This document shows positions 1 to 61,447 of a DNA stretch of 61,447 bases, piece by piece. Location of the stretch: positions 1-61,447 of the forward strand of contig JAADJB010000036.1 of NCBI GenBank assembly GCA_013151035.1, given 5' to 3'. Source of the DNA: Gammaproteobacteria bacterium (GTDB taxonomy: Bacteria; Pseudomonadota; Gammaproteobacteria; JAADJB01). Positions within the stretch are counted from its first letter, which is position 1. The number at the start of each line of letters is the position of its first letter. Made by a program: the position numbers and the translations under genes. The notes beneath the pieces were generated by a model. That model was not told where the DNA came from. It was given only the letters and a program-made list of their open reading frames with translations, and did not search any database.

Positions 1-262
1 TTAACGCAACAAACTGATCGTAATCGACCAGCTTAACCCCATCAATCAGCTTATTCAGACTACGCGCCTTACAATCAGCGGCAATCGCATAGACTTCATG
101 GTTAGCCAATGCCTGTTCAATTAAATCAGCCTTTGTGGTTCCGCTAACAGCAGCATTAACACCATCTTCCAATAACAAAATCACGTCATCAGCCGCCAAA
201 AAACGAAGACAACTCTCTAACGCACCATTTGAAAAAGGGGATTTATTTACGGTATGAAGCAT
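1..262 (-). CDS. dsrH: DsrH/TusB-family sulfur relay protein, 3' end outside window
   Basis: The minus-strand frame opens with MLHTVNKSPFSNGALESCLR and stays open for 87 codons to the window edge, so the last few residues and the stop are missing (family members are about 95-105 residues). The opening resembles DsrH of sulfur oxidisers, including the cysteine of the ESCLR segment (Cys18), the residue implicated in sulfur binding in DsrH. In the family, DsrE2F2H2/TusBCD complexes pass persulfide sulfur to DsrC/TusE in the cytoplasm. It follows dsrF after 10 bases in the order E-F-H. Whether this set serves dissimilatory sulfur oxidation or only tRNA 2-thiouridine synthesis cannot be decided here, because a possible dsrC/tusE neighbour lies outside the window. 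Confidence 0.85.
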   Translation of the reverse strand, partial: MLHTVNKSPFSNGALESCLRFLAADDVILLLEDGVNAAVSGTTKADLIEQALANHEVYAIAADCKARSLNKLIDGVKLVDYDQFVAL

Positions 263-272
263 AATCAGATTC

Positions 273-674
273 CTAAAAAGAGATAATACTGTGTTGTTCG
301 GCAAACATGGCAGTAATAGCATCGCTATCGATCACCTGTGGACTAAGTAACTCTTCAGTCTCTTCATCCTCACCAATATCCATCAACTCCGACTCATCAA
401 TATTACGATCCAGCAGGGACTGTTTATCAACATAGACCTTACTCACCTCAAAATCGGTCAAGGCTCCAATGGAGGCAGCAAAACCACGCATACCCAGATC
501 TTTGGCATCCTGGCCTGACTTTAATGCCAGCACACCATCATCGATAAAGACCACCGATAGATCCATACCATAACTGGCAACAATAAATAACACCTCCAAC
601 GCCTCTTGCACATAGATACTACCATAGGGTGCGCGTCGAATAGTGACCATAATCTTTCTTGCTTCATTTGCCAT
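273..674 (-). CDS. dsrF: DsrF/TusC-family sulfur relay subunit
   Basis: This is a 133-residue DsrE/F-like fold protein (opening MANEARKIMVTIRRAPYG, with the typical FIDDGVLAL segment). The family subunit is structural in the DsrEFH/TusBCD hexamer and normally lacks the active cysteine, and no cysteine is visible here either. The ATG at 674 is preferred over a second ATG at 677 and a TTG at 680 because GGAG lies seven bases upstream of it. The dsrE stop is immediately upstream, so the two genes are translationally coupled, and dsrH follows after 10 bases. Confidence 0.85.
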   Translation of the reverse strand: MANEARKIMVTIRRAPYGSIYVQEALEVLFIVASYGMDLSVVFIDDGVLALKSGQDAKDLGMRGFAASIGALTDFEVSKVYVDKQSLLDRNIDESELMDIGEDEETEELLSPQVIDSDAITAMFAEQHSIISF

Positions 675-676
675 CA

Positions 677-1033
677 TCAATCTCCAAAGGTCACAAGTCG
701 ATCCGATTCCAGCGCCATCTTGGCCAACTGACCCAAACCGGAGATACGAGTATCGGGAACCAACGCGTCATCCTTGATACCTCGACGCTTGGCGGCAGCG
801 ATACAAACCACAATATCAATACCCTGGGCACCTAATTCCTGCCAGCGATTGGCAATATGACGATCACCCTGTGGTGGTTCGATATTCTTGTTTACATTAT
901 AAACACCATCGTTATACAGAAAAACCCCACGAATTTCATGACCACGCGCGATGGCTGCCTGTATATATTGCCAGGCACTATCCGAGGCCTGGTGATTATA
1001 AGGCCCCTCCTGGATCAAGATCGTTATCTTCAT
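677..1033 (-). CDS. dsrE: DsrE/TusD-family sulfurtransferase subunit
   Basis: This 118-residue protein has the DsrE signature: an N-terminal beta strand (MKITILIQEGPY), the FLYNDGVY segment, and a cysteine at position 77 in IVVCIAAAKRRG. That cysteine corresponds to the conserved sulfur-carrying Cys78 of characterised DsrE/TusD. It is the first gene of the dsrE-dsrF-dsrH run and is divergent from a YedE-like transporter across about 105 bases, which likely hold both promoters. In dsr operons of purple sulfur bacteria dsrE normally follows dsrAB; here it does not, so this is a stand-alone sulfur relay locus. Confidence 0.87.
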   Translation of the reverse strand: MKITILIQEGPYNHQASDSAWQYIQAAIARGHEIRGVFLYNDGVYNVNKNIEPPQGDRHIANRWQELGAQGIDIVVCIAAAKRRGIKDDALVPDTRISGLGQLAKMALESDRLVTFGD

Positions 1034-1139
1034 AAAAAACCCCTGCGTTATTCTGGTAAACCAGATCTATATCATAGTAAGCACATGATACAATGTTATA
1101 CTCAACTGATTCTTAACACCAGAAAAAGCACCAACGACT

Positions 1140-2348
1140 ATGGAATTTCAAGCAACCGATCACGTACTCCTGCTCAGCTTCATCCTCGCCTTTATCCTCG
1201 GTCTGACAGCCAATCTGACCAATTTCTGCACCATGGGTGCCATCTCGGATTGGGTCAACATGGGTAAAACTGGCCGCATGTGGGCATGGTTTGTTGCCAT
1301 TGGCACCGCCATGCTCGCCACCATGCTCATTGAAGGCAGTGATGTTGTCTCCCTGAACAGTACCATCCCCCCTTATCGCACGGCTAATTTTGCCTGGTTA
1401 CGCTATCTAGTCGGCGGTTTGATGTTCGGCATTGGTATGACCTTTGCTGGCGGTTGTGCCAACAAGAACCTACTCAGCTTAGGGTCAGGCAATATGAAAT
1501 CCCTGCTGGTCTTTATTATCACTGGCTATTTCGCCTATCTGATGACCAAGACGGATTTCTACGCCACCCTGTTCTACCCCTGGGTCAGCGCCACCACCAT
1601 TGATCTCGGACAATATGATATACAAGGACAGGGGATCTCCCACATCCTGGCTGCAATGTTGGGGATTGAGGATGCCAATAGCTTCCACTATGCACTGGCA
1701 TTGATATTGGGTAGCACACTGATCATCATGGGTCTGGCAAGCAAGGCATTCACTCATAATCCAAAACACGTCATCAGTGGTTTTGTCATTGGACTGGTGA
1801 TTACCGGCGGTTGGTATATCAGCGGTGGCCCACTGGGACAAGAGGCACTGGATCTGGTGGAATGGATGGATGATCGTCCATTTGGCGTTGGCGTACAATC
1901 CTACACCTTTATTAACCCAATGGGCGAGACCCTGTATTATCTGGCTCAGCCTGAAAACTTTTTATTAATCACCTTTGGTATGGTCGCGATTGCCGGTGTA
2001 CTGGTCGGTTCATTTACCGCCGCCATGACGACAGGAAAACTACACCTGACATGGTTCACTTCAAAGAGTGACTTCTTCAAGCATGTCATCGGTGCCATAC
2101 TCATGGGTATCGGCGGTGTGCTCGCCATGGGTTGTACCATCGGACAGGGTATCACCGGCGTATCCACCTTGGCATTAGGCTCCATTATCGTATTAGCCAG
2201 TATCATCTACGGTTCCGCTCTAACCATGAAGATCATGTTCTACCAGATGATGTATGAAGGTGAATGTGGTTTTATGGATTGCTTGTTGAGCTCGCTGGTG
2301 GATCTCAAGACCTTGCCTGAGGGTATGCGCCGACTGGAACAACCTTAG
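1140..2348 (+). CDS. yedE: YeeE/YedE-family sulfur/thiosulfate transporter
   Basis: This 402-residue protein is almost entirely hydrophobic, with roughly ten membrane segments. It carries the duplicated glycine/cysteine-rich signatures of the Sulf_transp family: NFCTMGAISDWVNMG near residue 30, FAGGCANKNL near 105 and LAMGCTIGQGITG near 330. Related YeeE/TsuA proteins import thiosulfate through membrane-embedded cysteines; a YedE homologue linked to selenium metabolism also exists. The divergent dsrEFH genes favour a role in sulfur uptake here. The gene converges with serS, and a perfect 12-bp hairpin lies between them. Confidence 0.85.
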   Translation: MEFQATDHVLLLSFILAFILGLTANLTNFCTMGAISDWVNMGKTGRMWAWFVAIGTAMLATMLIEGSDVVSLNSTIPPYRTANFAWLRYLVGGLMFGIGMTFAGGCANKNLLSLGSGNMKSLLVFIITGYFAYLMTKTDFYATLFYPWVSATTIDLGQYDIQGQGISHILAAMLGIEDANSFHYALALILGSTLIIMGLASKAFTHNPKHVISGFVIGLVITGGWYISGGPLGQEALDLVEWMDDRPFGVGVQSYTFINPMGETLYYLAQPENFLLITFGMVAIAGVLVGSFTAAMTTGKLHLTWFTSKSDFFKHVIGAILMGIGGVLAMGCTIGQGITGVSTLALGSIIVLASIIYGSALTMKIMFYQMMYEGECGFMDCLLSSLVDLKTLPEGMRRLEQP

Positions 2349-2379
2349 AGAATAAAGAAGGTCTGTGGTACGTGCTTGA

Positions 2380-2410
2380 GGGGACAGAGCCAAAAACCGG
2401 CTCTGTCCCC
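2380..2410. repeat. GGGGACAGAGCC inverted repeat
   Basis: A perfect 12-bp inverted repeat (GGGGACAGAGCC / GGCTCTGTCCCC) surrounds a 7-base loop between the convergent yedE and serS genes. It lacks a clear T-tract, so it looks more like a dispersed GGGGACA-type repeat than a classical intrinsic terminator, although it could still end transcription. Related GGGGACA...TGTCCCC hairpins occur at 9160-9192, 9241-9274 and 9530-9563. Confidence 0.75.
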
Positions 2411-2428
2411 GGCAAAGTGCAAAACCGT

Positions 2429-3780
<1,352 letters not shown>

Positions 3781-3785
<5 letters not shown>

Positions 3786-4083
3786 CATCAATATTTAATT
3801 CAGCCGCCCAACTCACGATATGGCCGGGGGCAATAAAACTATTCAGGTGTTCAATGATGGCTGCCACCTTGCCCGGGCTATCAAAGAACTCCACCACTAC
3901 CGGCAGATCCAGTGACATATCCAACAGAGTTGAGGAATGAATGTCGCCAGACTTACCAAAACCACTGATCCCGCGAAAGACGGTAACCCCTTGCACTTTT
4001 TCCCAATCATGCAGACGCTTTAACAAGGTCTGTAAATGCGCCTCGGTCTCAGTAAGATAAACCCTTACTATAGTCACCTTCAT
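3781..4083 (-). CDS. DUF190 family protein
   Basis: This 100-residue protein belongs to the DUF190 family, small alpha/beta GlnB-like proteins that are commonly found beside crcB. The segments VRVYLTETEAH, GVTVFRGISGFGKSG and LPVVVEFFDSPGKV fit. The start ATG at 4083 overlaps the crcB stop by four bases (ATGA), which supports it over longer alternatives. The pairing suggests a role in fluoride or other ion homeostasis, but the biochemical function is not established. The stop codon lies in a GGTGCG palindrome. Confidence 0.85.
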
Positions 4084-4454
4084 AACTGTCTCCCTAATCC
4101 CATGCCTACCCAGGTTGCCAACAAGCAAACCAGAACCGTAATCAGGACATTCGCCACTGCCTTGATTCCTTCACCCTGTTCAAGCAGCATCAAGGTCTCT
4201 ATCGAAAAGGTCGAAAAGGTGGTAAATGCACCCAATACTCCAATCAGCAAACCCGCACGCCAGATAACATCCAGTGCCATACGTTCAATCAACAAAATAT
4301 ACAACACACCCATTAATAAACTCCCGACAACATTAACCACCAGGGTGCCATAGGGAAAGCCGCGACCCAGCATAGAATAAACCCCGGTCGACAACCAGAA
4401 ACGCAACATCGCACCAATCGCTCCACCAACCGCTATGGCAAATACTTGCGTCAT
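4080..4454 (-). CDS. crcB: Fluoride channel CrcB/FluC
   Basis: This 124-residue, four-helix membrane protein has the Fluc signatures GAIGAMLRFWLS, GTLVVNVVGS and GAFTTFSTFS. The TTFSTF motif holds the phenylalanines and polar residues that line the fluoride pore in the family. Fluc proteins work as antiparallel dimers that export fluoride. It overlaps the downstream DUF190 gene by four bases. I looked for a fluoride riboswitch in the short upstream region (4455-4508) and saw none; instead a 114-bp palindromic element lies upstream. Confidence 0.93.
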   Translation of the reverse strand: MTQVFAIAVGGAIGAMLRFWLSTGVYSMLGRGFPYGTLVVNVVGSLLMGVLYILLIERMALDVIWRAGLLIGVLGAFTTFSTFSIETLMLLEQGEGIKAVANVLITVLVCLLATWVGMGLGRQL

Positions 4455-4508
4455 TACATCCTATCCTCGAAAAAAAACATCTTGTATCATTCGACTATCT
4501 CGCTATTA

Positions 4509-4622
4509 GAGGCATGACGTGCCTATCATTAGCAGAGACCGTCAGCCGCATGGACGCGGCTGTCGAGCCACCATGGATGGTTTCACGGCGTGTCTCTGAT
4601 AATGATAGGCACTTCATGCCTC
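4509..4622 (+). repeat. 114-bp palindromic element, copy 1
   Basis: Outer 31-base arms are complementary with two mismatches and enclose a 52-base core that contains a CAGCCGC/GCGGCTG hairpin and the segment CCACCATGGATGGTTTCACG. It lies between rarA (stop at 4637) and crcB (start at 4454), both on the minus strand. Seven further copies occur at 15464, 17006, 26614, 31389, 45012, 45727 and 56172, all in the same orientation. Confidence 0.93.
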
Positions 4623-4636
4623 GGATTATACCCACA

Positions 4637-5965
4637 TCACCCCCGGTTTCGATCCAGCTCTCGCAAACGCGCCAGTTTCTCAGCAATCCTGATCTCCAGC
4701 CCACGTTGTACCGGGCAATAATACTGCACCTGTTTCATGTTTTCAGGGAAATAATTTTCACCCGCAGCATAGGCATCCGGCTCATCATGGGCATAACGGT
4801 ATTCACGCCCATAGTTCAACTCTTTCATCAGACTTGTCGGTGCATTACGCAAATGCACCGGCACCTCCAGTGAACCGCTGGAACGGGCATCGACCATCGC
4901 CTGATTAAATGCCTTGTATACGGCATTACTCTTTGCCGCCGATGCCAGATACAACACCGCCTGCGCCAGCGTTAGATGGCCTTCCGGGCTACCTAAACGT
5001 TCCTGTGTCTGCCATGCATCCAGCGCAATGGTCAACGCGCGTGGATCGGCATTACCGATATCCTCCGAGGCAATGCGTACAATACGTCGTGCCAGATACA
5101 AGGGATCACAGCCCCCATCCAGCATACGACATAACCAATACAGTGCCGCATCCGGTGCCGAACCACGCACCGCCTTATGCAGCGCCGAGATCTGATCATA
5201 AAAGGCATCACCCCCCTTATCAAAACGGCGCACACCACCTGAGATGACCTCACTGATAACGGACTCATTAATGCGTTCCTGACCATCAATAGATTCAGCC
5301 AAATCAGCGGATATTTCAATTAAGTTCAAGGCACAGCGTGCATCACCATCAGCCGCCTCCACCAGAAGATCCAGCAGTTTTTCCTCAATCTGAATATCAC
5401 GTTGCCCCAAACCTTGTTCGGTGTCCGTTAATGCGCGCTCAACAATACTACGCAGCACCGTATTATCCAGCCGTTTCAGCACATAGGTACGCGCCCGCGA
5501 TAACAAGGCATTATTTAATTCAAAGGAGGGGTTCTCAGTGGTGGCACCGACAAATATGACAGTACCATCCTCGATATAAGGCAAAAAAGCATCCTGCTGC
5601 GCCTTGTTAAAGCGATGCACCTCATCCACAAACAGGATACTGCCACGACCACTCTGATCGCGGATCATACGTGCTTGTTCCACCGCCTGACGAATGTCCT
5701 TCACTCCGGATAATACCGCCGACAGACTCAGAAACTCAGCATCCGATTGTCTTGCCAATAGACGGGCGAGTGTCGTTTTACCGGTACCCGGCCCACCCCA
5801 CAGGATCATTGAATGTAAGCGTCCCGCCTCTATCGCCAGACGCAGGGGTTTATCTTTTCCCAGTAAATGTTGCTGACCAGCAAAATCACCCAGGGTGCGC
5901 GGACGCATACGATCTGCCAACGGACGACAGGGATCAGCAGTAAAGGCCTCCTGTTGCACCTGCAT
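4637..5965 (-). CDS. rarA: Replication-associated recombination protein A (AAA+ ATPase)
   Basis: This 442-residue protein matches the RarA/MgsA/WRNIP1 family, which acts at stalled replication forks with SSB and clamp-loader-like architecture. Visible features are the N-terminal PLADRMRPRTLGDFAGQQHL box, Walker A GGPGTGKTTLA near residue 57, Walker B ILFVDEVHRFN near 110, the sensor segment VGATTENPSFELN, and the C-terminal tetramerisation region (LMKELNYGREYRYAHDEP). Its start shares one base with the lolA stop, so lolA-rarA are co-transcribed, as in many gammaproteobacteria. Confidence 0.96.
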   Translation of the reverse strand: MQVQQEAFTADPCRPLADRMRPRTLGDFAGQQHLLGKDKPLRLAIEAGRLHSMILWGGPGTGKTTLARLLARQSDAEFLSLSAVLSGVKDIRQAVEQARMIRDQSGRGSILFVDEVHRFNKAQQDAFLPYIEDGTVIFVGATTENPSFELNNALLSRARTYVLKRLDNTVLRSIVERALTDTEQGLGQRDIQIEEKLLDLLVEAADGDARCALNLIEISADLAESIDGQERINESVISEVISGGVRRFDKGGDAFYDQISALHKAVRGSAPDAALYWLCRMLDGGCDPLYLARRIVRIASEDIGNADPRALTIALDAWQTQERLGSPEGHLTLAQAVLYLASAAKSNAVYKAFNQAMVDARSSGSLEVPVHLRNAPTSLMKELNYGREYRYAHDEPDAYAAGENYFPENMKQVQYYCPVQRGLEIRIAEKLARLRELDRNRG

Positions 5966-6606
5966 CAGGGTAACTCACCAATCACATCCACCCCGGCAGG
6001 CACTTCAAAATCAAACACCTTACTATCAATTGCACGGTTAATTTGTACATCGCTAAAACTCACCAGAATACGTTGCGACATACCGTCCACCAGTTCCATT
6101 TCGATCAGGTTACCCGCATCATCCAGAGCCATACGAAAGGTCTCAAATGAAGCCTCTGCCGAGCGAGCGATTAGTTCATACCAGTGATAAGCCCCTTCAT
6201 GACGAATAGAGACAATCTTGAACAACTGCTCAATAGCAACATCGCTACTCAACATTAACAGCGGACTGGATGCCATGGCCTGATCGATCTTGCGTATTGT
6301 CAGCTGCTCAAGATCCTCATCGTATAACCAGAAAGAACCCTCTTTCCCCAGCATCATCTGGGCAAAAGGCTGTTTATAATCCCAACGGAAACGACCGGGG
6401 CGTTGCACCCACAACTCCCCTTCCGAGCGCTGCGAGACTTCACCATATTCATCAAACTGAATTTGTATAAACTCCGCTTGAAAGGTCTTTAACTGATCAA
6501 AAAACTCACCCAATCGGGTACCCGACTGCGCCATCAATAATGGGCTATTCAAGCTCATCAGTAACAGACAGAAAAAAGACAAAAATTTAATCAAAAGTTT
6601 CTGCAT
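5965..6606 (-). CDS. lolA: Outer-membrane lipoprotein carrier LolA
   Basis: This 213-residue periplasmic protein has an N-terminal signal peptide (about residues 1-26, ending in SPLLMAQ). The mature part resembles LolA (FFDQLKTFQAEFIQ, WVQRPGRFRWDYKQPF), which receives lipoproteins from LolCDE and hands them to LolB at the outer membrane. It sits between ftsK, two bases upstream, and rarA, with which it overlaps by one base. This ftsK-lolA-rarA(-serS) order is a common gammaproteobacterial arrangement. Confidence 0.95.
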   Translation of the reverse strand: MQKLLIKFLSFFCLLLMSLNSPLLMAQSGTRLGEFFDQLKTFQAEFIQIQFDEYGEVSQRSEGELWVQRPGRFRWDYKQPFAQMMLGKEGSFWLYDEDLEQLTIRKIDQAMASSPLLMLSSDVAIEQLFKIVSIRHEGAYHWYELIARSAEASFETFRMALDDAGNLIEMELVDGMSQRILVSFSDVQINRAIDSKVFDFEVPAGVDVIGELP

Positions 6607-6608
6607 AT

Positions 6609-8915
6609 TTAATCCTGCACCGGTGGTGGCGCCAACACCTCACGGCTACCATTACTTTGTAGCGGGCTCACAATACCCACCTCTTCCATGTGTTCAACCA
6701 TACGTGCAGCACGGTTGTAACCAATCTTCAAACGCCGTTGCACCCCGGAGATCGAGGCCTTGCGGGTCTCGGTTACAATACGCACCGCCTCATCATACAA
6801 GGCATCTGCCTCGGCATCGGAACCATCACCAACGCCCCTGCTGGCATCCAGATTAGTTGTCGTGGTCTGCAACACTTCTTCAATATAATCAGGGCTGGCA
6901 TTCTTCTTCAAATGTGAAGCCACCTTGTTGACCTCCTGATCCGAGACAAAGGCACCATGCACACGCATTGGCAGCCCTGTACCCGGTGCCAGATATAACA
7001 TATCACCATGCCCGAGTAATTGTTCAGCACCACTTTGATCGAGAATAGTCCGCGAATCAATCTTCGACGATACCTGAAAAGCAATACGGGTAGGGATATT
7101 CGCCTTAATCAGGCCGGTAATGACATCCACCGAGGGACGCTGAGTTGCCAGAATCAGGTGTATACCAGCAGCACGCGCCTTCTGCGCCAGACGCGCAATC
7201 AACTCCTCCACCTTCTTGCCCACCACCATCATCATATCGGCCAGTTCATCAATCACAATAACGATATGCGGCAAAGGCATTAATATCGGTGGCTCTGCAT
7301 CCGGGTCAATCGCCTCTTCACGTTTATATAAGGGATCCTTGATGGGTTCACCCTGTTGCTCCGCTTCTCTCACCTTGCGATTATAATTAGCAATGCTTCG
7401 CACACCCATAGAAGCCATCAATTTATAGCGCCGTTCCATCTCCACCACACACCAACGTAAAGCACTGGCCGCCTCATTCATATCGGTCACAACCGGTGTC
7501 AATAGATGTGGAATCCCCTCATAAACCGATAGTTCCAGCATCTTGGGATCAATCAGGATCATCCGTACATCCTTGGGCAAAGTCTTGTATAACAGACTCA
7601 GAATCATGGCATTAACCGCCACCGATTTACCTGAACCCGTGGTGCCCGCAACCAGCAGATGTGGCATCTTTGCCAGATCAGCAACCACCGGTTGACCGCC
7701 AATATCTTTACCCAGGGTCAAGGTCAACGGTGATGGCGAGGCATCATAGGCCTGTGACTTGAGGATCTCACTCAAGGCAATCAATTCCCGTTGTTCATTC
7801 GGGATCTCAATACCAATAACCGACTTGCCCGGAATCACCTCCACCACGCGCACACTACTAACTGACAATGAACGCGCCAGATCCTTGGCCAGATTACTAA
7901 TCCGGCTCGCCTTGACCCCCTGCCCTGGTTGTAACTCAAAGCGGGTAATAATCGGCCCCGGTTGTACCTCGACCACCTCCGCCTCAACGCCAAAGTCCTG
8001 TAGTTTAATCTCCAGCAGACGTGACATCGCCTCCAGTGCCGCCGCACTGTAACCCGTCTCGGCAGGCGGGGCATCATCCAACAACATCAAGGGTGGCAAT
8101 TCACTGTTCGCCGGGGCATCGAATAAAGGCACCTGTCGTTCTTTATCAATACGCGCACTCACCGCCACCTTCTTGACCAGTGGTTCAATCTTGATCGGTT
8201 TACGTTTAGAGACCCGCTTCTTTTCCGCATTAACCACGACCTCACGCCGCTTACGCGATTGATAACCCTTCCACCAGGCATAAGCCTGTAGTGCATATAG
8301 GCGCGACTGATAACTTGAGTTTAATACCGCCTTACCAATCAGATCCATCACCAGCAACCAGGACAGCCCCGTAAACAGGGTCACACCAGTCAGGGACAAA
8401 GCCAGCAGGAAGAGGGCCGCACCAATAAAACTGAAACGACTTTCCAGTGCGCCACTGACCAGATCACCCAGCACGCCACCGGCATTAAGCGGGAGTTGTT
8501 CAACAGAGACATTAAATATCAGGCCAAACAAACCACAACCAGCTATTACAGTAAGAAAGAAACCAAACCAGCGAATAGATAAGGTATGGATATCAATATC
8601 ACCCGTGTTATCCCTGCCACGAAACAGGATCCAGCCACTATAGGCCACCATCGCCGGAAACAGATAAGCCAGGTAACCGAATAGATAGAGAAACACATCA
8701 GCAAACCAGGCCCCAGCCGCCCCGCCCAGATTAAACACCCGCTCACTGGTGCCACTCTGTGACCAGCCCGGATCTTGTGCGTTATAACTTAACAAGGAGA
8801 TCAATAGATAAAGAGCAATAGTGCTCAGAATCAACAAAGAGCCTTCACGCACACCACGACTCACATGATGGGTCAGGGGCATAACCGATGGGTTTTTACG
8901 ACGCGCTTGAGACAA
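6609..8915 (-). CDS. ftsK: DNA translocase FtsK
   Basis: This 768-residue protein couples chromosome dimer resolution and segregation to division. The N-terminal part (about residues 20-200) has four to five membrane segments. A short charged linker follows, then the alpha/beta motor with Walker [15 protein letters not shown] near 425 and Walker B-like [13 protein letters not shown]. The C-terminal gamma winged-helix domain ([20 protein letters not shown]) recognises KOPS sites in the family. The linker is much shorter than in E. coli FtsK (1329 residues), as in many other bacteria. It heads the ftsK-lolA-rarA run. Confidence 0.96.
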
Positions 8916-9159
8916 GAGATTCCTTTGCTTCTAATGAGTTACAACAACAAGCTAAGTTTACACATAAGAATCACGAGAAGCAAACCCGATTATGTCATTC
9001 ATAATAACAATATCATTCGCGAGGATGACATAAACGTTAGTGGTCTTGCTTTACATCCGAGGCTGAGTGGTTACAGACAGACAGCAGGGTGTTGGCCACA
9101 GGGATGGGTTCACGGCGACCCTGCACGGAGCATTAATTAGGGTTCGTGGAACTCTTCGA

Positions 9160-9192
9160 GGGGACACAGCAGATAAAGCCTGCTATGTCCCC
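9160..9192. repeat. GGGGACACAGCA inverted repeat
   Basis: An imperfect inverted repeat (GGGGACACAGCAG against CTGCTATGTCCCC) in the ftsK-ald spacer. It is related to the longer hairpins at 9241-9274 and 9530-9563, which have the same arms in the opposite order. Confidence 0.7.
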
Positions 9193-9216
9193 GGCCTGTG
9201 CCGGCCTAAAATCACA

Positions 9217-9287
9217 CACCCACCCGCATCATACCGAACTGGGGACATAGCAAGGCTTTATCTGCTGTGTCCCCTTAAGCGCGTACC
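9217..9287. repeat. 71-bp direct repeat, copy A
   Basis: This copy differs from 9506-9576 at only a few positions. It contains CACCCACCCGCATCATACCG followed by a GGGGACATAGCA...TGCTGTGTCCCC hairpin and CTTAAGCGCGTACC. The two copies are 289 bases apart and flank the pair of GGTGCG palindromes. Confidence 0.85.
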
Positions 9288-9383
9288 GGTACCGCACTGA
9301 CATCGCCCAAGCGCATAGCCCAAGCATAGTTGTTATTGGTTTTATTGTTGTTGTTCTGGTTGTAGAACAATATCAAGCCAATC

Positions 9384-9405
9384 GGTAGGGTGCGCACTGC
9401 GCACC
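9384..9405. repeat. GGTGCG palindrome copy
   Basis: GGTAGGGTGCGCACTGCGCACC is present in the ftsK-ald spacer as one of a pair of copies 34 bases apart in opposite orientation. It is not attached to a gene end. Confidence 0.75.
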
Positions 9406-9417
9406 AATAGGAGCTTT

Positions 9418-9439
9418 GGTGCGTGATACGCACCCTACC
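9418..9439. repeat. GGTGCG palindrome copy
   Basis: This copy (GGTGCGTGATACGCACC plus CTACC) is the partner of the one at 9384; together they form a larger inverted pair in the spacer. Confidence 0.75.
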
Positions 9440-9505
9440 GATAAGCTCGGAGTGATGCCGGTAGAGTGCTTTAAAAACCGTGGTCTGTCCCCAGTTTACA
9501 CTTCG

Positions 9506-9576
9506 CACCCACCCGCATCATACCGAATCGGGGACATAGCAAGGCTTTATCTGCTGTGTCCCCTTAAGCACGTACC
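9506..9576. repeat. 71-bp direct repeat, copy B
   Basis: This is the second copy of the 9217-9287 repeat and includes the 34-base hairpin at 9530-9563. It ends about 10 bases before the ald stop codon, so it may act as the ald 3' end structure. Confidence 0.85.
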
Positions 9577-9583
9577 ACAGGCT

Positions 9584-10639
9584 CTAATCCTCCAACCCCG
9601 GATAAACAACATCACCCGCACAGACATTAAGTGCCGAACCCACAATTGAATCCGCCTGCCAGTCCTCCTGACTAATATTCTTCACATAAGGCATAATAAC
9701 TGCCGATAGAGCCTGAGATGCCGTACGAGGCACCGCCCCCGGCATATTCGTTACCCCGAAGTGAATTACACCGGATTCAACATAGGTCGGGCTACGATAA
9801 TCGGTCGCATGGATGGTCTCAATGCAGCCACCCTGATCCACCGAAATATCGACAATAACACTTCCCTCCTGCATCGCGGCCACCTGTTCAGAAGAGACCA
9901 GATGCGGTGTCCTGGCACCTGCCAACAAGACGGCACCAATCAGAAGATCCGCCACAACCACCTGTTCAGCAAGCTGATCCGCATAAGGATACAAAGCCGT
10001 TACATTAGCCGCCAGATCACGCATTGCCTGTAGGCGATCAGCACGTTTATCAAACACCACCACCTCAGCCCCCATACTTGCCGCCATGCGTACCGCATTA
10101 CCTCCAGCATTACCGGCACCCAGCACCACCACACGCCCACGACCAACCCCAGGCAAACCGCCCAGTAAAATCCCCTTGCCACCTTGAGAACGATGGAGAT
10201 AATGCGCACCCGCCTGCACCGCAATACGCCCGGCAATATTACTCATGGGTGCTAACAGAGGTAAGTCACCATTATCCGTCAATGTCTCAAAGGCAAATGC
10301 CATCAGACCAATCGACTGTAATTGCCGCAACAACGCTTCATTCGCCGCCAGATGCAGAAAACAAAATAAACGATGGTGCGCTTGAAGGTATTGCAGATCA
10401 CCCGCAATCGGTTCCTTGACTTTAATAACCAGTTCCGCACGCTGATAGAGCGTCGCTGCATCGACTGCTATTTCAACACCCCGTTGCTGATACGCCTGAT
10501 CAGGGTAACCAGAAAGCACCCCCGCGCCAGCTTGCACGACAAGTTGATGCCCCTGCCGCTGTAATTCAGCACAAGCATCCGGGATCAACGCGACCCTGCC
10601 CTCCTCAGGCTTAATTTCCAGTGGTATACCAATAATCAT
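9584..10639 (-). CDS. ald: Alanine dehydrogenase
   Basis: This 351-residue protein matches the AlaDH/PNT family, NAD-dependent oxidative deamination of L-alanine to pyruvate and ammonia. The N-terminal MIIGIPLEIKPEEGRVALIP, the substrate-site segments VIKVKEP and LFCFLHLAAN, the nucleotide-binding turn VVVLGAGNAGGNAVRMA near residue 170, and the C-terminal HFGVTNMPGAVPRTAS all fit. It is slightly shorter than the usual about 370 residues. It stands alone between two repeat-rich stretches. A transhydrogenase alpha subunit is less likely because of length and the MPGAVPRT signature. Confidence 0.92.
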   Translation of the reverse strand: MIIGIPLEIKPEEGRVALIPDACAELQRQGHQLVVQAGAGVLSGYPDQAYQQRGVEIAVDAATLYQRAELVIKVKEPIAGDLQYLQAHHRLFCFLHLAANEALLRQLQSIGLMAFAFETLTDNGDLPLLAPMSNIAGRIAVQAGAHYLHRSQGGKGILLGGLPGVGRGRVVVLGAGNAGGNAVRMAASMGAEVVVFDKRADRLQAMRDLAANVTALYPYADQLAEQVVVADLLIGAVLLAGARTPHLVSSEQVAAMQEGSVIVDISVDQGGCIETIHATDYRSPTYVESGVIHFGVTNMPGAVPRTASQALSAVIMPYVKNISQEDWQADSIVGSALNVCAGDVVYPGLED

Positions 10640-10687
10640 AATGCACTCTACCTCGTCAACTCAAGAGCCATGAATCATGGCTCGAAC

Positions 10688-11230
10688 TCACCACATTAAA
10701 TCATCAGGAATTTGATAATCAGCATACAGGTCATCCTTATCATCGGCTACTACAGAATCCTCATTGAATAACACAACACGCATCTCATCACGTTGTTGGA
10801 TCTTTTCCGCAACCAACAGAGGTACAAGCTCGTAACGCTGCTCGATCTGTGCAATACCCAGTTTACCTTGTATCAATTGCTGCCTCATATCTTCATTGAT
10901 ATAGAGCCTCTTCACCGTTCCAGCATGAGTAAAATTATAGACAACTTCACAGCCTTTCTTCCGATCAAGCGCGTTATTCTTAATCAGTTGATTGATCTCT
11001 GCGGCAATGGATTTATTACGCGTTTCCTGCTCTTTCTTTTGATTAAGTTCACGATCACGATTGGCCTTTTCCACTGCCGCCTGCCGCGCCTGGATCTGAG
11101 CCTCATTAGCCCCTGTTTGTTTCTGATTACGTTGCTTGTTCTTTTTGCTACGCGCCTGCTTTGCCTTTTGAACCTGTTTTTTACTCGCCAGACCCGCCTT
11201 GAGCAATTGTTCCTGAAATGGGTTATTCAC
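10688..11230 (-). CDS. yaiL: DUF2058 (YaiL-like) nucleoprotein
   Basis: This 180-residue protein has the DUF2058 layout. A very basic N-terminal helix opens with MNNPFQEQLLKAGLASKKQV and continues with a Lys/Arg/Gln-rich stretch to about residue 75. A C-terminal domain follows (CEVVYNFTHAGTVKRLYI, then an acidic tail DDKDDLYADYQIPDDLMW). The family is annotated as nucleoid- or polynucleotide-associated, with little firm function. The stop of a PEP-CTERM relic lies only seven bases upstream. Confidence 0.85.
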   Translation of the reverse strand: MNNPFQEQLLKAGLASKKQVQKAKQARSKKNKQRNQKQTGANEAQIQARQAAVEKANRDRELNQKKEQETRNKSIAAEINQLIKNNALDRKKGCEVVYNFTHAGTVKRLYINEDMRQQLIQGKLGIAQIEQRYELVPLLVAEKIQQRDEMRVVLFNEDSVVADDKDDLYADYQIPDDLMW

Positions 11231-11237
11231 AAAAAAA

Positions 11238-11420
11238 TTATTCCTTCCAATTAAAATTCTTGCGTCTGATTATACCAAACAAACCGATCAGACAGGAACC
11301 GAATAACCACACTGCAGCAGGTACAGGCACAGCGGCAGGAGCCAGTGAAAAGGCAAGATTATCGGTGGGAACCCAATTCAAAGATCCCCGCATGCGCGAG
11401 GATGACGGACTTGGTGGCAC
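11238..11420 (-). pseudogene. PEP-CTERM protein C-terminal relic
   Basis: The 60-codon frame ends with a textbook PEP-CTERM sorting signal: VPVPAAVWLFGSCLIGLFG, a single membrane segment, then IIRRKNF. Nothing resembling a signal peptide or exported domain lies upstream. The frame instead enters a GATCCCCGCATGCGCGAGG-type dispersed repeat at about 11386-11411. It therefore looks like the surviving 3' end of a larger gene whose 5' part was lost or replaced. It is divergent from an intact PEP-CTERM gene at 11611. Confidence 0.7.
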
Positions 11421-11456
11421 GAGGATCGCGAACTGGGTAGAGCGCGCATCGCTGAT

Positions 11457-11495
11457 GTGTAAAAAAACACGATGCTTTTCTGTTTTTTTTTACAC
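11457..11495. promoter_or_regulatory. Paired GTGTAAAAAA sites, putative enhancer of PEP-CTERM gene
   Basis: Two near-palindromic sites lie upstream of the sigma-54 promoter: GTGTAAAAAAACAC (11457-11470) and, in reverse, TGTTTTTTTTTACAC (11481-11495). Relative to the predicted transcription start they are near -115 and -80, a normal position for sites bound by a sigma-54 enhancer-binding protein. The same GTGTAAAAAA core occurs twice upstream of the other PEP-CTERM gene (60815-60824 and 60966-60975). PEP-CTERM genes in several bacteria are controlled by the PrsK/PrsR-RpoN system; assignment to that system is inference. Confidence 0.55.
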
Positions 11496-11546
11496 TTTAA
11501 GTGAGAAACATATCAAATAGAGCCCTATATTAGGGACTGCTGTAAG

Positions 11547-11562
11547 TGGCATATAAATTGCT
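11547..11562 (+). promoter_or_regulatory. Sigma-54 (RpoN) -24/-12 promoter
   Basis: TGGCATATAAATTGCT matches the RpoN consensus TGGCAC-N5-TTGCW very closely, with the diagnostic GG and GC exactly ten bases apart. The predicted start near 11573 leaves a leader of about 38 bases before the PEP-CTERM gene at 11611. Confidence 0.75.
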
Positions 11563-11610
11563 ACATATATTTGATAACAGCAAAAAATGTGACACTAAGG
11601 GAAATGACGT

Positions 11611-12222
11611 ATGTCTATTAATCGTTCTATAAAAGCACTAGCAGTACTCAGCAGCCTCTTATTTTCAACGGTTATCAATGCCTCATTGGTAACATTTGAT
11701 GTTTATGCAAAAGCAAATAGTTCATCGAGTAATAATGGGGTGAATACCGGTTTAAGTTTTAATTCTGGCGACCTCATTAACGGATCAGTTGACCCGAATG
11801 ATTTGTGGAATGCCGGGCCATTACCCCGCTGGTCAAATGCCGATGGTCTTATCACTAATGTGTATGCGACAGGCAGCGATGATTCAGGTGAAACAGCAGG
11901 CACACAAATCGGGATGCTTTTTGGTAATATGACTCAAAGTGGTTTATCGGCCCCTTATGGTTCTCTTGTGGGCGAAATAAATAATATATTCTTCGTGTTG
12001 GGCACTAGCTTTAATGTGGCTGCACCTGATTCCGGAGTATTGTCTCTTTATTACTGGGACTCTAATGCCTATGATAACGCTGAATTTATCTCTGTATCCA
12101 TTGATAATGGATTATCGGCCGTTCCAGTGCCAGCTGCTATCTGGTTATTAAGCTCTGGTTTAATCGGTCTTATTGGAATGGGAAGAAAGCCCTCTAAAAG
12201 AGGTTCGACATCTGTCAAGTAA
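11611..12222 (+). CDS. PEP-CTERM sorting domain protein
   Basis: This 203-residue secreted protein has an N-terminal signal peptide (MSINRSIKALAVLSSLLFST, cleaved near INAS). A Ser/Asn/Gly-rich exported domain of unknown function follows. The C-terminal PEP-CTERM signal is VPVPAAIWLLSSGLIGLIG followed by basic residues. Such proteins are processed at the inner membrane by exosortase and are often tied to exopolysaccharide or floc formation. A strong sigma-54 promoter precedes it, with paired GTGTAAAAAA sites further upstream. AAGG before the ATG supports the start. No exosortase gene lies in the window. Confidence 0.85.
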   Translation: MSINRSIKALAVLSSLLFSTVINASLVTFDVYAKANSSSSNNGVNTGLSFNSGDLINGSVDPNDLWNAGPLPRWSNADGLITNVYATGSDDSGETAGTQIGMLFGNMTQSGLSAPYGSLVGEINNIFFVLGTSFNVAAPDSGVLSLYYWDSNAYDNAEFISVSIDNGLSAVPVPAAIWLLSSGLIGLIGMGRKPSKRGSTSVK

Positions 12223-12234
12223 TAACAACCTTTA

Positions 12235-12918
12235 TCAACGACTATGAACCACCTGATTCCGCAGATAGACCGGAATTGCCTGGTCAGCCGCATCTATCTC
12301 CTGTCTTGCTGCCTTATCCAATGCCAGCGTAGCCACATCGCAGGCATGAGGGTGGGCATCGGCATAACACTCAGACACCTCAAAACCCAGACGCTGTTGC
12401 AGTGGGTCGGTATATTCCAACCAGCCACTGCCTGCCCCACACCATACAGATCCCGAATTACCCGGTACAAAAACTTGTTCAGGACGACAGACCTGCTCCT
12501 CACTCTGTCGCTCAACCAATCCCGCATCATTAGCAACATAACAGCCCCAGTAGACCTCATTCATACGCGCATCAAATGCCGCCAATACCTGTCCAGCCTT
12601 ATATTGTCGAACAATACCCTGTGCTAATGCTGCCAGTGACGAGACCCGGATCAAGGGTAAGTCCAGTCCCAATGCAACCCCCTGTGCCACCCCGGCAGCA
12701 ATACGCAGCCCGGTAAAGCCACCCGGCCCCTGAGCAAAGGCAAGGGCATCCAGTGCGGATTTATTAATCCCGGCATCGCTCAACAATTCATCAATCATGG
12801 GTAACACAAGATGGGTATGTTCACGCGGCGCAATGCGAAACAGCTCTTTGATTTCACCATTGATACTCAGTGCTACCGAGCAGGCATCTGCCGAGGTATC
12901 CAGTGCCAGTAGATTCAT
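12235..12918 (-). CDS. tsaB: tRNA N6-threonylcarbamoyladenosine (t6A) protein TsaB
   Basis: This roughly 227-residue protein has the TsaB/YeaZ actin-like fold: MNLLALDTSADACSVAL at the start, HTHLVLPMIDELLSDAG, and the signature AFAQGPGGFTGLRIAAGVAQ. TsaB is the non-catalytic partner of TsaD in making t6A at position 37 of ANN-decoding tRNAs. The ATG at 12918 overlaps the stop of the upstream helicase gene by four bases (ATGA), which decides the start over an upstream alternative. The dinG/yoaA-tsaB pairing is common in gammaproteobacteria. Confidence 0.94.
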   Translation of the reverse strand: MNLLALDTSADACSVALSINGEIKELFRIAPREHTHLVLPMIDELLSDAGINKSALDALAFAQGPGGFTGLRIAAGVAQGVALGLDLPLIRVSSLAALAQGIVRQYKAGQVLAAFDARMNEVYWGCYVANDAGLVERQSEEQVCRPEQVFVPGNSGSVWCGAGSGWLEYTDPLQQRLGFEVSECYADAHPHACDVATLALDKAARQEIDAADQAIPVYLRNQVVHSR

Positions 12919-14888
12919 TGAATACACTCCCGTTCAATTCCGGGGTCTGCCCCTGCTTTTATTTGGGGTCTGACCCCGGTTTTATCAAAAAAGGCAGCCA
13001 CCTCTTGCAGATTATTACAACGTGGCATCTTTGGAATACTGTTCAGGAAGGTCTTGCCATAAAATTTTGAACGCAGTCGAGGATCACACAATACCAACAG
13101 GCCTCGATCACTTACATCACGAATCAATCGTCCAACACCCTGCTTCAAGGTAATCACCGCATTGGGCAACTGGTATTGCATAAAAGGATTCACACCACTG
13201 GCTCGAATATGTTCGATACGTGCCTGCAACACTGGATCACCTGGCGAGGCAAAAGGTAGCTTGTCGATAATCACACAAGACAGTGCCTCACCTCGTACAT
13301 CGACACCTTCCCAAAAGCTACTGGTACCCAACAACACGGCATTACCGGCCTGACGAAAACGTTCCAGCATCTCACCACGGGAAAATTCACCCTGTACCAA
13401 CAAGGGGTAATTCAGATCATCATTCTGTAACGCCTCTGCCGCCTCACGTAAGGCGCGGTGACTGGTAAACAAGACAAAAGTGCGCCCCTGACTCAATGGC
13501 AACAAATCCCGAATCAGCTGAATCACCGCTGTATTATAACCCGGTGTATTAGGCTCAGGCAGCCCCTCGGGTAGATACAAACGTGCATTTTCCTCATACG
13601 AAAAGGGACTATCCAGTTTCAGGGTATGCACGTCATCCAGCCCCATCGCCTGAGAGAAGTGAGTGAAACTATTGCCTACCGCCAGGGTTGCCGAGGTAAA
13701 TATCCAGGCACTATCCACGGCCGCCATGTGCCTTTTGAACACCGGCCCTGAATCCAGCGGCGTAAAGATCAAACGGAAATAGCGACCACTGGTCTCATAC
13801 CAATGGATATAACCCTCGGGAGTCACATCGGTCAACCGTGCCAGACCAACTAATAGAACCTCACTGCGTTGATAACAATTATCCAACCCCCGGCTTCGCG
13901 TGCTGGCAATCTGTAGATAATCATACAGACCCTGTAGCCCTCCATGCAGGCGCGTCAGACTATCACGCAGATAAGCAGAGCCACTAATATCTTTCCAGAA
14001 ACCCTTATTATTTCCTCGACCCATAGCAAGCCGAAAATCAGCCACATCGGTCTCCAGATGATGCGCAGCATCCAGTAACTCACGCATATCTGCCGCATAT
14101 TGCAGACATTCCAGGGTGACATCGCGTGCCAGGGTTTGTAACTGACGACTACTGATCTGCTCACCAAAAAACCGCGTCGCCAACTCCGGCAACTGATGTG
14201 CCTCATCCAGAATCAGGGCATCCACACCCGGCAATAACTCACCAAAGCCCTCGTCCTTTAACGCCATATCGGCTAATAATAAATGATGATTAATCACCAG
14301 CAGATCTGCATCCATCGCTTCCTTGCGCGCATTGGCAACATAGCAATCGGAAAACACCGGACACTCCATACCCAGGCAATTATCCAGGGTTGATGTCACC
14401 TGCCGCCAGACCATCGCATCCTCAGGGACATCGACCAGCTCAGCAATATCACCAAAACGAGTCACAGCGGCCCATTGTTGTATCTTTTTGATCTCAACCA
14501 ATGCCGCTGTATTAGTATGCCCTATCTCATCAATCTGCTGTTGCAGACGGTAGGAACAAAGATAATTGGAACGTCCTTTCAACAAGGCCGTTTTGATACC
14601 CGACTTTAGTGCTTTTTTTATAAGCGGCAGATCACGATGATAGAGCTGATCCTGTAGATGACGCGTACCGGTAGAGATAATAACCTTGCGCCCGGATAAC
14701 AGGGCAGGCAACAGATAGGCATAGGTCTTACCAGTACCGGTACCCGCCTCAATAACACTGATGGATCGTTGATCCAGAACCTGTTCAACACACTCCGCCA
14801 TCTGCTGTTGAGCACAACGCGGCAAGAAGCCATCCAGGGTATTCGCCAGAATGCCATCCGCACCCAACATTTCGTATGATGTTGCCAT
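12915..14888 (-). CDS. yoaA: DinG/YoaA-family XPD-like DNA helicase
   Basis: This 657-residue superfamily 2 helicase has Walker A EAGTGTGKTYAYLLPALL near residue 50 and DEAH (LILDEAHQLPEL) near 235. Four spaced cysteines around residues 110-190 fit the XPD-type 4Fe-4S cluster, including DNCLGMECPVFSDCYVANAR. The C-terminal helicase motifs include GTSSFWEGVDVRGEAL and GVGRLIRDVSDRG. YoaA helps DNA damage tolerance together with the polymerase III chi subunit. The last about 20 residues (TGVRPQIKAGADPGIERECI) are encoded by a GGGGTCTG repeat and are not native to the family. It abuts a putative nuclease-fold gene upstream and overlaps tsaB downstream. Confidence 0.92.
   Translation of the reverse strand: MATSYEMLGADGILANTLDGFLPRCAQQQMAECVEQVLDQRSISVIEAGTGTGKTYAYLLPALLSGRKVIISTGTRHLQDQLYHRDLPLIKKALKSGIKTALLKGRSNYLCSYRLQQQIDEIGHTNTAALVEIKKIQQWAAVTRFGDIAELVDVPEDAMVWRQVTSTLDNCLGMECPVFSDCYVANARKEAMDADLLVINHHLLLADMALKDEGFGELLPGVDALILDEAHQLPELATRFFGEQISSRQLQTLARDVTLECLQYAADMRELLDAAHHLETDVADFRLAMGRGNNKGFWKDISGSAYLRDSLTRLHGGLQGLYDYLQIASTRSRGLDNCYQRSEVLLVGLARLTDVTPEGYIHWYETSGRYFRLIFTPLDSGPVFKRHMAAVDSAWIFTSATLAVGNSFTHFSQAMGLDDVHTLKLDSPFSYEENARLYLPEGLPEPNTPGYNTAVIQLIRDLLPLSQGRTFVLFTSHRALREAAEALQNDDLNYPLLVQGEFSRGEMLERFRQAGNAVLLGTSSFWEGVDVRGEALSCVIIDKLPFASPGDPVLQARIEHIRASGVNPFMQYQLPNAVITLKQGVGRLIRDVSDRGLLVLCDPRLRSKFYGKTFLNSIPKMPRCNNLQEVAAFFDKTGVRPQIKAGADPGIERECIQ
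12942..12980. repeat. GGGGTCTG(A/C)CCC repeat inside helicase 3' end
   Basis: Two GGGGTCTG-type blocks (GGGGTCTGCCCC and GGGGTCTGACCCC) flank a T-rich spacer. They lie inside the last codons of the DinG/YoaA-like gene and encode its non-conserved C-terminal tail. Confidence 0.7.
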
Positions 14889-15398
14889 TTAATCCGCCTG
14901 GTTACTCCAGACCTCATCATCCTCGACCTCACCCTCACCCCTGATCCAGACCAGCCGGGAGATCTTTTTAAAACGAGCAACCGACATCGCTCCACGGCGC
15001 TTGCGACTACTGCCCTCATCCTCATTCAGGGTAAAGATAATATCGTTGCGTTGAGCCTCATAGATTTCAAAGGTCTCAAAGTCATCATCCATCAACACCA
15101 GCACAATACTATCCCATTTTTGTTCCACCTTGATCTGACCAATGCGTTGCCCTCCCTTCTTTTCATCGAAGATGGCGCGACCCTTAATCTGTATATGCTT
15201 ACCCTCTCGCTTACCCCGACCAATCGCATCATAGCCACCCGGCTTAGGATTACAAAGTTCAAGATTAAGCAGACGCGCCGCATCATGTTCCGCAATCTCA
15301 CCACTGATCCCCGGCAAGGGCTTACCCATCATCTTGCGATAGGATGCCGCCAGATTTCTAGCCTCACTCATCAATTTATCAATGGAATAAACGCTCAT
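14889..15398 (-). CDS. Uncharacterised protein with PD-(D/E)XK-like motif
   Basis: I do not recognise a named family with certainty. The 169-residue protein opens with a helical segment (SIDKLMSEARNLAASYRKM) and continues with GEIAEHDAARLL. The central block YDAIGRGKREGKHIQIKGR resembles a restriction-endonuclease-fold active site: an upstream Glu, GxD, then Q-x-K in place of E-x-K. The C-terminus is acidic. The ATG at 15398 is preferred because AGG precedes it, over a GTG at 15404. The stop abuts the helicase start with no spacing, suggesting co-translation and possibly a helicase-nuclease partnership; this is inference. Confidence 0.6.
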   Translation of the reverse strand: MSVYSIDKLMSEARNLAASYRKMMGKPLPGISGEIAEHDAARLLNLELCNPKPGGYDAIGRGKREGKHIQIKGRAIFDEKKGGQRIGQIKVEQKWDSIVLVLMDDDFETFEIYEAQRNDIIFTLNEDEGSSRKRRGAMSVARFKKISRLVWIRGEGEVEDDEVWSNQAD

Positions 15399-15463
15399 AC
15401 CCACCCTATTCTAAGGAACAAGTCACGATTGTACATGATTTTTTTCCAATACCGCCCACTCAA

Positions 15464-15577
15464 GAGGCAGGGATTGCTCCTCTTGACCAGAGACCCTTGC
15501 CCGCAAGGACGCGGGCACGGAGCCACCATGGATGGTTTCACGGCGCGTCTCTGATCAAGAGGAGCAATCCCTGCCTC
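15464..15577 (+). repeat. 114-bp palindromic element, copy 2
   Basis: The 31-base arms (5' arm begins GAGGCAGGGATTGCTCC) are complementary with a single G/T mismatch. The core holds a GCCCGC/GCGGGC hairpin. The copy lies between rlmD and the PD-(D/E)XK-like gene, both on the minus strand. It is flanked on the right by CGAACTAACCAGGCATATTT, a flank also seen at copies 6 and 8. Confidence 0.93.
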
Positions 15578-15638
15578 GAACTAACCAGGCATATTTTTAC
15601 AATTCACATCCTGAATTACAGCCACAAAAACCTTACCG

Positions 15639-16967
15639 TTAAAGCTCAAACAAGGCAATCGACTCCACATGCGCCGTATGCGGAAACATATCCATAACCC
15701 CGGCAGATACCAGACGATAGCCATAATCATTCACCAGCATACCCGCATCCCGCGCCAGAGATCCCGGATGACAAGAGACATAGACAATCCGTTTAACACC
15801 CAGTTTAACCAGTTGCGGAATTACCTCTTTCGCACCACTACGCGGAGGATCAAGCAATACCTTATTGTATGGGCCACTCAACCAGGACTCAGCATTAACA
15901 TCCGCCATCAGATCTGCCAGGTGAAATTCAGCATTTTCAATACCATTAGAAATGGCATTCTCGCGCGCCCTTTTCACCAGATCAAGACTACCCTCTACCC
16001 CAACCACATGCCCCGCATGTCGCGCCATCGGCAGGGTAAAATTACCCAGGCCACAAAACAGATCCAGTACCCGATCATCCTTATTCAGGTCCAGCATCTT
16101 AATCACTTGCGCAATCATATCCCGATTAATGGCGGGATTAATCTGGGTAAAGTCCGTCGGTTGAAACTGAATCAAGATATCTTCATCAGCAATGGCGTAA
16201 CTCAAACCCGCCTGATCAGGATAGAGCAGATGAATACTATCCGGCCCCTCCGGTTGCAGATAAATTTGCATATCATGCTGTTGTCCAAAGGCCATCAGTG
16301 AGGCATGATCCTGTTCAGTCAGTGCCTCCAGGTGCCGGAAGATCAATGCCACCGCATCATCACCAATCGCCACCTCGATCTGCGGCATACGCATTGGAAT
16401 AGATAAGTCCGAGATCAGATCCGCCAATGCCCGCAGCTTCATACCCACCGCCGGATGCAACACCTCACATTGATCCAGTTCCGCTAGAAAACCACTGCGT
16501 TTCTCACGAAACCCCACCAGCATCTTTTCCTTCTTGATGACATAACGCGCACCCATCCGCGCCTTATGACGATAACCCCACACCGGCCCGGTCAACGGTT
16601 CTAATTGCGTCTCCGGTATCACCTGACCAATACGTTGGAGATTATCCATCAATATCTCATGCTTCGCCTTGATCTGCGCCTCAGCACTCATGTGTTGTAG
16701 ACTACATCCCCCACAGATCGCCGCATGCCGACAACGCGGTTCAACACGATCTTCCGAGGCAGTAATCACCTCACACACACGCCCCTCATCAAAACTCTTT
16801 CGTTTTGAAGTATAGAGAAATTCAATTTCTTCACCCGGTAAGGCACCATCAATGAAGATCGTCTTACCCTCGATATGCGTCACACCCTTGCCATCATGGG
16901 ACAGGGATTCAATAGTGGTTCTAACCGGGTCAACCGGAAGGCGTGCTTTTCTGGATCGTCTGGACAT
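15639..16967 (-). CDS. rlmD: 23S rRNA (uracil(1939)-C5)-methyltransferase
   Basis: This roughly 442-residue RlmD/RumA-type enzyme has an N-terminal TRAM domain (TIESLSHDGKGVTHIEGKTIF). A 4Fe-4S cysteine set follows (CRHAAICGGCSLQHM), then a SAM-binding Rossmann domain with LDLFCGLGNFTLPMA. The catalytic region is LLDPPRSGA plus VYVSCHPGSLARD, where the cysteine is the nucleophile. A GTG 12 bases upstream is an alternative start. cysM-exonuclease-rlmD lie in the same direction, and cysM-rlmD neighbourhood is common in gammaproteobacteria. Palindromic elements flank the gene on both sides. Confidence 0.95.
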   Translation of the reverse strand: MSRRSRKARLPVDPVRTTIESLSHDGKGVTHIEGKTIFIDGALPGEEIEFLYTSKRKSFDEGRVCEVITASEDRVEPRCRHAAICGGCSLQHMSAEAQIKAKHEILMDNLQRIGQVIPETQLEPLTGPVWGYRHKARMGARYVIKKEKMLVGFREKRSGFLAELDQCEVLHPAVGMKLRALADLISDLSIPMRMPQIEVAIGDDAVALIFRHLEALTEQDHASLMAFGQQHDMQIYLQPEGPDSIHLLYPDQAGLSYAIADEDILIQFQPTDFTQINPAINRDMIAQVIKMLDLNKDDRVLDLFCGLGNFTLPMARHAGHVVGVEGSLDLVKRARENAISNGIENAEFHLADLMADVNAESWLSGPYNKVLLDPPRSGAKEVIPQLVKLGVKRIVYVSCHPGSLARDAGMLVNDYGYRLVSAGVMDMFPHTAHVESIALFEL

Positions 16968-17005
16968 ACTTTTTATCACTCTATTATTAGGTATAACTAG
17001 AACAA

Positions 17006-17119
17006 GGGGTATGGGTTAAAGATCTTTAGTAAAGACCGTTGCCCGCATGGACGCGGGCATCGAGCCTACATGGATGTATTCACGGCGTGTCTTTACTAAA
17101 GATCTTTAACCCATACCCC
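17006..17119 (+). repeat. 114-bp palindromic element, copy 3 (perfect arms)
   Basis: The two 31-base arms are perfectly complementary (31/31), yet their sequence (beginning GGGGTATGGGTTAAAGATC) is unrelated to the arms of the other copies. The 52-base core is the standard one, with the GCCCGC/GCGGGC hairpin and the TACAT/ATGTA variant of the second hairpin. It lies between the exonuclease gene and rlmD. Confidence 0.95.
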
Positions 17120-17126
17120 GACTTCA

Positions 17127-17903
17127 TTACGAAGCACCCCAGGCCTCAAGAAACTCAGTAAAATGAGGCGCATCACTAGCATGTAATAATTCTTTCAACA
17201 AATCACATTCTCGATCATAACCATCCTGATCCAGATTACCGCGTATCATCTCAAAACGCAGATAAACCAGATAGGTATTCAATACATCGGTTTCACAATA
17301 ATCACGAATTTCATCAATCATCCCATCCTGATAATAATCCCACACCTTAGCCCCACTCATCCCCATCTTGCCAGGGAATCCCAACATGCTAGCAATCTCA
17401 TCCAGGCGCACATTGGCACGCGGCTGATAGCCTGCCAGCACCTCCATCAAATCGGTATGACGAGCATGGTAACGACTAAGATAATTATTCCACTTAAAAT
17501 CCCGATCATTCTCACCCTGATCCCAGTAACGAGGACAAGATACCCCGTGTAACAAGGCACGATAATGAATCACCGGCAAATCAAAACCACTGCCATTCCA
17601 TGACACCAGGGTCGGTACATAACGATCCAGCCCTTTAAAAAAGCGTTCCAGCAATTCCTTTTCCGAGGAATCCGCATCACCCAATGACCAGACCTTAACA
17701 CCATCATCCGAACGCAACACCGCCGAGATAGCCACAATACGTTGCAAGTGATGGCGCAGAAAATCACTGCCCCCGGTCTCTTCACGTCGCTTATGAAACA
17801 TAATTTCAGCGACATCCTTATCCGCCAACCCCTCAAGTTCATGCAAACGACAACCCGATGCCACATCCGGCACCGTCTCAATATCAAACACTAAAGTATT
17901 CAT
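17127..17903 (-). CDS. PolB-like DEDDy 3'-5' exonuclease
   Basis: This 258-residue protein opens with MNTLVFDIETVPD, the ExoI motif of DEDD exonucleases (Asp7, Glu9). ExoII is visible in LVSWNGSGFDLPVIHYRAL. ExoIII is YCETDVLNTYLVYLRFEM, with the tyrosine/aspartate arrangement of the DEDDy class. It fits the predicted 3'-5' exonuclease related to the exonuclease domain of B-family polymerases, and its substrate is not established. The start overlaps the cysM stop by four bases. Confidence 0.88.
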   Translation of the reverse strand: MNTLVFDIETVPDVASGCRLHELEGLADKDVAEIMFHKRREETGGSDFLRHHLQRIVAISAVLRSDDGVKVWSLGDADSSEKELLERFFKGLDRYVPTLVSWNGSGFDLPVIHYRALLHGVSCPRYWDQGENDRDFKWNNYLSRYHARHTDLMEVLAGYQPRANVRLDEIASMLGFPGKMGMSGAKVWDYYQDGMIDEIRDYCETDVLNTYLVYLRFEMIRGNLDQDGYDRECDLLKELLHASDAPHFTEFLEAWGAS

Positions 17904-18790
17904 TCTGGAAACACACCTGTTGATAGATAACGATCACCACGATCACAGATAATCACCACGATAACCGCATCCGGTTCTCGCCTCGCCACACGCAGAGCTG
18001 CTACCACCGCGCCACCCGACGAGATACCAGCAAAAATACCTTCCTTCTGTGCCAGTGCCCGCGTGGTATCCTCAGCCTCCTGCTGCCCCACATCAATCTG
18101 CTCATCCACCCGTTCATCCTGATAGATGCTCGGTAGATATTCCTTAGGCCAACGACGAATACCGGGGATTGCAGCACCCTCTTCCGGTTGTACACCGATG
18201 ACCTGTATTTTATTATTTTGTTCTTTCAGGTAACGTGAGACCCCCATGATGGTGCCGGTGGTTCCCATTGCACTAACAAAATGCGTAATCTCACCCTCGG
18301 TATCACGCCAGATCTCAGGCCCGGTACTTTCATAATGCGCCAGCGGATTATCCGGGTTGGAAAATTGATCCAGTACCAAACCCTTGCCCTCACGCGCATA
18401 TTGATCCGCCAGATCACGCGCACCCTCCATGCTCGCCTGTTGACTCACTAGCACAATCTCGGCACCAAAGGCACGCATTACCGCACGTCGTTCCACGCTC
18501 ATGTGTTCCGGCATAATCAGAATCAACTTGTAGCCACGAATCGCCGCCGCCATCGCCAGTGCAATCCCGGTGTTACCACTGGTTGCCTCGATCAGGGTAT
18601 CACCCGGATGAATATCACCGCGTAATTCAGCATGATGAATCATGCTCAATGCCGGTCGATCCTTGACCGAACCGGCTGGATTATTACCTTCAAGCTTAAC
18701 CAACACCGTTCCCATATCGTCAGTAACCAGACGTTGTAAGGCAACCAATGGGGTATTACCGACAAAATGATCCAGATGATGTATTTTCAT
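17900..18790 (-). CDS. cysM: Cysteine synthase B (O-acetylserine sulfhydrylase, CysM type)
   Basis: This 296-residue PLP enzyme makes cysteine from O-acetylserine and sulfide or thiosulfate. The PLP lysine is in NNPAGSVKDRPALSMI, the wording typical of CysM rather than CysK. Other signatures are EATSGNTGIALAMAAA (substrate loop), MGTTGTIMGVSRYL (phosphate loop) and GISSGGAVVAAL. CysM can use thiosulfate to form S-sulfocysteine, which fits the YedE and DsrEFH genes at the left end. It heads the cysM-exonuclease-rlmD run. Confidence 0.95.
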   Translation of the reverse strand: MKIHHLDHFVGNTPLVALQRLVTDDMGTVLVKLEGNNPAGSVKDRPALSMIHHAELRGDIHPGDTLIEATSGNTGIALAMAAAIRGYKLILIMPEHMSVERRAVMRAFGAEIVLVSQQASMEGARDLADQYAREGKGLVLDQFSNPDNPLAHYESTGPEIWRDTEGEITHFVSAMGTTGTIMGVSRYLKEQNNKIQVIGVQPEEGAAIPGIRRWPKEYLPSIYQDERVDEQIDVGQQEAEDTTRALAQKEGIFAGISSGGAVVAALRVARREPDAVIVVIICDRGDRYLSTGVFPE

Positions 18791-18895
18791 AGGGTGCAGT
18801 TTACTGCATTAACCTGTTAATTTCATGGAAAAATGACACATTTACCCTTCCGATAAGATAGAATCATATCTACTTGATATTGTAGAAAATAGATA

Positions 18896-21004
18896 ATGAA
18901 AGAACCTATGTATAACAAACACCTACTATCTGCTATCACCCTGTTGCTGTCACAAAACGCCTTCAGCAACGAGCATGTTGATGACTTCGAAGATTACCTG
19001 ATGGATGAAATGCCCATCGTGCTTTCGGCTACCCGCCTGGCACAACCCAAAAGCGAGGCACCCGCAGCCATGACCATTATTGATCGTCGTATGATTGAAT
19101 CCAGTGGTGCTATCGAGATTGCAGAGTTATTTCGTCTGGTACCCGGCTTTCAGGTTGCCTATGCCAGTGGAGCCAATACTGGATATACCATGACCGTCAC
19201 CTATCATGGTTTTAGTGGTGAGCGTTCCAGTCGCACCCAGGTGCTGATTGATGGTCGTTCAGCTTATAGTGCAGCCGATGGTACTGTGGACTGGTTCAAC
19301 CTGCCGATCACCATTGATGATATCGAACGCATTGAAATAGTACGCGGACCCAATGGTGCCACCTTCGGTGCCAATGCCTTTATTGGCACTATCAACATCA
19401 TTACCAAGGATCCAAATGAATATAGCGGAACCGACTACATCGCCACTTATGGTAATAAAGGCATACGCGAGGGTACCATACGCAATCATTATCAATCAGA
19501 AAAACTTAATCTCCGTATTACCGCCAGAAGATCCATGGATACTGGTTTTGATAACACTCGCTTTCTAAAAAACCGCAACAACCCTGCATCTGGCTACGAA
19601 ACCTTTATCGCAAATGACCAGAAACGCACAACACTAATCAATACTCGTGGTGATTATGAGATTAATATAAACAACAAGATTGATTTTGGTATTAGCTATG
19701 TAGAGGGTTATCGCGCACAAGGCGCTAATGGTGATGCGAACTATATTCCAAATGACATGATTGCTCTACCCCATGACAGCAATACAATATTTCAACATGA
19801 ACATATACGCTGGACACACACTCGAGGGGATGAAGAAGAGATTAGCGTTCAATTTTTTCACTCCTATAATAACCGTAAGGAAATCGCCTATGATGTCTTT
19901 GCCAACTCGGGAAACCCAGGCTATATCGCAGCCTTTGGTAGTGATGCCATGCTTGATTATGGCAAAAAGGAACAACGTTACGAAGTTGAACTCCAACATA
20001 GTAAACGAATCAATGAAGACTACCGCCTGATATGGGGAACAAGCGCACGATTAGATCGTGTCAGCAGCCCCACATGGTTTGATCGTACAAGTGACATCAG
20101 AACATATCTGTATCGCATATATACTAATCAGGAATGGCATGCCAGTGACAAGATCCTGATCAATGCTGGTATCATGCTGGAACATAGCAGCCTTAGTGGT
20201 ACCGAGACGGCACCCAGGCTCGCCATCAACTATGCTGTTACCCCTAACCATAATATCCGGCTCGGTGCATCCAGGGCGGTTCGCCTGCCGAATATCTACG
20301 AGGCCTATGCTGCAGTACAACCACAGACTTATAACGGCATCATCATTACCCAGTTCCAAAAAAGCACAGGTAATATTCGTACAGAAAAGGTATCGTCTAT
20401 TGAACTGGGTTACCTATGGAATCAACCGTCCATTCATACCGAACTGGATGTCAGGATATTCCGTGACAAGATTACTGATTACATCAAACAGGGGGTCAAG
20501 GACAAAGGCCCCGCTGCAACCTGGGAATCCTATATCATGAATAGTCCCGGTATAATTATCAAAGGAATCGAATTCAGCCTGAATTATAAACCAAGCCGAT
20601 ATAGCTTAATCAATCTCAACCATGCCTACCTCAATGCCCGTGGTGCCTCAATTGATCGCTTTACCGATATTAATGACCCAGCAACCTATGCCTATGAAAC
20701 CGGTGATTACAGAAATGTCCCCACCCAGACCACCAGCCTGTTTGTCAGTCATCGACTAGCCAATCAATGGGATGTCAGTGCCATCTATTATCGTGTTAGT
20801 AATATGCGCTGGCAGGGTAATGGCGATGATATCCCGGGACAAGATCGACTGGATCTAAGGATATCCAAAAAATTTAAGCTGGCAGGTAACGATACCAGTG
20901 TCGCCATTACCGCTCAAAACATCCTGGGAGAATATGTAGGATTTGCAGATGGTTTCATCATGGATACCAAGGTTTTATTAAACCTTAAGTTACACTTGAA
21001 CTAA
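18896..21004 (+). CDS. TonB-dependent outer-membrane receptor
   Basis: This 702-residue protein has a signal peptide (MYNKHLLSAITLLLSQNAFS), a possible TonB box at MPIVLSATRL, and a plug domain at about 45-165 (EIAELFRLVPGFQV, QVLIDGRSAY, IERIEIVRGPNGATFGANAF). A 22-strand-type barrel rich in alternating aromatic residues follows. The ligand cannot be read from sequence. The second in-frame ATG at 18908 may be the true start, since it gives a cleaner signal peptide. A periplasmic binding protein and a hybrid kinase follow in the same direction, so the receptor may feed a sensing pathway. It is divergent from cysM. Confidence 0.92.
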   Translation: MKEPMYNKHLLSAITLLLSQNAFSNEHVDDFEDYLMDEMPIVLSATRLAQPKSEAPAAMTIIDRRMIESSGAIEIAELFRLVPGFQVAYASGANTGYTMTVTYHGFSGERSSRTQVLIDGRSAYSAADGTVDWFNLPITIDDIERIEIVRGPNGATFGANAFIGTINIITKDPNEYSGTDYIATYGNKGIREGTIRNHYQSEKLNLRITARRSMDTGFDNTRFLKNRNNPASGYETFIANDQKRTTLINTRGDYEININNKIDFGISYVEGYRAQGANGDANYIPNDMIALPHDSNTIFQHEHIRWTHTRGDEEEISVQFFHSYNNRKEIAYDVFANSGNPGYIAAFGSDAMLDYGKKEQRYEVELQHSKRINEDYRLIWGTSARLDRVSSPTWFDRTSDIRTYLYRIYTNQEWHASDKILINAGIMLEHSSLSGTETAPRLAINYAVTPNHNIRLGASRAVRLPNIYEAYAAVQPQTYNGIIITQFQKSTGNIRTEKVSSIELGYLWNQPSIHTELDVRIFRDKITDYIKQGVKDKGPAATWESYIMNSPGIIIKGIEFSLNYKPSRYSLINLNHAYLNARGASIDRFTDINDPATYAYETGDYRNVPTQTTSLFVSHRLANQWDVSAIYYRVSNMRWQGNGDDIPGQDRLDLRISKKFKLAGNDTSVAITAQNILGEYVGFADGFIMDTKVLLNLKLHLN

Positions 21005-21070
21005 CCGATAGTATGAAGCATTAATTAATATGTTTTTAACACATGGAATTATTTGTCTTGCAGGATGCTC

Positions 21071-22009
21071 ATGTTAACGTCTATTAGTCGGCTATTACTC
21101 CTCTCAATCGGGCTGTTATTGGCAACCATGGCTCAGGGTAGCGAGGCAATAAAAACCTGTGCTATTACCATCATCTTCAACCCGCAAAACGAGACCCATC
21201 AAAGCGTACAGCAGGCCTTAAACAATGGACTGCAACAAGAACAGAACACACGATGTCTCATCACAGCCATTGATTACACCCACAATCAAAAACAAACAAT
21301 AACCCGAAATCAGGACCTGGTTGTTAGCATTGGCTCAAAGGCATCCGAATGGGCTATTAACAAAGTCAACCAGTCCCCGTTACTGGCAATCATGGTATCG
21401 AGTGAAAAATACAAGTCCCTCAGCACGCGTTTTCCCGGTCAATTATCAGCCATTGTTATTGACCAGCCCATTGCTCGTTACTACCAGCTTATCAAGGCAA
21501 GCATGCCCGATATTCAACATGTCAATACGGTATTCGGATCACATTCCAGAAAACGCAAACCAGAGATGGTCGAACAAGCAAAAAACTATGCCATAAAACT
21601 TCATTCCTATACATTATCGACACATGATACGGTGCTGGATGCCTTAAACCGCATTATGACGAAATATAATAGTGTGTTACTGACCCTGCCGGATCCTGCT
21701 GTAATCAATAGGCGTAGCATACGTTCCATATTGTTACACGCCTATCACAAAAATACCCCGGTATTCGGTTTCTCCAGTAATTATGTCCGTGCCGGTGCCA
21801 TTGCCGCTGTATTCACTACCCCAGATCAATTTGGACGGGAGGCCGCAGATGAAATTATCCTGCGTGCAGATAACAAACAGTTTTCCAGTACACAAATGAA
21901 ATACCCATCACGATACGACATCAAAACCAACACACGCGTAATTAAATCCATGAATCTGGTTCTCCCTTCCTTAGCCGAAATTCGTAAACGAATGCGAGCA
22001 CAACCATGA
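21071..22009 (+). CDS. ABC-type periplasmic substrate-binding protein (TrpX/YtfQ-like fold)
   Basis: This 312-residue protein has a signal peptide (MLTSISRLLLLSIGLLLATM, cleaved near AQGSEA). The body resembles the ABC_sub_bind family: a repeated Rossmann-like layout with LVVSIGSKASEWAI, the hinge region around DIQHVNTVFGSHSRKRKPEM, and NTPVFGFSSNYVRAGAIAAVF near the end. The ATG at 21071 has AGGA five bases upstream. No permease or ATPase genes accompany it. Instead its stop overlaps the start of a hybrid histidine kinase by four bases, so it probably presents a ligand to the kinase's periplasmic domain. Confidence 0.8.
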   Translation: MLTSISRLLLLSIGLLLATMAQGSEAIKTCAITIIFNPQNETHQSVQQALNNGLQQEQNTRCLITAIDYTHNQKQTITRNQDLVVSIGSKASEWAINKVNQSPLLAIMVSSEKYKSLSTRFPGQLSAIVIDQPIARYYQLIKASMPDIQHVNTVFGSHSRKRKPEMVEQAKNYAIKLHSYTLSTHDTVLDALNRIMTKYNSVLLTLPDPAVINRRSIRSILLHAYHKNTPVFGFSSNYVRAGAIAAVFTTPDQFGREAADEIILRADNKQFSSTQMKYPSRYDIKTNTRVIKSMNLVLPSLAEIRKRMRAQP

Positions 22010-24699
22010 TTAAGGGCATACGTGAACGGGTACTTATCCTCACCCTTATCCCTACCATCGTAGCCTCGATGGTGCTTTCTGTATTCTTTGTTTATGCACA
22101 GATCGAGGATTTCAATCAATCATTACACTTTCATGGACAGGCGATTGCCAACCAACTCGCACCCGCCAGTGAATACGGCGTATTTTCCGGCAATCTAAAG
22201 GTACTACAATCATTGGCGAATAATGCAGTAAAAGAAGCCGATGTTTACTCCATCATCATCAAGGACATTGATAATAATATCCTGGCAAAAACCATCAATC
22301 CTCAGAGCAAAAACAACCTTGAGTTACGCAAGAAACTACTCTTTAGTGCCTCAATATTACAAAGCGAGATTGTTATAAATGATCTCGGCCAGGACTCCAC
22401 GCCCCGGACAGAGCCAGCTAGAAATATACTCGGCACCGTCAATGTGCAACTGGACCATAGTCGTGCCAGCCAAGAGGTTCAGGAAATCATTATCAACAGC
22501 ATCATAATCATTATTATTGCACTGCTGATCAGCACACTGATTGGTCTCAGATTTGGTCACCACATTATTCAGCCAATCCTGGACATGACACACGGCATTG
22601 AAAAAATCGGCAAGGGTAAGCTATCAACCCGAATTAATGCCATTTCCAAAGGAGAACTTGGCAGACTGGAAAAAGGCATCAATGCCATGGCCGACAGCAT
22701 GGAGTCATCACGACGACAACTCATGGACGAAGTCTCTGAGGCAACATCAGATCTACGAGAGACACTAGAAGCGGTAGAGATACAAAATGTTGAACTCTCG
22801 TTAACCCGCAAACAGGCACGACTGGCCAATAAAACAAAATCCGAATTTGTTGCTAATGTTAGTCATGAACTAAGAACCCCGATGAATGGCATCATTGGTT
22901 TTGGAAAATTGTTATTACATAGTCCTTTAAACAAAGAACAAAAAGATTACGTCGAAACCATCCTGAAATCATCGACCAACCTGTTAAGTATCGTTAACAA
23001 CCTGCTGGATTTTTCAAGGATTGAATCCGGGAAAATAGCCGTGGATATCCAAGCTTTTGATTTAAGGGAATGTCTGGAAGAAGGGATTAAATTACTGGCT
23101 CCCGAGGCGCATAAAAAGAATCTTGAACTGAGCCTCCTCATCTACAACGATGTCAACACCATGGTGTTCGGTGATGCCTTGCAGCTACAACAGGTGATTA
23201 TTAATCTAGTTTCAAATGCCATTAAATTCACAGATCAAGGTTCTGTCATCATCCGCGTCATGCTGGAGGATGAAGACAAGAAATATATCTCATTACGCAT
23301 TACCGTCACCGATACCGGAATCGGTCTGAACAATGAAAAAAAGGATCTTTTATTTGAAGCCTTTAGCCAGGAAGACACCTCAATCACCCGAAAATACGGT
23401 GGTACTGGATTAGGTCTATCCATCTCACGCAAACTTATGCAATTAATGGGTGGTCAAATCGGTATCAATAGTGACCAGGACAAGGGTGCAAGTTTCTGGG
23501 TTACACTAAAATTACAGAAAAACCCCGCTGGACATACACCGTCCACACATCCGTTAGACGGCATGAATGCCCTACTCTACGAATCGATGAACATATCACA
23601 GCTCGCCACGCAACATCTGCTTGATATGTTTGGCCTCAAGACCACTATTGCCAATAGTCCCGAACAATTAGCCAGGCTACTGGAAAACAATCAATATGAT
23701 ATTCTGTTAATCGATATTAATCATCATGAACGCATGGAATCCCATGATAAATATTACCGCTATAACAGTGGCAGAATTATACCTGCTATCATTATCAGCA
23801 ATCATATTGAAGACCCGCAACAGTCTATATTACGAAATAAAGCCTTCACTCAATTAATCACCCGACCAGCCAGCAAAAACAATCTGATTACCGCCTTATA
23901 TAAATTACTAGGCATCAATAGTAACGAGATAAAAACGCAGAATAGCCATAAAGACATTGATCATGAAGAACAAAAACATATACTCCACGGTATTAATATA
24001 TTACTGGTTGACGACAATGAGATTAATCGCAAACTAATCACTATACAACTGAAACAAATGGATGCCCATATAGATATTGCCAGCAGTGGTGAAGAGGCTA
24101 TTCAGCAATGCAACAAAAACCAATATCATCTTATCCTGATGGATATTCACATGCCCGGAATGAGCGGCCCGGATACAACTAAGGTGATTCGTAGTCATAG
24201 CTCAATAAACAGCAAGACTCCTGTTATCGCCCTGACCGCCAATGCCATCCCTGAGAAACGAGCAGAATGGTTCTCCGTCGGGATGATTGATTGCCTGATA
24301 AAGCCAGTATCGAATGAAGACATGGTGGATACGATCCTAAGTCATATTAATATTAATATTAATACTGATACTGATACTGATACTGATAATCAACCCGTCA
24401 CTAAAATAATAGATAAAAATAACGCAGAAAAACCAACAACACTGGATCTGAAAAAAATGTTGTTCGATGAGGTTAAAAGGCTATTCCCCCTGATCGAGAA
24501 AAGCTATCAATCAAGAGACTATGATGAGATGCAGTCGCTAGCACACACACTCAATGGTGCAGCAGCCTATTGCCAGGCAGAGCAATTAAGAGTAGTCGCA
24601 AAACAACTGGAAAACGATATTCATTCAGCAGACCAACAAGCCATCAAACGATCCTTTGATGCCCTTGCTAACCTGGTTAACTCGTCATTCCGGATGTAA
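22006..24699 (+). CDS. BarA-like hybrid sensor histidine kinase
   Basis: This 897-residue kinase has one membrane helix near the N-terminus, a periplasmic domain to about residue 165, a second helix (SIIIIIIALLISTLIG), HAMP, and HisKA with NVSHELRTPMNGIIGFGKLL. The HATPase region shows NLVSNAIKFT, DTGIGL and GGTGLGLSISRKLMQLMGG. A degenerate receiver domain (about 515-640), a complete receiver (ILLVDDNEINRKL, LILMDIHMPGMSG, ALTANA) and a C-terminal HPt domain (SLAHTLNGAAAYCQAEQL) follow. This is the tripartite BarA/GacS layout, but the preceding overlapping binding-protein gene suggests a dedicated input. A hexanucleotide ACTGAT repeat lies between the second receiver and HPt. Confidence 0.93.
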   Translation: MIKGIRERVLILTLIPTIVASMVLSVFFVYAQIEDFNQSLHFHGQAIANQLAPASEYGVFSGNLKVLQSLANNAVKEADVYSIIIKDIDNNILAKTINPQSKNNLELRKKLLFSASILQSEIVINDLGQDSTPRTEPARNILGTVNVQLDHSRASQEVQEIIINSIIIIIIALLISTLIGLRFGHHIIQPILDMTHGIEKIGKGKLSTRINAISKGELGRLEKGINAMADSMESSRRQLMDEVSEATSDLRETLEAVEIQNVELSLTRKQARLANKTKSEFVANVSHELRTPMNGIIGFGKLLLHSPLNKEQKDYVETILKSSTNLLSIVNNLLDFSRIESGKIAVDIQAFDLRECLEEGIKLLAPEAHKKNLELSLLIYNDVNTMVFGDALQLQQVIINLVSNAIKFTDQGSVIIRVMLEDEDKKYISLRITVTDTGIGLNNEKKDLLFEAFSQEDTSITRKYGGTGLGLSISRKLMQLMGGQIGINSDQDKGASFWVTLKLQKNPAGHTPSTHPLDGMNALLYESMNISQLATQHLLDMFGLKTTIANSPEQLARLLENNQYDILLIDINHHERMESHDKYYRYNSGRIIPAIIISNHIEDPQQSILRNKAFTQLITRPASKNNLITALYKLLGINSNEIKTQNSHKDIDHEEQKHILHGINILLVDDNEINRKLITIQLKQMDAHIDIASSGEEAIQQCNKNQYHLILMDIHMPGMSGPDTTKVIRSHSSINSKTPVIALTANAIPEKRAEWFSVGMIDCLIKPVSNEDMVDTILSHINININTDTDTDTDNQPVTKIIDKNNAEKPTTLDLKKMLFDEVKRLFPLIEKSYQSRDYDEMQSLAHTLNGAAAYCQAEQLRVVAKQLENDIHSADQQAIKRSFDALANLVNSSFRM

Positions 24700-24710
24700 C
24701 GAAGCTGTAA

Positions 24711-25082
24711 TCACTCACAGACAACAAAAGCTAATGCGTATTCTCTTTCATCGCTGATACTCAAATGAATTTTATTCACCTCCAGATGATTGGATATATC
24801 CTCGGCCACTCCGCTTAATCGCAGTTCCGGCTTACCCTTAGCATCATGGATAATACTGATATCCGCATAATGTATTCCTTGTGAAAAACCAGTACCCAGA
24901 GCCTTAACTGTGGCCTCTTTAGCGGCAAAGCGTTTAGCCAGGAAATGAACCGGGTGTTGCATTTGATAATATTCAGACAGCTCATGCTGTGACAGTATCT
25001 TTTGTGCGAAGCGTTGTTGAAAACGTTGGTGTATCTGACGAATCCGCTCGACACTCACAATATCGGTACCGATACCAATCAA
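24711..25082 (-). CDS. acpS: Holo-[acyl-carrier-protein] synthase
   Basis: This 123-residue AcpS transfers 4'-phosphopantetheine from CoA to apo-ACP. The signatures are IGIGTDIVSVERI at the start and RFAAKEATVKALGTGFSQGI in the middle (metal-binding Asp and Glu). The start codon appears to be TTG at 25082, with AGGTG just upstream inside the end of pdxJ. It is the last gene of the conserved recO-pdxJ-acpS run. Confidence 0.95.
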   Translation of the reverse strand: MIGIGTDIVSVERIRQIHQRFQQRFAQKILSQHELSEYYQMQHPVHFLAKRFAAKEATVKALGTGFSQGIHYADISIIHDAKGKPELRLSGVAEDISNHLEVNKIHLSISDEREYALAFVVCE

Positions 25083-25084
25083 GG

Positions 25085-25828
25085 CTACACCTGTCTCGCT
25101 GTCTGTATCAGGGTCTTCATCTCACTCACGGCCGATTGCAGCCCCGTAAACAGGGCGCGCGCAATAATAGCATGCCCAATATTCAGCTCACGCACCTCAT
25201 CAATAACTGCAATCGCCTGAACATTCTGATAATTCAAACCATGTCCGGCATGAACCCGGATACCTTCATTGTGGGCATAGCTGATATTTTCAATAATCAC
25301 ACCCAGTAAATGCTCCTGCTCCATTGAACTAGTGGCATCAGCAAAGTGACCGGTATGAATCTCGATACAGGGTGCCCCACATTCCAGCACCGCATCAATC
25401 TGTTTCCTGTCGGCATCAATAAATGGAGACACACGAATACCGGCATCCGCCAGACGCTGGCAAGCCGTTTTAATCGTCGCCCGTTGACCTGCAACATCCA
25501 GACCACCCTCTGTTGTCAATTCTTCACGACGCTCTGGCACCAGACAGCAATCTTCAGGTTTTAAGTTCTCGGCAATCGACAACATCTCATCGGTTACCGC
25601 CATCTCCAGATTCATACGTGTCAACAACACCTGTTTAATCAACGTAACATCACGTTCCTGAATATGTCGCCTGTCCTCGCGCAAATGCAAGGTCACGCTA
25701 TCGGCACCCGCCTGCTCAACCTCAATCGCAGCCTGTACCGGGTCGGGATAACGGGTTCCCCGTGCCTGTCGCAAGGTTGCCACATGATCAATGTTGACAC
25801 CTAACAAGATGGGTACGCTTTGATTCAT
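25085..25828 (-). CDS. pdxJ: Pyridoxine 5'-phosphate synthase
   Basis: This 247-residue TIM-barrel enzyme condenses 1-deoxyxylulose 5-phosphate with 3-amino-2-oxopropyl phosphate, the last step of de novo vitamin B6 synthesis. The opening [21 protein letters not shown], the motif [20 protein letters not shown], and [15 protein letters not shown] near residue 190 are diagnostic. It lies 19 bases downstream of recO and two bases upstream of acpS. Confidence 0.97.
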
Positions 25829-25847
25829 TGTTCTACGCTCTCTCTAA

Positions 25848-26594
25848 TCACACACTATCTACATTCAGATGATTATTCATATCCCTGCATACTGCACGAG
25901 TCTTCATTGCCGACACACCCACATGATGCGCTAACACAAATCGCATCAAGCGTTTCGCCTCAAGCTGACTGCGTGGTGTTTCAAACACCTCATTATGCAA
26001 TGATAACAAACACTCACCGGATACCTTTACCCCGGATAGCACACCGGCTTGATAGACCCTCGGACCTGTCTCGGGGATATATTCATATTCTGATTCTTCT
26101 TTAACCTGTAAGCCGGTATTTTCTTCCACATCAAGCAACAAGGCATAACCCAATTGTTGTAACAGTTTTTTTTCAAATAGCCTCAGCGTTAATTGCTCAT
26201 CGCCATCAGAAAAAAGATCCTCTATTGTCGCTGCATAATGTTCAAACAATTCACTATGTGGATCATGTCGATGCAACAACTTCAGAATAAGTTCATTAAT
26301 ATAAAAACCACTGAGCACACGTTTACCACTAATTATAAAACCGGTCGATGCCGCTTCAATATCCGTTAGTGTACCCAGATCCCCTCGCTCCAGCCATGAA
26401 ATCAACAGTGGTTGAAACGGTTGAAATAGTGCCTTGTTACGCGAACGGGATGAACGTGCGCCTCTTGCCACCAACCCCACACGCCCATACTCATGACTAA
26501 ACACCTCCAGCAACAAACTGGTATCACGATACGGTCTGTGATGCAGAATATACGCCGGTTGCAGGACAATTTTATTACGTTTACTCACAGCCAA
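25848..26594 (-). CDS. recO: DNA repair protein RecO
   Basis: This 248-residue protein matches RecO, which works with RecR/RecF to load RecA on SSB-coated gaps. An N-terminal OB fold (LQPAYILHHRPYRDTSLLLEVFSHEYGR) is followed by a helical region with YINELILKLLHRHDPHSELF. The start appears to be TTG at 26594 or GTG at 26588; no strong Shine-Dalgarno is seen for either. A 114-bp palindromic element lies 20 bases upstream, between era and recO. Confidence 0.92.
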   Translation of the reverse strand: MAVSKRNKIVLQPAYILHHRPYRDTSLLLEVFSHEYGRVGLVARGARSSRSRNKALFQPFQPLLISWLERGDLGTLTDIEAASTGFIISGKRVLSGFYINELILKLLHRHDPHSELFEHYAATIEDLFSDGDEQLTLRLFEKKLLQQLGYALLLDVEENTGLQVKEESEYEYIPETGPRVYQAGVLSGVKVSGECLLSLHNEVFETPRSQLEAKRLMRFVLAHHVGVSAMKTRAVCRDMNNHLNVDSV

Positions 26595-26613
26595 ACTGTT
26601 AATGTTAACTCAA

Positions 26614-26727
26614 GAGACAGGGATTGTTCCTCTCTAACAGAGACCGTCAACCGCAGGGATGCGGCTGTCGAGCCACCATGGATGGTTTCACGGTGTGTCT
26701 CTGTTAGAGAGGAACAATTCATGTCTC
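26614..26727 (+). repeat. 114-bp palindromic element, copy 4
   Basis: The 31-base arms (starting GAGACAGGGATTGTTCC) are complementary with two mismatches. The core carries the CCGC/GCGG hairpin variant. It separates era from recO. On the plus strand its 3' arm reads AGAGGAACAATTCATG, a Shine-Dalgarno-like box followed by an ATG that no gene uses here. Confidence 0.93.
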
Positions 26728-26740
26728 GAACTCAAATAAC

Positions 26741-27661
26741 TTACTTATCAACATAGGCATCCCAATCATACCCCAAACTACGCAATGCCCGCTCATCATC
26801 CGCCCAACCCTCTTTCACCTTAACCCAGAGTTGCAGAAAGACCTTTTTCTCCAGTTGTCGTTCCAGATCCTTACGTGCGTCACGCCCAACCTGCTTCAAT
26901 ACTGAACCCGACTTACCAATAACAATCGCCTTTTGAGAATCACGTTCCACCCAGATCAAACCATGAATACGAGTGATTTTCTCCTGCTCCTCGAACTTCT
27001 CAATTTCAACCGTCAGACCGTAGGGCAATTCCTGCCCCAAGCGTCTGAATAACTTTTCGCGAATAAATTCGGATGCCAGAAAACGTACACTGCGATCCGT
27101 AATCTGATCCTCATCAAAGAGTGGTGGTGCCACCGGAATCATATCCCTTAGCAAGCCTTCCAGTGCATCGACATGCTCTCCGGTAATAGCCGAGATAGGC
27201 AATATATGGGCAAATTCATAACGCGTAGTAAGTTTTTTCAGATAAGGTAAGAGATCCGACTTGTCTTTCATACGATCAATCTTATTGATCGCAACAATAA
27301 CCGGTACCTTGAGATGCTCGAACTTATCCAATACCAGTTGATCCTCATCGGTCCAACGTCCTGCATCCACCAGCATGACCACCACATCGACATCATAAAG
27401 GGCATCAGATGCCGCCTTATTGAGAAAACGATTAATCGCCTTTTTAGCATGTCGATGCAGACCCGGCGTATCCACATAGATCATTTGTGCACCATCATCT
27501 GTTTTGATACCCAGGATACGATGGCGAGTCGTCTGTGGCCGTCTAGAGGTAATACTCAGCTTTTGGCCCAGAATCCGGTTCATCAATGTTGACTTACCCA
27601 CATTCGGTCTGCCAATTAATGCAATCATTCCACAACGATAATCTTCTTGCTCTTTTAACAC
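26741..27661 (-). CDS. era: GTPase Era
   Basis: This 306-residue protein has a small GTPase domain (G1 GRPNVGKSTLMNRILG, G3 DTPGLH, G4 NKIDRM, G5 SAITG) followed by a C-terminal KH domain (GLIWVERDSQKAIVIGKSGS). Era binds the 3' end of 16S rRNA during 30S assembly. The start is GTG at 27661 with AGGA ten bases upstream. It follows rnc by six bases, as in the classic rnc-era-recO operon. Confidence 0.97.
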   Translation of the reverse strand: MLKEQEDYRCGMIALIGRPNVGKSTLMNRILGQKLSITSRRPQTTRHRILGIKTDDGAQMIYVDTPGLHRHAKKAINRFLNKAASDALYDVDVVVMLVDAGRWTDEDQLVLDKFEHLKVPVIVAINKIDRMKDKSDLLPYLKKLTTRYEFAHILPISAITGEHVDALEGLLRDMIPVAPPLFDEDQITDRSVRFLASEFIREKLFRRLGQELPYGLTVEIEKFEEQEKITRIHGLIWVERDSQKAIVIGKSGSVLKQVGRDARKDLERQLEKKVFLQLWVKVKEGWADDERALRSLGYDWDAYVDK

Positions 27662-27667
27662 GTTTAT

Positions 27668-28339
27668 TTATTCCTGCATCAGTACAGCAAACATCTTGCC
27701 TGCTGCATCCTGTTCGGCCTTACGTCGACTCCCACCCTGCCCGGAGACCTCACCAACAATAGAACCGACAACACAATGCACCGTGAATATTTGTGCATGT
27801 GCCGGTCCTTTGGTACTCATCACCTTATACTCCGGCAGAGGTTGTCCCCTTGCCTGAAGATATTCCTGTAATTGAGTCTTTGGATCCTTACCCACATCCG
27901 CGCTTTGCATCTTATCCAGACGACCTTTATACAAGGACAGGATAATATCGCGTACGCTGGAAAAACCAGAATCCAGGTAGATCGCACCAAGAATGGCCTC
28001 AACAGCATCTGCCAGGATAGAAGCGCGACGAAAACCACCACTTTTTAACTCACCGGAACCCAATTCAAGATACTGTCCAAGATCCAGTTCCAGACCGATC
28101 TCACTCAAGGTTTCTTTTTTAACCAGACTCGCACGCAAACGACTCATCTCACCTTCAGTAGCCTGAGGAAACTTCTGGTACAAGGCATCCGCAATGACCA
28201 TACCCAGTATCGAATCACCCAGAAACTCAAGACGTTCATTATTACTGGCACTGGCACTACGATGTGTCAATGCCTGTTGCAGAATCGCATCATCTGAGAA
28301 ATGATAGGCTAATAATTTACATAGTTTAGCAAGGGACAT
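27668..28339 (-). CDS. rnc: Ribonuclease III
   Basis: This 223-residue double-strand-specific RNase has the signature [20 protein letters not shown], which provides the catalytic acidic residues, and [15 protein letters not shown] in the catalytic domain. A C-terminal dsRNA-binding domain follows ([20 protein letters not shown]). It processes rRNA precursors and structured mRNAs. It lies between a DUF4845 gene and era in a tight operon. Confidence 0.97.
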
Positions 28340-28341
28340 AA

Positions 28342-28713
28342 TTATCGATGTTTAATAAATACTTCTTTACTAAAACTGACAACCGCATCAATATTGCTGA
28401 TCATCTTGACCCTGACCTCATAATCAATCCAGATCCGCATCTTCTCACCGCGTGCATCAATCTTCACATCAGCAGAATTAATGGTATCAACATTATCCAC
28501 ATTAAAGCGTTTAGTTAATGCTTTGCGTACAGCCAACGGGGTCTTTATCTTGCTCCCAGGATCCGATATGGCATTAAAGGCTCGTTCTACTGACATGAAC
28601 TCCATATAAGCAGGCACCAGTCGCATACCCATGAGAACAAAAGTCGACAGCACACCTAACAATAACAACCAACCCGCTGTAGAAACGCCTTTTTGTCTAT
28701 GCATCATTACCAT
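28342..28713 (-). CDS. DUF4845 family membrane-anchored protein
   Basis: This 123-residue protein has one N-terminal membrane helix ([21 protein letters not shown]) and a small exported domain with [14 protein letters not shown] and [11 protein letters not shown]. It fits DUF4845, a family regularly encoded between lepB and rnc in gammaproteobacteria; its function is unknown. An internal ATG two to three codons downstream may be the true start. It is two bases from rnc and three from lepB. Confidence 0.85.
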
Positions 28714-28716
28714 CCC

Positions 28717-29502
28717 CTACTCTATTTTTTCGCCAATTCGATCCCAACCAACACCATCACCGGCTGAATCCCAATTCATCCATATTAAAAAGGCCTTACC
28801 CACCAGATTCCCCTCAGGAACCGTGCCCCAATAGCGGCTATCATTACTATTATCTCGATTATCCCCCATCATAAAATACTGACCTTCAGGCACCACAAAT
28901 TCACCTTCAACACCAGGTGTTCGTCTACGGATCAGAATACTATGATTATTGCCTGTCAGATTTTCGACCCTGATTTCAGCACCGGACATAGAGGCATTGG
29001 AACCCTGACCAATATATTGTCCTATCGGCATCTGAGGCATGGGTTTTCCATTCACATAGACTATCTTGTCGTAATAGCCTATCCGATCACCCGGTTCACC
29101 AATGACACGTTTGATGTAATCTGTAGAAGGGTCCTTAGGATAACGAAACACAACCACATCACCTCGTTTGGGTGAATCAACCTCAAGCAACTTGGTATGA
29201 AGAACAGGCAGGCGCACACCATAGGCATATTTATTCACCAGGATAAAATCACCCACCAGAAGAGTCGGCATCATTGACCCTGACGGGATGCGAAAGGGTT
29301 CAGCAATAAAGGATCGTAATATCAATACAATCAGAATAACCGGGAAAAAAGATTTCGCATACTCAACAACAACCGGTTCAGTTGCATCACCATCAACCGC
29401 ATTCAAATTTCTTTTTTTAGCAAAAAAAAGCACATCAATCAGCCATATCAATCCAGTTAAAAATGTGGCTAATACCAATATTGCAGGGAAGGTTAAACTC
29501 AT
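28717..29502 (-). CDS. lepB: Signal peptidase I
   Basis: This roughly 261-residue inner-membrane protease has two N-terminal helices and the catalytic Ser/Lys dyad: serine in RIPSGSMMPTLLVGDFILVN and lysine in YPKDPSTDYIKRVIGEPGD. The motif MMGDNRDNSNDSRYWG near the C-terminus is also conserved. It removes Sec and Tat signal peptides. The ATG at 29502 has AAGGA nine bases upstream and follows the lepA stop; longer open-frame starts overlap lepA and lack support. Confidence 0.96.
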   Translation of the reverse strand: MSLTFPAILVLATFLTGLIWLIDVLFFAKKRNLNAVDGDATEPVVVEYAKSFFPVILIVLILRSFIAEPFRIPSGSMMPTLLVGDFILVNKYAYGVRLPVLHTKLLEVDSPKRGDVVVFRYPKDPSTDYIKRVIGEPGDRIGYYDKIVYVNGKPMPQMPIGQYIGQGSNASMSGAEIRVENLTGNNHSILIRRRTPGVEGEFVVPEGQYFMMGDNRDNSNDSRYWGTVPEGNLVGKAFLIWMNWDSAGDGVGWDRIGEKIE

Positions 29503-29512
29503 AAAAGATTCC

Positions 29513-31315
29513 TTAATTTTTACCAACTTTGAGTACGGCCAAAAATGCCTCCTGAGGGATTTCGACCTTGCCAAAGCGTTTCATACGTTTCTTACCCGCT
29601 TTCTGTTTTTCCAACAGCTTGCGTTTGCGTGATACATCACCACCATAACACTTAGCGGTTACATTTTTACGCAGCGCCTTAACCGTGGTACGGGCAATAA
29701 CCTGGGTACCAATCGCAGACTGAATGGCAACATCAAACATTTGTCTGGGAATTAAATCCTTCATCTTTGAAGCCAGATCACGACCACGGTATTGTGCCTG
29801 ATCACTATGAACAATCATAGACAAGGCATCCACTCGTTCACCATTGATCAACACATCCAGTTTCACCAATGGTGCCGCCTGAAAACGATCAAAATGATAA
29901 TCAAAAGAGGCATAACCGCGACTCACTGACTTCAAACGATCAAAGAAGTCCAGTACCACCTCACTCATGGGTAATTCATAGGTCACCGAAACCTGATTAC
30001 CCATATATTGCATATTTTTTTGCACACCCCGTTTTTCAATACAGAGGGTAATCACTGCACCCAGATAATCCTGTGGTACCAGTATATTCGCAACAATAAT
30101 GGGTTCGCGAATTTCTTCAACCTGATTACCCTCGGGTAGATCTGCCGGGTTATCAATCTGAACCGCATTATCTTTATTATCCAGAATTTCATAGATAACT
30201 GTTGGTGCTGTCGAGATCAGATCAAGGTCATATTCACGTTCCAGACGTTCCTGAATAATCTCCAAATGCAACATACCCAGGAAACCACAACGGAAACCAA
30301 AGCCCAATGCCTGCGAGGTCTCCGGTTCAAAGTGCAAGGCCGCATCGTTCAGACGCAATTTTCGCAGCGCCTCACGCAGGTCTTCATAATCATCCGAAGA
30401 AATCGGAAACAAACCGGCAAACACCCTCGGTTGCACCTTCTTGAAACCAGGTAAGGCTTTACTGGCAGGTCGATCTACGTGAGTCAGGGTATCACCCACT
30501 GGTGCCCCATCAATATCCTTGACCCCGGCAATAATATAACCCACTTCACCCGCAGCAAGCGTGTCCTGGTTCTCACGTTTAGGGGTAAAAATACCGACCT
30601 TATCAACCAGAAAGTTACGCCCGGTCGACATCACTTGTATCTTCTGACGTGGCTTCAGCGTGCCTTGCATCACTCGAACCAACGAGATAACACCCACATA
30701 GCTGTCAAACCAGGAATCGATAATCAGCGCCTCCAATGGCGCATCTCTATCCCCTGCAGGTGCAGGAATCTTGTGCACCAGATCTTCCAGCAGATCATGT
30801 ATGCCAACCCCGGTCTTGGCGCTGACCCGGATGGCATGCTCGGCTTCAATACCAATAATTTCTTCAATCTCGGTAATAACCCGTTCCGGTTCAGCCGATG
30901 GCAGATCAATCTTGTTAAGAACCGCCAACACCTCCAGACCCTGCTCAATCGCGGTATAACAGTTAGCCACACTCTGTGCTTCTACACCCTGAGCGGCATC
31001 AACCACCAACAAGGCACCCTCACAGGCTGCCAGTGATCTTGAGACTTCGTAGGAGAAATCCACATGCCCGGGGGTATCAATAAAGTTCAACTGATAGACT
31101 TGACCATCATCCGCTTTGTAATCAAGAGAGACGCTCTGCGCCTTGATGGTAATGCCACGCTCGCGTTCAAGATCCATCGAATCCAGCACCTGAGAATCCA
31201 TCTCACGATCAGTCAAACCACCACAGGTCTGAATAAAACGGTCAGCAATGGTTGATTTGCCATGATCAATATGGGCAATAATTGAAAAATTCCGGATATG
31301 CTTAAGATCGGCCAT
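29513..31315 (-). CDS. lepA: Elongation factor 4 (LepA)
   Basis: This 600-residue translational GTPase opens [20 protein letters not shown] and contains [19 protein letters not shown] and NKIDLPSA, then EF-G-like domains and the LepA-specific C-terminal domain ([20 protein letters not shown]). It can act on stalled or mis-translocated ribosomes. The ATG at 31315 is chosen over an upstream TTG because AGG precedes it and it matches the family start. lepB follows after 10 bases. Confidence 0.97.
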
Positions 31316-31388
31316 TAATACCTGCAATTACACCCGTCACTCACAGGCGCATTTTATTATAAAAAACCACCAGCCTCATTAACCTCAA

Positions 31389-31502
31389 GAGGCGGGGATT
31401 GCTCCTATTTAACAGAGACCGTTGCCCGCATGGACGCGGGCATCGAGCCACCATGGATGGTTTCACGGCGTGTCTCTGATAAACAGGAGCGATTCATGCC
31501 TC
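31389..31502 (+). repeat. 114-bp palindromic element, copy 5
   Basis: This is the most diverged pair of arms (six mismatches in 31) around a standard core with the GCCCGC/GCGGGC hairpin. It lies between the glutaredoxin-like gene and lepA, splitting the otherwise tight rpoE-to-acpS block. Confidence 0.92.
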
Positions 31503-31545
31503 AAACTCACCGGGCACACTGCTTTCAAACCCTGCCGATTATACA

Positions 31546-31794
31546 TCAGAAACCCGTTGGGAAATGCAAATAATCACGCAGAGCCACCTCATCAAGAAAA
31601 TGATGACATATCTCCCCTGATTGCCCCATCAGAACAGGAACCCATTCATTATATTGTTGCCGTAAACTTTCATCGGCATCAATATCAACACAGACCCAGA
31701 CCAAATCCAACTCTTGCTTAAGCCTCATGAGTTGCTGTTCCATATCTTCACATAAATGACACCCATGACGGGTATACAGGGTCAGAACTGGCAT
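31546..31794 (-). CDS. Glutaredoxin-like thioredoxin-fold protein
   Basis: This 82-residue protein has a thioredoxin-fold start with a CxxC pair (LTLYTRHGCHLCEDMEQQL) and the cis-proline segment NEWVPVLM. It fits the small glutaredoxin/DUF836 family found beside degP or lepA in several gammaproteobacteria. Its start overlaps the degP stop by one base (TAATG), so it is translationally coupled to the envelope-stress protease. The redox partner is unknown. Confidence 0.82.
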   Translation of the reverse strand: MPVLTLYTRHGCHLCEDMEQQLMRLKQELDLVWVCVDIDADESLRQQYNEWVPVLMGQSGEICHHFLDEVALRDYLHFPTGF

Positions 31795-33215
31795 TACTCA
31801 GTTACGCGCAATGGAATAAACGTCGACATATCGCCACGTTGAACCAAAACAGGCACCACATCACCCGCTTTTAACTCAGCCTCCAGCATCCTGAAATGCT
31901 TAACATTCCTGATCTTGCGATTACTCATCCGCAGAATGACATCACCCCGGCGAATACCACTATCCATTGCATCACCCGGCTCTAGCCCTTGCACATAAAC
32001 ACCCGTACGCGCCTTACCGAGCTGTTTTTTCTGTTCACGCGTCAAATCTCCCAGACTCAAACCAAGGCGATAGCCATCGGCAGCATCGGGTTGCAGCGAT
32101 GATTCATCACCTTCTATCTGTGCAGGAAGATCACCAATTTTGACCTTTAACCTACGCTGTTTGGCATCACGCAATAATTTAACCAGCACCGTCTTGCCCG
32201 CCTGGGTCGAACCCACCACTGGCGGCAAATCCGATGAGGTATCAATGTTATTACCTGCAAATTGTAGAATAACATCACCCACTTGCAACCCTGCCTCAGC
32301 TGCAGGACCGCCATCAACCACACCCGCTATCAAAGCTCCTTGCGGTTTTTTCATACCAAATGATTCAGCCAGATCTCTAGTCACATCCTGAATCGCCACA
32401 CCCAGCCAACCACGACTAACATGCCCGCTTTTTTTCAACTGCTTCGCCACATCCATCGCCACATCAATCGGGATCGAAAAAGACAACCCCATGTAGCCCC
32501 CGGTACGACTATAAATCTGTGAATTAATACCCACAACCTCACCCGCCATATTAAACAGCGGGCCACCCGAATTACCCGGATTAATCGCGACATCAGTTTG
32601 AATAAAGGGGATATAATTTTCATTCGGCAAGGCACGACGTTTGGCACTTACAATACCCGCCGTTGCCGATGCCTCAAAACCAAATGGGGAACCAATCGCC
32701 AACACCCATTCACCCACTTCAAGCTCAGATGAATGACCAATACTTGCAACCGGCAGATTATCGGCATCAATCTTTAATAAGGCCAGATCACTACGCGCAT
32801 CCGTACCAATAACCGTTGCTTCCAGTTCACTACGGTCATACAGACGTACCAACACCTCACTGGCATCCTTGATGACATGATTATTGGTCAGGATATAACC
32901 ATCGGCTGAGATGATAAAACCAGAGCCCAGTGAACGCGCCTTACGTTGTCTCGGTGCTGCACCGCCTGGTTCAAGAAATCGTTTAAATAGTTCACCAAAT
33001 GGACTGCCTTCAGGAAACTCAGGGAGACCTAGACCAGGGGGCAGCCCATTCATACTCGGTTTTATATTTTGCACCGTACTGATATTAACTACCGCATTGC
33101 GGTTGTTTTTTACCAGATCGGTAAAATCAGGGAGTGTCGCTGCCTGCGACGAAAAAGAGACCAGACAGACTAAAAAAAAAGAGGATAAAAATACCTTGGG
33201 TGAACTCATATTCAT
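31794..33215 (-). CDS. degP: Periplasmic serine endoprotease DegP/MucD
   Basis: This 473-residue HtrA-family protease has a signal peptide ending near SFSSQA and the catalytic triad His (TNNHVI), Asp (RSDLALLKID) and Ser (INPGNSGGPLFN). Two C-terminal PDZ domains follow (GWLGVAIQDVTRDLAE and the region with GDVILRMSNRKIRN). Located directly after rseC, it corresponds to mucD of the algU-mucABCD operon and degrades misfolded envelope proteins. GAGG upstream of the ATG supports the start. Confidence 0.95.
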   Translation of the reverse strand: MNMSSPKVFLSSFFLVCLVSFSSQAATLPDFTDLVKNNRNAVVNISTVQNIKPSMNGLPPGLGLPEFPEGSPFGELFKRFLEPGGAAPRQRKARSLGSGFIISADGYILTNNHVIKDASEVLVRLYDRSELEATVIGTDARSDLALLKIDADNLPVASIGHSSELEVGEWVLAIGSPFGFEASATAGIVSAKRRALPNENYIPFIQTDVAINPGNSGGPLFNMAGEVVGINSQIYSRTGGYMGLSFSIPIDVAMDVAKQLKKSGHVSRGWLGVAIQDVTRDLAESFGMKKPQGALIAGVVDGGPAAEAGLQVGDVILQFAGNNIDTSSDLPPVVGSTQAGKTVLVKLLRDAKQRRLKVKIGDLPAQIEGDESSLQPDAADGYRLGLSLGDLTREQKKQLGKARTGVYVQGLEPGDAMDSGIRRGDVILRMSNRKIRNVKHFRMLEAELKAGDVVPVLVQRGDMSTFIPLRVTE

Positions 33216-33308
33216 TTAAAAAAACCTCTCATTACTATCCCATTAATTAGTTATTCCTACCACTGCCATCCTCGCAGCACTATCTTGTCATCCTAGCCAC
33301 ACCATTTT

Positions 33309-33379
33309 GTCATCCTCGCGCAGGCGGGGATCCATCGTTTTTATATTTAAGATAGATTCCCGCCTGCGCGGGAATGACA
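33309..33379. repeat. GTCATCCTCGCGCAGGCGGGG-type composite repeat in rseC 3' end
   Basis: The segment combines GTCATCCTCGCGCAGGCGGG with a downstream ATTCCCGCCTGCGCGGGAAT palindrome. It forms the last codons and the TGA stop of rseC. Degenerate copies of TGTCATCCT... continue through 33260-33305, and a related copy lies in the PEP-CTERM relic at 11386-11411. Confidence 0.8.
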
Positions 33380-33831
33380 GTTTTCTGCCTGCGCAACAAC
33401 ACCGGTTTACTGATCCTGTTACCATCTGATCGCGCAGAAAAATTTCGAACCAGTGATAAACCCGCAACAAGCCCGGCAATCCCACCCGTCACCACCAACC
33501 ATTCACCTTGAATACCCAGACCTTGCGCAAGATACTGTCCTGCTAATGCAACAATAAACAGCAACACCAGTGGTAATAAATAAATCAGCAATGAACCTAA
33601 TAATAAGGTCTGTTCTTCCAGCCCAATAATTACCTTATCACCCACCATAACCCGCAAATGATTATCGACATCAAGCCGTATCGGCTTACGTCCTAATACA
33701 CGGGATAATGAACCTGTCCCACAGCCACTTTTTGCCTCACATGAAGAACAAGCAGATTGACTTTGAACCTCAACGGTAACGACATCTACCGTTGCTGAAA
33801 TAACCAGTGCCTCTTGTTCCAACACAATCAA
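33310..33831 (-). CDS. rseC: SoxR-reducing system / sigma-E regulator RseC (MucC)
   Basis: This 173-residue membrane protein has an N-terminal beta region with a four-cysteine cluster (SACSSCEAKSGCGTGS) and two membrane helices around residues 80-125 (LLIYLLPLVLLFIVALAG). It matches RseC/MucC, which modulates sigma-E signalling and, in E. coli, feeds the SoxR-reducing complex. The C-terminal about 25 residues (VIPAQAGI onward) are translation of a dispersed repeat. It overlaps rseB by four bases. Confidence 0.9.
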   Translation of the reverse strand: MIVLEQEALVISATVDVVTVEVQSQSACSSCEAKSGCGTGSLSRVLGRKPIRLDVDNHLRVMVGDKVIIGLEEQTLLLGSLLIYLLPLVLLFIVALAGQYLAQGLGIQGEWLVVTGGIAGLVAGLSLVRNFSARSDGNRISKPVLLRRQKTVIPAQAGIYLKYKNDGSPPARG

Positions 33832-34799
33832 TCACCCTTTCTGACCAGAGAACGAACAATTTCTTCCACCGTCCGTAACGGAACCTCACCAACCGCTGTA
33901 ACCGGATAACCGGATATTAACAGAGCATAAATATTCACCACACCCATACTCATACCGCCGGTAAATACCTCATCTTCATCCTGACCCTCCTGCGGATGAT
34001 CGATATAGACAGAGACACTGGCAAGACCATCACTAAAGACCAGGTGTTCAACCCAGTCCTTGCGCATGGGCATGACATGGCGATAATGATGTGTCTTGAT
34101 AAAACCAGCGGGTAAATTAACTGAATGCCAGACAGAATCTGGCATAAGCTCACTAAACTTCGGTTGATGCTTTACATCATGCAAGGCAAAGGTATTCTGG
34201 TCTTCATTAACCTCAAAATAGCTATCATCGATATGATCCAGCACCTCAATACGAGTAAACATAATCTGCTCAAGGATATTGCCACCCACATCCAGTATAT
34301 CTGAACGTAATAATAACCCCGTATCCTTATCCAGCCATAACTTGTAACCATAGCGATAATCATCTTTCGACTGAATACTAAGAACTGTACTCATCTGACC
34401 TGCCATTCGATTATCCGCTAATATTTGCAAGCGATAATAAGGTTTTAGATCGTCCAGTTGACGTCCAAATACAGTGGGCAATGGTGAACGCGGTTGACTT
34501 TCATCAATCATCACCGACTTTTCTTTAGGTAGCACACAGATAACAGAATGGTTACGCCGTATTACCTCCCGCGCCTCGCCCGTTAAGGAAATCAAGCGCT
34601 CCTTTTCACCCTTCTCATTAGCCTGATGAATAATACGCATGGCCTGAATCGCACCATCACCATGATAGATAAATTCTCCGATATAATTCATATTGCGCGT
34701 TGCATCCGACATCCTGTCCAACCACTGTTGTGGCGTATCAGCGGCCCATGAAATCTGCGTGACCAATGCCAACGAAATAATAATTAAACGAATCAACAT
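33828..34799 (-). CDS. rseB: Sigma-E regulatory protein RseB (MucB)
   Basis: This 323-residue periplasmic protein has a signal peptide (MLIRLIIISLALVTQISWA). Its N-terminal domain is LolA-like and the C-terminal domain contacts RseA (WVEHLVFSDGLASVSVYI near residue 240). RseB binds the RseA periplasmic domain and, when it senses off-pathway lipopolysaccharide or porins, frees RseA for cleavage. The gene lies between rseA (six bases) and rseC (4-base overlap). Confidence 0.94.
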   Translation of the reverse strand: MLIRLIIISLALVTQISWAADTPQQWLDRMSDATRNMNYIGEFIYHGDGAIQAMRIIHQANEKGEKERLISLTGEAREVIRRNHSVICVLPKEKSVMIDESQPRSPLPTVFGRQLDDLKPYYRLQILADNRMAGQMSTVLSIQSKDDYRYGYKLWLDKDTGLLLRSDILDVGGNILEQIMFTRIEVLDHIDDSYFEVNEDQNTFALHDVKHQPKFSELMPDSVWHSVNLPAGFIKTHHYRHVMPMRKDWVEHLVFSDGLASVSVYIDHPQEGQDEDEVFTGGMSMGVVNIYALLISGYPVTAVGEVPLRTVEEIVRSLVRKGD

Positions 34800-34805
34800 A
34801 TAAAG

Positions 34806-35372
34806 TTAAGGCTTGCCATCAGAGGAAACCACACGAACATAAGGCAACATACCTCGCACACGATTGGATGAGGCATATTCGCTATGATTCACCAGATACT
34901 GATTTAACCGGGTGTTCTGCTGCAAACGAATCACATCCATACTTTGTCTGTCACTCACTTGCACATAGGCAGGAGATGGTACCGGCAAGGCATCCATACG
35001 CGCCATAGCCGGGGCATTATAGCTCTTTTCCTGTGTCATCATGTTCTGTACCAGCGCAATAGATACCATTGCGACTGATGCCGCCACTGCCAGACCCAAC
35101 ACAGGCTTTAAGAGCGATTGCAGGAAAGCAGACTTATGCTTATCCTGATAAGAAGGCTCACTTGATATCGCCTGTGCGACCTGTGACGCAATGGAATCAT
35201 CCTCATGCATTACCCGTTGTTTTCTCATCACGTCACCAATCATGTGATAACGCGCCCACTGTTGACGCAAGGCAGGATCTCTCTGCATACGCGACATTAG
35301 CAGTTCCTGTTCCTGTGATGAAAGTTCATCATCCACCATTGAGGATATTTGTTGTTTGATCGTATCAGACAT
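34806..35372 (-). CDS. rseA: Anti-sigma-E factor RseA (MucA)
   Basis: This 188-residue protein has a cytoplasmic sigma-binding domain (SSMVDDELSSQEQELLMSRM, RQQWARYHMIGDVMRKQ). One membrane helix near residues 90-110 follows (VLGLAVAASVAMVSIALVQ), then a periplasmic tail that RseB would bind. ATG 35372 has GGAG eight bases upstream and is preferred over a GTG one codon earlier. It follows rpoE by 24 bases. Confidence 0.93.
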   Translation of the reverse strand: MSDTIKQQISSMVDDELSSQEQELLMSRMQRDPALRQQWARYHMIGDVMRKQRVMHEDDSIASQVAQAISSEPSYQDKHKSAFLQSLLKPVLGLAVAASVAMVSIALVQNMMTQEKSYNAPAMARMDALPVPSPAYVQVSDRQSMDVIRLQQNTRLNQYLVNHSEYASSNRVRGMLPYVRVVSSDGKP

Positions 35373-35396
35373 CACACCATCTCCAGATAACTACAC

Positions 35397-35972
35397 TCAC
35401 CCTGCCAGGGCCTGTAATTTATTATCAATCTCATTACGCGCTCGAAAAATCCGGGATCTCACCGTCCCCACTGGACAGTCCATCGTCTCGGCAATTTCTT
35501 CATAACTCAGCCCTTCAAACTCACGCAGACTAATGGCGGTACGCAATTCCTCGGAAAGGCCTTCAATCGCCTTACCGATAACCTCCGCAACTTCATCTTC
35601 AAGCATGATATTTTCAGGTGTTGAAATATCATAAAGTGCACTGGCACCTTCATAAAACTCAGCATCATTCACATCAATATCTCCAGCAGGTGGTCGTCTT
35701 TTCCGCGCAAGCAGATGATTCTTTGCCGTATTAATGGCAATTCGATAAAGCCAGGTATAAAACGCACTATCGCCTCTAAAACCCGGCAAGGCCTTATATG
35801 CCTTGATAAAGGCATCCTGTGTAACATCCAGAGCATCACTGTGGTTATGAACATAACGCATCACAAGCTGCACAATTCGATTCTGATATTTTAATACCAG
35901 CATATCAAATGCCTGCTTATTACCTTGTTGTACCTGTTCCACCAGCATTTGATCAGAACCGCTAACAGCCAT
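35397..35972 (-). CDS. rpoE: RNA polymerase sigma factor RpoE (AlgU)
   Basis: This 191-residue ECF sigma factor has region 2 (FDMLVLKYQNRIVQLVMRYV, DVTQDAFIKAYKAL, FYTWLYRIAINTAKN) and region 4 (LREFEGLSYEEIAETMDCPV, GTVRSRIFRARNEI), matching E. coli RpoE closely. It controls the envelope-stress regulon and is held by RseA, encoded next. A sigma-E-like promoter lies upstream (36001-36028), consistent with autoregulation. nadB is divergent, as in E. coli. Confidence 0.97.
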   Translation of the reverse strand: MAVSGSDQMLVEQVQQGNKQAFDMLVLKYQNRIVQLVMRYVHNHSDALDVTQDAFIKAYKALPGFRGDSAFYTWLYRIAINTAKNHLLARKRRPPAGDIDVNDAEFYEGASALYDISTPENIMLEDEVAEVIGKAIEGLSEELRTAISLREFEGLSYEEIAETMDCPVGTVRSRIFRARNEIDNKLQALAG

Positions 35973-36000
35973 CCACCTCTTTCCTTTACATCTTGCATTA

Positions 36001-36028
36001 AAAGACAGTCATCCCGTTAAATAGTTCG
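36001..36028 (-). promoter_or_regulatory. Putative sigma-E autoregulatory promoter of rpoE
   Basis: On the minus strand the sequence CGAACTA is followed after 15 bases by GTCTTT. This approximates the sigma-E consensus GGAACTT-N15-16-GTCTAA, with the GAACT and GTCT cores intact. The start would fall about 20 bases upstream of the rpoE ATG. Confidence 0.5.
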
Positions 36029-36094
36029 CCTTTGAAGTTAAAAAAGCGATACTATGTAAAGGAACCTGATTACATTACTAGCAATGATACACCT

Positions 36095-37669
36095 ATGCAA
36101 CAAGCTCAACATGATGTTCTTATTATAGGCAGTGGTGCAGCCGGTCTGGGACTGGCACTGCAACTGGCTGACGATGCCAACATAGCCATTCTGTCCAAGG
36201 GCGCGGCATCCGTTGGTAGCACCTTCTATGCCCAGGGTGGCATTGCTGCCGTACAAGACATCAATGACTCGATCGAATCCCACGTCAAGGATACCCTCAA
36301 TGCTGGTGCCGGACTTTGCAATGAAGAAATCGTTCGTTTCACTGTTAGCAAGGGCCCCGAGGTCATCAAATGGCTAGAATCCCAACACGTCCCCTTTACG
36401 GTTGAGGGTGACTCCGGTCATTACCACCTCACCCGTGAAGGTGGGCATAGTCACCGCAGAGTTATTCACGCCACCGATGCCACCGGAAAAGCAATAGAAA
36501 CCTCACTACTCGATCAGGTACAACAACATGAAAACATTCATCTGTTCGAACACCATATTGCCATTGACTTGATCACCAGCGATGATTCAGATAAACGCTG
36601 TCAGGGGGCCTATGTGCTCAATAAAAACCTGGATCAGATTGAGGTATTTAGGGCTAAATTCGTTATTCTTGCCACCGGTGGTGCGAGCAAGGTCTATCTT
36701 TACACCAGCAACCCGGACACTTCCTCCGGTGACGGGATTGCCATGGCATGGCGCGCAGGTTGCCAAATAAGTAACCTCGAATTCATCCAGTTCCATCCTA
36801 CCTGTATGTACCATCCCAGGGCCAAGTCTTTTTTAATCAGTGAAGCCGTGCGCGGTGAAGGCGGTCGACTATTGTTACCCGACGGTAGCACCTTCATGGA
36901 ACAGTTTGATCCACGCGCCGAACTCGCCCCCAGGGATATTGTCGCGCGCGCCATTGACCATGAAATGAAACGCCTGGGTGCCGAATCCTTATTCCTCGAT
37001 ATCAGTCATCGCCCGCGTGATTTTATTATCGAACATTTCCCCAACATCTATGCCAAGTGTATTGAATTTGGCTATGACATGAGTAAGGAACCCATTCCTA
37101 TTGTACCCGCCGCACACTATACCTGCGGCGGGGTCAAGGTTGATCAGCACAGTCATACCGACCTAAACGGACTCTATGCTATTGGTGAAACAGCGCATAC
37201 CGGTCTGCATGGTGCCAACCGCATGGCAAGCAACTCCCTGCTGGAATGTCTGGTCTTTGCCCACTCGGCAGCCGAAGATATCCGTTCAAAACTCAAACAG
37301 GTCGAATTCCCACCGCCCCTGCCGGAATGGGATGAATCGCGCGTCACTGACTCCGATGAAGAAGTTGTCGTCAGCCATAACTGGGAAGAGTTACGCCATT
37401 TTATGTGGGATTATGTCGGTATTGTGCGCAGCAACAAGCGCCTGGAACGCGCCCTGCGTCGGGTACAATTACTGCAACATGAGATTGCCGAATATTATAG
37501 CAACTTCAGAGTCACCAACGACCTGATTGAACTGCGTAACCTGGTGCAGGTTGCCGAACTGATTATCCGTTCCGCCCAGGCGCGAAAAGAGAGTCGGGGG
37601 TTACACTACAACCTGGATTATCCTGATGTGGATGATAGCCAACCCGCCAGAGACACATGTTTGAAGTAG
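36095..37669 (+). CDS. nadB: L-aspartate oxidase
   Basis: This roughly 524-residue flavoprotein oxidises L-aspartate to iminoaspartate, the first step of de novo NAD synthesis. An N-terminal FAD-binding motif ([19 protein letters not shown]), [15 protein letters not shown], the substrate region [20 protein letters not shown], and the C-terminal helical domain ([22 protein letters not shown]) are all visible. The ATG at 36095 is favoured by family alignment; an upstream TTG at 36032 would add 21 unlikely residues. The TAG stop is the first codon of a GGTGCG palindrome. Confidence 0.95.
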
Positions 37670-37689
37670 GGTGCGTAATACGCACCCTA
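37667..37689. repeat. GGTGCG palindrome copy, overlapping nadB stop
   Basis: This copy reads TAGGGTGCGTAATACGCACCCTA, a full palindrome apart from the two central bases. Its first TAG is the nadB stop codon (37667-37669). It lies between nadB and the convergent GHKL/DUF3883 gene. Confidence 0.88.
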
Positions 37690-37701
37690 CGGGATGCGTG
37701 T

Positions 37702-40700
37702 TTAAGAGGACAGACTTGAAGTTGGTGCCATCACTCCCAATGCTATCCAGTTACTGTCAAAGCGATATTCCGTTATAGCCCCCGCCGGATTGTTAATACG
37801 ATGTACTTGAGGTCTCTCGGTTCGTGCACATTCAACGACATATAACCAATACGATCCTTTTTTTTCACGTGCCATTTTGTATTGTGGAGAACTAACCCCA
37901 ACACCACGATCACCCCACAACCCATCAATGCCTTTAACTTCAATAAACCGGATATCGCCTGTTTTTGGATCAGTAGATTCAATGTCATAACCTTCATGTT
38001 TTGGAGGCATTCGCATTGCCTTACGACCGTTCTTCTCTTCCTGGATACATACATATTTTTCTGCTGCATCACCAATAGCATCACGCTCGGCCTGCCTTTC
38101 CTTGGAGTACGAATCAGATGCTTCATCCTCACCCTGCCGAGAATAAACATAAACAGGAATTCGACTCTGATTCTGCCGGTTAATTCTATCTGTGGTATTT
38201 CTTGATCGAGATCTATTCCATGATTCTTGTGTACCTGAATTGTTACCTGTTGCATTCGCTTCAGTTCGCCGAGGCGCACTAGACACCCCTCCTGAACTAG
38301 CTCGACTCCCCGACTGCCCTTGCCGATGTCCGGCCTCCTTCTGCCCTCCAGCATCGCGATTCGTCTGGCCAGAGTGACCTGTTGCAGATGCCGAACCGCC
38401 ACCGCCATTATTTCCACCCGCTGATTTCCCTTCTTCACCTATTGCGGTATCCGGCCTCTGATCTGCCTCGCCCGGAGACTCACTATCCTCATTTATCTCT
38501 TGCTGGCCAGATCCACTAATTAACCTGCTGACTTCCTTGCCAACATCCGTTGGTAAATGCCATCCCTTCTTGTCCCTTAACTTTTTGAATCGGCCTTCTG
38601 TTGTAATTGCGAGAGTGGTTCTCAGATGATCTTCATACTTTTTATAGGCCGCACCCCAGAGTGCCCTTGCTATAACCTCAACAGTATCATCCAGCAGATC
38701 TTCTTGTTCTGCACCACTACGAAGATAAAGCAAACGCCGGGAAGGTTCCCAGAATGCATGATGATCACTAACCGTTTTATGAATCAATGAATCAGTAACA
38801 TCATATCGAATGGCAAGCATATCTGTTTCAGCTTCTACAGATTTTAGTAATTCTTTCAGCACACCTGAATTTATGAGTTCTTGATATTTTTCCTGGGAAT
38901 CATTGTAGATCATGTAACAAAGAAGCCGTTTGGAATGTTCCGTTAAGAGAACCGGTGATTCAAGTTCTTTAGTTTTACCAGGATTTTCTAAAGATGCTTC
39001 GACACCCTCAGACAACAGAGCAACACCAAGCTCGTCGTATAAGGCTCTCAGATTGTTGTGAGTCAGGCTCTCTGGTTTCCAGACAAATGCAAGGTTTTCA
39101 CTAAACAGATTACGGAGATAATAATCATCAGGTACATAAACTTTGTCTTTGCCGACAAACTCATCATCCTGCGTCCACAGCATGACCTCATCTATAAACA
39201 CTTTCCACCATGCAGGATAGTCATCCAAGGATTTAGCTTCTGCAAGTAAACGAGGGTAAATCTTGCTTAATGACGCCTCAATTTCTTCAGACCTCAAATT
39301 ATTTCGCTCTGGCAACTGTAACCATGCTCTGGCCAAATCCTCATTCTGTACTGTTTCACTGATGCTGATTTTGTCCAAAAAGAACCGTCTCAGGCCACTT
39401 GCTTCGTAAACAGAGGAGAGCCAGCCATACAGTTCGCCCAGCACCTGGGACGCATCATCCCAGATAACCTCGCTCGAGATATACCAGCGTTTCCCTGATC
39501 CAGGGATATATATCAATGCCTCCTTGTGGAAATATTCAGCGTACTCATCTCCATAATCATCAAGGTACTTGTACAATTGCTTAATCAATTTGATATCGAC
39601 TTCTTGCTGCTTCGATAGCTCACGCAAATAGTCCAGTACAGTTTCAGTTGTAACTTCTGTTTTTATCCCAAGAAGCTCACAAAGTTCAGGCGATATATCG
39701 TCCTTGAGATAGGCGAGCCTGCTCCCGAACATTTCATTGATTTGTCTGGTTCTTACAAAAACCTCGCCTGGTCTTTTCAAGCCTTTGCTAGTTCTAATCC
39801 ATGGAATATTTGTAAGATAGAAATACAAGCCGGAATCTACCTTGCGGGATTTTCCAGAGTAGTAGAACCAGTCAATTTTCCCATGCCTCAAGGGCTCTGA
39901 TCGATTTTCCAGCATCCCCTCCAGCCAATACAAAAACGCAATACGGTTCTTCTTGTTCTTTCGCTGCCCCACATCAAGAAAGAATGACGGAGTCATCCAG
40001 CTTGTTAATTTTGGAATTTCAGAATAGTCCTCATTAAATGCATCAAATATCACAGACACATACTCACTATAGGGACTATCGTTATAGGAATACCTGCTAC
40101 CAGAGTATTGCCTAAAGTCGGGGTAACGTTGCGCATTAATCACAGACAAGAATTCATCAAGCGGCTCCCGGTTTTCCTCGATCATTTTGAGATACTTGTC
40201 TGACAGGACATCTTCATGTCCGTAGTCTTCTTCTGTTTTAAGAATTAATTGCCATCCCTTGTCCTTGTCGAGGGTTCGGGGCACAAGGAGTTCCATGCCT
40301 TTCAGCTTATCTGGGCGAACGACCGATCCATTATCGAGCAATACCGGCATCTTCTCACCGATGACCTTCCTGGCTTCTTCCATTATCTCTCGCCAATATT
40401 CAATAATGATCTGCACTGAAGCCAGCAAATCCTTTTCATTCATCTGATCGACATGCTCATACAACCAAGGCACAAGCGTATTCCCAACATACGCAGAGAA
40501 TGAAAAATCAGTTATCTCAAGATTTTCCCTGACCCACGCCAATAACTCCTTGTTTTCTACCAGACGATGGGACAGTTGCTCATCAATAAATGCAATTTCG
40601 GGAAAATTTGCAGTGGACAACCTTTTACCCAGCTTCTTGACCAGCCCATGACCTGTCGGGAAATAGACCTGATGCTGACTGATTGAAACTCGCTTGCCGT

Positions 40701-42222
40701 CCTGAATCGGGGCAATTGATAGTTTCTTTAAATCCTTTCCAAATCCCTTTACTGATTCGCGCAGAAAATTATAGAGGTCGTAGAACCAGTCACAATTTCT
40801 GGTAGATAGCCACTGTTCATCTAAAAGGCACTGTTTAAGGTCATTGGTATTAAAGCTTTTGACCCCAATCGACTTTAAGCGCCTGGCATGTTTCTCCAGC
40901 CCCACATCAACAAAATTGAAATCATTGAAGGCAACCGATCTGGAATCACCGCCAAAGAGCTTTCTAGCTTCCTTTGATGCCAGTCGTGACTTAGAAGGTG
41001 AAATCAAATTGCCGTTATCTGCAAGAACGATATCCATGGTGGAAAGACGAGTTGTTACTTCCTTGCAAACTGGCGTGAAGTACTCTTTCAGAGACTTAAC
41101 TTCGTCTGTGAGGGGAATAAAGCCGTATAAGGATTTGCGATGTTCCTGACTCTTCGATACCGCCTCTAATCCCTGAACAACAAGATCAGATAGCGCATCA
41201 CGTAGCCAGATGTTCCATGCACGACCAGACTGAATGGATTCCCGGTTCGCCGTAAGAATAAAATCGGCGTTGATCAGGAACGGAAAGCCACTGTCCACTT
41301 CGGTTGGCAAAAACGCATAAATAGTTCCCGTGTGACTGTTCTTATCCAAAGGGAATGCAACCGTGATTTCTCGATCTATAACATCCCTACGTTTTTCTTC
41401 TTTTATATCATCCGGCACAACAACCGTATCTGTATGCAACCAATACCGGTTAATTACCGCTTCTTTGTCTTTTTGCTGTATCAGCAAGTCAATGATGGGT
41501 GCATGGGTCTTGTCCCGGACAAGATCGATCGCCGTTGCCTCACTCCTTATATCAACTGACAACCCCTCCAGCTTCGATAGAAACAGAATGGTTTCGGGTT
41601 TAATCCGCTTAAGTTCAGTAACAATATCCGTCTTCTTACCTGGCTTTAAGGGAAGCAGTATGGCCGTATTGGCCTTATCTTCTCTAACGATGCTGGGTCT
41701 GCTGTCAAGCCAATAGGGTACAATATAGGAAAGCTCAATATCCGAATCTTTTTCCTTGAACTGGAAACAAAAACCGTTTGAATAAATATGGGGCGCGGCG
41801 GACACAATGAAAACGGACTTAAAACCGATGCCCTTCTCACCAATATATCCCTGTATTTTTTCTTTGGTCGATTCGCCAATCTGGCAGATGCTTTCTACAT
41901 GTTTTTTCTCAAACCCAGCCTCATTGTTGAACACACACAGGCAACCATCGCTGTCAGGAGTATGGGTTGGATCTTCATCCAGCACGACAAAGCGTAAATC
42001 GGGTGGTTTATTCTGGTACTCGTTATCCTCTGCGTTTTGAATGAGCTCCAGAATGAAATGGACCTCTTTTTCATAAAGGCCGGTGGATAATTGCTCAATG
42101 GCATTTTTGTAGCCACGAGAGATAAAGGCAAAATCCTCGGCCTGGGTGCCATTATCCTTGATACCGTATTGATGACGGATATTTGCAATGACATGCTGTG
42201 CTGTTTCCATCACTTTATCCAT
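37702..42222 (-). CDS. GHKL ATPase (sacsin/NO VEIN-like) with C-terminal DUF3883 nuclease-like domain
   Basis: This is a 1506-residue protein. Residues about 40-240 form a GHKL-type ATPase: the N-box ELIQNAEDNEY (Glu59, Asn63, Asp66) and the glycine box GEKGIGFKSVF (about 128-138), as in the sacsin N-terminal domain. A long central region has no family I recognise. A glycine/serine/arginine-rich linker (about 1245-1370) leads to a DUF3883 domain with GYDIESTD then FIEVKG (about 1409-1431) and SPQYKMAREKKGSYWLYVVE, a PD-(D/E)XK-like arrangement. Bacterial proteins of this type are often found near restriction or defence genes. A role in nucleic-acid-directed defence is likely but unproven. Confidence 0.85.
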   Translation of the reverse strand: MDKVMETAQHVIANIRHQYGIKDNGTQAEDFAFISRGYKNAIEQLSTGLYEKEVHFILELIQNAEDNEYQNKPPDLRFVVLDEDPTHTPDSDGCLCVFNNEAGFEKKHVESICQIGESTKEKIQGYIGEKGIGFKSVFIVSAAPHIYSNGFCFQFKEKDSDIELSYIVPYWLDSRPSIVREDKANTAILLPLKPGKKTDIVTELKRIKPETILFLSKLEGLSVDIRSEATAIDLVRDKTHAPIIDLLIQQKDKEAVINRYWLHTDTVVVPDDIKEEKRRDVIDREITVAFPLDKNSHTGTIYAFLPTEVDSGFPFLINADFILTANRESIQSGRAWNIWLRDALSDLVVQGLEAVSKSQEHRKSLYGFIPLTDEVKSLKEYFTPVCKEVTTRLSTMDIVLADNGNLISPSKSRLASKEARKLFGGDSRSVAFNDFNFVDVGLEKHARRLKSIGVKSFNTNDLKQCLLDEQWLSTRNCDWFYDLYNFLRESVKGFGKDLKKLSIAPIQDGKRVSISQHQVYFPTGHGLVKKLGKRLSTANFPEIAFIDEQLSHRLVENKELLAWVRENLEITDFSFSAYVGNTLVPWLYEHVDQMNEKDLLASVQIIIEYWREIMEEARKVIGEKMPVLLDNGSVVRPDKLKGMELLVPRTLDKDKGWQLILKTEEDYGHEDVLSDKYLKMIEENREPLDEFLSVINAQRYPDFRQYSGSRYSYNDSPYSEYVSVIFDAFNEDYSEIPKLTSWMTPSFFLDVGQRKNKKNRIAFLYWLEGMLENRSEPLRHGKIDWFYYSGKSRKVDSGLYFYLTNIPWIRTSKGLKRPGEVFVRTRQINEMFGSRLAYLKDDISPELCELLGIKTEVTTETVLDYLRELSKQQEVDIKLIKQLYKYLDDYGDEYAEYFHKEALIYIPGSGKRWYISSEVIWDDASQVLGELYGWLSSVYEASGLRRFFLDKISISETVQNEDLARAWLQLPERNNLRSEEIEASLSKIYPRLLAEAKSLDDYPAWWKVFIDEVMLWTQDDEFVGKDKVYVPDDYYLRNLFSENLAFVWKPESLTHNNLRALYDELGVALLSEGVEASLENPGKTKELESPVLLTEHSKRLLCYMIYNDSQEKYQELINSGVLKELLKSVEAETDMLAIRYDVTDSLIHKTVSDHHAFWEPSRRLLYLRSGAEQEDLLDDTVEVIARALWGAAYKKYEDHLRTTLAITTEGRFKKLRDKKGWHLPTDVGKEVSRLISGSGQQEINEDSESPGEADQRPDTAIGEEGKSAGGNNGGGGSASATGHSGQTNRDAGGQKEAGHRQGQSGSRASSGGVSSAPRRTEANATGNNSGTQESWNRSRSRNTTDRINRQNQSRIPVYVYSRQGEDEASDSYSKERQAERDAIGDAAEKYVCIQEEKNGRKAMRMPPKHEGYDIESTDPKTGDIRFIEVKGIDGLWGDRGVGVSSPQYKMAREKKGSYWLYVVECARTERPQVHRINNPAGAITEYRFDSNWIALGVMAPTSSLSS

Positions 42223-42379
42223 CAGTAAGTTCTTTTCCTTTCATATTGGACAAGGCTGTTATTTCATTGTAACAAAATAACATGTTAGACTCCTAGTAAT
42301 ACCCACATGGGCAAGGAGCCTAATCGGGATGAGAGATTATTGTTGCCGCATAGCGGTTTCATTCAACAAGGAGGTTAAA

Positions 42380-42874
42380 ATGAAAGATAAAATATCATCC
42401 AGCATTCTATTGATACGCAACCAACGAGTTATGCTCGATTTTGTATTGGCTTCACTTTATGGTGTGGAAACAAAAGCATTGAATAGAGCGGTAAAAAGAA
42501 ATATAGAAAGATTTCCTGAAGACTTCATGTTTATTCTTACGAAACAAGAGCTTAACAACTTGAAGTACCAATTTGGCACCTCAAGTTCATGGGGTGGTCG
42601 CCGTTCCTTTCCTTATGCTTTTACAGAACATGGTGTTGCTATGTTGTCAGGAATTTTGAATAGCGAGTTAGCCATTAAAGTAAATATAGATATTATTCGC
42701 ATATTTATTCGTTACAGACATATTTCCTCTATTGAAGGAATCGAAAAAAGATTAAATGAATTAGAGAAAAAATATGATGCTGATTTTGAATTTATTTTTA
42801 ATGCAGTACGTCAGTTGGTAAGTGAACCCAAAAAAGAGAAGAAATCTATTGGATTTATTTGGGACAAAAAATAA
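42380..42874 (+). CDS. ORF6N domain protein (phage-regulator type)
   Basis: This 164-residue protein has an ORF6N domain at about residues 5-95: ILLIRNQRVMLDFVLASLYG, then RFPEDFMFILTKQEL and FPYAFTEHGVAMLSGILNSE. A short charged helical tail follows. ORF6N proteins are common in phages and mobile elements and resemble KilA-N/Rha-type DNA-binding regulators. A strong AAGGAGG precedes the ATG at 42380 and decides the start. The gene is clearly more AT-rich than its surroundings and is divergent from the GHKL/DUF3883 gene, so both likely arrived by transfer. Confidence 0.88.
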   Translation: MKDKISSSILLIRNQRVMLDFVLASLYGVETKALNRAVKRNIERFPEDFMFILTKQELNNLKYQFGTSSSWGGRRSFPYAFTEHGVAMLSGILNSELAIKVNIDIIRIFIRYRHISSIEGIEKRLNELEKKYDADFEFIFNAVRQLVSEPKKEKKSIGFIWDKK

Positions 42875-42895
42875 ATCTATTTTGAAACAACCTTC

Positions 42896-43657
42896 CTATG
42901 GAATAGAAACGCTGACCTTGTAACCGGCGCGTACAGGTACATCACCCGCCTTAATCTCCATAGTCACCCTGTAATAAGGGTCTTTTAATACATCAGGCAC
43001 CACTTCAAACTGTATCACCCTCGCCTTCAATGACTGTTTTTTCAGCATAACATCAAGTGTTTGATCAAGACGCAGACCATCCAGCACGTCTCCGCGCACG
43101 GGTATCTCGATCCACATCCGTTCTGCATTCACTAACTGTATCAGTGTCCGAGGCTGTTCAAGGTGACTCACAACCTCGCCTGCCCTTGCCTGCACTTCTG
43201 TAATCAGACCCTTCATCGGCGCCCTGATAACAGCATATTTCAATGTCTGTCTGGCCTGCACACAATCACTATTAACGCGCTGATAACGTGCCTCTGCTGC
43301 TAACTTGTCGATAAGGGCTAGCTGGAGTTTACGTTCAGATAACAAGGTCTGCTCATACATCTCCTGAGCACGCACATATTCCCGCTGAACTTCCTTACGC
43401 AATTCAGTCTGTGCCACAATGCCCGCTTCACAGGCCACCACCCTGGCGTTAAATGTAGCAAGATCCAGCGTTAGCAATGCCTGCCCCTGTTTTACCAACT
43501 GCCCCTTACGCACATTAACCTGTTGGATAACACCTGAGACCGGGGTCGTTAAATCAATAACCGGGGTCAATCGAGTGTAGCCCGTATATTCAACCGCCTG
43601 TACCGATCCCTGCCATAATAAAACAAGTCCGATCAGGAAAACAATATTACGTCGCAT
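42896..43657 (-). CDS. Efflux periplasmic adaptor (HlyD/RND membrane-fusion type)
   Basis: This 253-residue adaptor has a signal peptide (MRRNIVFLIGLVLLWQGSVQA), a lipoyl/barrel start (LTTPVSGVIQQVNVRKGQLV), and a central coiled-coil hairpin (about 75-140). The returning beta-barrel domain contains YAVIRAPMKGLITEVQARAG. Such adaptors bridge an inner-membrane pump and a TolC-like channel. Its start overlaps the tolC-like stop by one base. No inner-membrane pump gene is adjacent, so the pump must be elsewhere, or the pair works with an orphan transporter. Confidence 0.88.
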   Translation of the reverse strand: MRRNIVFLIGLVLLWQGSVQAVEYTGYTRLTPVIDLTTPVSGVIQQVNVRKGQLVKQGQALLTLDLATFNARVVACEAGIVAQTELRKEVQREYVRAQEMYEQTLLSERKLQLALIDKLAAEARYQRVNSDCVQARQTLKYAVIRAPMKGLITEVQARAGEVVSHLEQPRTLIQLVNAERMWIEIPVRGDVLDGLRLDQTLDVMLKKQSLKARVIQFEVVPDVLKDPYYRVTMEIKAGDVPVRAGYKVSVSIP

Positions 43658-45120
43658 TAACCACCACCCTTTGTCATTCTATTCTGGAAAGAAAAACCCT
43701 CAATTACAGGCATATACTTCTTGTCTCCGGTATACCAGGCCAACCGCGCCCAGGTCAGGGCCTGTTGATAGCGATTCAGCGCCAGCTTCATCCTCACTTC
43801 AGCCAGACGAATCATGGAGTCACCAAGGTCTGCCTGCACCTCCATCTCATACAACGAGCGATTCTTATCCAGATCAAGATCACGAAAATCCTGCTCAATT
43901 ATCAATGCACGACTTTGTGCCGACAGGGTATTTAATTGCTGCCACAGACTCAATAATGCTGCTCGAACCTTCATTATCCCGTTTTTTTTCTCTGCCTGTA
44001 AACGGGAAACACTCGCATGTGCCGCAACCAGGCGGGCATCCTGCCCCCTCTTCATCAAGGGCACATTCATCACCAACCCTGCCGTCCATTTCTTGTCATA
44101 GGCTACCAGACCGGCATATTTATTTGCCGTCAATTCCAGATCAAGACGCGGGTTACTACTCCGTCGGATAGCACGCAACTGCGCCTGCATCGCCTCCAGT
44201 TTATAATCAATCGCCAATAATCCAGGATTACTTTGCGATGCCTCATAATACAATTCATCCAGTTGTGGCGGTCGTTGTGCAAAAAAACCAAAACCGGGGT
44301 CGCGTAAAGAAGCCGCCAGGCTGTTCGGACGTCCCATTGCCTCCGCCAGTGCAACACGGGTATTCTTCTGTTGTGCTTGGGCAATGACGCGTTGCAACAT
44401 CGCCTGTTGATAAATGGATTCCTTTTCAAGCAGAACAATATCACTGATCTGCCCCATTCGATGTGCCTCCTGAGCTCGTTCATAACGCACATAGGCAACT
44501 GCCATTACCTCATCCAGGGTACGAAAATTCATATCCGCCAACAGAATATCGGTGTATTGCGTTATTAATTGTATCAGATGCCCCTGATAGACAAGATGGT
44601 ATTGTTGCTCCTCACCCTTCACCAGAAGATCAGAACGTTCCCTTTGCGCCTGACTATAACCAAAATCATAGAGCCTACGCTCGGCAATCAGGGATAGCTT
44701 TGAATTATCATACTCAGCACCCGTTGTTGAATAGATAGACGCATAGCGCGGCCATTCACCATAACCTTCCAGATAGATATCCCAATCCTGCTCAGAATCC
44801 ACCTGTGTGCCTAGTGCCTGGGCAACGGCTATATCACTCTGCGCCAGTGCCAACACCGGATGACTACCCCGCACCTGCTGTAATACATAGGCCAGGGTTA
44901 ACGGTTCAGGCAAGGCATCATCCGCCGCTTGCACCGATACACAAAGGCTAAGCAGTGATAAAAGAATTAGTAAAATAACTCTGTTAACCCATTGCTGTCC
45001 CGTTAACTCAAGAGACAGGGATTGCGCTTCTCTATCAGAGACCCTTGCCCGCATGGACGCGGGCGTGGAGCCTACAGGGATGTATTCACGGCGTGTCTCG
45101 GGTAGAGAAGCGCAATTCAT
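43657..45120 (-). CDS. TolC-family outer-membrane efflux protein
   Basis: The open frame encodes 487 residues. A hydrophobic signal (RVILLILLSLLSLCVSVQA) is followed by the TolC pattern of repeated helices: PLTLAYVLQQVRGSHPVLAL, RYERAQEAHRMGQISDIVLL, and a second repeat with NRSLYEMEVQADLGDSMIRL. The first about 36 residues, including the only in-frame ATG codons (45120 and 45054), are translation of a 114-bp palindromic element. The native start has therefore been lost or replaced, or a non-standard start is used. It is coupled to the adaptor gene downstream. Confidence 0.85.
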   Translation of the reverse strand: MNCASLPETRREYIPVGSTPASMRARVSDREAQSLSLELTGQQWVNRVILLILLSLLSLCVSVQAADDALPEPLTLAYVLQQVRGSHPVLALAQSDIAVAQALGTQVDSEQDWDIYLEGYGEWPRYASIYSTTGAEYDNSKLSLIAERRLYDFGYSQAQRERSDLLVKGEEQQYHLVYQGHLIQLITQYTDILLADMNFRTLDEVMAVAYVRYERAQEAHRMGQISDIVLLEKESIYQQAMLQRVIAQAQQKNTRVALAEAMGRPNSLAASLRDPGFGFFAQRPPQLDELYYEASQSNPGLLAIDYKLEAMQAQLRAIRRSSNPRLDLELTANKYAGLVAYDKKWTAGLVMNVPLMKRGQDARLVAAHASVSRLQAEKKNGIMKVRAALLSLWQQLNTLSAQSRALIIEQDFRDLDLDKNRSLYEMEVQADLGDSMIRLAEVRMKLALNRYQQALTWARLAWYTGDKKYMPVIEGFSFQNRMTKGGG

Positions 45121-45125
45121 GTCTC
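45012..45125 (+). repeat. 114-bp palindromic element, copy 6
   Basis: The arms (GAGACAGGGATTGCGCTTC...) pair with four mismatches. The core hairpin carries a compensatory change relative to other copies (CC...GG in place of CG...CG at its base). It overlaps the 5' end of the tolC-like gene and supplies its in-frame start codons on the minus strand. The right flank GAACTTACCCAGCATATTT matches that of copies 2 and 8. Confidence 0.93.
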
Positions 45126-45171
45126 GAACTTACCCAGCATATTTTTTTCTATCAATATCATCTAGCAAGAC

Positions 45172-45708
45172 TTAACGCCGACGCTGCCGTTTATAAACCA
45201 CAAAAGGCATCTCCTTATAAGCCCCACTCACCACATATTCACCCAACCACATAAATTCTTCAACCCCGGATGTAGCACCGGTAAACCTTACCACCCGCTT
45301 ACCCTGTAAATCATAGATCTGTATCACCGGTGTCGCCCGTACACGATTCTGACGTTGAGCAAAGTCCTGCTGTGTCATTTCCTTGCCAGAAAAATCCGTA
45401 ATATCCAGACCACCCTCAATATCCACTATAAAGCTCAGAAAGTGTTTTTTAAAATATTGCTGAACCTGTAGCTGATTTAACACTGTCTCCTTCATACGAT
45501 GACAAAAGGGACAGTCCTTCATTTCAAAAAACAACAAGATTCCTTTTTTACCTTCTTCCCTGGCACGCACTAATTCCTCAGAATAATCACCAAAGCTGGT
45601 GTCAAAGAAGGCATCATAACCCGCAGCCTCCGCAGAACCCACGCGCATAAATAATAACAGGCTACACGCCCACAATATTTTCCAATATTGAGTCACACAA
45701 TTCTCCAT
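45172..45708 (-). CDS. Periplasmic thioredoxin-family protein (SoxW-like)
   Basis: This 178-residue protein has a signal peptide (about residues 1-28, ending SAEAA) and a thioredoxin fold with a CxxC pair in FFEMKDCPFCHRMKETVL. The substrate-side segment is RVRATPVIQIYDLQGK, with the cis-proline. It resembles SoxW-type or Thioredoxin_2 periplasmic oxidoreductases, some of which are linked to thiosulfate oxidation. It lies between two palindromic elements and near a TlpA-like protein; its partner is unknown. Confidence 0.8.
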   Translation of the reverse strand: MENCVTQYWKILWACSLLLFMRVGSAEAAGYDAFFDTSFGDYSEELVRAREEGKKGILLFFEMKDCPFCHRMKETVLNQLQVQQYFKKHFLSFIVDIEGGLDITDFSGKEMTQQDFAQRQNRVRATPVIQIYDLQGKRVVRFTGATSGVEEFMWLGEYVVSGAYKEMPFVVYKRQRRR

Positions 45709-45726
45709 TCACACAAATAACAGCAA

Positions 45727-45844
45727 GAGACAGGTGGTTTGTCTGCGTCTATCAGAGACCTTTGCCCGCATGGACGCGAGCATCGAACCTACACGGATGT
45801 ATTTACGATGTGTCTCCGATAGACGCAGGCGACCCACCCGTCTC
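45727..45844 (+). repeat. 118-bp palindromic element, copy 7
   Basis: This is the longest copy, with 33-base arms that pair with five differences; most of these are G/T wobbles if transcribed. The core is the most diverged (GCCCGC with GCGAGC). It lies between the TlpA-like gene and the SoxW-like gene, both on the minus strand. Confidence 0.9.
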
Positions 45845-45855
45845 GAATTAAACCA

Positions 45856-46323
45856 TCACTTCTTAGTCTTACGCTGAATAAATTTCTCCAACGCCTCAGC
45901 CGTAATAGGCCCCACCTGCCGAGCAACCACATGACCCTCCGGAGAAACCATATATGTTGTTGGCAAGCCCGGTACCGGCCCCAACTCAGACAGATATTCA
46001 GAACCCTCACCAATTAGCACCGGATAGGAAATCATACTATCATCAACAAACTCACGCAGCGAATTAACATCAATATCTTCAAGATCCACCCCCAAAACCA
46101 CCGCCAGATCATCTTTATGTTCATCATGGAACTGGATCAACTCCGGTATCTCTTCCTTACAAGGTGGGCACCAGGTTGCCCAGTAATTCACGATGACCCA
46201 TTTTCCCCGATAATCAGAGAGCGAGACAGCCTTACCATTCACATCCTGTAGGGTAAATTCCTCAGCAGCCGATAGAGCCATGCTCCATAAGGCAAATATG
46301 ACAACAAATATATACTTCTTCAT
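45856..46323 (-). CDS. TlpA/ResA-type thiol-disulfide reductase
   Basis: This 155-residue protein has a signal peptide (MKKYIFVVIFALWSMALSAA) and a thioredoxin-like domain with NYWATWCPPCKEEIPELIQF as the active site and PGLPTTYMVSPEGHV with the cis-proline. TlpA/ResA proteins reduce periplasmic disulfides, often for cytochrome c or oxidase maturation. It is divergent from the class I fumarase gene. The substrate cannot be inferred from the context. Confidence 0.9.
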   Translation of the reverse strand: MKKYIFVVIFALWSMALSAAEEFTLQDVNGKAVSLSDYRGKWVIVNYWATWCPPCKEEIPELIQFHDEHKDDLAVVLGVDLEDIDVNSLREFVDDSMISYPVLIGEGSEYLSELGPVPGLPTTYMVSPEGHVVARQVGPITAEALEKFIQRKTKK

Positions 46324-46418
46324 TCACAAACCCCTGTTAATAGACAATGACTTTCCGCTACAATAAAAGACTCCAGGAAGCTTGAAAGGTTTCCCTCGAC
46401 CTCAAAACAGGATTTATT

Positions 46419-47930
46419 ATGGTCACCATCTCGCAACAGGATTTCATTGCCAGCATTCGTGATGCCCTGCGCTACATCGCCTACTATCACTCAGTCGATT
46501 TCATTCAGGCCATGCATCAGGCCTACGAGAAAGAAGAATCAATTGCAGCCAAGGATGCCATTGCCCAAATCCTGATTAATTCCCGCATGTGTGCCGAGGG
46601 TCAACGTCCCATCTGTCAAGACACCGGTATCATCAATATCTTCCTCAAGGTGGGTATGAATATACACTGGAATACCCGTAATAGTATAGAAGAAATGGTC
46701 AACCAGGCGGTTCACGATGTCTATACCGACAAGGATCATCCGCTACGCGCATCCATCGTCAATGACCCGGATGGTGCCCGCAACAATACCGGCGATAATA
46801 CCCCTGCCGTTATTCACACCGAATTAGTACCCGGTGATCATATTGATATTACCGTCGCCGCCAAGGGCGGTGGATCAGAAAATAAGGCCCGTTTTGCAGT
46901 ATTAAATCCGCGCGATGATGTCGTCTCCTGGGTACTGGAACAGGTCTCCGACATGGGGGCTGGATGGTGTCCGCCAGGAATATTAGGCATTGGTATTGGT
47001 GGTACCGCTGAAAAGGCCCTGTTAATGGCCAAGGAATCCCTGATGCAACCCATAGATATCCAGGCACTGCGTCAACGCGGTGCCAATAACCGTGCCGAAG
47101 AACTACGCCTGGAGATCTATGACAAAGTCAATGCACTCGGTATCGGTGCCCAGGGACTCGGTGGACTGACCACGGTACTGGATGTCAAGGTGATGGATTA
47201 TCCCACTCATGCCGCTTCCAAACCGATTGCCATCATCCCCAATTGTGCCGCCAGCCGACACATTCATTTTCGACTCGATGGCACCGGCCCGGTAAACCTA
47301 TCACCTCCCGTATTATCCGACTGGCCCGAGATCAGCCGGACGGGAGAAACCCCATCGACTCGAATAGACCTGAATACTATAGATAAGCAACAGATCAGCC
47401 AATGGCAGGCCGGTGACTGCCTACTGGTTAGCGGCAAGATACTGACCGCAAGAGATGCTGCACACAAACGTATTGTTGATCTATTAACAAAGGGAGAAGC
47501 ACTCCCCAAAGGTCTTAACTTCAATAATCGCTTTGTCTATTACGTCGGCCCAGTTAACCCGGCTGCCGGTGAGGTTATCGGCCCCGCCGGACCCACAACC
47601 GCCTCCCGCATGGATGAATTCACCGAGCCCATGCTCAACACCGGACTATTAGGCATGATCGGCAAGGCAGAACGCGGTGATGCCACCATAGAGAGCATCA
47701 AACAACACCAATCCGTTTATCTAATCGCCACCGGCGGAGCCGCCTATCTAATATCCAAGGCCATCAAGGGAATGCGCATTGTAGCATTCCCCGAATTAGG
47801 CATGGAAGCGGTTTATGAATTCGAGGTTGAGGATATGCCCGTCACCGTGGCTGTTGATAGCCAGGGGCATTCCATCCACAAGAGCGGGCCACAGGAATGG
47901 CGCGTGCGGATTGCAGATATACCCCGCTAG
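46419..47930 (+). CDS. fumA: Fumarate hydratase, class I (iron-sulfur)
   Basis: This 503-residue protein combines the alpha and beta domains of class I fumarase. The cluster cysteines lie in EGQRPICQDTGI, GAGWCPPGILGIGIGGT and IPNCAASRHIHF. The C-terminal domain shows GPVNPAAGEVIGPAGPTTAS. It converts fumarate to malate in the TCA cycle and is oxygen-sensitive. AGGA precedes the ATG. The TAG stop is the start of a degenerate GGTGCG palindrome. Confidence 0.95.
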   Translation: MVTISQQDFIASIRDALRYIAYYHSVDFIQAMHQAYEKEESIAAKDAIAQILINSRMCAEGQRPICQDTGIINIFLKVGMNIHWNTRNSIEEMVNQAVHDVYTDKDHPLRASIVNDPDGARNNTGDNTPAVIHTELVPGDHIDITVAAKGGGSENKARFAVLNPRDDVVSWVLEQVSDMGAGWCPPGILGIGIGGTAEKALLMAKESLMQPIDIQALRQRGANNRAEELRLEIYDKVNALGIGAQGLGGLTTVLDVKVMDYPTHAASKPIAIIPNCAASRHIHFRLDGTGPVNLSPPVLSDWPEISRTGETPSTRIDLNTIDKQQISQWQAGDCLLVSGKILTARDAAHKRIVDLLTKGEALPKGLNFNNRFVYYVGPVNPAAGEVIGPAGPTTASRMDEFTEPMLNTGLLGMIGKAERGDATIESIKQHQSVYLIATGGAAYLISKAIKGMRIVAFPELGMEAVYEFEVEDMPVTVAVDSQGHSIHKSGPQEWRVRIADIPR

Positions 47931-47949
47931 GGTGCGTACACGGTGCTAC
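47928..47949. repeat. Degenerate GGTGCG palindrome, overlapping fumA stop
   Basis: TAGGGTGCGTACACGGTGCTAC keeps the left half of the family consensus; the right half is degenerate. The TAG is the fumA stop codon. Confidence 0.7.
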
Positions 47950-47994
47950 GATGATGGGGCTAATCGAACAAAAGCATTGCGAGAACAAAAACAC

Positions 47995-48025
47995 AAAAAA
48001 CCCCACTCAAACGAGCAGGGTTTTT
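47995..48025. terminator. Bidirectional intrinsic terminator between fumA and LysM gene
   Basis: An A-tract, a stem built from CCC/CTC against GAG/GGG (ACCCCACTC...GAGCAGGGT) and a T-tract sit between the convergent fumA and LysM lipoprotein genes, so it can terminate transcription on both strands. Confidence 0.75.
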
Positions 48026-48036
48026 CACATTTCATT

Positions 48037-48056
48037 GGTGCGCAGTGCGCACCCTA
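48037..48056. repeat. GGTGCG palindrome copy
   Basis: GGTGCGCAGTGCGCACC plus CTA lies just past the terminator, about 10 bases from the stop of the LysM lipoprotein gene. It pairs with the degenerate copy at 47928, so the terminator sits between two copies. Confidence 0.8.
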
Positions 48057-48067
48057 CACAAACTCAT

Positions 48068-48931
48068 TTACTTCACATGCAAGGTTCCACTCAGATAATC
48101 ATCATCAGATGACTCGGTATCACCCAGTGTCCAGGCTCCGCGGGTCTTGGCATGCTCAACCGCAGCATTCACATCATCAGAGGAAGGATTCATGTTGACT
48201 GAAAGATCCTGTCCTGGATAAATCAGATCAGCATCCTTGATCTTATCGCTGTTTGCCTTATAAATCAGCGGCCACTGATAAGGATTACCGTAGATACCGG
48301 ACTGACCGGAGATACTCCACAGACTATCACCACTGTTCACCGTGTACTGAGCTGTCTTGTTATTCAATTCTGCATTCAGACGACTCAGAACATCATAAGC
48401 AGACTTACCCTGTGCGCCGGCAATATCCTTATTGGCTTGTCCGTAAGCGCCCTGTTGATTGGTGCTCATATCGACACCATTCAGACCTGAACTTAGCATT
48501 TTAGCCTTTTCCAGATAATACTGGTTAACGGCATCTTCAGCTTGCTTACGCGCTTTACTCGCTAGTTTGATCGCCTTGGCGTCATCGCCACCTTTCGCGG
48601 CAGCCTCGGCCTTTTTCAGGAATTTTTCGGTATCACGCCAGATCCAGTCCAGATCTTTGGCTTGTTTAATTGCCGCCTTAGCCGCTGCAATCGCCCGGGA
48701 TGACATCATACTCTGCTTAGGATCATGCATTGCCTTTTTATCAGCGTGCTTATCATCATGTTTAGCCTTATGCGTTGGCGTAGACTTATGTGCGGCAGCA
48801 TGATGCGCATCCATAGAATGTGCGGTCTTAACCATTGGTTGCTCACCATGGGTGGCAAGATGACAGCCTGTCGTTACACTGGCAACAAGGATTGTTGTAG
48901 CAATCAGTTTAAATGGAAGCTTAACGCTCAT
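48068..48931 (-). CDS. LysM-domain lipoprotein with His-rich linker
   Basis: This roughly 287-residue predicted lipoprotein has a signal with lipobox (VASVTTGC). A strikingly histidine/lysine-rich linker follows (about 20-65; DAHHAAAHKSTPTHKAKHDD is typical). A helical DUF4398-like segment (KAEAAAKGGDDAKAIKLASK) comes next, then a C-terminal LysM domain (YTVNSGDSLWSISGQSGIYG) that binds peptidoglycan. ATG 48931 has GGAG nine bases upstream. The neighbouring gene encodes a second DUF4398-type lipoprotein. The function is probably envelope-structural; the linker may bind metals. Confidence 0.85.
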   Translation of the reverse strand: MSVKLPFKLIATTILVASVTTGCHLATHGEQPMVKTAHSMDAHHAAAHKSTPTHKAKHDDKHADKKAMHDPKQSMMSSRAIAAAKAAIKQAKDLDWIWRDTEKFLKKAEAAAKGGDDAKAIKLASKARKQAEDAVNQYYLEKAKMLSSGLNGVDMSTNQQGAYGQANKDIAGAQGKSAYDVLSRLNAELNNKTAQYTVNSGDSLWSISGQSGIYGNPYQWPLIYKANSDKIKDADLIYPGQDLSVNMNPSSDDVNAAVEHAKTRGAWTLGDTESSDDDYLSGTLHVK

Positions 48932-49075
48932 ACGGTTGGTCTCCAAGATTTGAATTAGTTTATTTTTTCTTACCAGTTATAGCATTCTGAATAACGTCAT
49001 CTAAACAATTTTTTGTTCAGAAATCGCATATAGATACCATCACTTTGGCTCACTATAACCTTAATGGGCGATATG

Positions 49076-49384
49076 TCAATCCAGATCAACTGAATTTACA
49101 AACTTACTTCCCGACTCCCGCGCCTGTTGCATTGCCTCAACAGCTCTTTTTTGAGCTAATTCAGCACTTTCCCTGGCTGCACGATAGGATCCCATCTCCA
49201 GTTTTTGTTGTGCTCTTTCTAAAAACACCTGTGCCTGACGCATGGATTCCTGCGCATAGGTCTCAGCACCGATCTGTCGCGCCCTCTCAATGGCCTGCCG
49301 CGCATCACTCATCTGCTGCACCGGTGCCGCCGCACAGGAAAACAGAAAAAAAGCGAGCATAAGAGTAATCAATCCACGATTCAT
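49076..49384 (-). CDS. DUF4398 domain lipoprotein
   Basis: This roughly 102-residue protein has a lipoprotein signal (MNRGLITLMLAFFLFSC, where the cysteine is the predicted lipid anchor). A helical DUF4398 domain follows, with DARQAIERARQIGAETYAQ and RAARESAELAQKRAVEAMQ. The family is of unknown function, often outer-membrane-linked. It precedes the LysM lipoprotein gene, whose helical segment is similar, so the pair may act together. Confidence 0.83.
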   Translation of the reverse strand: MNRGLITLMLAFFLFSCAAAPVQQMSDARQAIERARQIGAETYAQESMRQAQVFLERAQQKLEMGSYRAARESAELAQKRAVEAMQQARESGSKFVNSVDLD

Positions 49385-49393
49385 GGGGCTTAA

Positions 49394-50478
<1,085 letters not shown>

Positions 50479-50485
50479 TCAACGC

Positions 50486-50521
50486 GTAGGTTGGGTTAGC
50501 GATTTATCGCGTAACCCAACA
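50486..50521. repeat. TAGGTTGGGTTAGCG palindrome in HIT gene 3' end
   Basis: TAGGTTGGGTTAGCG and its reverse CGCGTAACCCAACA form a palindrome. On the minus strand it encodes the last residues of the HIT protein (GYAINR) and its stop. This is another case of a dispersed repeat forming a gene's 3' end. Confidence 0.75.
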
Positions 50522-50927
50522 AACCAGGCAAAATCCGCTCCACCTGAGCCAACAATATATCCCGTTCCTGCAACGTATAAGGCTCACGCTCAGGCCGCCC
50601 CCAAACCACGTCCGGCCAGCAGAAATCACCCTCATGACGGCCAATAATATGGATATGAAGCTGGCTCACCACGTTACCAATCATTCCGATATTCATTTTT
50701 TCCACCCCATCCAGTCCCTTGATCATCCTGGAAATAGCGTTTACCTCATCCATTAAAGTTGTCCGCAGTGGCGGAGACAGATCGACAAACTCAGTTTCTG
50801 TAACTTCTGGAACCAGAATAAACCAGGGTAGTAGTGCATTATCCATGAGTAACAGCCAGCCCGATGCGGTCTTGCCAATAACAATACAGTCTTGTTGCAA
50901 ACGTTCATCCAACTGAAAATCATTCAT
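50496..50927 (-). CDS. HIT-family hydrolase with incomplete His triad
   Basis: This 143-residue HIT-domain protein has LLLMDNALLPWFILVPEV and the triad region SQLHIHIIGRHEGD, where the third histidine of H-x-H-x-H is replaced by isoleucine. A similar substitution is seen in a subgroup of small HIT proteins next to hda. The usual activity is nucleotide phosphoamide or dinucleoside polyphosphate hydrolysis. The C-terminal GYAINR is encoded by a repeat. It overlaps hda by four bases. Confidence 0.88.
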   Translation of the reverse strand: MNDFQLDERLQQDCIVIGKTASGWLLLMDNALLPWFILVPEVTETEFVDLSPPLRTTLMDEVNAISRMIKGLDGVEKMNIGMIGNVVSQLHIHIIGRHEGDFCWPDVVWGRPEREPYTLQERDILLAQVERILPGLLGYAINR

Positions 50928-51649
50928 GTCTCAGGCTTCTCCCAGGGATCTCGGTTAATCAATACATCACGCACAAAGGGCAAGGTTAAGCGCCGCTGTT
51001 CCACCATAGAAGCATGATCCAGCGCATCCAGAAAACCAAACAATGCCCGTAGGTCGCGCGCATGATGCCTGAGCAAATAACGTCCTGCATCCTCGGCTAA
51101 TTCCAGACCACGTTGTTGTGCGCGTAGCGTCAGGGCAGCGAGACGATCTTCATCATCCATACGATTAAGCCCGTAAACCAGCCCCCAGGATAATCTTGAT
51201 GTTAGATCGGCCAGTTGCAAACCCAATGCATCCGGCGCCTTCGATGCCGCAACCACTAACAAGGCTGAACGCTCCAGCAAACGATTATAAAGATGAAATA
51301 CCGCCTCTTCCCATTCCGGATCACCGACAATTAATTGTAGATCATCGAGACACAACAAATCGGCCTCATCATAGCCCTGCAATATTCCAGGAGAGCAACC
51401 CTTGAGTTGTTGTAGTGAGAGATAGTTTGCATTCTGACCCTGTTGCCGCGCCGCCACACAACTCGCCTGTAACAGATGCGATTTACCCTGCCCCGTCCCT
51501 CCCCACAAGTAGAGCGACTCTTTACCATCACCCACACTTATTTTTTTTAATTGAGACAATAATTCACTATTTGATCCCGCATAAAAATTATCAAAACGCG
51601 CATAATCCGGGATTGCTATCGCCAGAGGTAATTGAGTATTGATTGTCAT
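50924..51649 (-). CDS. hda: DnaA regulatory inactivator Hda
   Basis: This 241-residue AAA+ protein is related to the DnaA ATPase domain. The N-terminal QLPLAI is the likely sliding-clamp-binding motif. Other features are Walker A WGGTGQGKSHLLQA, Walker B LLCLDDLQLI, and the arginine-finger region ADLTSRLSWG. It stimulates hydrolysis of DnaA-ATP after replisome loading. It is embedded in a run of five genes joined by 4-base overlaps (DUF2066, CDP-alcohol transferase, perM, hda, HIT). Confidence 0.94.
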   Translation of the reverse strand: MTINTQLPLAIAIPDYARFDNFYAGSNSELLSQLKKISVGDGKESLYLWGGTGQGKSHLLQASCVAARQQGQNANYLSLQQLKGCSPGILQGYDEADLLCLDDLQLIVGDPEWEEAVFHLYNRLLERSALLVVAASKAPDALGLQLADLTSRLSWGLVYGLNRMDDEDRLAALTLRAQQRGLELAEDAGRYLLRHHARDLRALFGFLDALDHASMVEQRRLTLPFVRDVLINRDPWEKPET

Positions 51650-52704
51650 CCGGATTCCGAGGAATCATAAACGGCACTCTGTAGATAATGTCGTTTTATC
51701 GAGCGCAACAAGACCAGAATAACCGCAGCCACCGGCAAGGCGAGTAAGATACCCATAAAACCCAATAATTCACCTCCGGCCATAATCGAAAAGATCACCA
51801 CAACCGGATGCAGCCCCACACGATCACCGACAAAATACGGGGTCAACACGACCATCTCAATAATCTGAGCCAGCCCAAAAATAGCCAATACCTGTATCAC
51901 TGGCAGCATTGTTTCATACTGCATATAAGCGGCTATTCCTGCAAATACCACCCCGACCAGCAAGCCCAGATAAGGCACAAAACTCACCACCCCGGAAACC
52001 ACAGCTAATAATAAAAAGGAATCCAGACCGATCCAGTACAAGCCGAGCGCATAGAGCATGGTTAACACCAACATAACCAATAACTGCCCCCGCATGAAGG
52101 CACCTAATACGCCATGAGATTCCATAACCAGACTGGAAATCAAGGCCTCTTTATCCCTTGGCAACAGACCATGAACCCGGTTAATCAATACATCCCAATC
52201 CCTGAGTAGATAAAAACTCACCACCGGCACCAACAACATATTCACCATCCAGGCAATCAGGTGTGCACCCGACTGTGTGACTTGCTGTATTAATTGCAGC
52301 ATCACATCACCCGCCTGTTGCCAGTGTTGTTGTATCGATGCCAATACATCAATCTGTGCAATCTCATTAATCACCTGTTCACCCAGATAAGGTCTGAGTA
52401 GCGGGATAACTTGTCCCTGCAACCAGGCAATATGATCGGGAACCTGCGCTAATTGACGACCCAGCAATGGCAATAAAATCAATAACGAAAACAATAAGAG
52501 AATCAACACCACAACAAAGATAATAATCACCGCAAGCGTACGCGAGGCCCCGCTTGATTCAATCCAGCTCACCACCGGGTCTGCAATATAGGCCAACAAT
52601 GCGGCTAATAAAAAAGGCGCTAATACAGGTGATAATAATTTGAACAGCACCAGGCTCAAGGCAAACAGCATCAGCCAGAACCAACGTTGTGAATCATTTA
52701 TCAT
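51646..52704 (-). CDS. perM: AI-2E family transporter PerM
   Basis: This 352-residue inner-membrane protein has about eight helices and fits the AI-2E transporter family: an N-terminal helix pair (WFWLMLFALSLVLFKLLSPV), the central LLPLLGRQLAQVPDHIAWLQ region, and the C-terminal signature VLTPYFVGDRVGLHPVVVIF. PerM-type members are coupled to hda in many gammaproteobacteria. The substrate is uncertain, with some members linked to sodium/proton antiport. Confidence 0.9.
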   Translation of the reverse strand: MINDSQRWFWLMLFALSLVLFKLLSPVLAPFLLAALLAYIADPVVSWIESSGASRTLAVIIIFVVVLILLLFSLLILLPLLGRQLAQVPDHIAWLQGQVIPLLRPYLGEQVINEIAQIDVLASIQQHWQQAGDVMLQLIQQVTQSGAHLIAWMVNMLLVPVVSFYLLRDWDVLINRVHGLLPRDKEALISSLVMESHGVLGAFMRGQLLVMLVLTMLYALGLYWIGLDSFLLLAVVSGVVSFVPYLGLLVGVVFAGIAAYMQYETMLPVIQVLAIFGLAQIIEMVVLTPYFVGDRVGLHPVVVIFSIMAGGELLGFMGILLALPVAAVILVLLRSIKRHYLQSAVYDSSESG

Positions 52705-53267
52705 GGAAATCTCCCACTACCCGCCTTGTTATTCCAGGCACGCCAACCCCAGATCCAGATATATTCACTGCCACTTAATGCCGTTGTTGCAAAAACAGCA
52801 TAAATCAATTCTTGCACCCAATCTAACGCGATGGGAAAAATACTGTTACCTGCCAGAACAGCCAACACCAACACAATCTGTAACAGGGTATTAATTTTGC
52901 TAAGAATGGTCGGTTCTGCCTCAATCCTGGCAATAAAGTGATAATACAATGTTGCGCCCAGCAGGATAATAAGATCACGGGCAATAATGACCAGCACCAG
53001 CCAGACCGGAACCCTGGATATTTCAGCCAGCGCAAGATAGGAGGTCACCAGCAAAAGTTTATCCGCCAACGGGTCCAATATGGCACCCAGGCGGCTTACC
53101 CAGGCAAAACGTTTGGCCAGAAAACCATCCAGCGCATCCGAAACACCCGCTAGCAAAAAAAGGACAAAGGCCAACAGATAATGTTGTTGCAGGATAGCCC
53201 AGGCCACTGGCACTACCAGCACGATACGCAACAGCGTAATCAGATTAGGGATATCACGTGCCCTCAT
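52701..53267 (-). CDS. CDP-alcohol phosphatidyltransferase (PgsA/cardiolipin synthase-like)
   Basis: This 188-residue membrane enzyme carries the CDP-alcohol signature as DALDGFLAKRF followed by GAILDPLADKLL: all four catalytic aspartates are present, and AR is replaced by AKR. About five to six helices are visible (LLLVTSYLALAEISRVPVWL is one). The family joins CDP-diacylglycerol to an alcohol, such as glycerol 3-phosphate or phosphatidylglycerol; which one is unclear here. It overlaps perM and DUF2066 by four bases each. Confidence 0.85.
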   Translation of the reverse strand: MRARDIPNLITLLRIVLVVPVAWAILQQHYLLAFVLFLLAGVSDALDGFLAKRFAWVSRLGAILDPLADKLLLVTSYLALAEISRVPVWLVLVIIARDLIILLGATLYYHFIARIEAEPTILSKINTLLQIVLVLAVLAGNSIFPIALDWVQELIYAVFATTALSGSEYIWIWGWRAWNNKAGSGRFP

Positions 53268-54325
53268 GGTCGTAAACGATACCAGAGTGCTTCCTGTCCA
53301 CTCACCACATCCAGCAGGGTGCCTAAGGCAATCTCTTCCTCTAATGAATTAATCCCCTCCTGCAATATCAAAATCAGTTCCAGACGATCACCGATCAATG
53401 CATTAATCTGCACATCCTGAACCGACTGTAGACCGGTTAGATACTGGATAACACGGGCATAGTTGGCCACCTGATTGATGCCTTCAATACGCATACGAAC
53501 AGACATATCCGTTATTTCGCCAGCCACCGACAAGGTCTGTTGACGCATACGGGTAACCAACTCATCAATCACCTGTTCCAGCACCGGCAGCAATGCTCCC
53601 TTGCCACCCTCCATAGTAGAATAATCGTCCTCAATCTGCATCGACCAGGGCCCACCAACCCAGTCATTATCCAGACGATTTTTATAAATTCTACCGGCAA
53701 GGATTACAGTATCGGCATAGCGTGCTGATGCCGTCTTCAGATAATCAAAAAAACCACCCCAGACATCCATAAACTGAATATCTTTTTGTTCCTGCAGGTC
53801 ATATAAGGGAAACAACAAGGAAATACCGCGTGATTGAGCAATACGATCCATTAATTCCCGTACCTCTCGATGCGTATTATTAGCAATCAGATAACGCGCA
53901 TCACCCTCATCAACTGCCATCCATACCAGGATATTTGCCCGTGCACCGGACCATAGGGGTAATTGTGCCTCCTGCAAGACTCGGCTTATTGCCTGCACAT
54001 CAAAGACCATCAAAATTTGCAGGACTTCATCACCACCCTGATCAGCCAGAGCAGAATGGTACTGATATTGCTGAATAAATCGTTCGGGTTTACGCAACAT
54101 ATCCCGTACCGCTGGATATTGACCCGGCTCACGCACCCCCATAAGACGCACAATAACCTCTTGCAAACCACGACGCATACTGGTGCCTCGCGTGGCCTCA
54201 CTACGATCCGCTATCTCATAGCTCACCTTACTGTAGTCCGCAGCAAGCGCAGATTCAGCCGAGCCAAAGACAATGACTAGTAACAACAGCAACAAGCTGC
54301 CCGATGCTTTAAATATATGCCTCAT
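53264..54325 (-). CDS. DUF2066 domain protein
   Basis: This 353-residue protein has a signal peptide (MRHIFKASGSLLLLLLVIVF, cleaved after ESALA). The DUF2066 domain follows: ATRGTSMRRGLQEVIVRLMG, IQQYQYHSALA, and the middle block with LPLWSGARANILVWMAVD. The family is found beside the perM/pgsA/hda genes and its function is unknown. A C-terminal region (DVQINALIGDRLELILILQE) may bind a partner. It is divergent from purM. Confidence 0.87.
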   Translation of the reverse strand: MRHIFKASGSLLLLLLVIVFGSAESALAADYSKVSYEIADRSEATRGTSMRRGLQEVIVRLMGVREPGQYPAVRDMLRKPERFIQQYQYHSALADQGGDEVLQILMVFDVQAISRVLQEAQLPLWSGARANILVWMAVDEGDARYLIANNTHREVRELMDRIAQSRGISLLFPLYDLQEQKDIQFMDVWGGFFDYLKTASARYADTVILAGRIYKNRLDNDWVGGPWSMQIEDDYSTMEGGKGALLPVLEQVIDELVTRMRQQTLSVAGEITDMSVRMRIEGINQVANYARVIQYLTGLQSVQDVQINALIGDRLELILILQEGINSLEEEIALGTLLDVVSGQEALWYRLRP

Positions 54326-54453
54326 AAATTATTTTCTTTTACGCCTTTCCGATTCACGTTAAAATAACGCACACGAATTAATTATAACGAAGTAGAGACC
54401 TTTTCACGAATTGGATTTATCTTTCGTTATCTCACTCAGCAACAGGGCATTCA

Positions 54454-55506
54454 ATGAACGATCAATCAAGCAGTCATAATCCAGATTCTCTCAGTTACAA
54501 GGATGCCGGAGTGGATATCGAGGCAGGTAATGCCCTGATTGAGCGCATTAAACCGGCTGTTGCCCGCACTCAACGCCCCGGACAACTGGGTGGATTGGGT
54601 GGTTTTGGTGCCCTGTTTGAGATCCCGCTGGATCGTTATAAGGCCCCGGTACTGGTATCCGGCACCGATGGTGTCGGCACCAAACTAAAACTCGCTATGG
54701 ATATGGGCAAACATGACACCATTGGTATTGATCTGGTTGCCATGTGCGTCAATGACATCCTGGTACAGGGTGCAGAACCCCTATTCTTCCTCGATTACTA
54801 TGCCAGTGGCCAACTGGATCTTGATGTTGCCACCGATGTGATCAATGGTATCGCCCAAGGCTGCGAAATCTCAGGTGCTGCCCTGGTCGGTGGCGAAACC
54901 GCCGAGATGCCAGGCATGTATAACGCGGGGGACTATGACCTCGCCGGATTCTGTGTCGGCATCGTCGAAAAAACCAACATCATCGATGGCAGTGCGGTAA
55001 AGGATGGCGATGTACTGATCGGACTTGCCTCCTCCGGTCCACACTCCAATGGTTATTCCCTGATCCGCAAGGTCATTGAGGTGACACAGGCCGACCTCCA
55101 GCAGGATCTGGCTGGCAGTCCACTAGGTGAACAACTGCTGGCACCGACCCGCATCTACGTTAAATCCTTGCTCGCCCTGTTCAACGATATCAAGGTTCAT
55201 GCGCTATCACATATCACCGGTGGTGGTCTGCTGGAAAATATCCCACGTGTACTACCCACCGGTCTCAGAGCAAATATCAAGGCGGATTCATGGACAATAC
55301 CCGCCATATTTCAGTGGCTACAACAACAGGGCAACATCGAACAAAGCGAGATGTACCGCACCTTTAATTGCGGTGTCGGCATGGTGATCTGTGTTGCTGC
55401 CGAGGATGCTGATCATACTATCCAACATCTCAATGCCGCAGGAGAACAGGCCTGGCAGATGGGTCATGTTGAAAGCGGTGAGACCAGTGAAGTCATCATT
55501 GCCTGA
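54454..55506 (+). CDS. purM: Phosphoribosylformylglycinamidine cyclo-ligase
   Basis: This 350-residue PurM closes the AIR ring in purine synthesis from FGAM and ATP. The signatures are [20 protein letters not shown] at the start, [35 protein letters not shown] (metal and ATP site) and [14 protein letters not shown]. Length is normal. purN follows with a short overlap, giving the conserved purMN operon. Confidence 0.97.
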
Positions 55507-56275
55507 GATCAATACAACAATATTACCGATAGTGATACTGATCTCAGGTCGAGGCAGTAACCTGCATGCCATCATGGATCATATCGAACAGCAACAGCTA
55601 CCGGTAAAGATCCGTGCCGTTATCAGCGACCGCGCCAATGCGCCCGGTCTGCAACGCCCACAACAGGCCGGGATACCCGTTCACATCCTTGGATACCAGC
55701 ACGACAATCGTGAACAGTATGATCAGGCACTGATTGAATTGATCGACCAGTCCAATCCCGATATTATCTGTCTGGCCGGTTTCATGCGTATCCTGAGCCC
55801 GTTATTTGTACGCCACTACCACGGTCGACTGATCAATATCCACCCATCCCTGTTACCGAATCTCAAAGGTTTGCATACCCATCAACGCGCATTGGATGCC
55901 GGCTATAGTGAACATGGTGCCAGCGTGCATTATGTCAATGAAGAACTGGATGGCGGCCCCATTATTATGCAGGCGACTGTACCCGTCTATGCCAATGACA
56001 AGGAAGACACCCTCGCCAGCCGGGTGCTACAACAAGAGCATCAACTGTATGCCAGGGTTCTGCGGATGATTGCCGATGGTCAGATCCATTATCAAGCGGA
56101 TGGTGTCTACTATAACGGGAAAAGGCTACTGTCAGCTTTAAAGCTAAATAACCACCATCCTATTCACTCAAGAGACAGGGATAACGCCTCTTTAACAGAG
56201 ACCGTCAGCCGCATGGACGCGGCTGTCGAGCCACCAGGGATGGTTTCACTGCGTGTCTCTGATAAAGAGGAGTAA
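55499..56275 (+). CDS. purN: Phosphoribosylglycinamide formyltransferase, with repeat-encoded C-terminal tail
   Basis: PurN transfers the formyl group from 10-formyl-THF to GAR. The core shows [35 protein letters not shown] (catalytic region), [20 protein letters not shown] with the catalytic His, and [21 protein letters not shown] start at 55499 overlaps the purM end and gives the full first strand; a GTG at 55532 would truncate it. The native family ends near residue 212. The extra about 40 residues here (from [20 protein letters not shown] onward) and the TAA stop are encoded by a 114-bp palindromic element. Confidence 0.92.
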
Positions 56276-56285
56276 TTCGTGTCTC
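56172..56285 (+). repeat. 114-bp palindromic element, copy 8, bridging purN and DUF3108
   Basis: The arms start GAGACAGGGATAACGCC and pair with several mismatches. The core has the CAGCCGC/GCGGCTG hairpin. The element encodes the PurN C-terminal tail and its TAA stop. In its 3' arm GAGGAG is followed after six bases by GTG, which starts the DUF3108 gene. The Shine-Dalgarno box would be paired with the 5' arm if the transcript folds. Confidence 0.95.
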
Positions 56286-57058
56286 GAACTTACCAGACAT
56301 ATTTTTTTACAAAGATAATCAACATTAAGTTAATCACACAACTAATTGTTATAACTGTACTTTTATTAAAACAAACTATTGTATTAGCAGGCGAAGATGG
56401 CATAATATCCATCCCCTCCTTCAAGGCCACCTACAGCGCCAGCATGGCCTCAGTCAGTGTTGGAGAAGCCAGCGTCAGTTATCAATACAACCCTCAAACA
56501 CAGGATTACTATTACCAGCGAGAGGCCTGGCCAACCGGCCTCGCCGCCCTGTTTATCGCCACCCGGATCAAAGAGACTAGCAGCGGAAGTATTATTGATA
56601 ACCGCGCCAGACCGGTAGAATATCACTATGAACGCAGCAATAAACCGGACAAAAACCGTAGCATCCATTTTGATTATCAAGCCACTGCAATTAAAGTCAC
56701 AGACAGTAAAATCGACCAGCCCATCAGCGTTGATAGTGGCACAACGGATAGCCTGGTGATGACCTTGAATATGATGTTTGATCTCGAGGCAGGAGATAGG
56801 GAACTTAGCTACACCTTTATCAAACGTGGCAAGATCAAGACCTACACCTTCAACGTCGAAGGCAAGGAACAGATCAAGACCCAGAATCATACCTATGAAA
56901 CCGTGCGCGTGCGCCGTATTCGAGAAAACAGCAAACGCAGCACGACATTATGGTGTGCCCCTGAACTGCATTACCTGCCGGTAAAGATTGAAGAACGTTC
57001 CGAGGATGGTGGCATTGAGCGTTTTTTGCTGAAGACGGTTAGTATTGAAGGATCATAA
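56279..57058 (+). CDS. DUF3108 domain protein
   Basis: This 259-residue protein has an N-terminal signal (INIKLITQLIVITVLLLKQT, cleaved near VLAGED). A DUF3108 beta-rich domain follows (FKATYSASMASVSVGEASVS, SIHFDYQATAIKVTDSKIDQ, YETVRVRRIRENSKRSTTLW). The family is periplasmic and of unknown function, often encoded after purN. The start codon is GTG, located inside palindromic element copy 8 with GAGGAG six bases upstream. No other standard start lies before the signal peptide. Confidence 0.85.
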   Translation: MSRTYQTYFFTKIINIKLITQLIVITVLLLKQTIVLAGEDGIISIPSFKATYSASMASVSVGEASVSYQYNPQTQDYYYQREAWPTGLAALFIATRIKETSSGSIIDNRARPVEYHYERSNKPDKNRSIHFDYQATAIKVTDSKIDQPISVDSGTTDSLVMTLNMMFDLEAGDRELSYTFIKRGKIKTYTFNVEGKEQIKTQNHTYETVRVRRIRENSKRSTTLWCAPELHYLPVKIEERSEDGGIERFLLKTVSIEGS

Positions 57059-57135
57059 TCCAGGATAGGAAAAACACCTGCCTTTTACAATTAACGAAAG
57101 AGTTATTGTCAAATCTGGTGTTTCGGAGAATTGAA

Positions 57136-57487
57136 TCAAACGGCGACCTGATTACCTTCTGTTACTTCAATGCCGTCTTTAAATGGCACTCCGGTAATGA
57201 CCTTGGCCAGATGATTAAATCCACGTAATCGGCGCCATTTTTTCTCGGCGCACATCCCCAGCTTAAACATCATGTGCAGCATACCATCACGGGTTAAACA
57301 TCCCTTTGAACGCTTAGTGCGATGACGAATAGTACCAAAGGTCGATTCAATTGGATTACTAGTTCGAATACTCTGTCTTTGGATATTTGGCTTCATACAT
57401 TGTCACAAAAAGGTCGAAATATTTTTCCGCATCAGCCTTCGTCTCCGCTTGCCAGATAATGTAACAGGCTTTCCCATTTTGGGAAGT
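57136..57487 (-). pseudogene. IS256-family transposase remnant (frameshifted, internally deleted)
   Basis: Two fragments in different frames match IS256-type transposases. An upstream piece reads IIWQAETKADAEKYFDLFVT and AKYPKTEYSN. A downstream piece (57136-57360) reads SNPIESTFGTIRHRTKRSKG, then AEKKWRRLRGFNHLAKVITG. In intact relatives a stretch of about 30 residues separates them, so the junction shows a deletion plus frameshift. The N-terminal two thirds are missing. It lies just beyond the 3' end of the large PEP-CTERM gene. Confidence 0.85.
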
Positions 57488-57498
57488 AACTCTTTGAT

Positions 57499-60400
57499 TT
57501 AAGCTTTCTTACGTCTGGCAAATCCAGCTAAACCAATTAAACCACTGCCAAATAACCAGACTGCTGCTGGCACGGGTACAGCGTTGACTACACTTAAACG
57601 CAATACATCAGTTGTACCGATTTCATCAATCAGGTAATCCAGTTGCCAGCCCAAACCTTCACCCAATATTGCAAGTGTCAGTAAATCAAATTCGCCGATG
57701 AAATTGTCAGCAGTGAAAATATCAAAGCTATCACCTAAACCTGCATTAAATAAGCCATCACCCAGATCATACCACTGCACATCCAGCTCACCACCAAGGG
57801 TAGCGGTACCGCTAACATTAAATACATCGTATTCACTACCTGGAGTTAAACCCGCCAATTCAAACATCAGGGTACTCCAGTCGTCCTGGATATAATCACC
57901 AATAATATTCATCGTACCCGGAGAATTACCGGGGCCAATTAAACCGCCATAGGTATTAAACAGATCGGCATTGATCGTACCCGAACCAGTCAACGTACCG
58001 TTGTTAAAAATACGCACACTGCCCGCGTTAATATTGCCATCGACATTGAGGTTACCGCCATTGAATGCTTGAACAATTGCATTTTCAATGACCGCGCCGC
58101 TCTGCACGTCAATGGTTGAGCCTGCATCGGCAGCTTCAACAAAACCGCCGCTCAGAGTTGCGCCAGTCTCAACAGTGACCGTGCCATTATCAGTAACACG
58201 GGTGATGGCGTTATACATAGTCGCGCCACTTTCCAGAGTCACCTTGCCATTATTACTGGCCATAACACTGCCGCCATTATTAGTAGTGCCGCCTAGCAGG
58301 AGCTCAGCACCAATGCCAGTTGCCGTTATCTGACTTAACGCATCCAACGTTGTTTGGCCACGTAGTGCTACAGGCGCTTCGGAGGTTACCGCCAAAAAAC
58401 TATTACTAAGGGAGACATTACCCGCCGATGTCAATGAGCCAAAAGTCAGTATGCCACCGTCGATAATAGAGAGTGTATTGCCGGTATTAACTAAAACCTG
58501 CCCAGCAACATTGACCACACCGCCATTACTAATACTAAGGAGGTTGCCTGAATTACCAGCCTGTCCGATAGCAAGGCTGGAATTGGACCAGGTTGAACCT
58601 AATCCATCCACGCTAACGTTGTTATTGTCTGCGCCTGACTGGTAACCAATGATGCCTTTCGTATTCGAGACACTACCGCCATTCGTAATTGCCAATGAAT
58701 TGCTAGCACCAGAATAGCCAACAGTGAGGTTTAAACTGTTTACCCAGGTCGAACCTGCTCCATCCACGCTAACGTTGTTAGTGTCTGCGCCTGTATTGTA
58801 ACCAATGTAACCATAACTATTCGAGACGCTACCGCCAGTCGTAATTGCCAATGAATTGCTAGCACCAGAATCGCCCACAGTGAGGTTTATGCTGTTTGCC
58901 CAAGTCGAACCTGCTCCATCCACGCTAACGTTGTTATTGACTGCGCCTGCATTGTAACCAATGTAACCATAACTATTCGAGACACTACCGCCAGTCGTAA
59001 TTGCCAATGAATTGCTAGCACCAGAATCGCCCACAGTGAGGTATGAACTGTTGGCCCAAGTCGAACCTGCTCCATCCACGCTAACGTTGTTATTGACTGC
59101 GCTTATCCCGATACCAATGTAACCATGACTATTCGAGACACTACCGCCATTCGTAATTATCAATGAATTACTCGCACCAAAATCGCCCACATAGAGGCCT
59201 GAACTGTTTGCCCAAGTCGAACCTGCTCCATCCACGCTAACGTTGTTATTGACTGCGCCTGGAAAGCGACCAATGTAACCATCACGATTAGAGACACTAC
59301 CGCCATTCGTAATTGCCAATGAATTGCTAGCACCAGAATTGCCAACAGTGAGGCTTGAACTGTTTACCCAGGTCGAACCTGCTCCATCCACGCTAACGTT
59401 GTTATTGTCTGAAGCAATGTAACCATCACGATTAGAGACACTACCGCCATTCGTAATTGCCAATGAATTGCTAGCACCAGAATTGCCAACAAAGAGGTCT
59501 GAACTGTTTGCCCAAGTCGAACCTGCTCCATCCACGCTAACGTTGTTATTGTCAGAGCCTGTAAAGCGACCAATGTAACCATCATCATTCGAGACACTAC
59601 CGCCATTCGTAATTGCCAATGAATTGCTAGCACCAGAATTGCCAACAAAGAGGTCTAAACTGTTTGCCCAAGTCGAACCTGCTCCATCCACGCTAACGTT
59701 GTTATTGACTGCGCCTGCATTGTAACCAATGTAACCACGACTATTAGAGACACTACCGCCAGTCGTAATTGCCAATGAATTGCTAGCACCAAAATAGCCC
59801 ACATAGAAGCGTGAACTGTTTACCCAAGCCGAACCTGCTCCATCCACGCTAACGTTGTTATTGACTGCGCCTGCATTGTAACCAATGTAACCATCACGAT
59901 TAGAGACACTACCGCCAGTCGTAATTGCCAATGAATTGCTAGCACCAGAACGGCCAACAGTGAGGTTTATACTGTTTGCCCAAGTCGAACCGGCTCCATC
60001 CACGCTAACGTTGTTATTGTCAGAGCCTGTTAAGCGACCAATGTAACCATCATCATTCGAGACACTACCGCCATTCGTAATTGCCAATGAATTGCTAGCA
60101 CCCAAAAAGCCAACAGTGAGGTCTAAACTATTTACCCAGGTCGAACCGGCTCCATCCACGCTAACGTTATTATTGTCAGAGACTGTAAAGCGACCAATGT
60201 AACCATAACTATTCGAGACACTACCGCCATTCGTAATTGCCAATGAATTAGCTGCACCTTCATAGCCCACAGTGAAATCTAAGGTATTTATCCAGTTCGC
60301 GTATGTTCCATTCACAGTGGCACTGTTATCATCTGAAAGGTAACCAATGTAGCCATTGCTACTGCCTAGCGTACCGTCAAGGATGGTTAGCTCGCCATTA

Positions 60401-60774
60401 CCAGTATGGCCTATAAAAGCGTCGCCGCTAAGTAGATAAGAATATCTATTCAGGTCAAAAATGACCGAGGCATCCCTTATGATAAGGCTTGTACTAAATG
60501 TATTACGGTCAAAATTAACCGTGTATTGCCTTGGAGAACTTGTACGAGTAAAAATGACACTGTCGGTAGCGGTAGCGGTAACGAGGCCACTCCAGCAGAC
60601 TACATCGCTAAACGTTCTGTCGCAGTACACTAGAGCAGGTGGGACAAAAATAGCGGCGTCTGGATCATAGATACGATTTGCCGCCATCAGTGACAGAGGG
60701 GATAGCACCAAGATAGCCAGTGTCAGGGATTTGTTAAGTGTTAGAGTGCGGTTTTTACTATGTTTTTTCATCAT
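57499..60774 (-). CDS. Large tandem-repeat PEP-CTERM surface protein
   Basis: This protein of about 1091 residues has an N-terminal signal (LTLNKSLTLAILVLSPLSLM). The repeat region has about twelve copies of a unit of about 51 residues (NNVSVDGAGSTW...SGASNSLAITNGGSVSN...GYIG). An autotransporter-type beta-helix region follows, with QVLVNTGNTLSIIDGGIL and GLIGPGNSPGTMNIIGDY, and then a C-terminal PEP-CTERM signal (VPVPAAVWLFGSGLIGLAG then ARRKKA). It is probably an exosortase-processed adhesin or matrix protein. The ATG-ATG at 60774/60771, preceded by GGA, is a better start than 60789. A sigma-54-like promoter lies upstream. Confidence 0.88.
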   Translation of the reverse strand: MMKKHSKNRTLTLNKSLTLAILVLSPLSLMAANRIYDPDAAIFVPPALVYCDRTFSDVVCWSGLVTATATDSVIFTRTSSPRQYTVNFDRNTFSTSLIIRDASVIFDLNRYSYLLSGDAFIGHTGNGELTILDGTLGSSNGYIGYLSDDNSATVNGTYANWINTLDFTVGYEGAANSLAITNGGSVSNSYGYIGRFTVSDNNNVSVDGAGSTWVNSLDLTVGFLGASNSLAITNGGSVSNDDGYIGRLTGSDNNNVSVDGAGSTWANSINLTVGRSGASNSLAITTGGSVSNRDGYIGYNAGAVNNNVSVDGAGSAWVNSSRFYVGYFGASNSLAITTGGSVSNSRGYIGYNAGAVNNNVSVDGAGSTWANSLDLFVGNSGASNSLAITNGGSVSNDDGYIGRFTGSDNNNVSVDGAGSTWANSSDLFVGNSGASNSLAITNGGSVSNRDGYIASDNNNVSVDGAGSTWVNSSSLTVGNSGASNSLAITNGGSVSNRDGYIGRFPGAVNNNVSVDGAGSTWANSSGLYVGDFGASNSLIITNGGSVSNSHGYIGIGISAVNNNVSVDGAGSTWANSSYLTVGDSGASNSLAITTGGSVSNSYGYIGYNAGAVNNNVSVDGAGSTWANSINLTVGDSGASNSLAITTGGSVSNSYGYIGYNTGADTNNVSVDGAGSTWVNSLNLTVGYSGASNSLAITNGGSVSNTKGIIGYQSGADNNNVSVDGLGSTWSNSSLAIGQAGNSGNLLSISNGGVVNVAGQVLVNTGNTLSIIDGGILTFGSLTSAGNVSLSNSFLAVTSEAPVALRGQTTLDALSQITATGIGAELLLGGTTNNGGSVMASNNGKVTLESGATMYNAITRVTDNGTVTVETGATLSGGFVEAADAGSTIDVQSGAVIENAIVQAFNGGNLNVDGNINAGSVRIFNNGTLTGSGTINADLFNTYGGLIGPGNSPGTMNIIGDYIQDDWSTLMFELAGLTPGSEYDVFNVSGTATLGGELDVQWYDLGDGLFNAGLGDSFDIFTADNFIGEFDLLTLAILGEGLGWQLDYLIDEIGTTDVLRLSVVNAVPVPAAVWLFGSGLIGLAGFARRKKA
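58480..60335 (-). repeat. Coding tandem repeat, about 153-bp units
   Basis: About twelve units of roughly 153 bp encode the NNVSVDGAGSTW...GYIG repeat. The inner ten are nearly identical at the DNA level; the first and last are diverged. One unit (around 59415) is shortened by about 15 bp (GYIASDNNN lacks the GRFTG stretch). Such arrays change copy number easily by recombination or slippage. Confidence 0.92.
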
Positions 60775-60804
60775 GTTTTTCCAGTGCATAATGCAATCGG
60801 CTCA

Positions 60805-60857
60805 ATTGACGGTATTTTTTACACTTTAAATTAATTTACTTACTTCTTACAAGTATT
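60805..60857. repeat. 53-bp direct repeat, copy A (PEP-CTERM leader)
   Basis: This copy matches 60956-61008 at 51 of 53 positions. It contains TTTTTTACACTTTAAATTAA, whose minus-strand reading is the GTGTAAAAAA site. Copy A lies between the sigma-54-like promoter and the gene, that is, in the transcribed leader. Confidence 0.9.
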
Positions 60858-60858
60858 A

Positions 60859-60874
60859 TGCATTATCTATGCCT
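60859..60874 (-). promoter_or_regulatory. Sigma-54-like promoter of large PEP-CTERM gene
   Basis: The minus strand reads AGGCATAGATAATGCA, with GG and GC ten bases apart as in the RpoN -24/-12 consensus. The core GGCATA matches the promoter at 11547. The predicted start near 60847 gives a leader of about 75 bases to the ATG at 60774. Confidence 0.55.
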
Positions 60875-60955
60875 ATATATTTATGCACATAATAAACAGA
60901 TACTTAAAATATGAATCCTTCGAACGACTGATAAACACAGTGTAGAATCATGACT

Positions 60956-61008
60956 ATTGATGGTATTTTTTACACTTTAAATTAATTTACTTACTTCTTA
61001 AAAGTATT
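60956..61008. repeat. 53-bp direct repeat, copy B (upstream activator-like)
   Basis: This is the second copy of the 60805-60857 repeat, 151 bases away. Its GTGTAAAAAA site (60966-60975, minus strand) lies about 120 bases upstream of the predicted sigma-54 start, comparable to the site at -115 of the other PEP-CTERM gene. Its right end overlaps the truncated end of the IS3-family transposase. Confidence 0.85.
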
Positions 61009-61359
61009 CATCCAGTCCTACATGGAGTTCTGCAACACTCTGGTAATCATTGAGATAGATGTTTTCATACTTCACACTACGCCATAGCCGTTCGACGAAC
61101 ACATTGTCCAGTGCCCGTCCACGACCATCCATACTGATAAGAATTTGGCGTTCCAGCAGATGCTGTGTATAAGCATCGGTGGTGAACTGGCTACCTTGAT
61201 CCGTGTTAAAAACACTCAGCTCCCCTTGCTCCAGAGCCGCTTGTAACGCGCTAACGCAAAACAGATGATCCATGGTGTTAGATAACGCCCAGGAAAGCAC
61301 ATAACGACTGTACCAATCGATGACGGCTACAAGATACATGAACCCAGTAGGCAGTGGAA
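60998..61359 (-). pseudogene. IS3-family transposase (OrfB) fragment, split by group II intron
   Basis: The exon begins at 61359 directly after a group II intron and reads PLPTGFMYLVAVIDWYSRYV. It keeps all three DDE catalytic positions: Asp in IDWYS, Asp in FNTDQGSQFT and Glu in FVERLWRSVKYE. It stops at LHVGLDEYF where the family normally continues with an FYNxxRPHQ-like segment, so the C-terminus is lost at the 53-bp repeat junction. The N-terminal exon would lie beyond the right window edge. Confidence 0.88.
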
Positions 61360-61447
61360 GTAGAGTAAGAAGCAGGACGTAGTCGCACTATTTCCCTGCT
61401 TCTCCTCCCCGAACCGTACGTGCACCTTTCAGCGCATACGGCTCTCC
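61360..61447 (-). mobile_element. Group II intron, 3' end (domains V and VI)
   Basis: On the minus strand a 34-nt domain V (61411-61444) begins GAGCCGTATGCG and ends CGTACGGTTC. It has the catalytic AGC, a GAAA tetraloop and a complementary stem. Domain VI follows (AAGCAGG pairing with CCTGCTT), and the intron ends CTCTAC at 61360, consistent with the usual terminal AY. Removal of the intron would restore an isoleucine-proline codon junction in the IS3 transposase. The ribozyme 5' part and any reverse transcriptase gene lie outside the window. Confidence 0.88.

Follow-up and report, generated by a model that had tools for sequence, protein, structure and literature searches.

We propose that three adjacent genes, encoding a TonB-dependent outer-membrane receptor, a PF04392 periplasmic binding protein and a BarA/GacS-type hybrid kinase, form one sensing cassette that feeds the BarA/GacS phosphorelay of their genome, and we judge this scheme, with the whole proposed route included, to be probable. 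The genes lie in a window of 61,447 nucleotides (the whole stretch of DNA analysed here), at the positions collected in Table 1. By analogy, our best reading is that the cassette would work as an input to Gac/Csr resembling LuxP-LuxQ and TorT-TorS, probably fed by the TonB receptor. It is widespread and no peculiarity of this genome, a point that the preliminary description of the locus had understated.

Table 1. Positions of the cassette genes, their parts and their conserved flanks in the window.
Feature	Position	Strand	Size and support
cysM, conserved flank	17900..18790	-	NF008735 528 bits
TonB-dependent outer-membrane receptor	18896..21004	+	702 aa; Pfam Plug 75.7 bits, TonB_dep_Rec beta-barrel 107.9 bits
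PF04392 ABC_sub_bind periplasmic binding protein	21053..22009	+	318 aa called from TTG; Pfam 51.2 bits
ATGA common to binding-protein stop and kinase start	22006..22009	+	sequence
BarA/GacS-type hybrid kinase	22006..24699	+	897 aa; full-length BarA-model match
Periplasmic sCache_4 sensor	22105..22470	+	aa 34-155; Pfam; model pLDDT 86.7
SEYGVFSGN, candidate docking site	22168..22194	+	aa 55-63, far end of long sensor helix
HAMP	22552..22704	+	aa 183-233; Pfam
HisKA and HATPase_c	22837..23517	+	aa 278-342, 389-504; Pfam
Receiver	23998..24336	+	aa 665-777
Hpt	24448..24669	+	aa 815-888; Pfam
acpS and pdxJ, conserved flank	24711..25828	-	

The receptor gene ends 48 bases before the binding-protein gene, and the stop codon of the latter shares four bases with the kinase start; this overlap makes translational coupling of binding protein and kinase likely. 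Both the overlap and the order of the three genes had been described before, and the sequence, the Pfam domains and the open reading frame list bear them out. As had also been stated, no ABC permease or ATPase gene adjoins the binding protein in that list. On one side the cassette is followed by cysM, an exonuclease-like ORF without an NCBIfam match and rlmD, and on the other by acpS, pdxJ and recO; these genes all lie on the minus strand, opposite to the cassette. The earlier suggestion that BarA/GacS kinases often lie between acpS and cysM in relatives agrees with what we found, the same rlmD/cysM/acpS/pdxJ neighbourhood surrounding solitary BarA-type kinases. An Rfam search over the window gave no riboswitch at the cassette; its sole match in the window is the end of a group II intron at the window edge (61360-61446). 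The genome (2.4 Mb in 54 contigs) is the only one of its own order in the compared set, and the comparisons below are class-wide, over 274 genomes.

The kinase is of the BarA type by anatomy, locus and tree, and lies below NCBI's strict BarA threshold. Pfam places its six domains in BarA/GacS order: sCache_4, HAMP, HisKA, HATPase_c, receiver and Hpt. Among the NCBIfam models BarA fits it best (681.3 bits over residues 4-875; the next, LetS, reaches 496), with a score below the 890-bit cut-off of the strict BarA equivalog PRK11107, which is passed in only 3 of the 274 class genomes. It is the only full-length BarA match of its genome; the next kinase matches it with 276.7 bits, in the core only. 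The earlier assignment to the BarA type is thus upheld by the full-length model match, by a place in the tree among solitary BarA-type kinases and by the shared locus. At E <= 0.1 (phmmer) the only PDB sequence relative of the sensor domain is a weak one, 5o7j (E 0.033), which we take to be the GacS sensor structure, and in a structure search the sensor model resembles the Cache/PAS sensors CitA, DcuS and DctB. The GacS sensor is the subject of PMC5595915 and PMC8639471. With BarA/UvrY of E. coli and GacS/GacA of Pseudomonas the system of this genome shares the full architecture, the locus, GacA, CsrA and a putative RsmX/Y-like RNA; it differs from them in having a binding protein and a TonB receptor tied to the kinase translationally or genetically.

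The product of the middle gene belongs to PF04392 but falls outside TrpX. Its 51.2 bits exceed the gathering score of the family (25.9), while with the TrpX model it scores 45 bits against a cut-off of 390 and it has no permease or ATPase partners; a later ATG start (21068 or 21074) is possible. The structure model (pLDDT 92.7) has the type I two-lobe fold, and Foldseek gives 3lkv, 3lft and 6hni/6hnj as its best matches, with VIA-align Z values of 24.6 (6hnj), 22.9 (3lkv) and 21.5 (3lft). LuxP and TorT are not among the best 50 structure matches, to which we give no weight. In fold the protein is thus like the PF04392 amino-acid binding proteins TrpX, CD0873 and the Vibrio cholerae protein of 3lkv, its best solved relatives, including the L-Trp-bound 3lft; it differs from them in lacking an ABC partner and in its family-specific motifs DQPxxR and DPxxxNR. 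Among its relatives, residues G94, D137-Q138-P139, R142, D214, P236, S241, Y244, A247-G248-A249 and N293 are near-invariant. Placed by secondary structure, they would sit at strand ends facing the cleft, as expected of a ligand site that has been kept.

A phmmer search with the binding protein (E <= 1e-8) found 58 places in 55 of the 274 class genomes, and all 57 other than its own were examined with their neighbourhoods. A script placed a histidine kinase or a GGDEF protein immediately after the binding protein, in the same orientation, at 45 of the 57, and inspection added L060, L068, L083 and L092 from the 12 at which it had found no partner, making 49 of 57. A TonB receptor lies directly upstream at 41 of 57. 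The three-gene order, whose conservation had been put forward as a check, is therefore widely kept. The receptor varies more than the binding protein: 16 of the 57 loci have no adjacent receptor. The commonest junction between binding protein and partner is the 4-base overlap, present as -4 in most relatives. Two loci are reordered, with the kinase before the binding protein (L066 without a TonB receptor, L071 with one); L072, L084 and L089 end at a contig edge; and L073, L077 and L082 have receptor and binding protein with no kinase or GGDEF gene adjoining. The kinase is read as two ORFs at L040 and L153, L092 (490+500 aa; 260+545 aa), through a frameshift, an assembly error or a true split.

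A scan of named genomes, made with a 10-row alignment subset, gave 48 loci, with Methylophilaceae, Methylobacillus, Thauera, Rhodocyclus and Aromatoleum as well as Granulosicoccus, Aliamphritea, Marinobacterium and Ectothiorhodospiraceae among the hosts. Loci of the Methylophilaceae and Rhodocyclales type often have as their output a GGDEF-EAL protein that shares the sCache_4-HAMP front of the kinase. The same binding protein and Cache-HAMP sensor thus drive diguanylate cyclase/phosphodiesterase outputs elsewhere, which suggests an exchangeable input module. A tblastn search of plasmids gave two weak Massilia matches only. Of additional note, genome G045 has a solitary BarA-type kinase at cysM-pdxJ and a cassette elsewhere that drives a GGDEF-EAL protein (L115, L054). 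There is also a parallel cassette, in which a TonB receptor is followed by a YfiR/DUF4154-like protein (L125:3258-3800, L134:3178-3720, L130:5711-6325) and a CHASE8-HAMP hybrid kinase; Pfam covers it at L125 and L134. Judged by titles and the starts of abstracts, the literature gave no published description of a cassette of TonB receptor, PF04392 protein and BarA-type kinase.

BarA-type kinases that have the binding protein and those that lack it appear to be orthologues. Counted by hand among the matches listed (down to 437.6 bits), there are 57 full-length BarA-type kinases (model start <= 12, end >= 780), 33 with an adjacent binding protein and 24 without; the neighbourhoods of all 24 were read. 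A tree was built from 78 kinases, 41 of them partner-bearing and 37 partnerless; the partner-bearing ones were drawn from the binding-protein search and reach lower BarA scores than the others. On it the presence of the partner must change 13 times, against 26.3 on average when the labels are shuffled, and at least 7 of the 13 changes are forced by well-supported branches. Sister kinases within one family can differ in having the partner (L045/L120, L093/L122). One or more of the six flank genes considered occur at 27 of the 41 loci with a binding protein and at 25 of the 37 without. The interleaved tree and the shared flank genes together indicate the same orthologous kinase in the same ancestral place, with and without the pair. 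As to whether the input was gained or lost, a two-state model on 58 tips (leaving out L125, and L066 and L127, which have no H-box pattern) fits gain only and loss only equally (lnL -29.88 and -30.21), on a tree in which the outgroup was not cleanly set apart.

Where both are present, binding protein and kinase appear to have travelled together. Their patristic distances correlate with r 0.73 over 41 loci (0 of 2000 permutations), and those of receptor and kinase with r 0.71 over 28. At the 23 loci that have cysM, the correlation is 0.77 for binding protein and kinase against 0.49 for cysM and kinase, and the partial correlation between binding protein and kinase is 0.70 (0 of 2000 permutations). 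This link is the strong part of the case; the TonB receptor is less constant.

The sensor itself may tell us where the two proteins meet. The motif [SA]E[YF]GVxSGN, a candidate docking site for the binding protein, ends the first helix of the sensor (residues 5-61 in the model), and would lie at the membrane-distal tip if residues 8-30 span the membrane. It was scored in all 78 kinases by an alignment-free rule, adopted because the first alignment had mis-extracted kinases with an extra domain, and is present in 34 of the 41 kinases with a binding protein against 4 of the 37 without; the Fisher value of 6e-11 ignores relatedness, and the rule was written after the alignments were seen. Misses include L060 and L066, which have over-long ORF starts, and one exception, L120, is sister to a kinase with a partner. 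When the tree is taken into account, six independent pairs give 3.6 of 6 in favour on average and none against, a non-significant result (median p 0.125). Among GGDEF proteins in the examined loci that have a window-like sensor, 15 of 18 carry the motif. Another of the four exceptions, the motif-bearing kinase L127:4243-6666, directly follows a TonB receptor and has no binding protein beside it; a complete pair of binding protein and kinase is found elsewhere in the same genome (L075).

The receptor consists of a signal peptide, a plug and a barrel, and its nearest solved structures are CirA, BtuB and FepA. Pfam at E <= 0.01 finds Plug and barrel alone, with no STN signalling domain. MPIVLSATR (19010..19036, + strand), read from the sequence, is a putative TonB box. 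As in FecA-type transducers, a TonB receptor is here tied to signalling; unlike them, this one has no N-terminal STN domain, and the signal would go via a soluble binding protein to a kinase and not to an anti-sigma factor.

GacA, CsrA and a candidate regulatory RNA, the parts expected of a Gac/Csr output, are found in this genome. A response regulator (L143:1977-2648) scores 301.9 bits with the UvrY/SirA/GacA model (cut-off 280), and its gene lies two genes before uvrC, itself named from sequence. CsrA is present, as in all 14 genomes tested. With the pattern TGTAAG-N6-CTTACA, which we assume for the GacA box, the 2.4 Mb contain one perfect box (C18:61824); only this one carries weight, because with up to 2 mismatches a reversed control pattern gives 64 matches against 35. 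An RNA-like stretch starts about 65 bases downstream of the box. It contains four GGA, one hairpin and a T-run (MFE -32.2 kcal/mol, folding z-score -3.62), and none of 5000 random 100-base pieces of the window equalled it in GGA count, T-run and energy together. It has no Rfam family, with one sub-threshold chance match, and is plausibly an RsmX/Y-like RNA. Two PEP/VPLPA-CTERM-like surface proteins, named from their C-terminal motif, are encoded at 11611-12222 of the window and at L147:1755-2414, the latter just downstream of the RNA-like stretch.

From these observations, we suggest the following route. A low-abundance molecule would, most likely, cross the outer membrane via the TonB receptor and be captured in the periplasm by the PF04392 binding protein. 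Since no ABC transporter is linked to it, the binding protein would act as a sensor subunit; from the distribution of the motif, it may dock on the tip of the Cache domain at [SA]E[YF]GVxSGN. As in the known Gac/Csr pathway, the conformational change would then run through HAMP to HisKA, receiver and Hpt and on to GacA. GacA would in turn switch the putative RsmX/Y-like RNA, which would titrate CsrA; GacA, CsrA and the candidate RNA are present in the genome, and their wiring is taken from the known pathway.

Solitary BarA/GacS kinases function without any binding protein. The window kinase could likewise sense alone via its Cache pocket, as in E. coli BarA or GacS, with the receptor and binding protein as co-expressed uptake or scavenging genes that make no contact with it. 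Acetate has been reported in the own Cache pocket of E. coli BarA (PMC8639471), 24 of the 57 BarA-type kinases among the matches listed stand at the same locus without a binding protein, and an sbp gene next to a kinase gene need not be functionally linked to it: two such pairs tested in P. aeruginosa showed no interaction (PMC11113362). We nevertheless find sensing by the kinase alone unlikely: it leaves the binding protein without a transport outlet, as there is neither permease nor ATPase, the trees of binding protein and kinase agree better than those of the neighbour cysM and the kinase, and the sensor motif tracks the partner across two different outputs. Another scheme is suggested by the parallel cassettes of related genomes (L125 and L134), which have the same three-layer layout of TonB receptor, periplasmic partner (here DUF4154) and kinase and differ in the periplasmic partner and the sensor domain (here CHASE8). 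In the manner of YfiR on YfiN, the PF04392 protein could inhibit the kinase or regulate it according to the state of the envelope, instead of carrying a ligand, with the TonB receptor sensing the outer membrane or giving a redox or metal cue. A two-lobe cleft fold with near-invariant residues at strand ends looks more like a kept ligand site, and we hold this scheme to be improbable.

A binding protein with no transporter genes beside it can work with permeases in trans, and an ordinary transporter subunit served by an unlinked ABC permease and ATPase must be considered as well. As a control, we took 20 PF04392 loci outside the window family, the strongest by score plus a few lower: 13 have the ABC ATPase signature LSGG[QEM], and in 10 it adjoins the binding protein together with a permease-sized ORF. 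Several other control loci adjoin kinases or GGDEF proteins, so that other PF04392 groups may signal too. In the window family the signature occurs in 1 of 57 neighbourhoods, non-adjacent there, and a linked permease in none of the 57, which goes against the constant pairing with transporter genes that had earlier been named as a ground for rejecting the idea. As the window protein is moreover the sole PF04392 protein found in its genome, a role as a transporter subunit seems very improbable. We therefore prefer the sensing cassette described above. Like LuxP-LuxQ, TorT-TorS and XylFII-LytS, it sets a type I periplasmic binding protein next to a sensor kinase, the type I fold and the conserved gene adjacency both being found for the window protein. 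In those systems, structures have established the complex that the two proteins form (PMC6321045). The cassette differs from them in the PF04392/TrpX-like family, the BarA-type single Cache and the added TonB receptor.

How GacS/BarA kinases are activated is a decades-old open question. The 2020 review "The Evanescent GacS Signal" states that the GacS ligand is not known, and a search of its text for TonB gave no match (PMC7695008). Among the matches listed, most full-length BarA-type kinases (33 of 57) come with a binding protein of their own, which is open to purification and screening; the question of the GacS/BarA signal thus becomes one of a ligand screen and a binding test, for which the motif predicts a contact site. 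It is also conceivable, though we think it less likely than not, that the pair of TonB receptor and binding protein is the ancestral GacS/BarA input, lost in the solitary kinases of model organisms, and that the sensor tip is a dock shared by phosphorelay and c-di-GMP outputs. If this were true, the "missing signal" of GacS/BarA would be explained by the loss of the subunit that binds the ligand. The swapped c-di-GMP outputs, in turn, predict that the same class of ligand may govern two global lifestyle switches.
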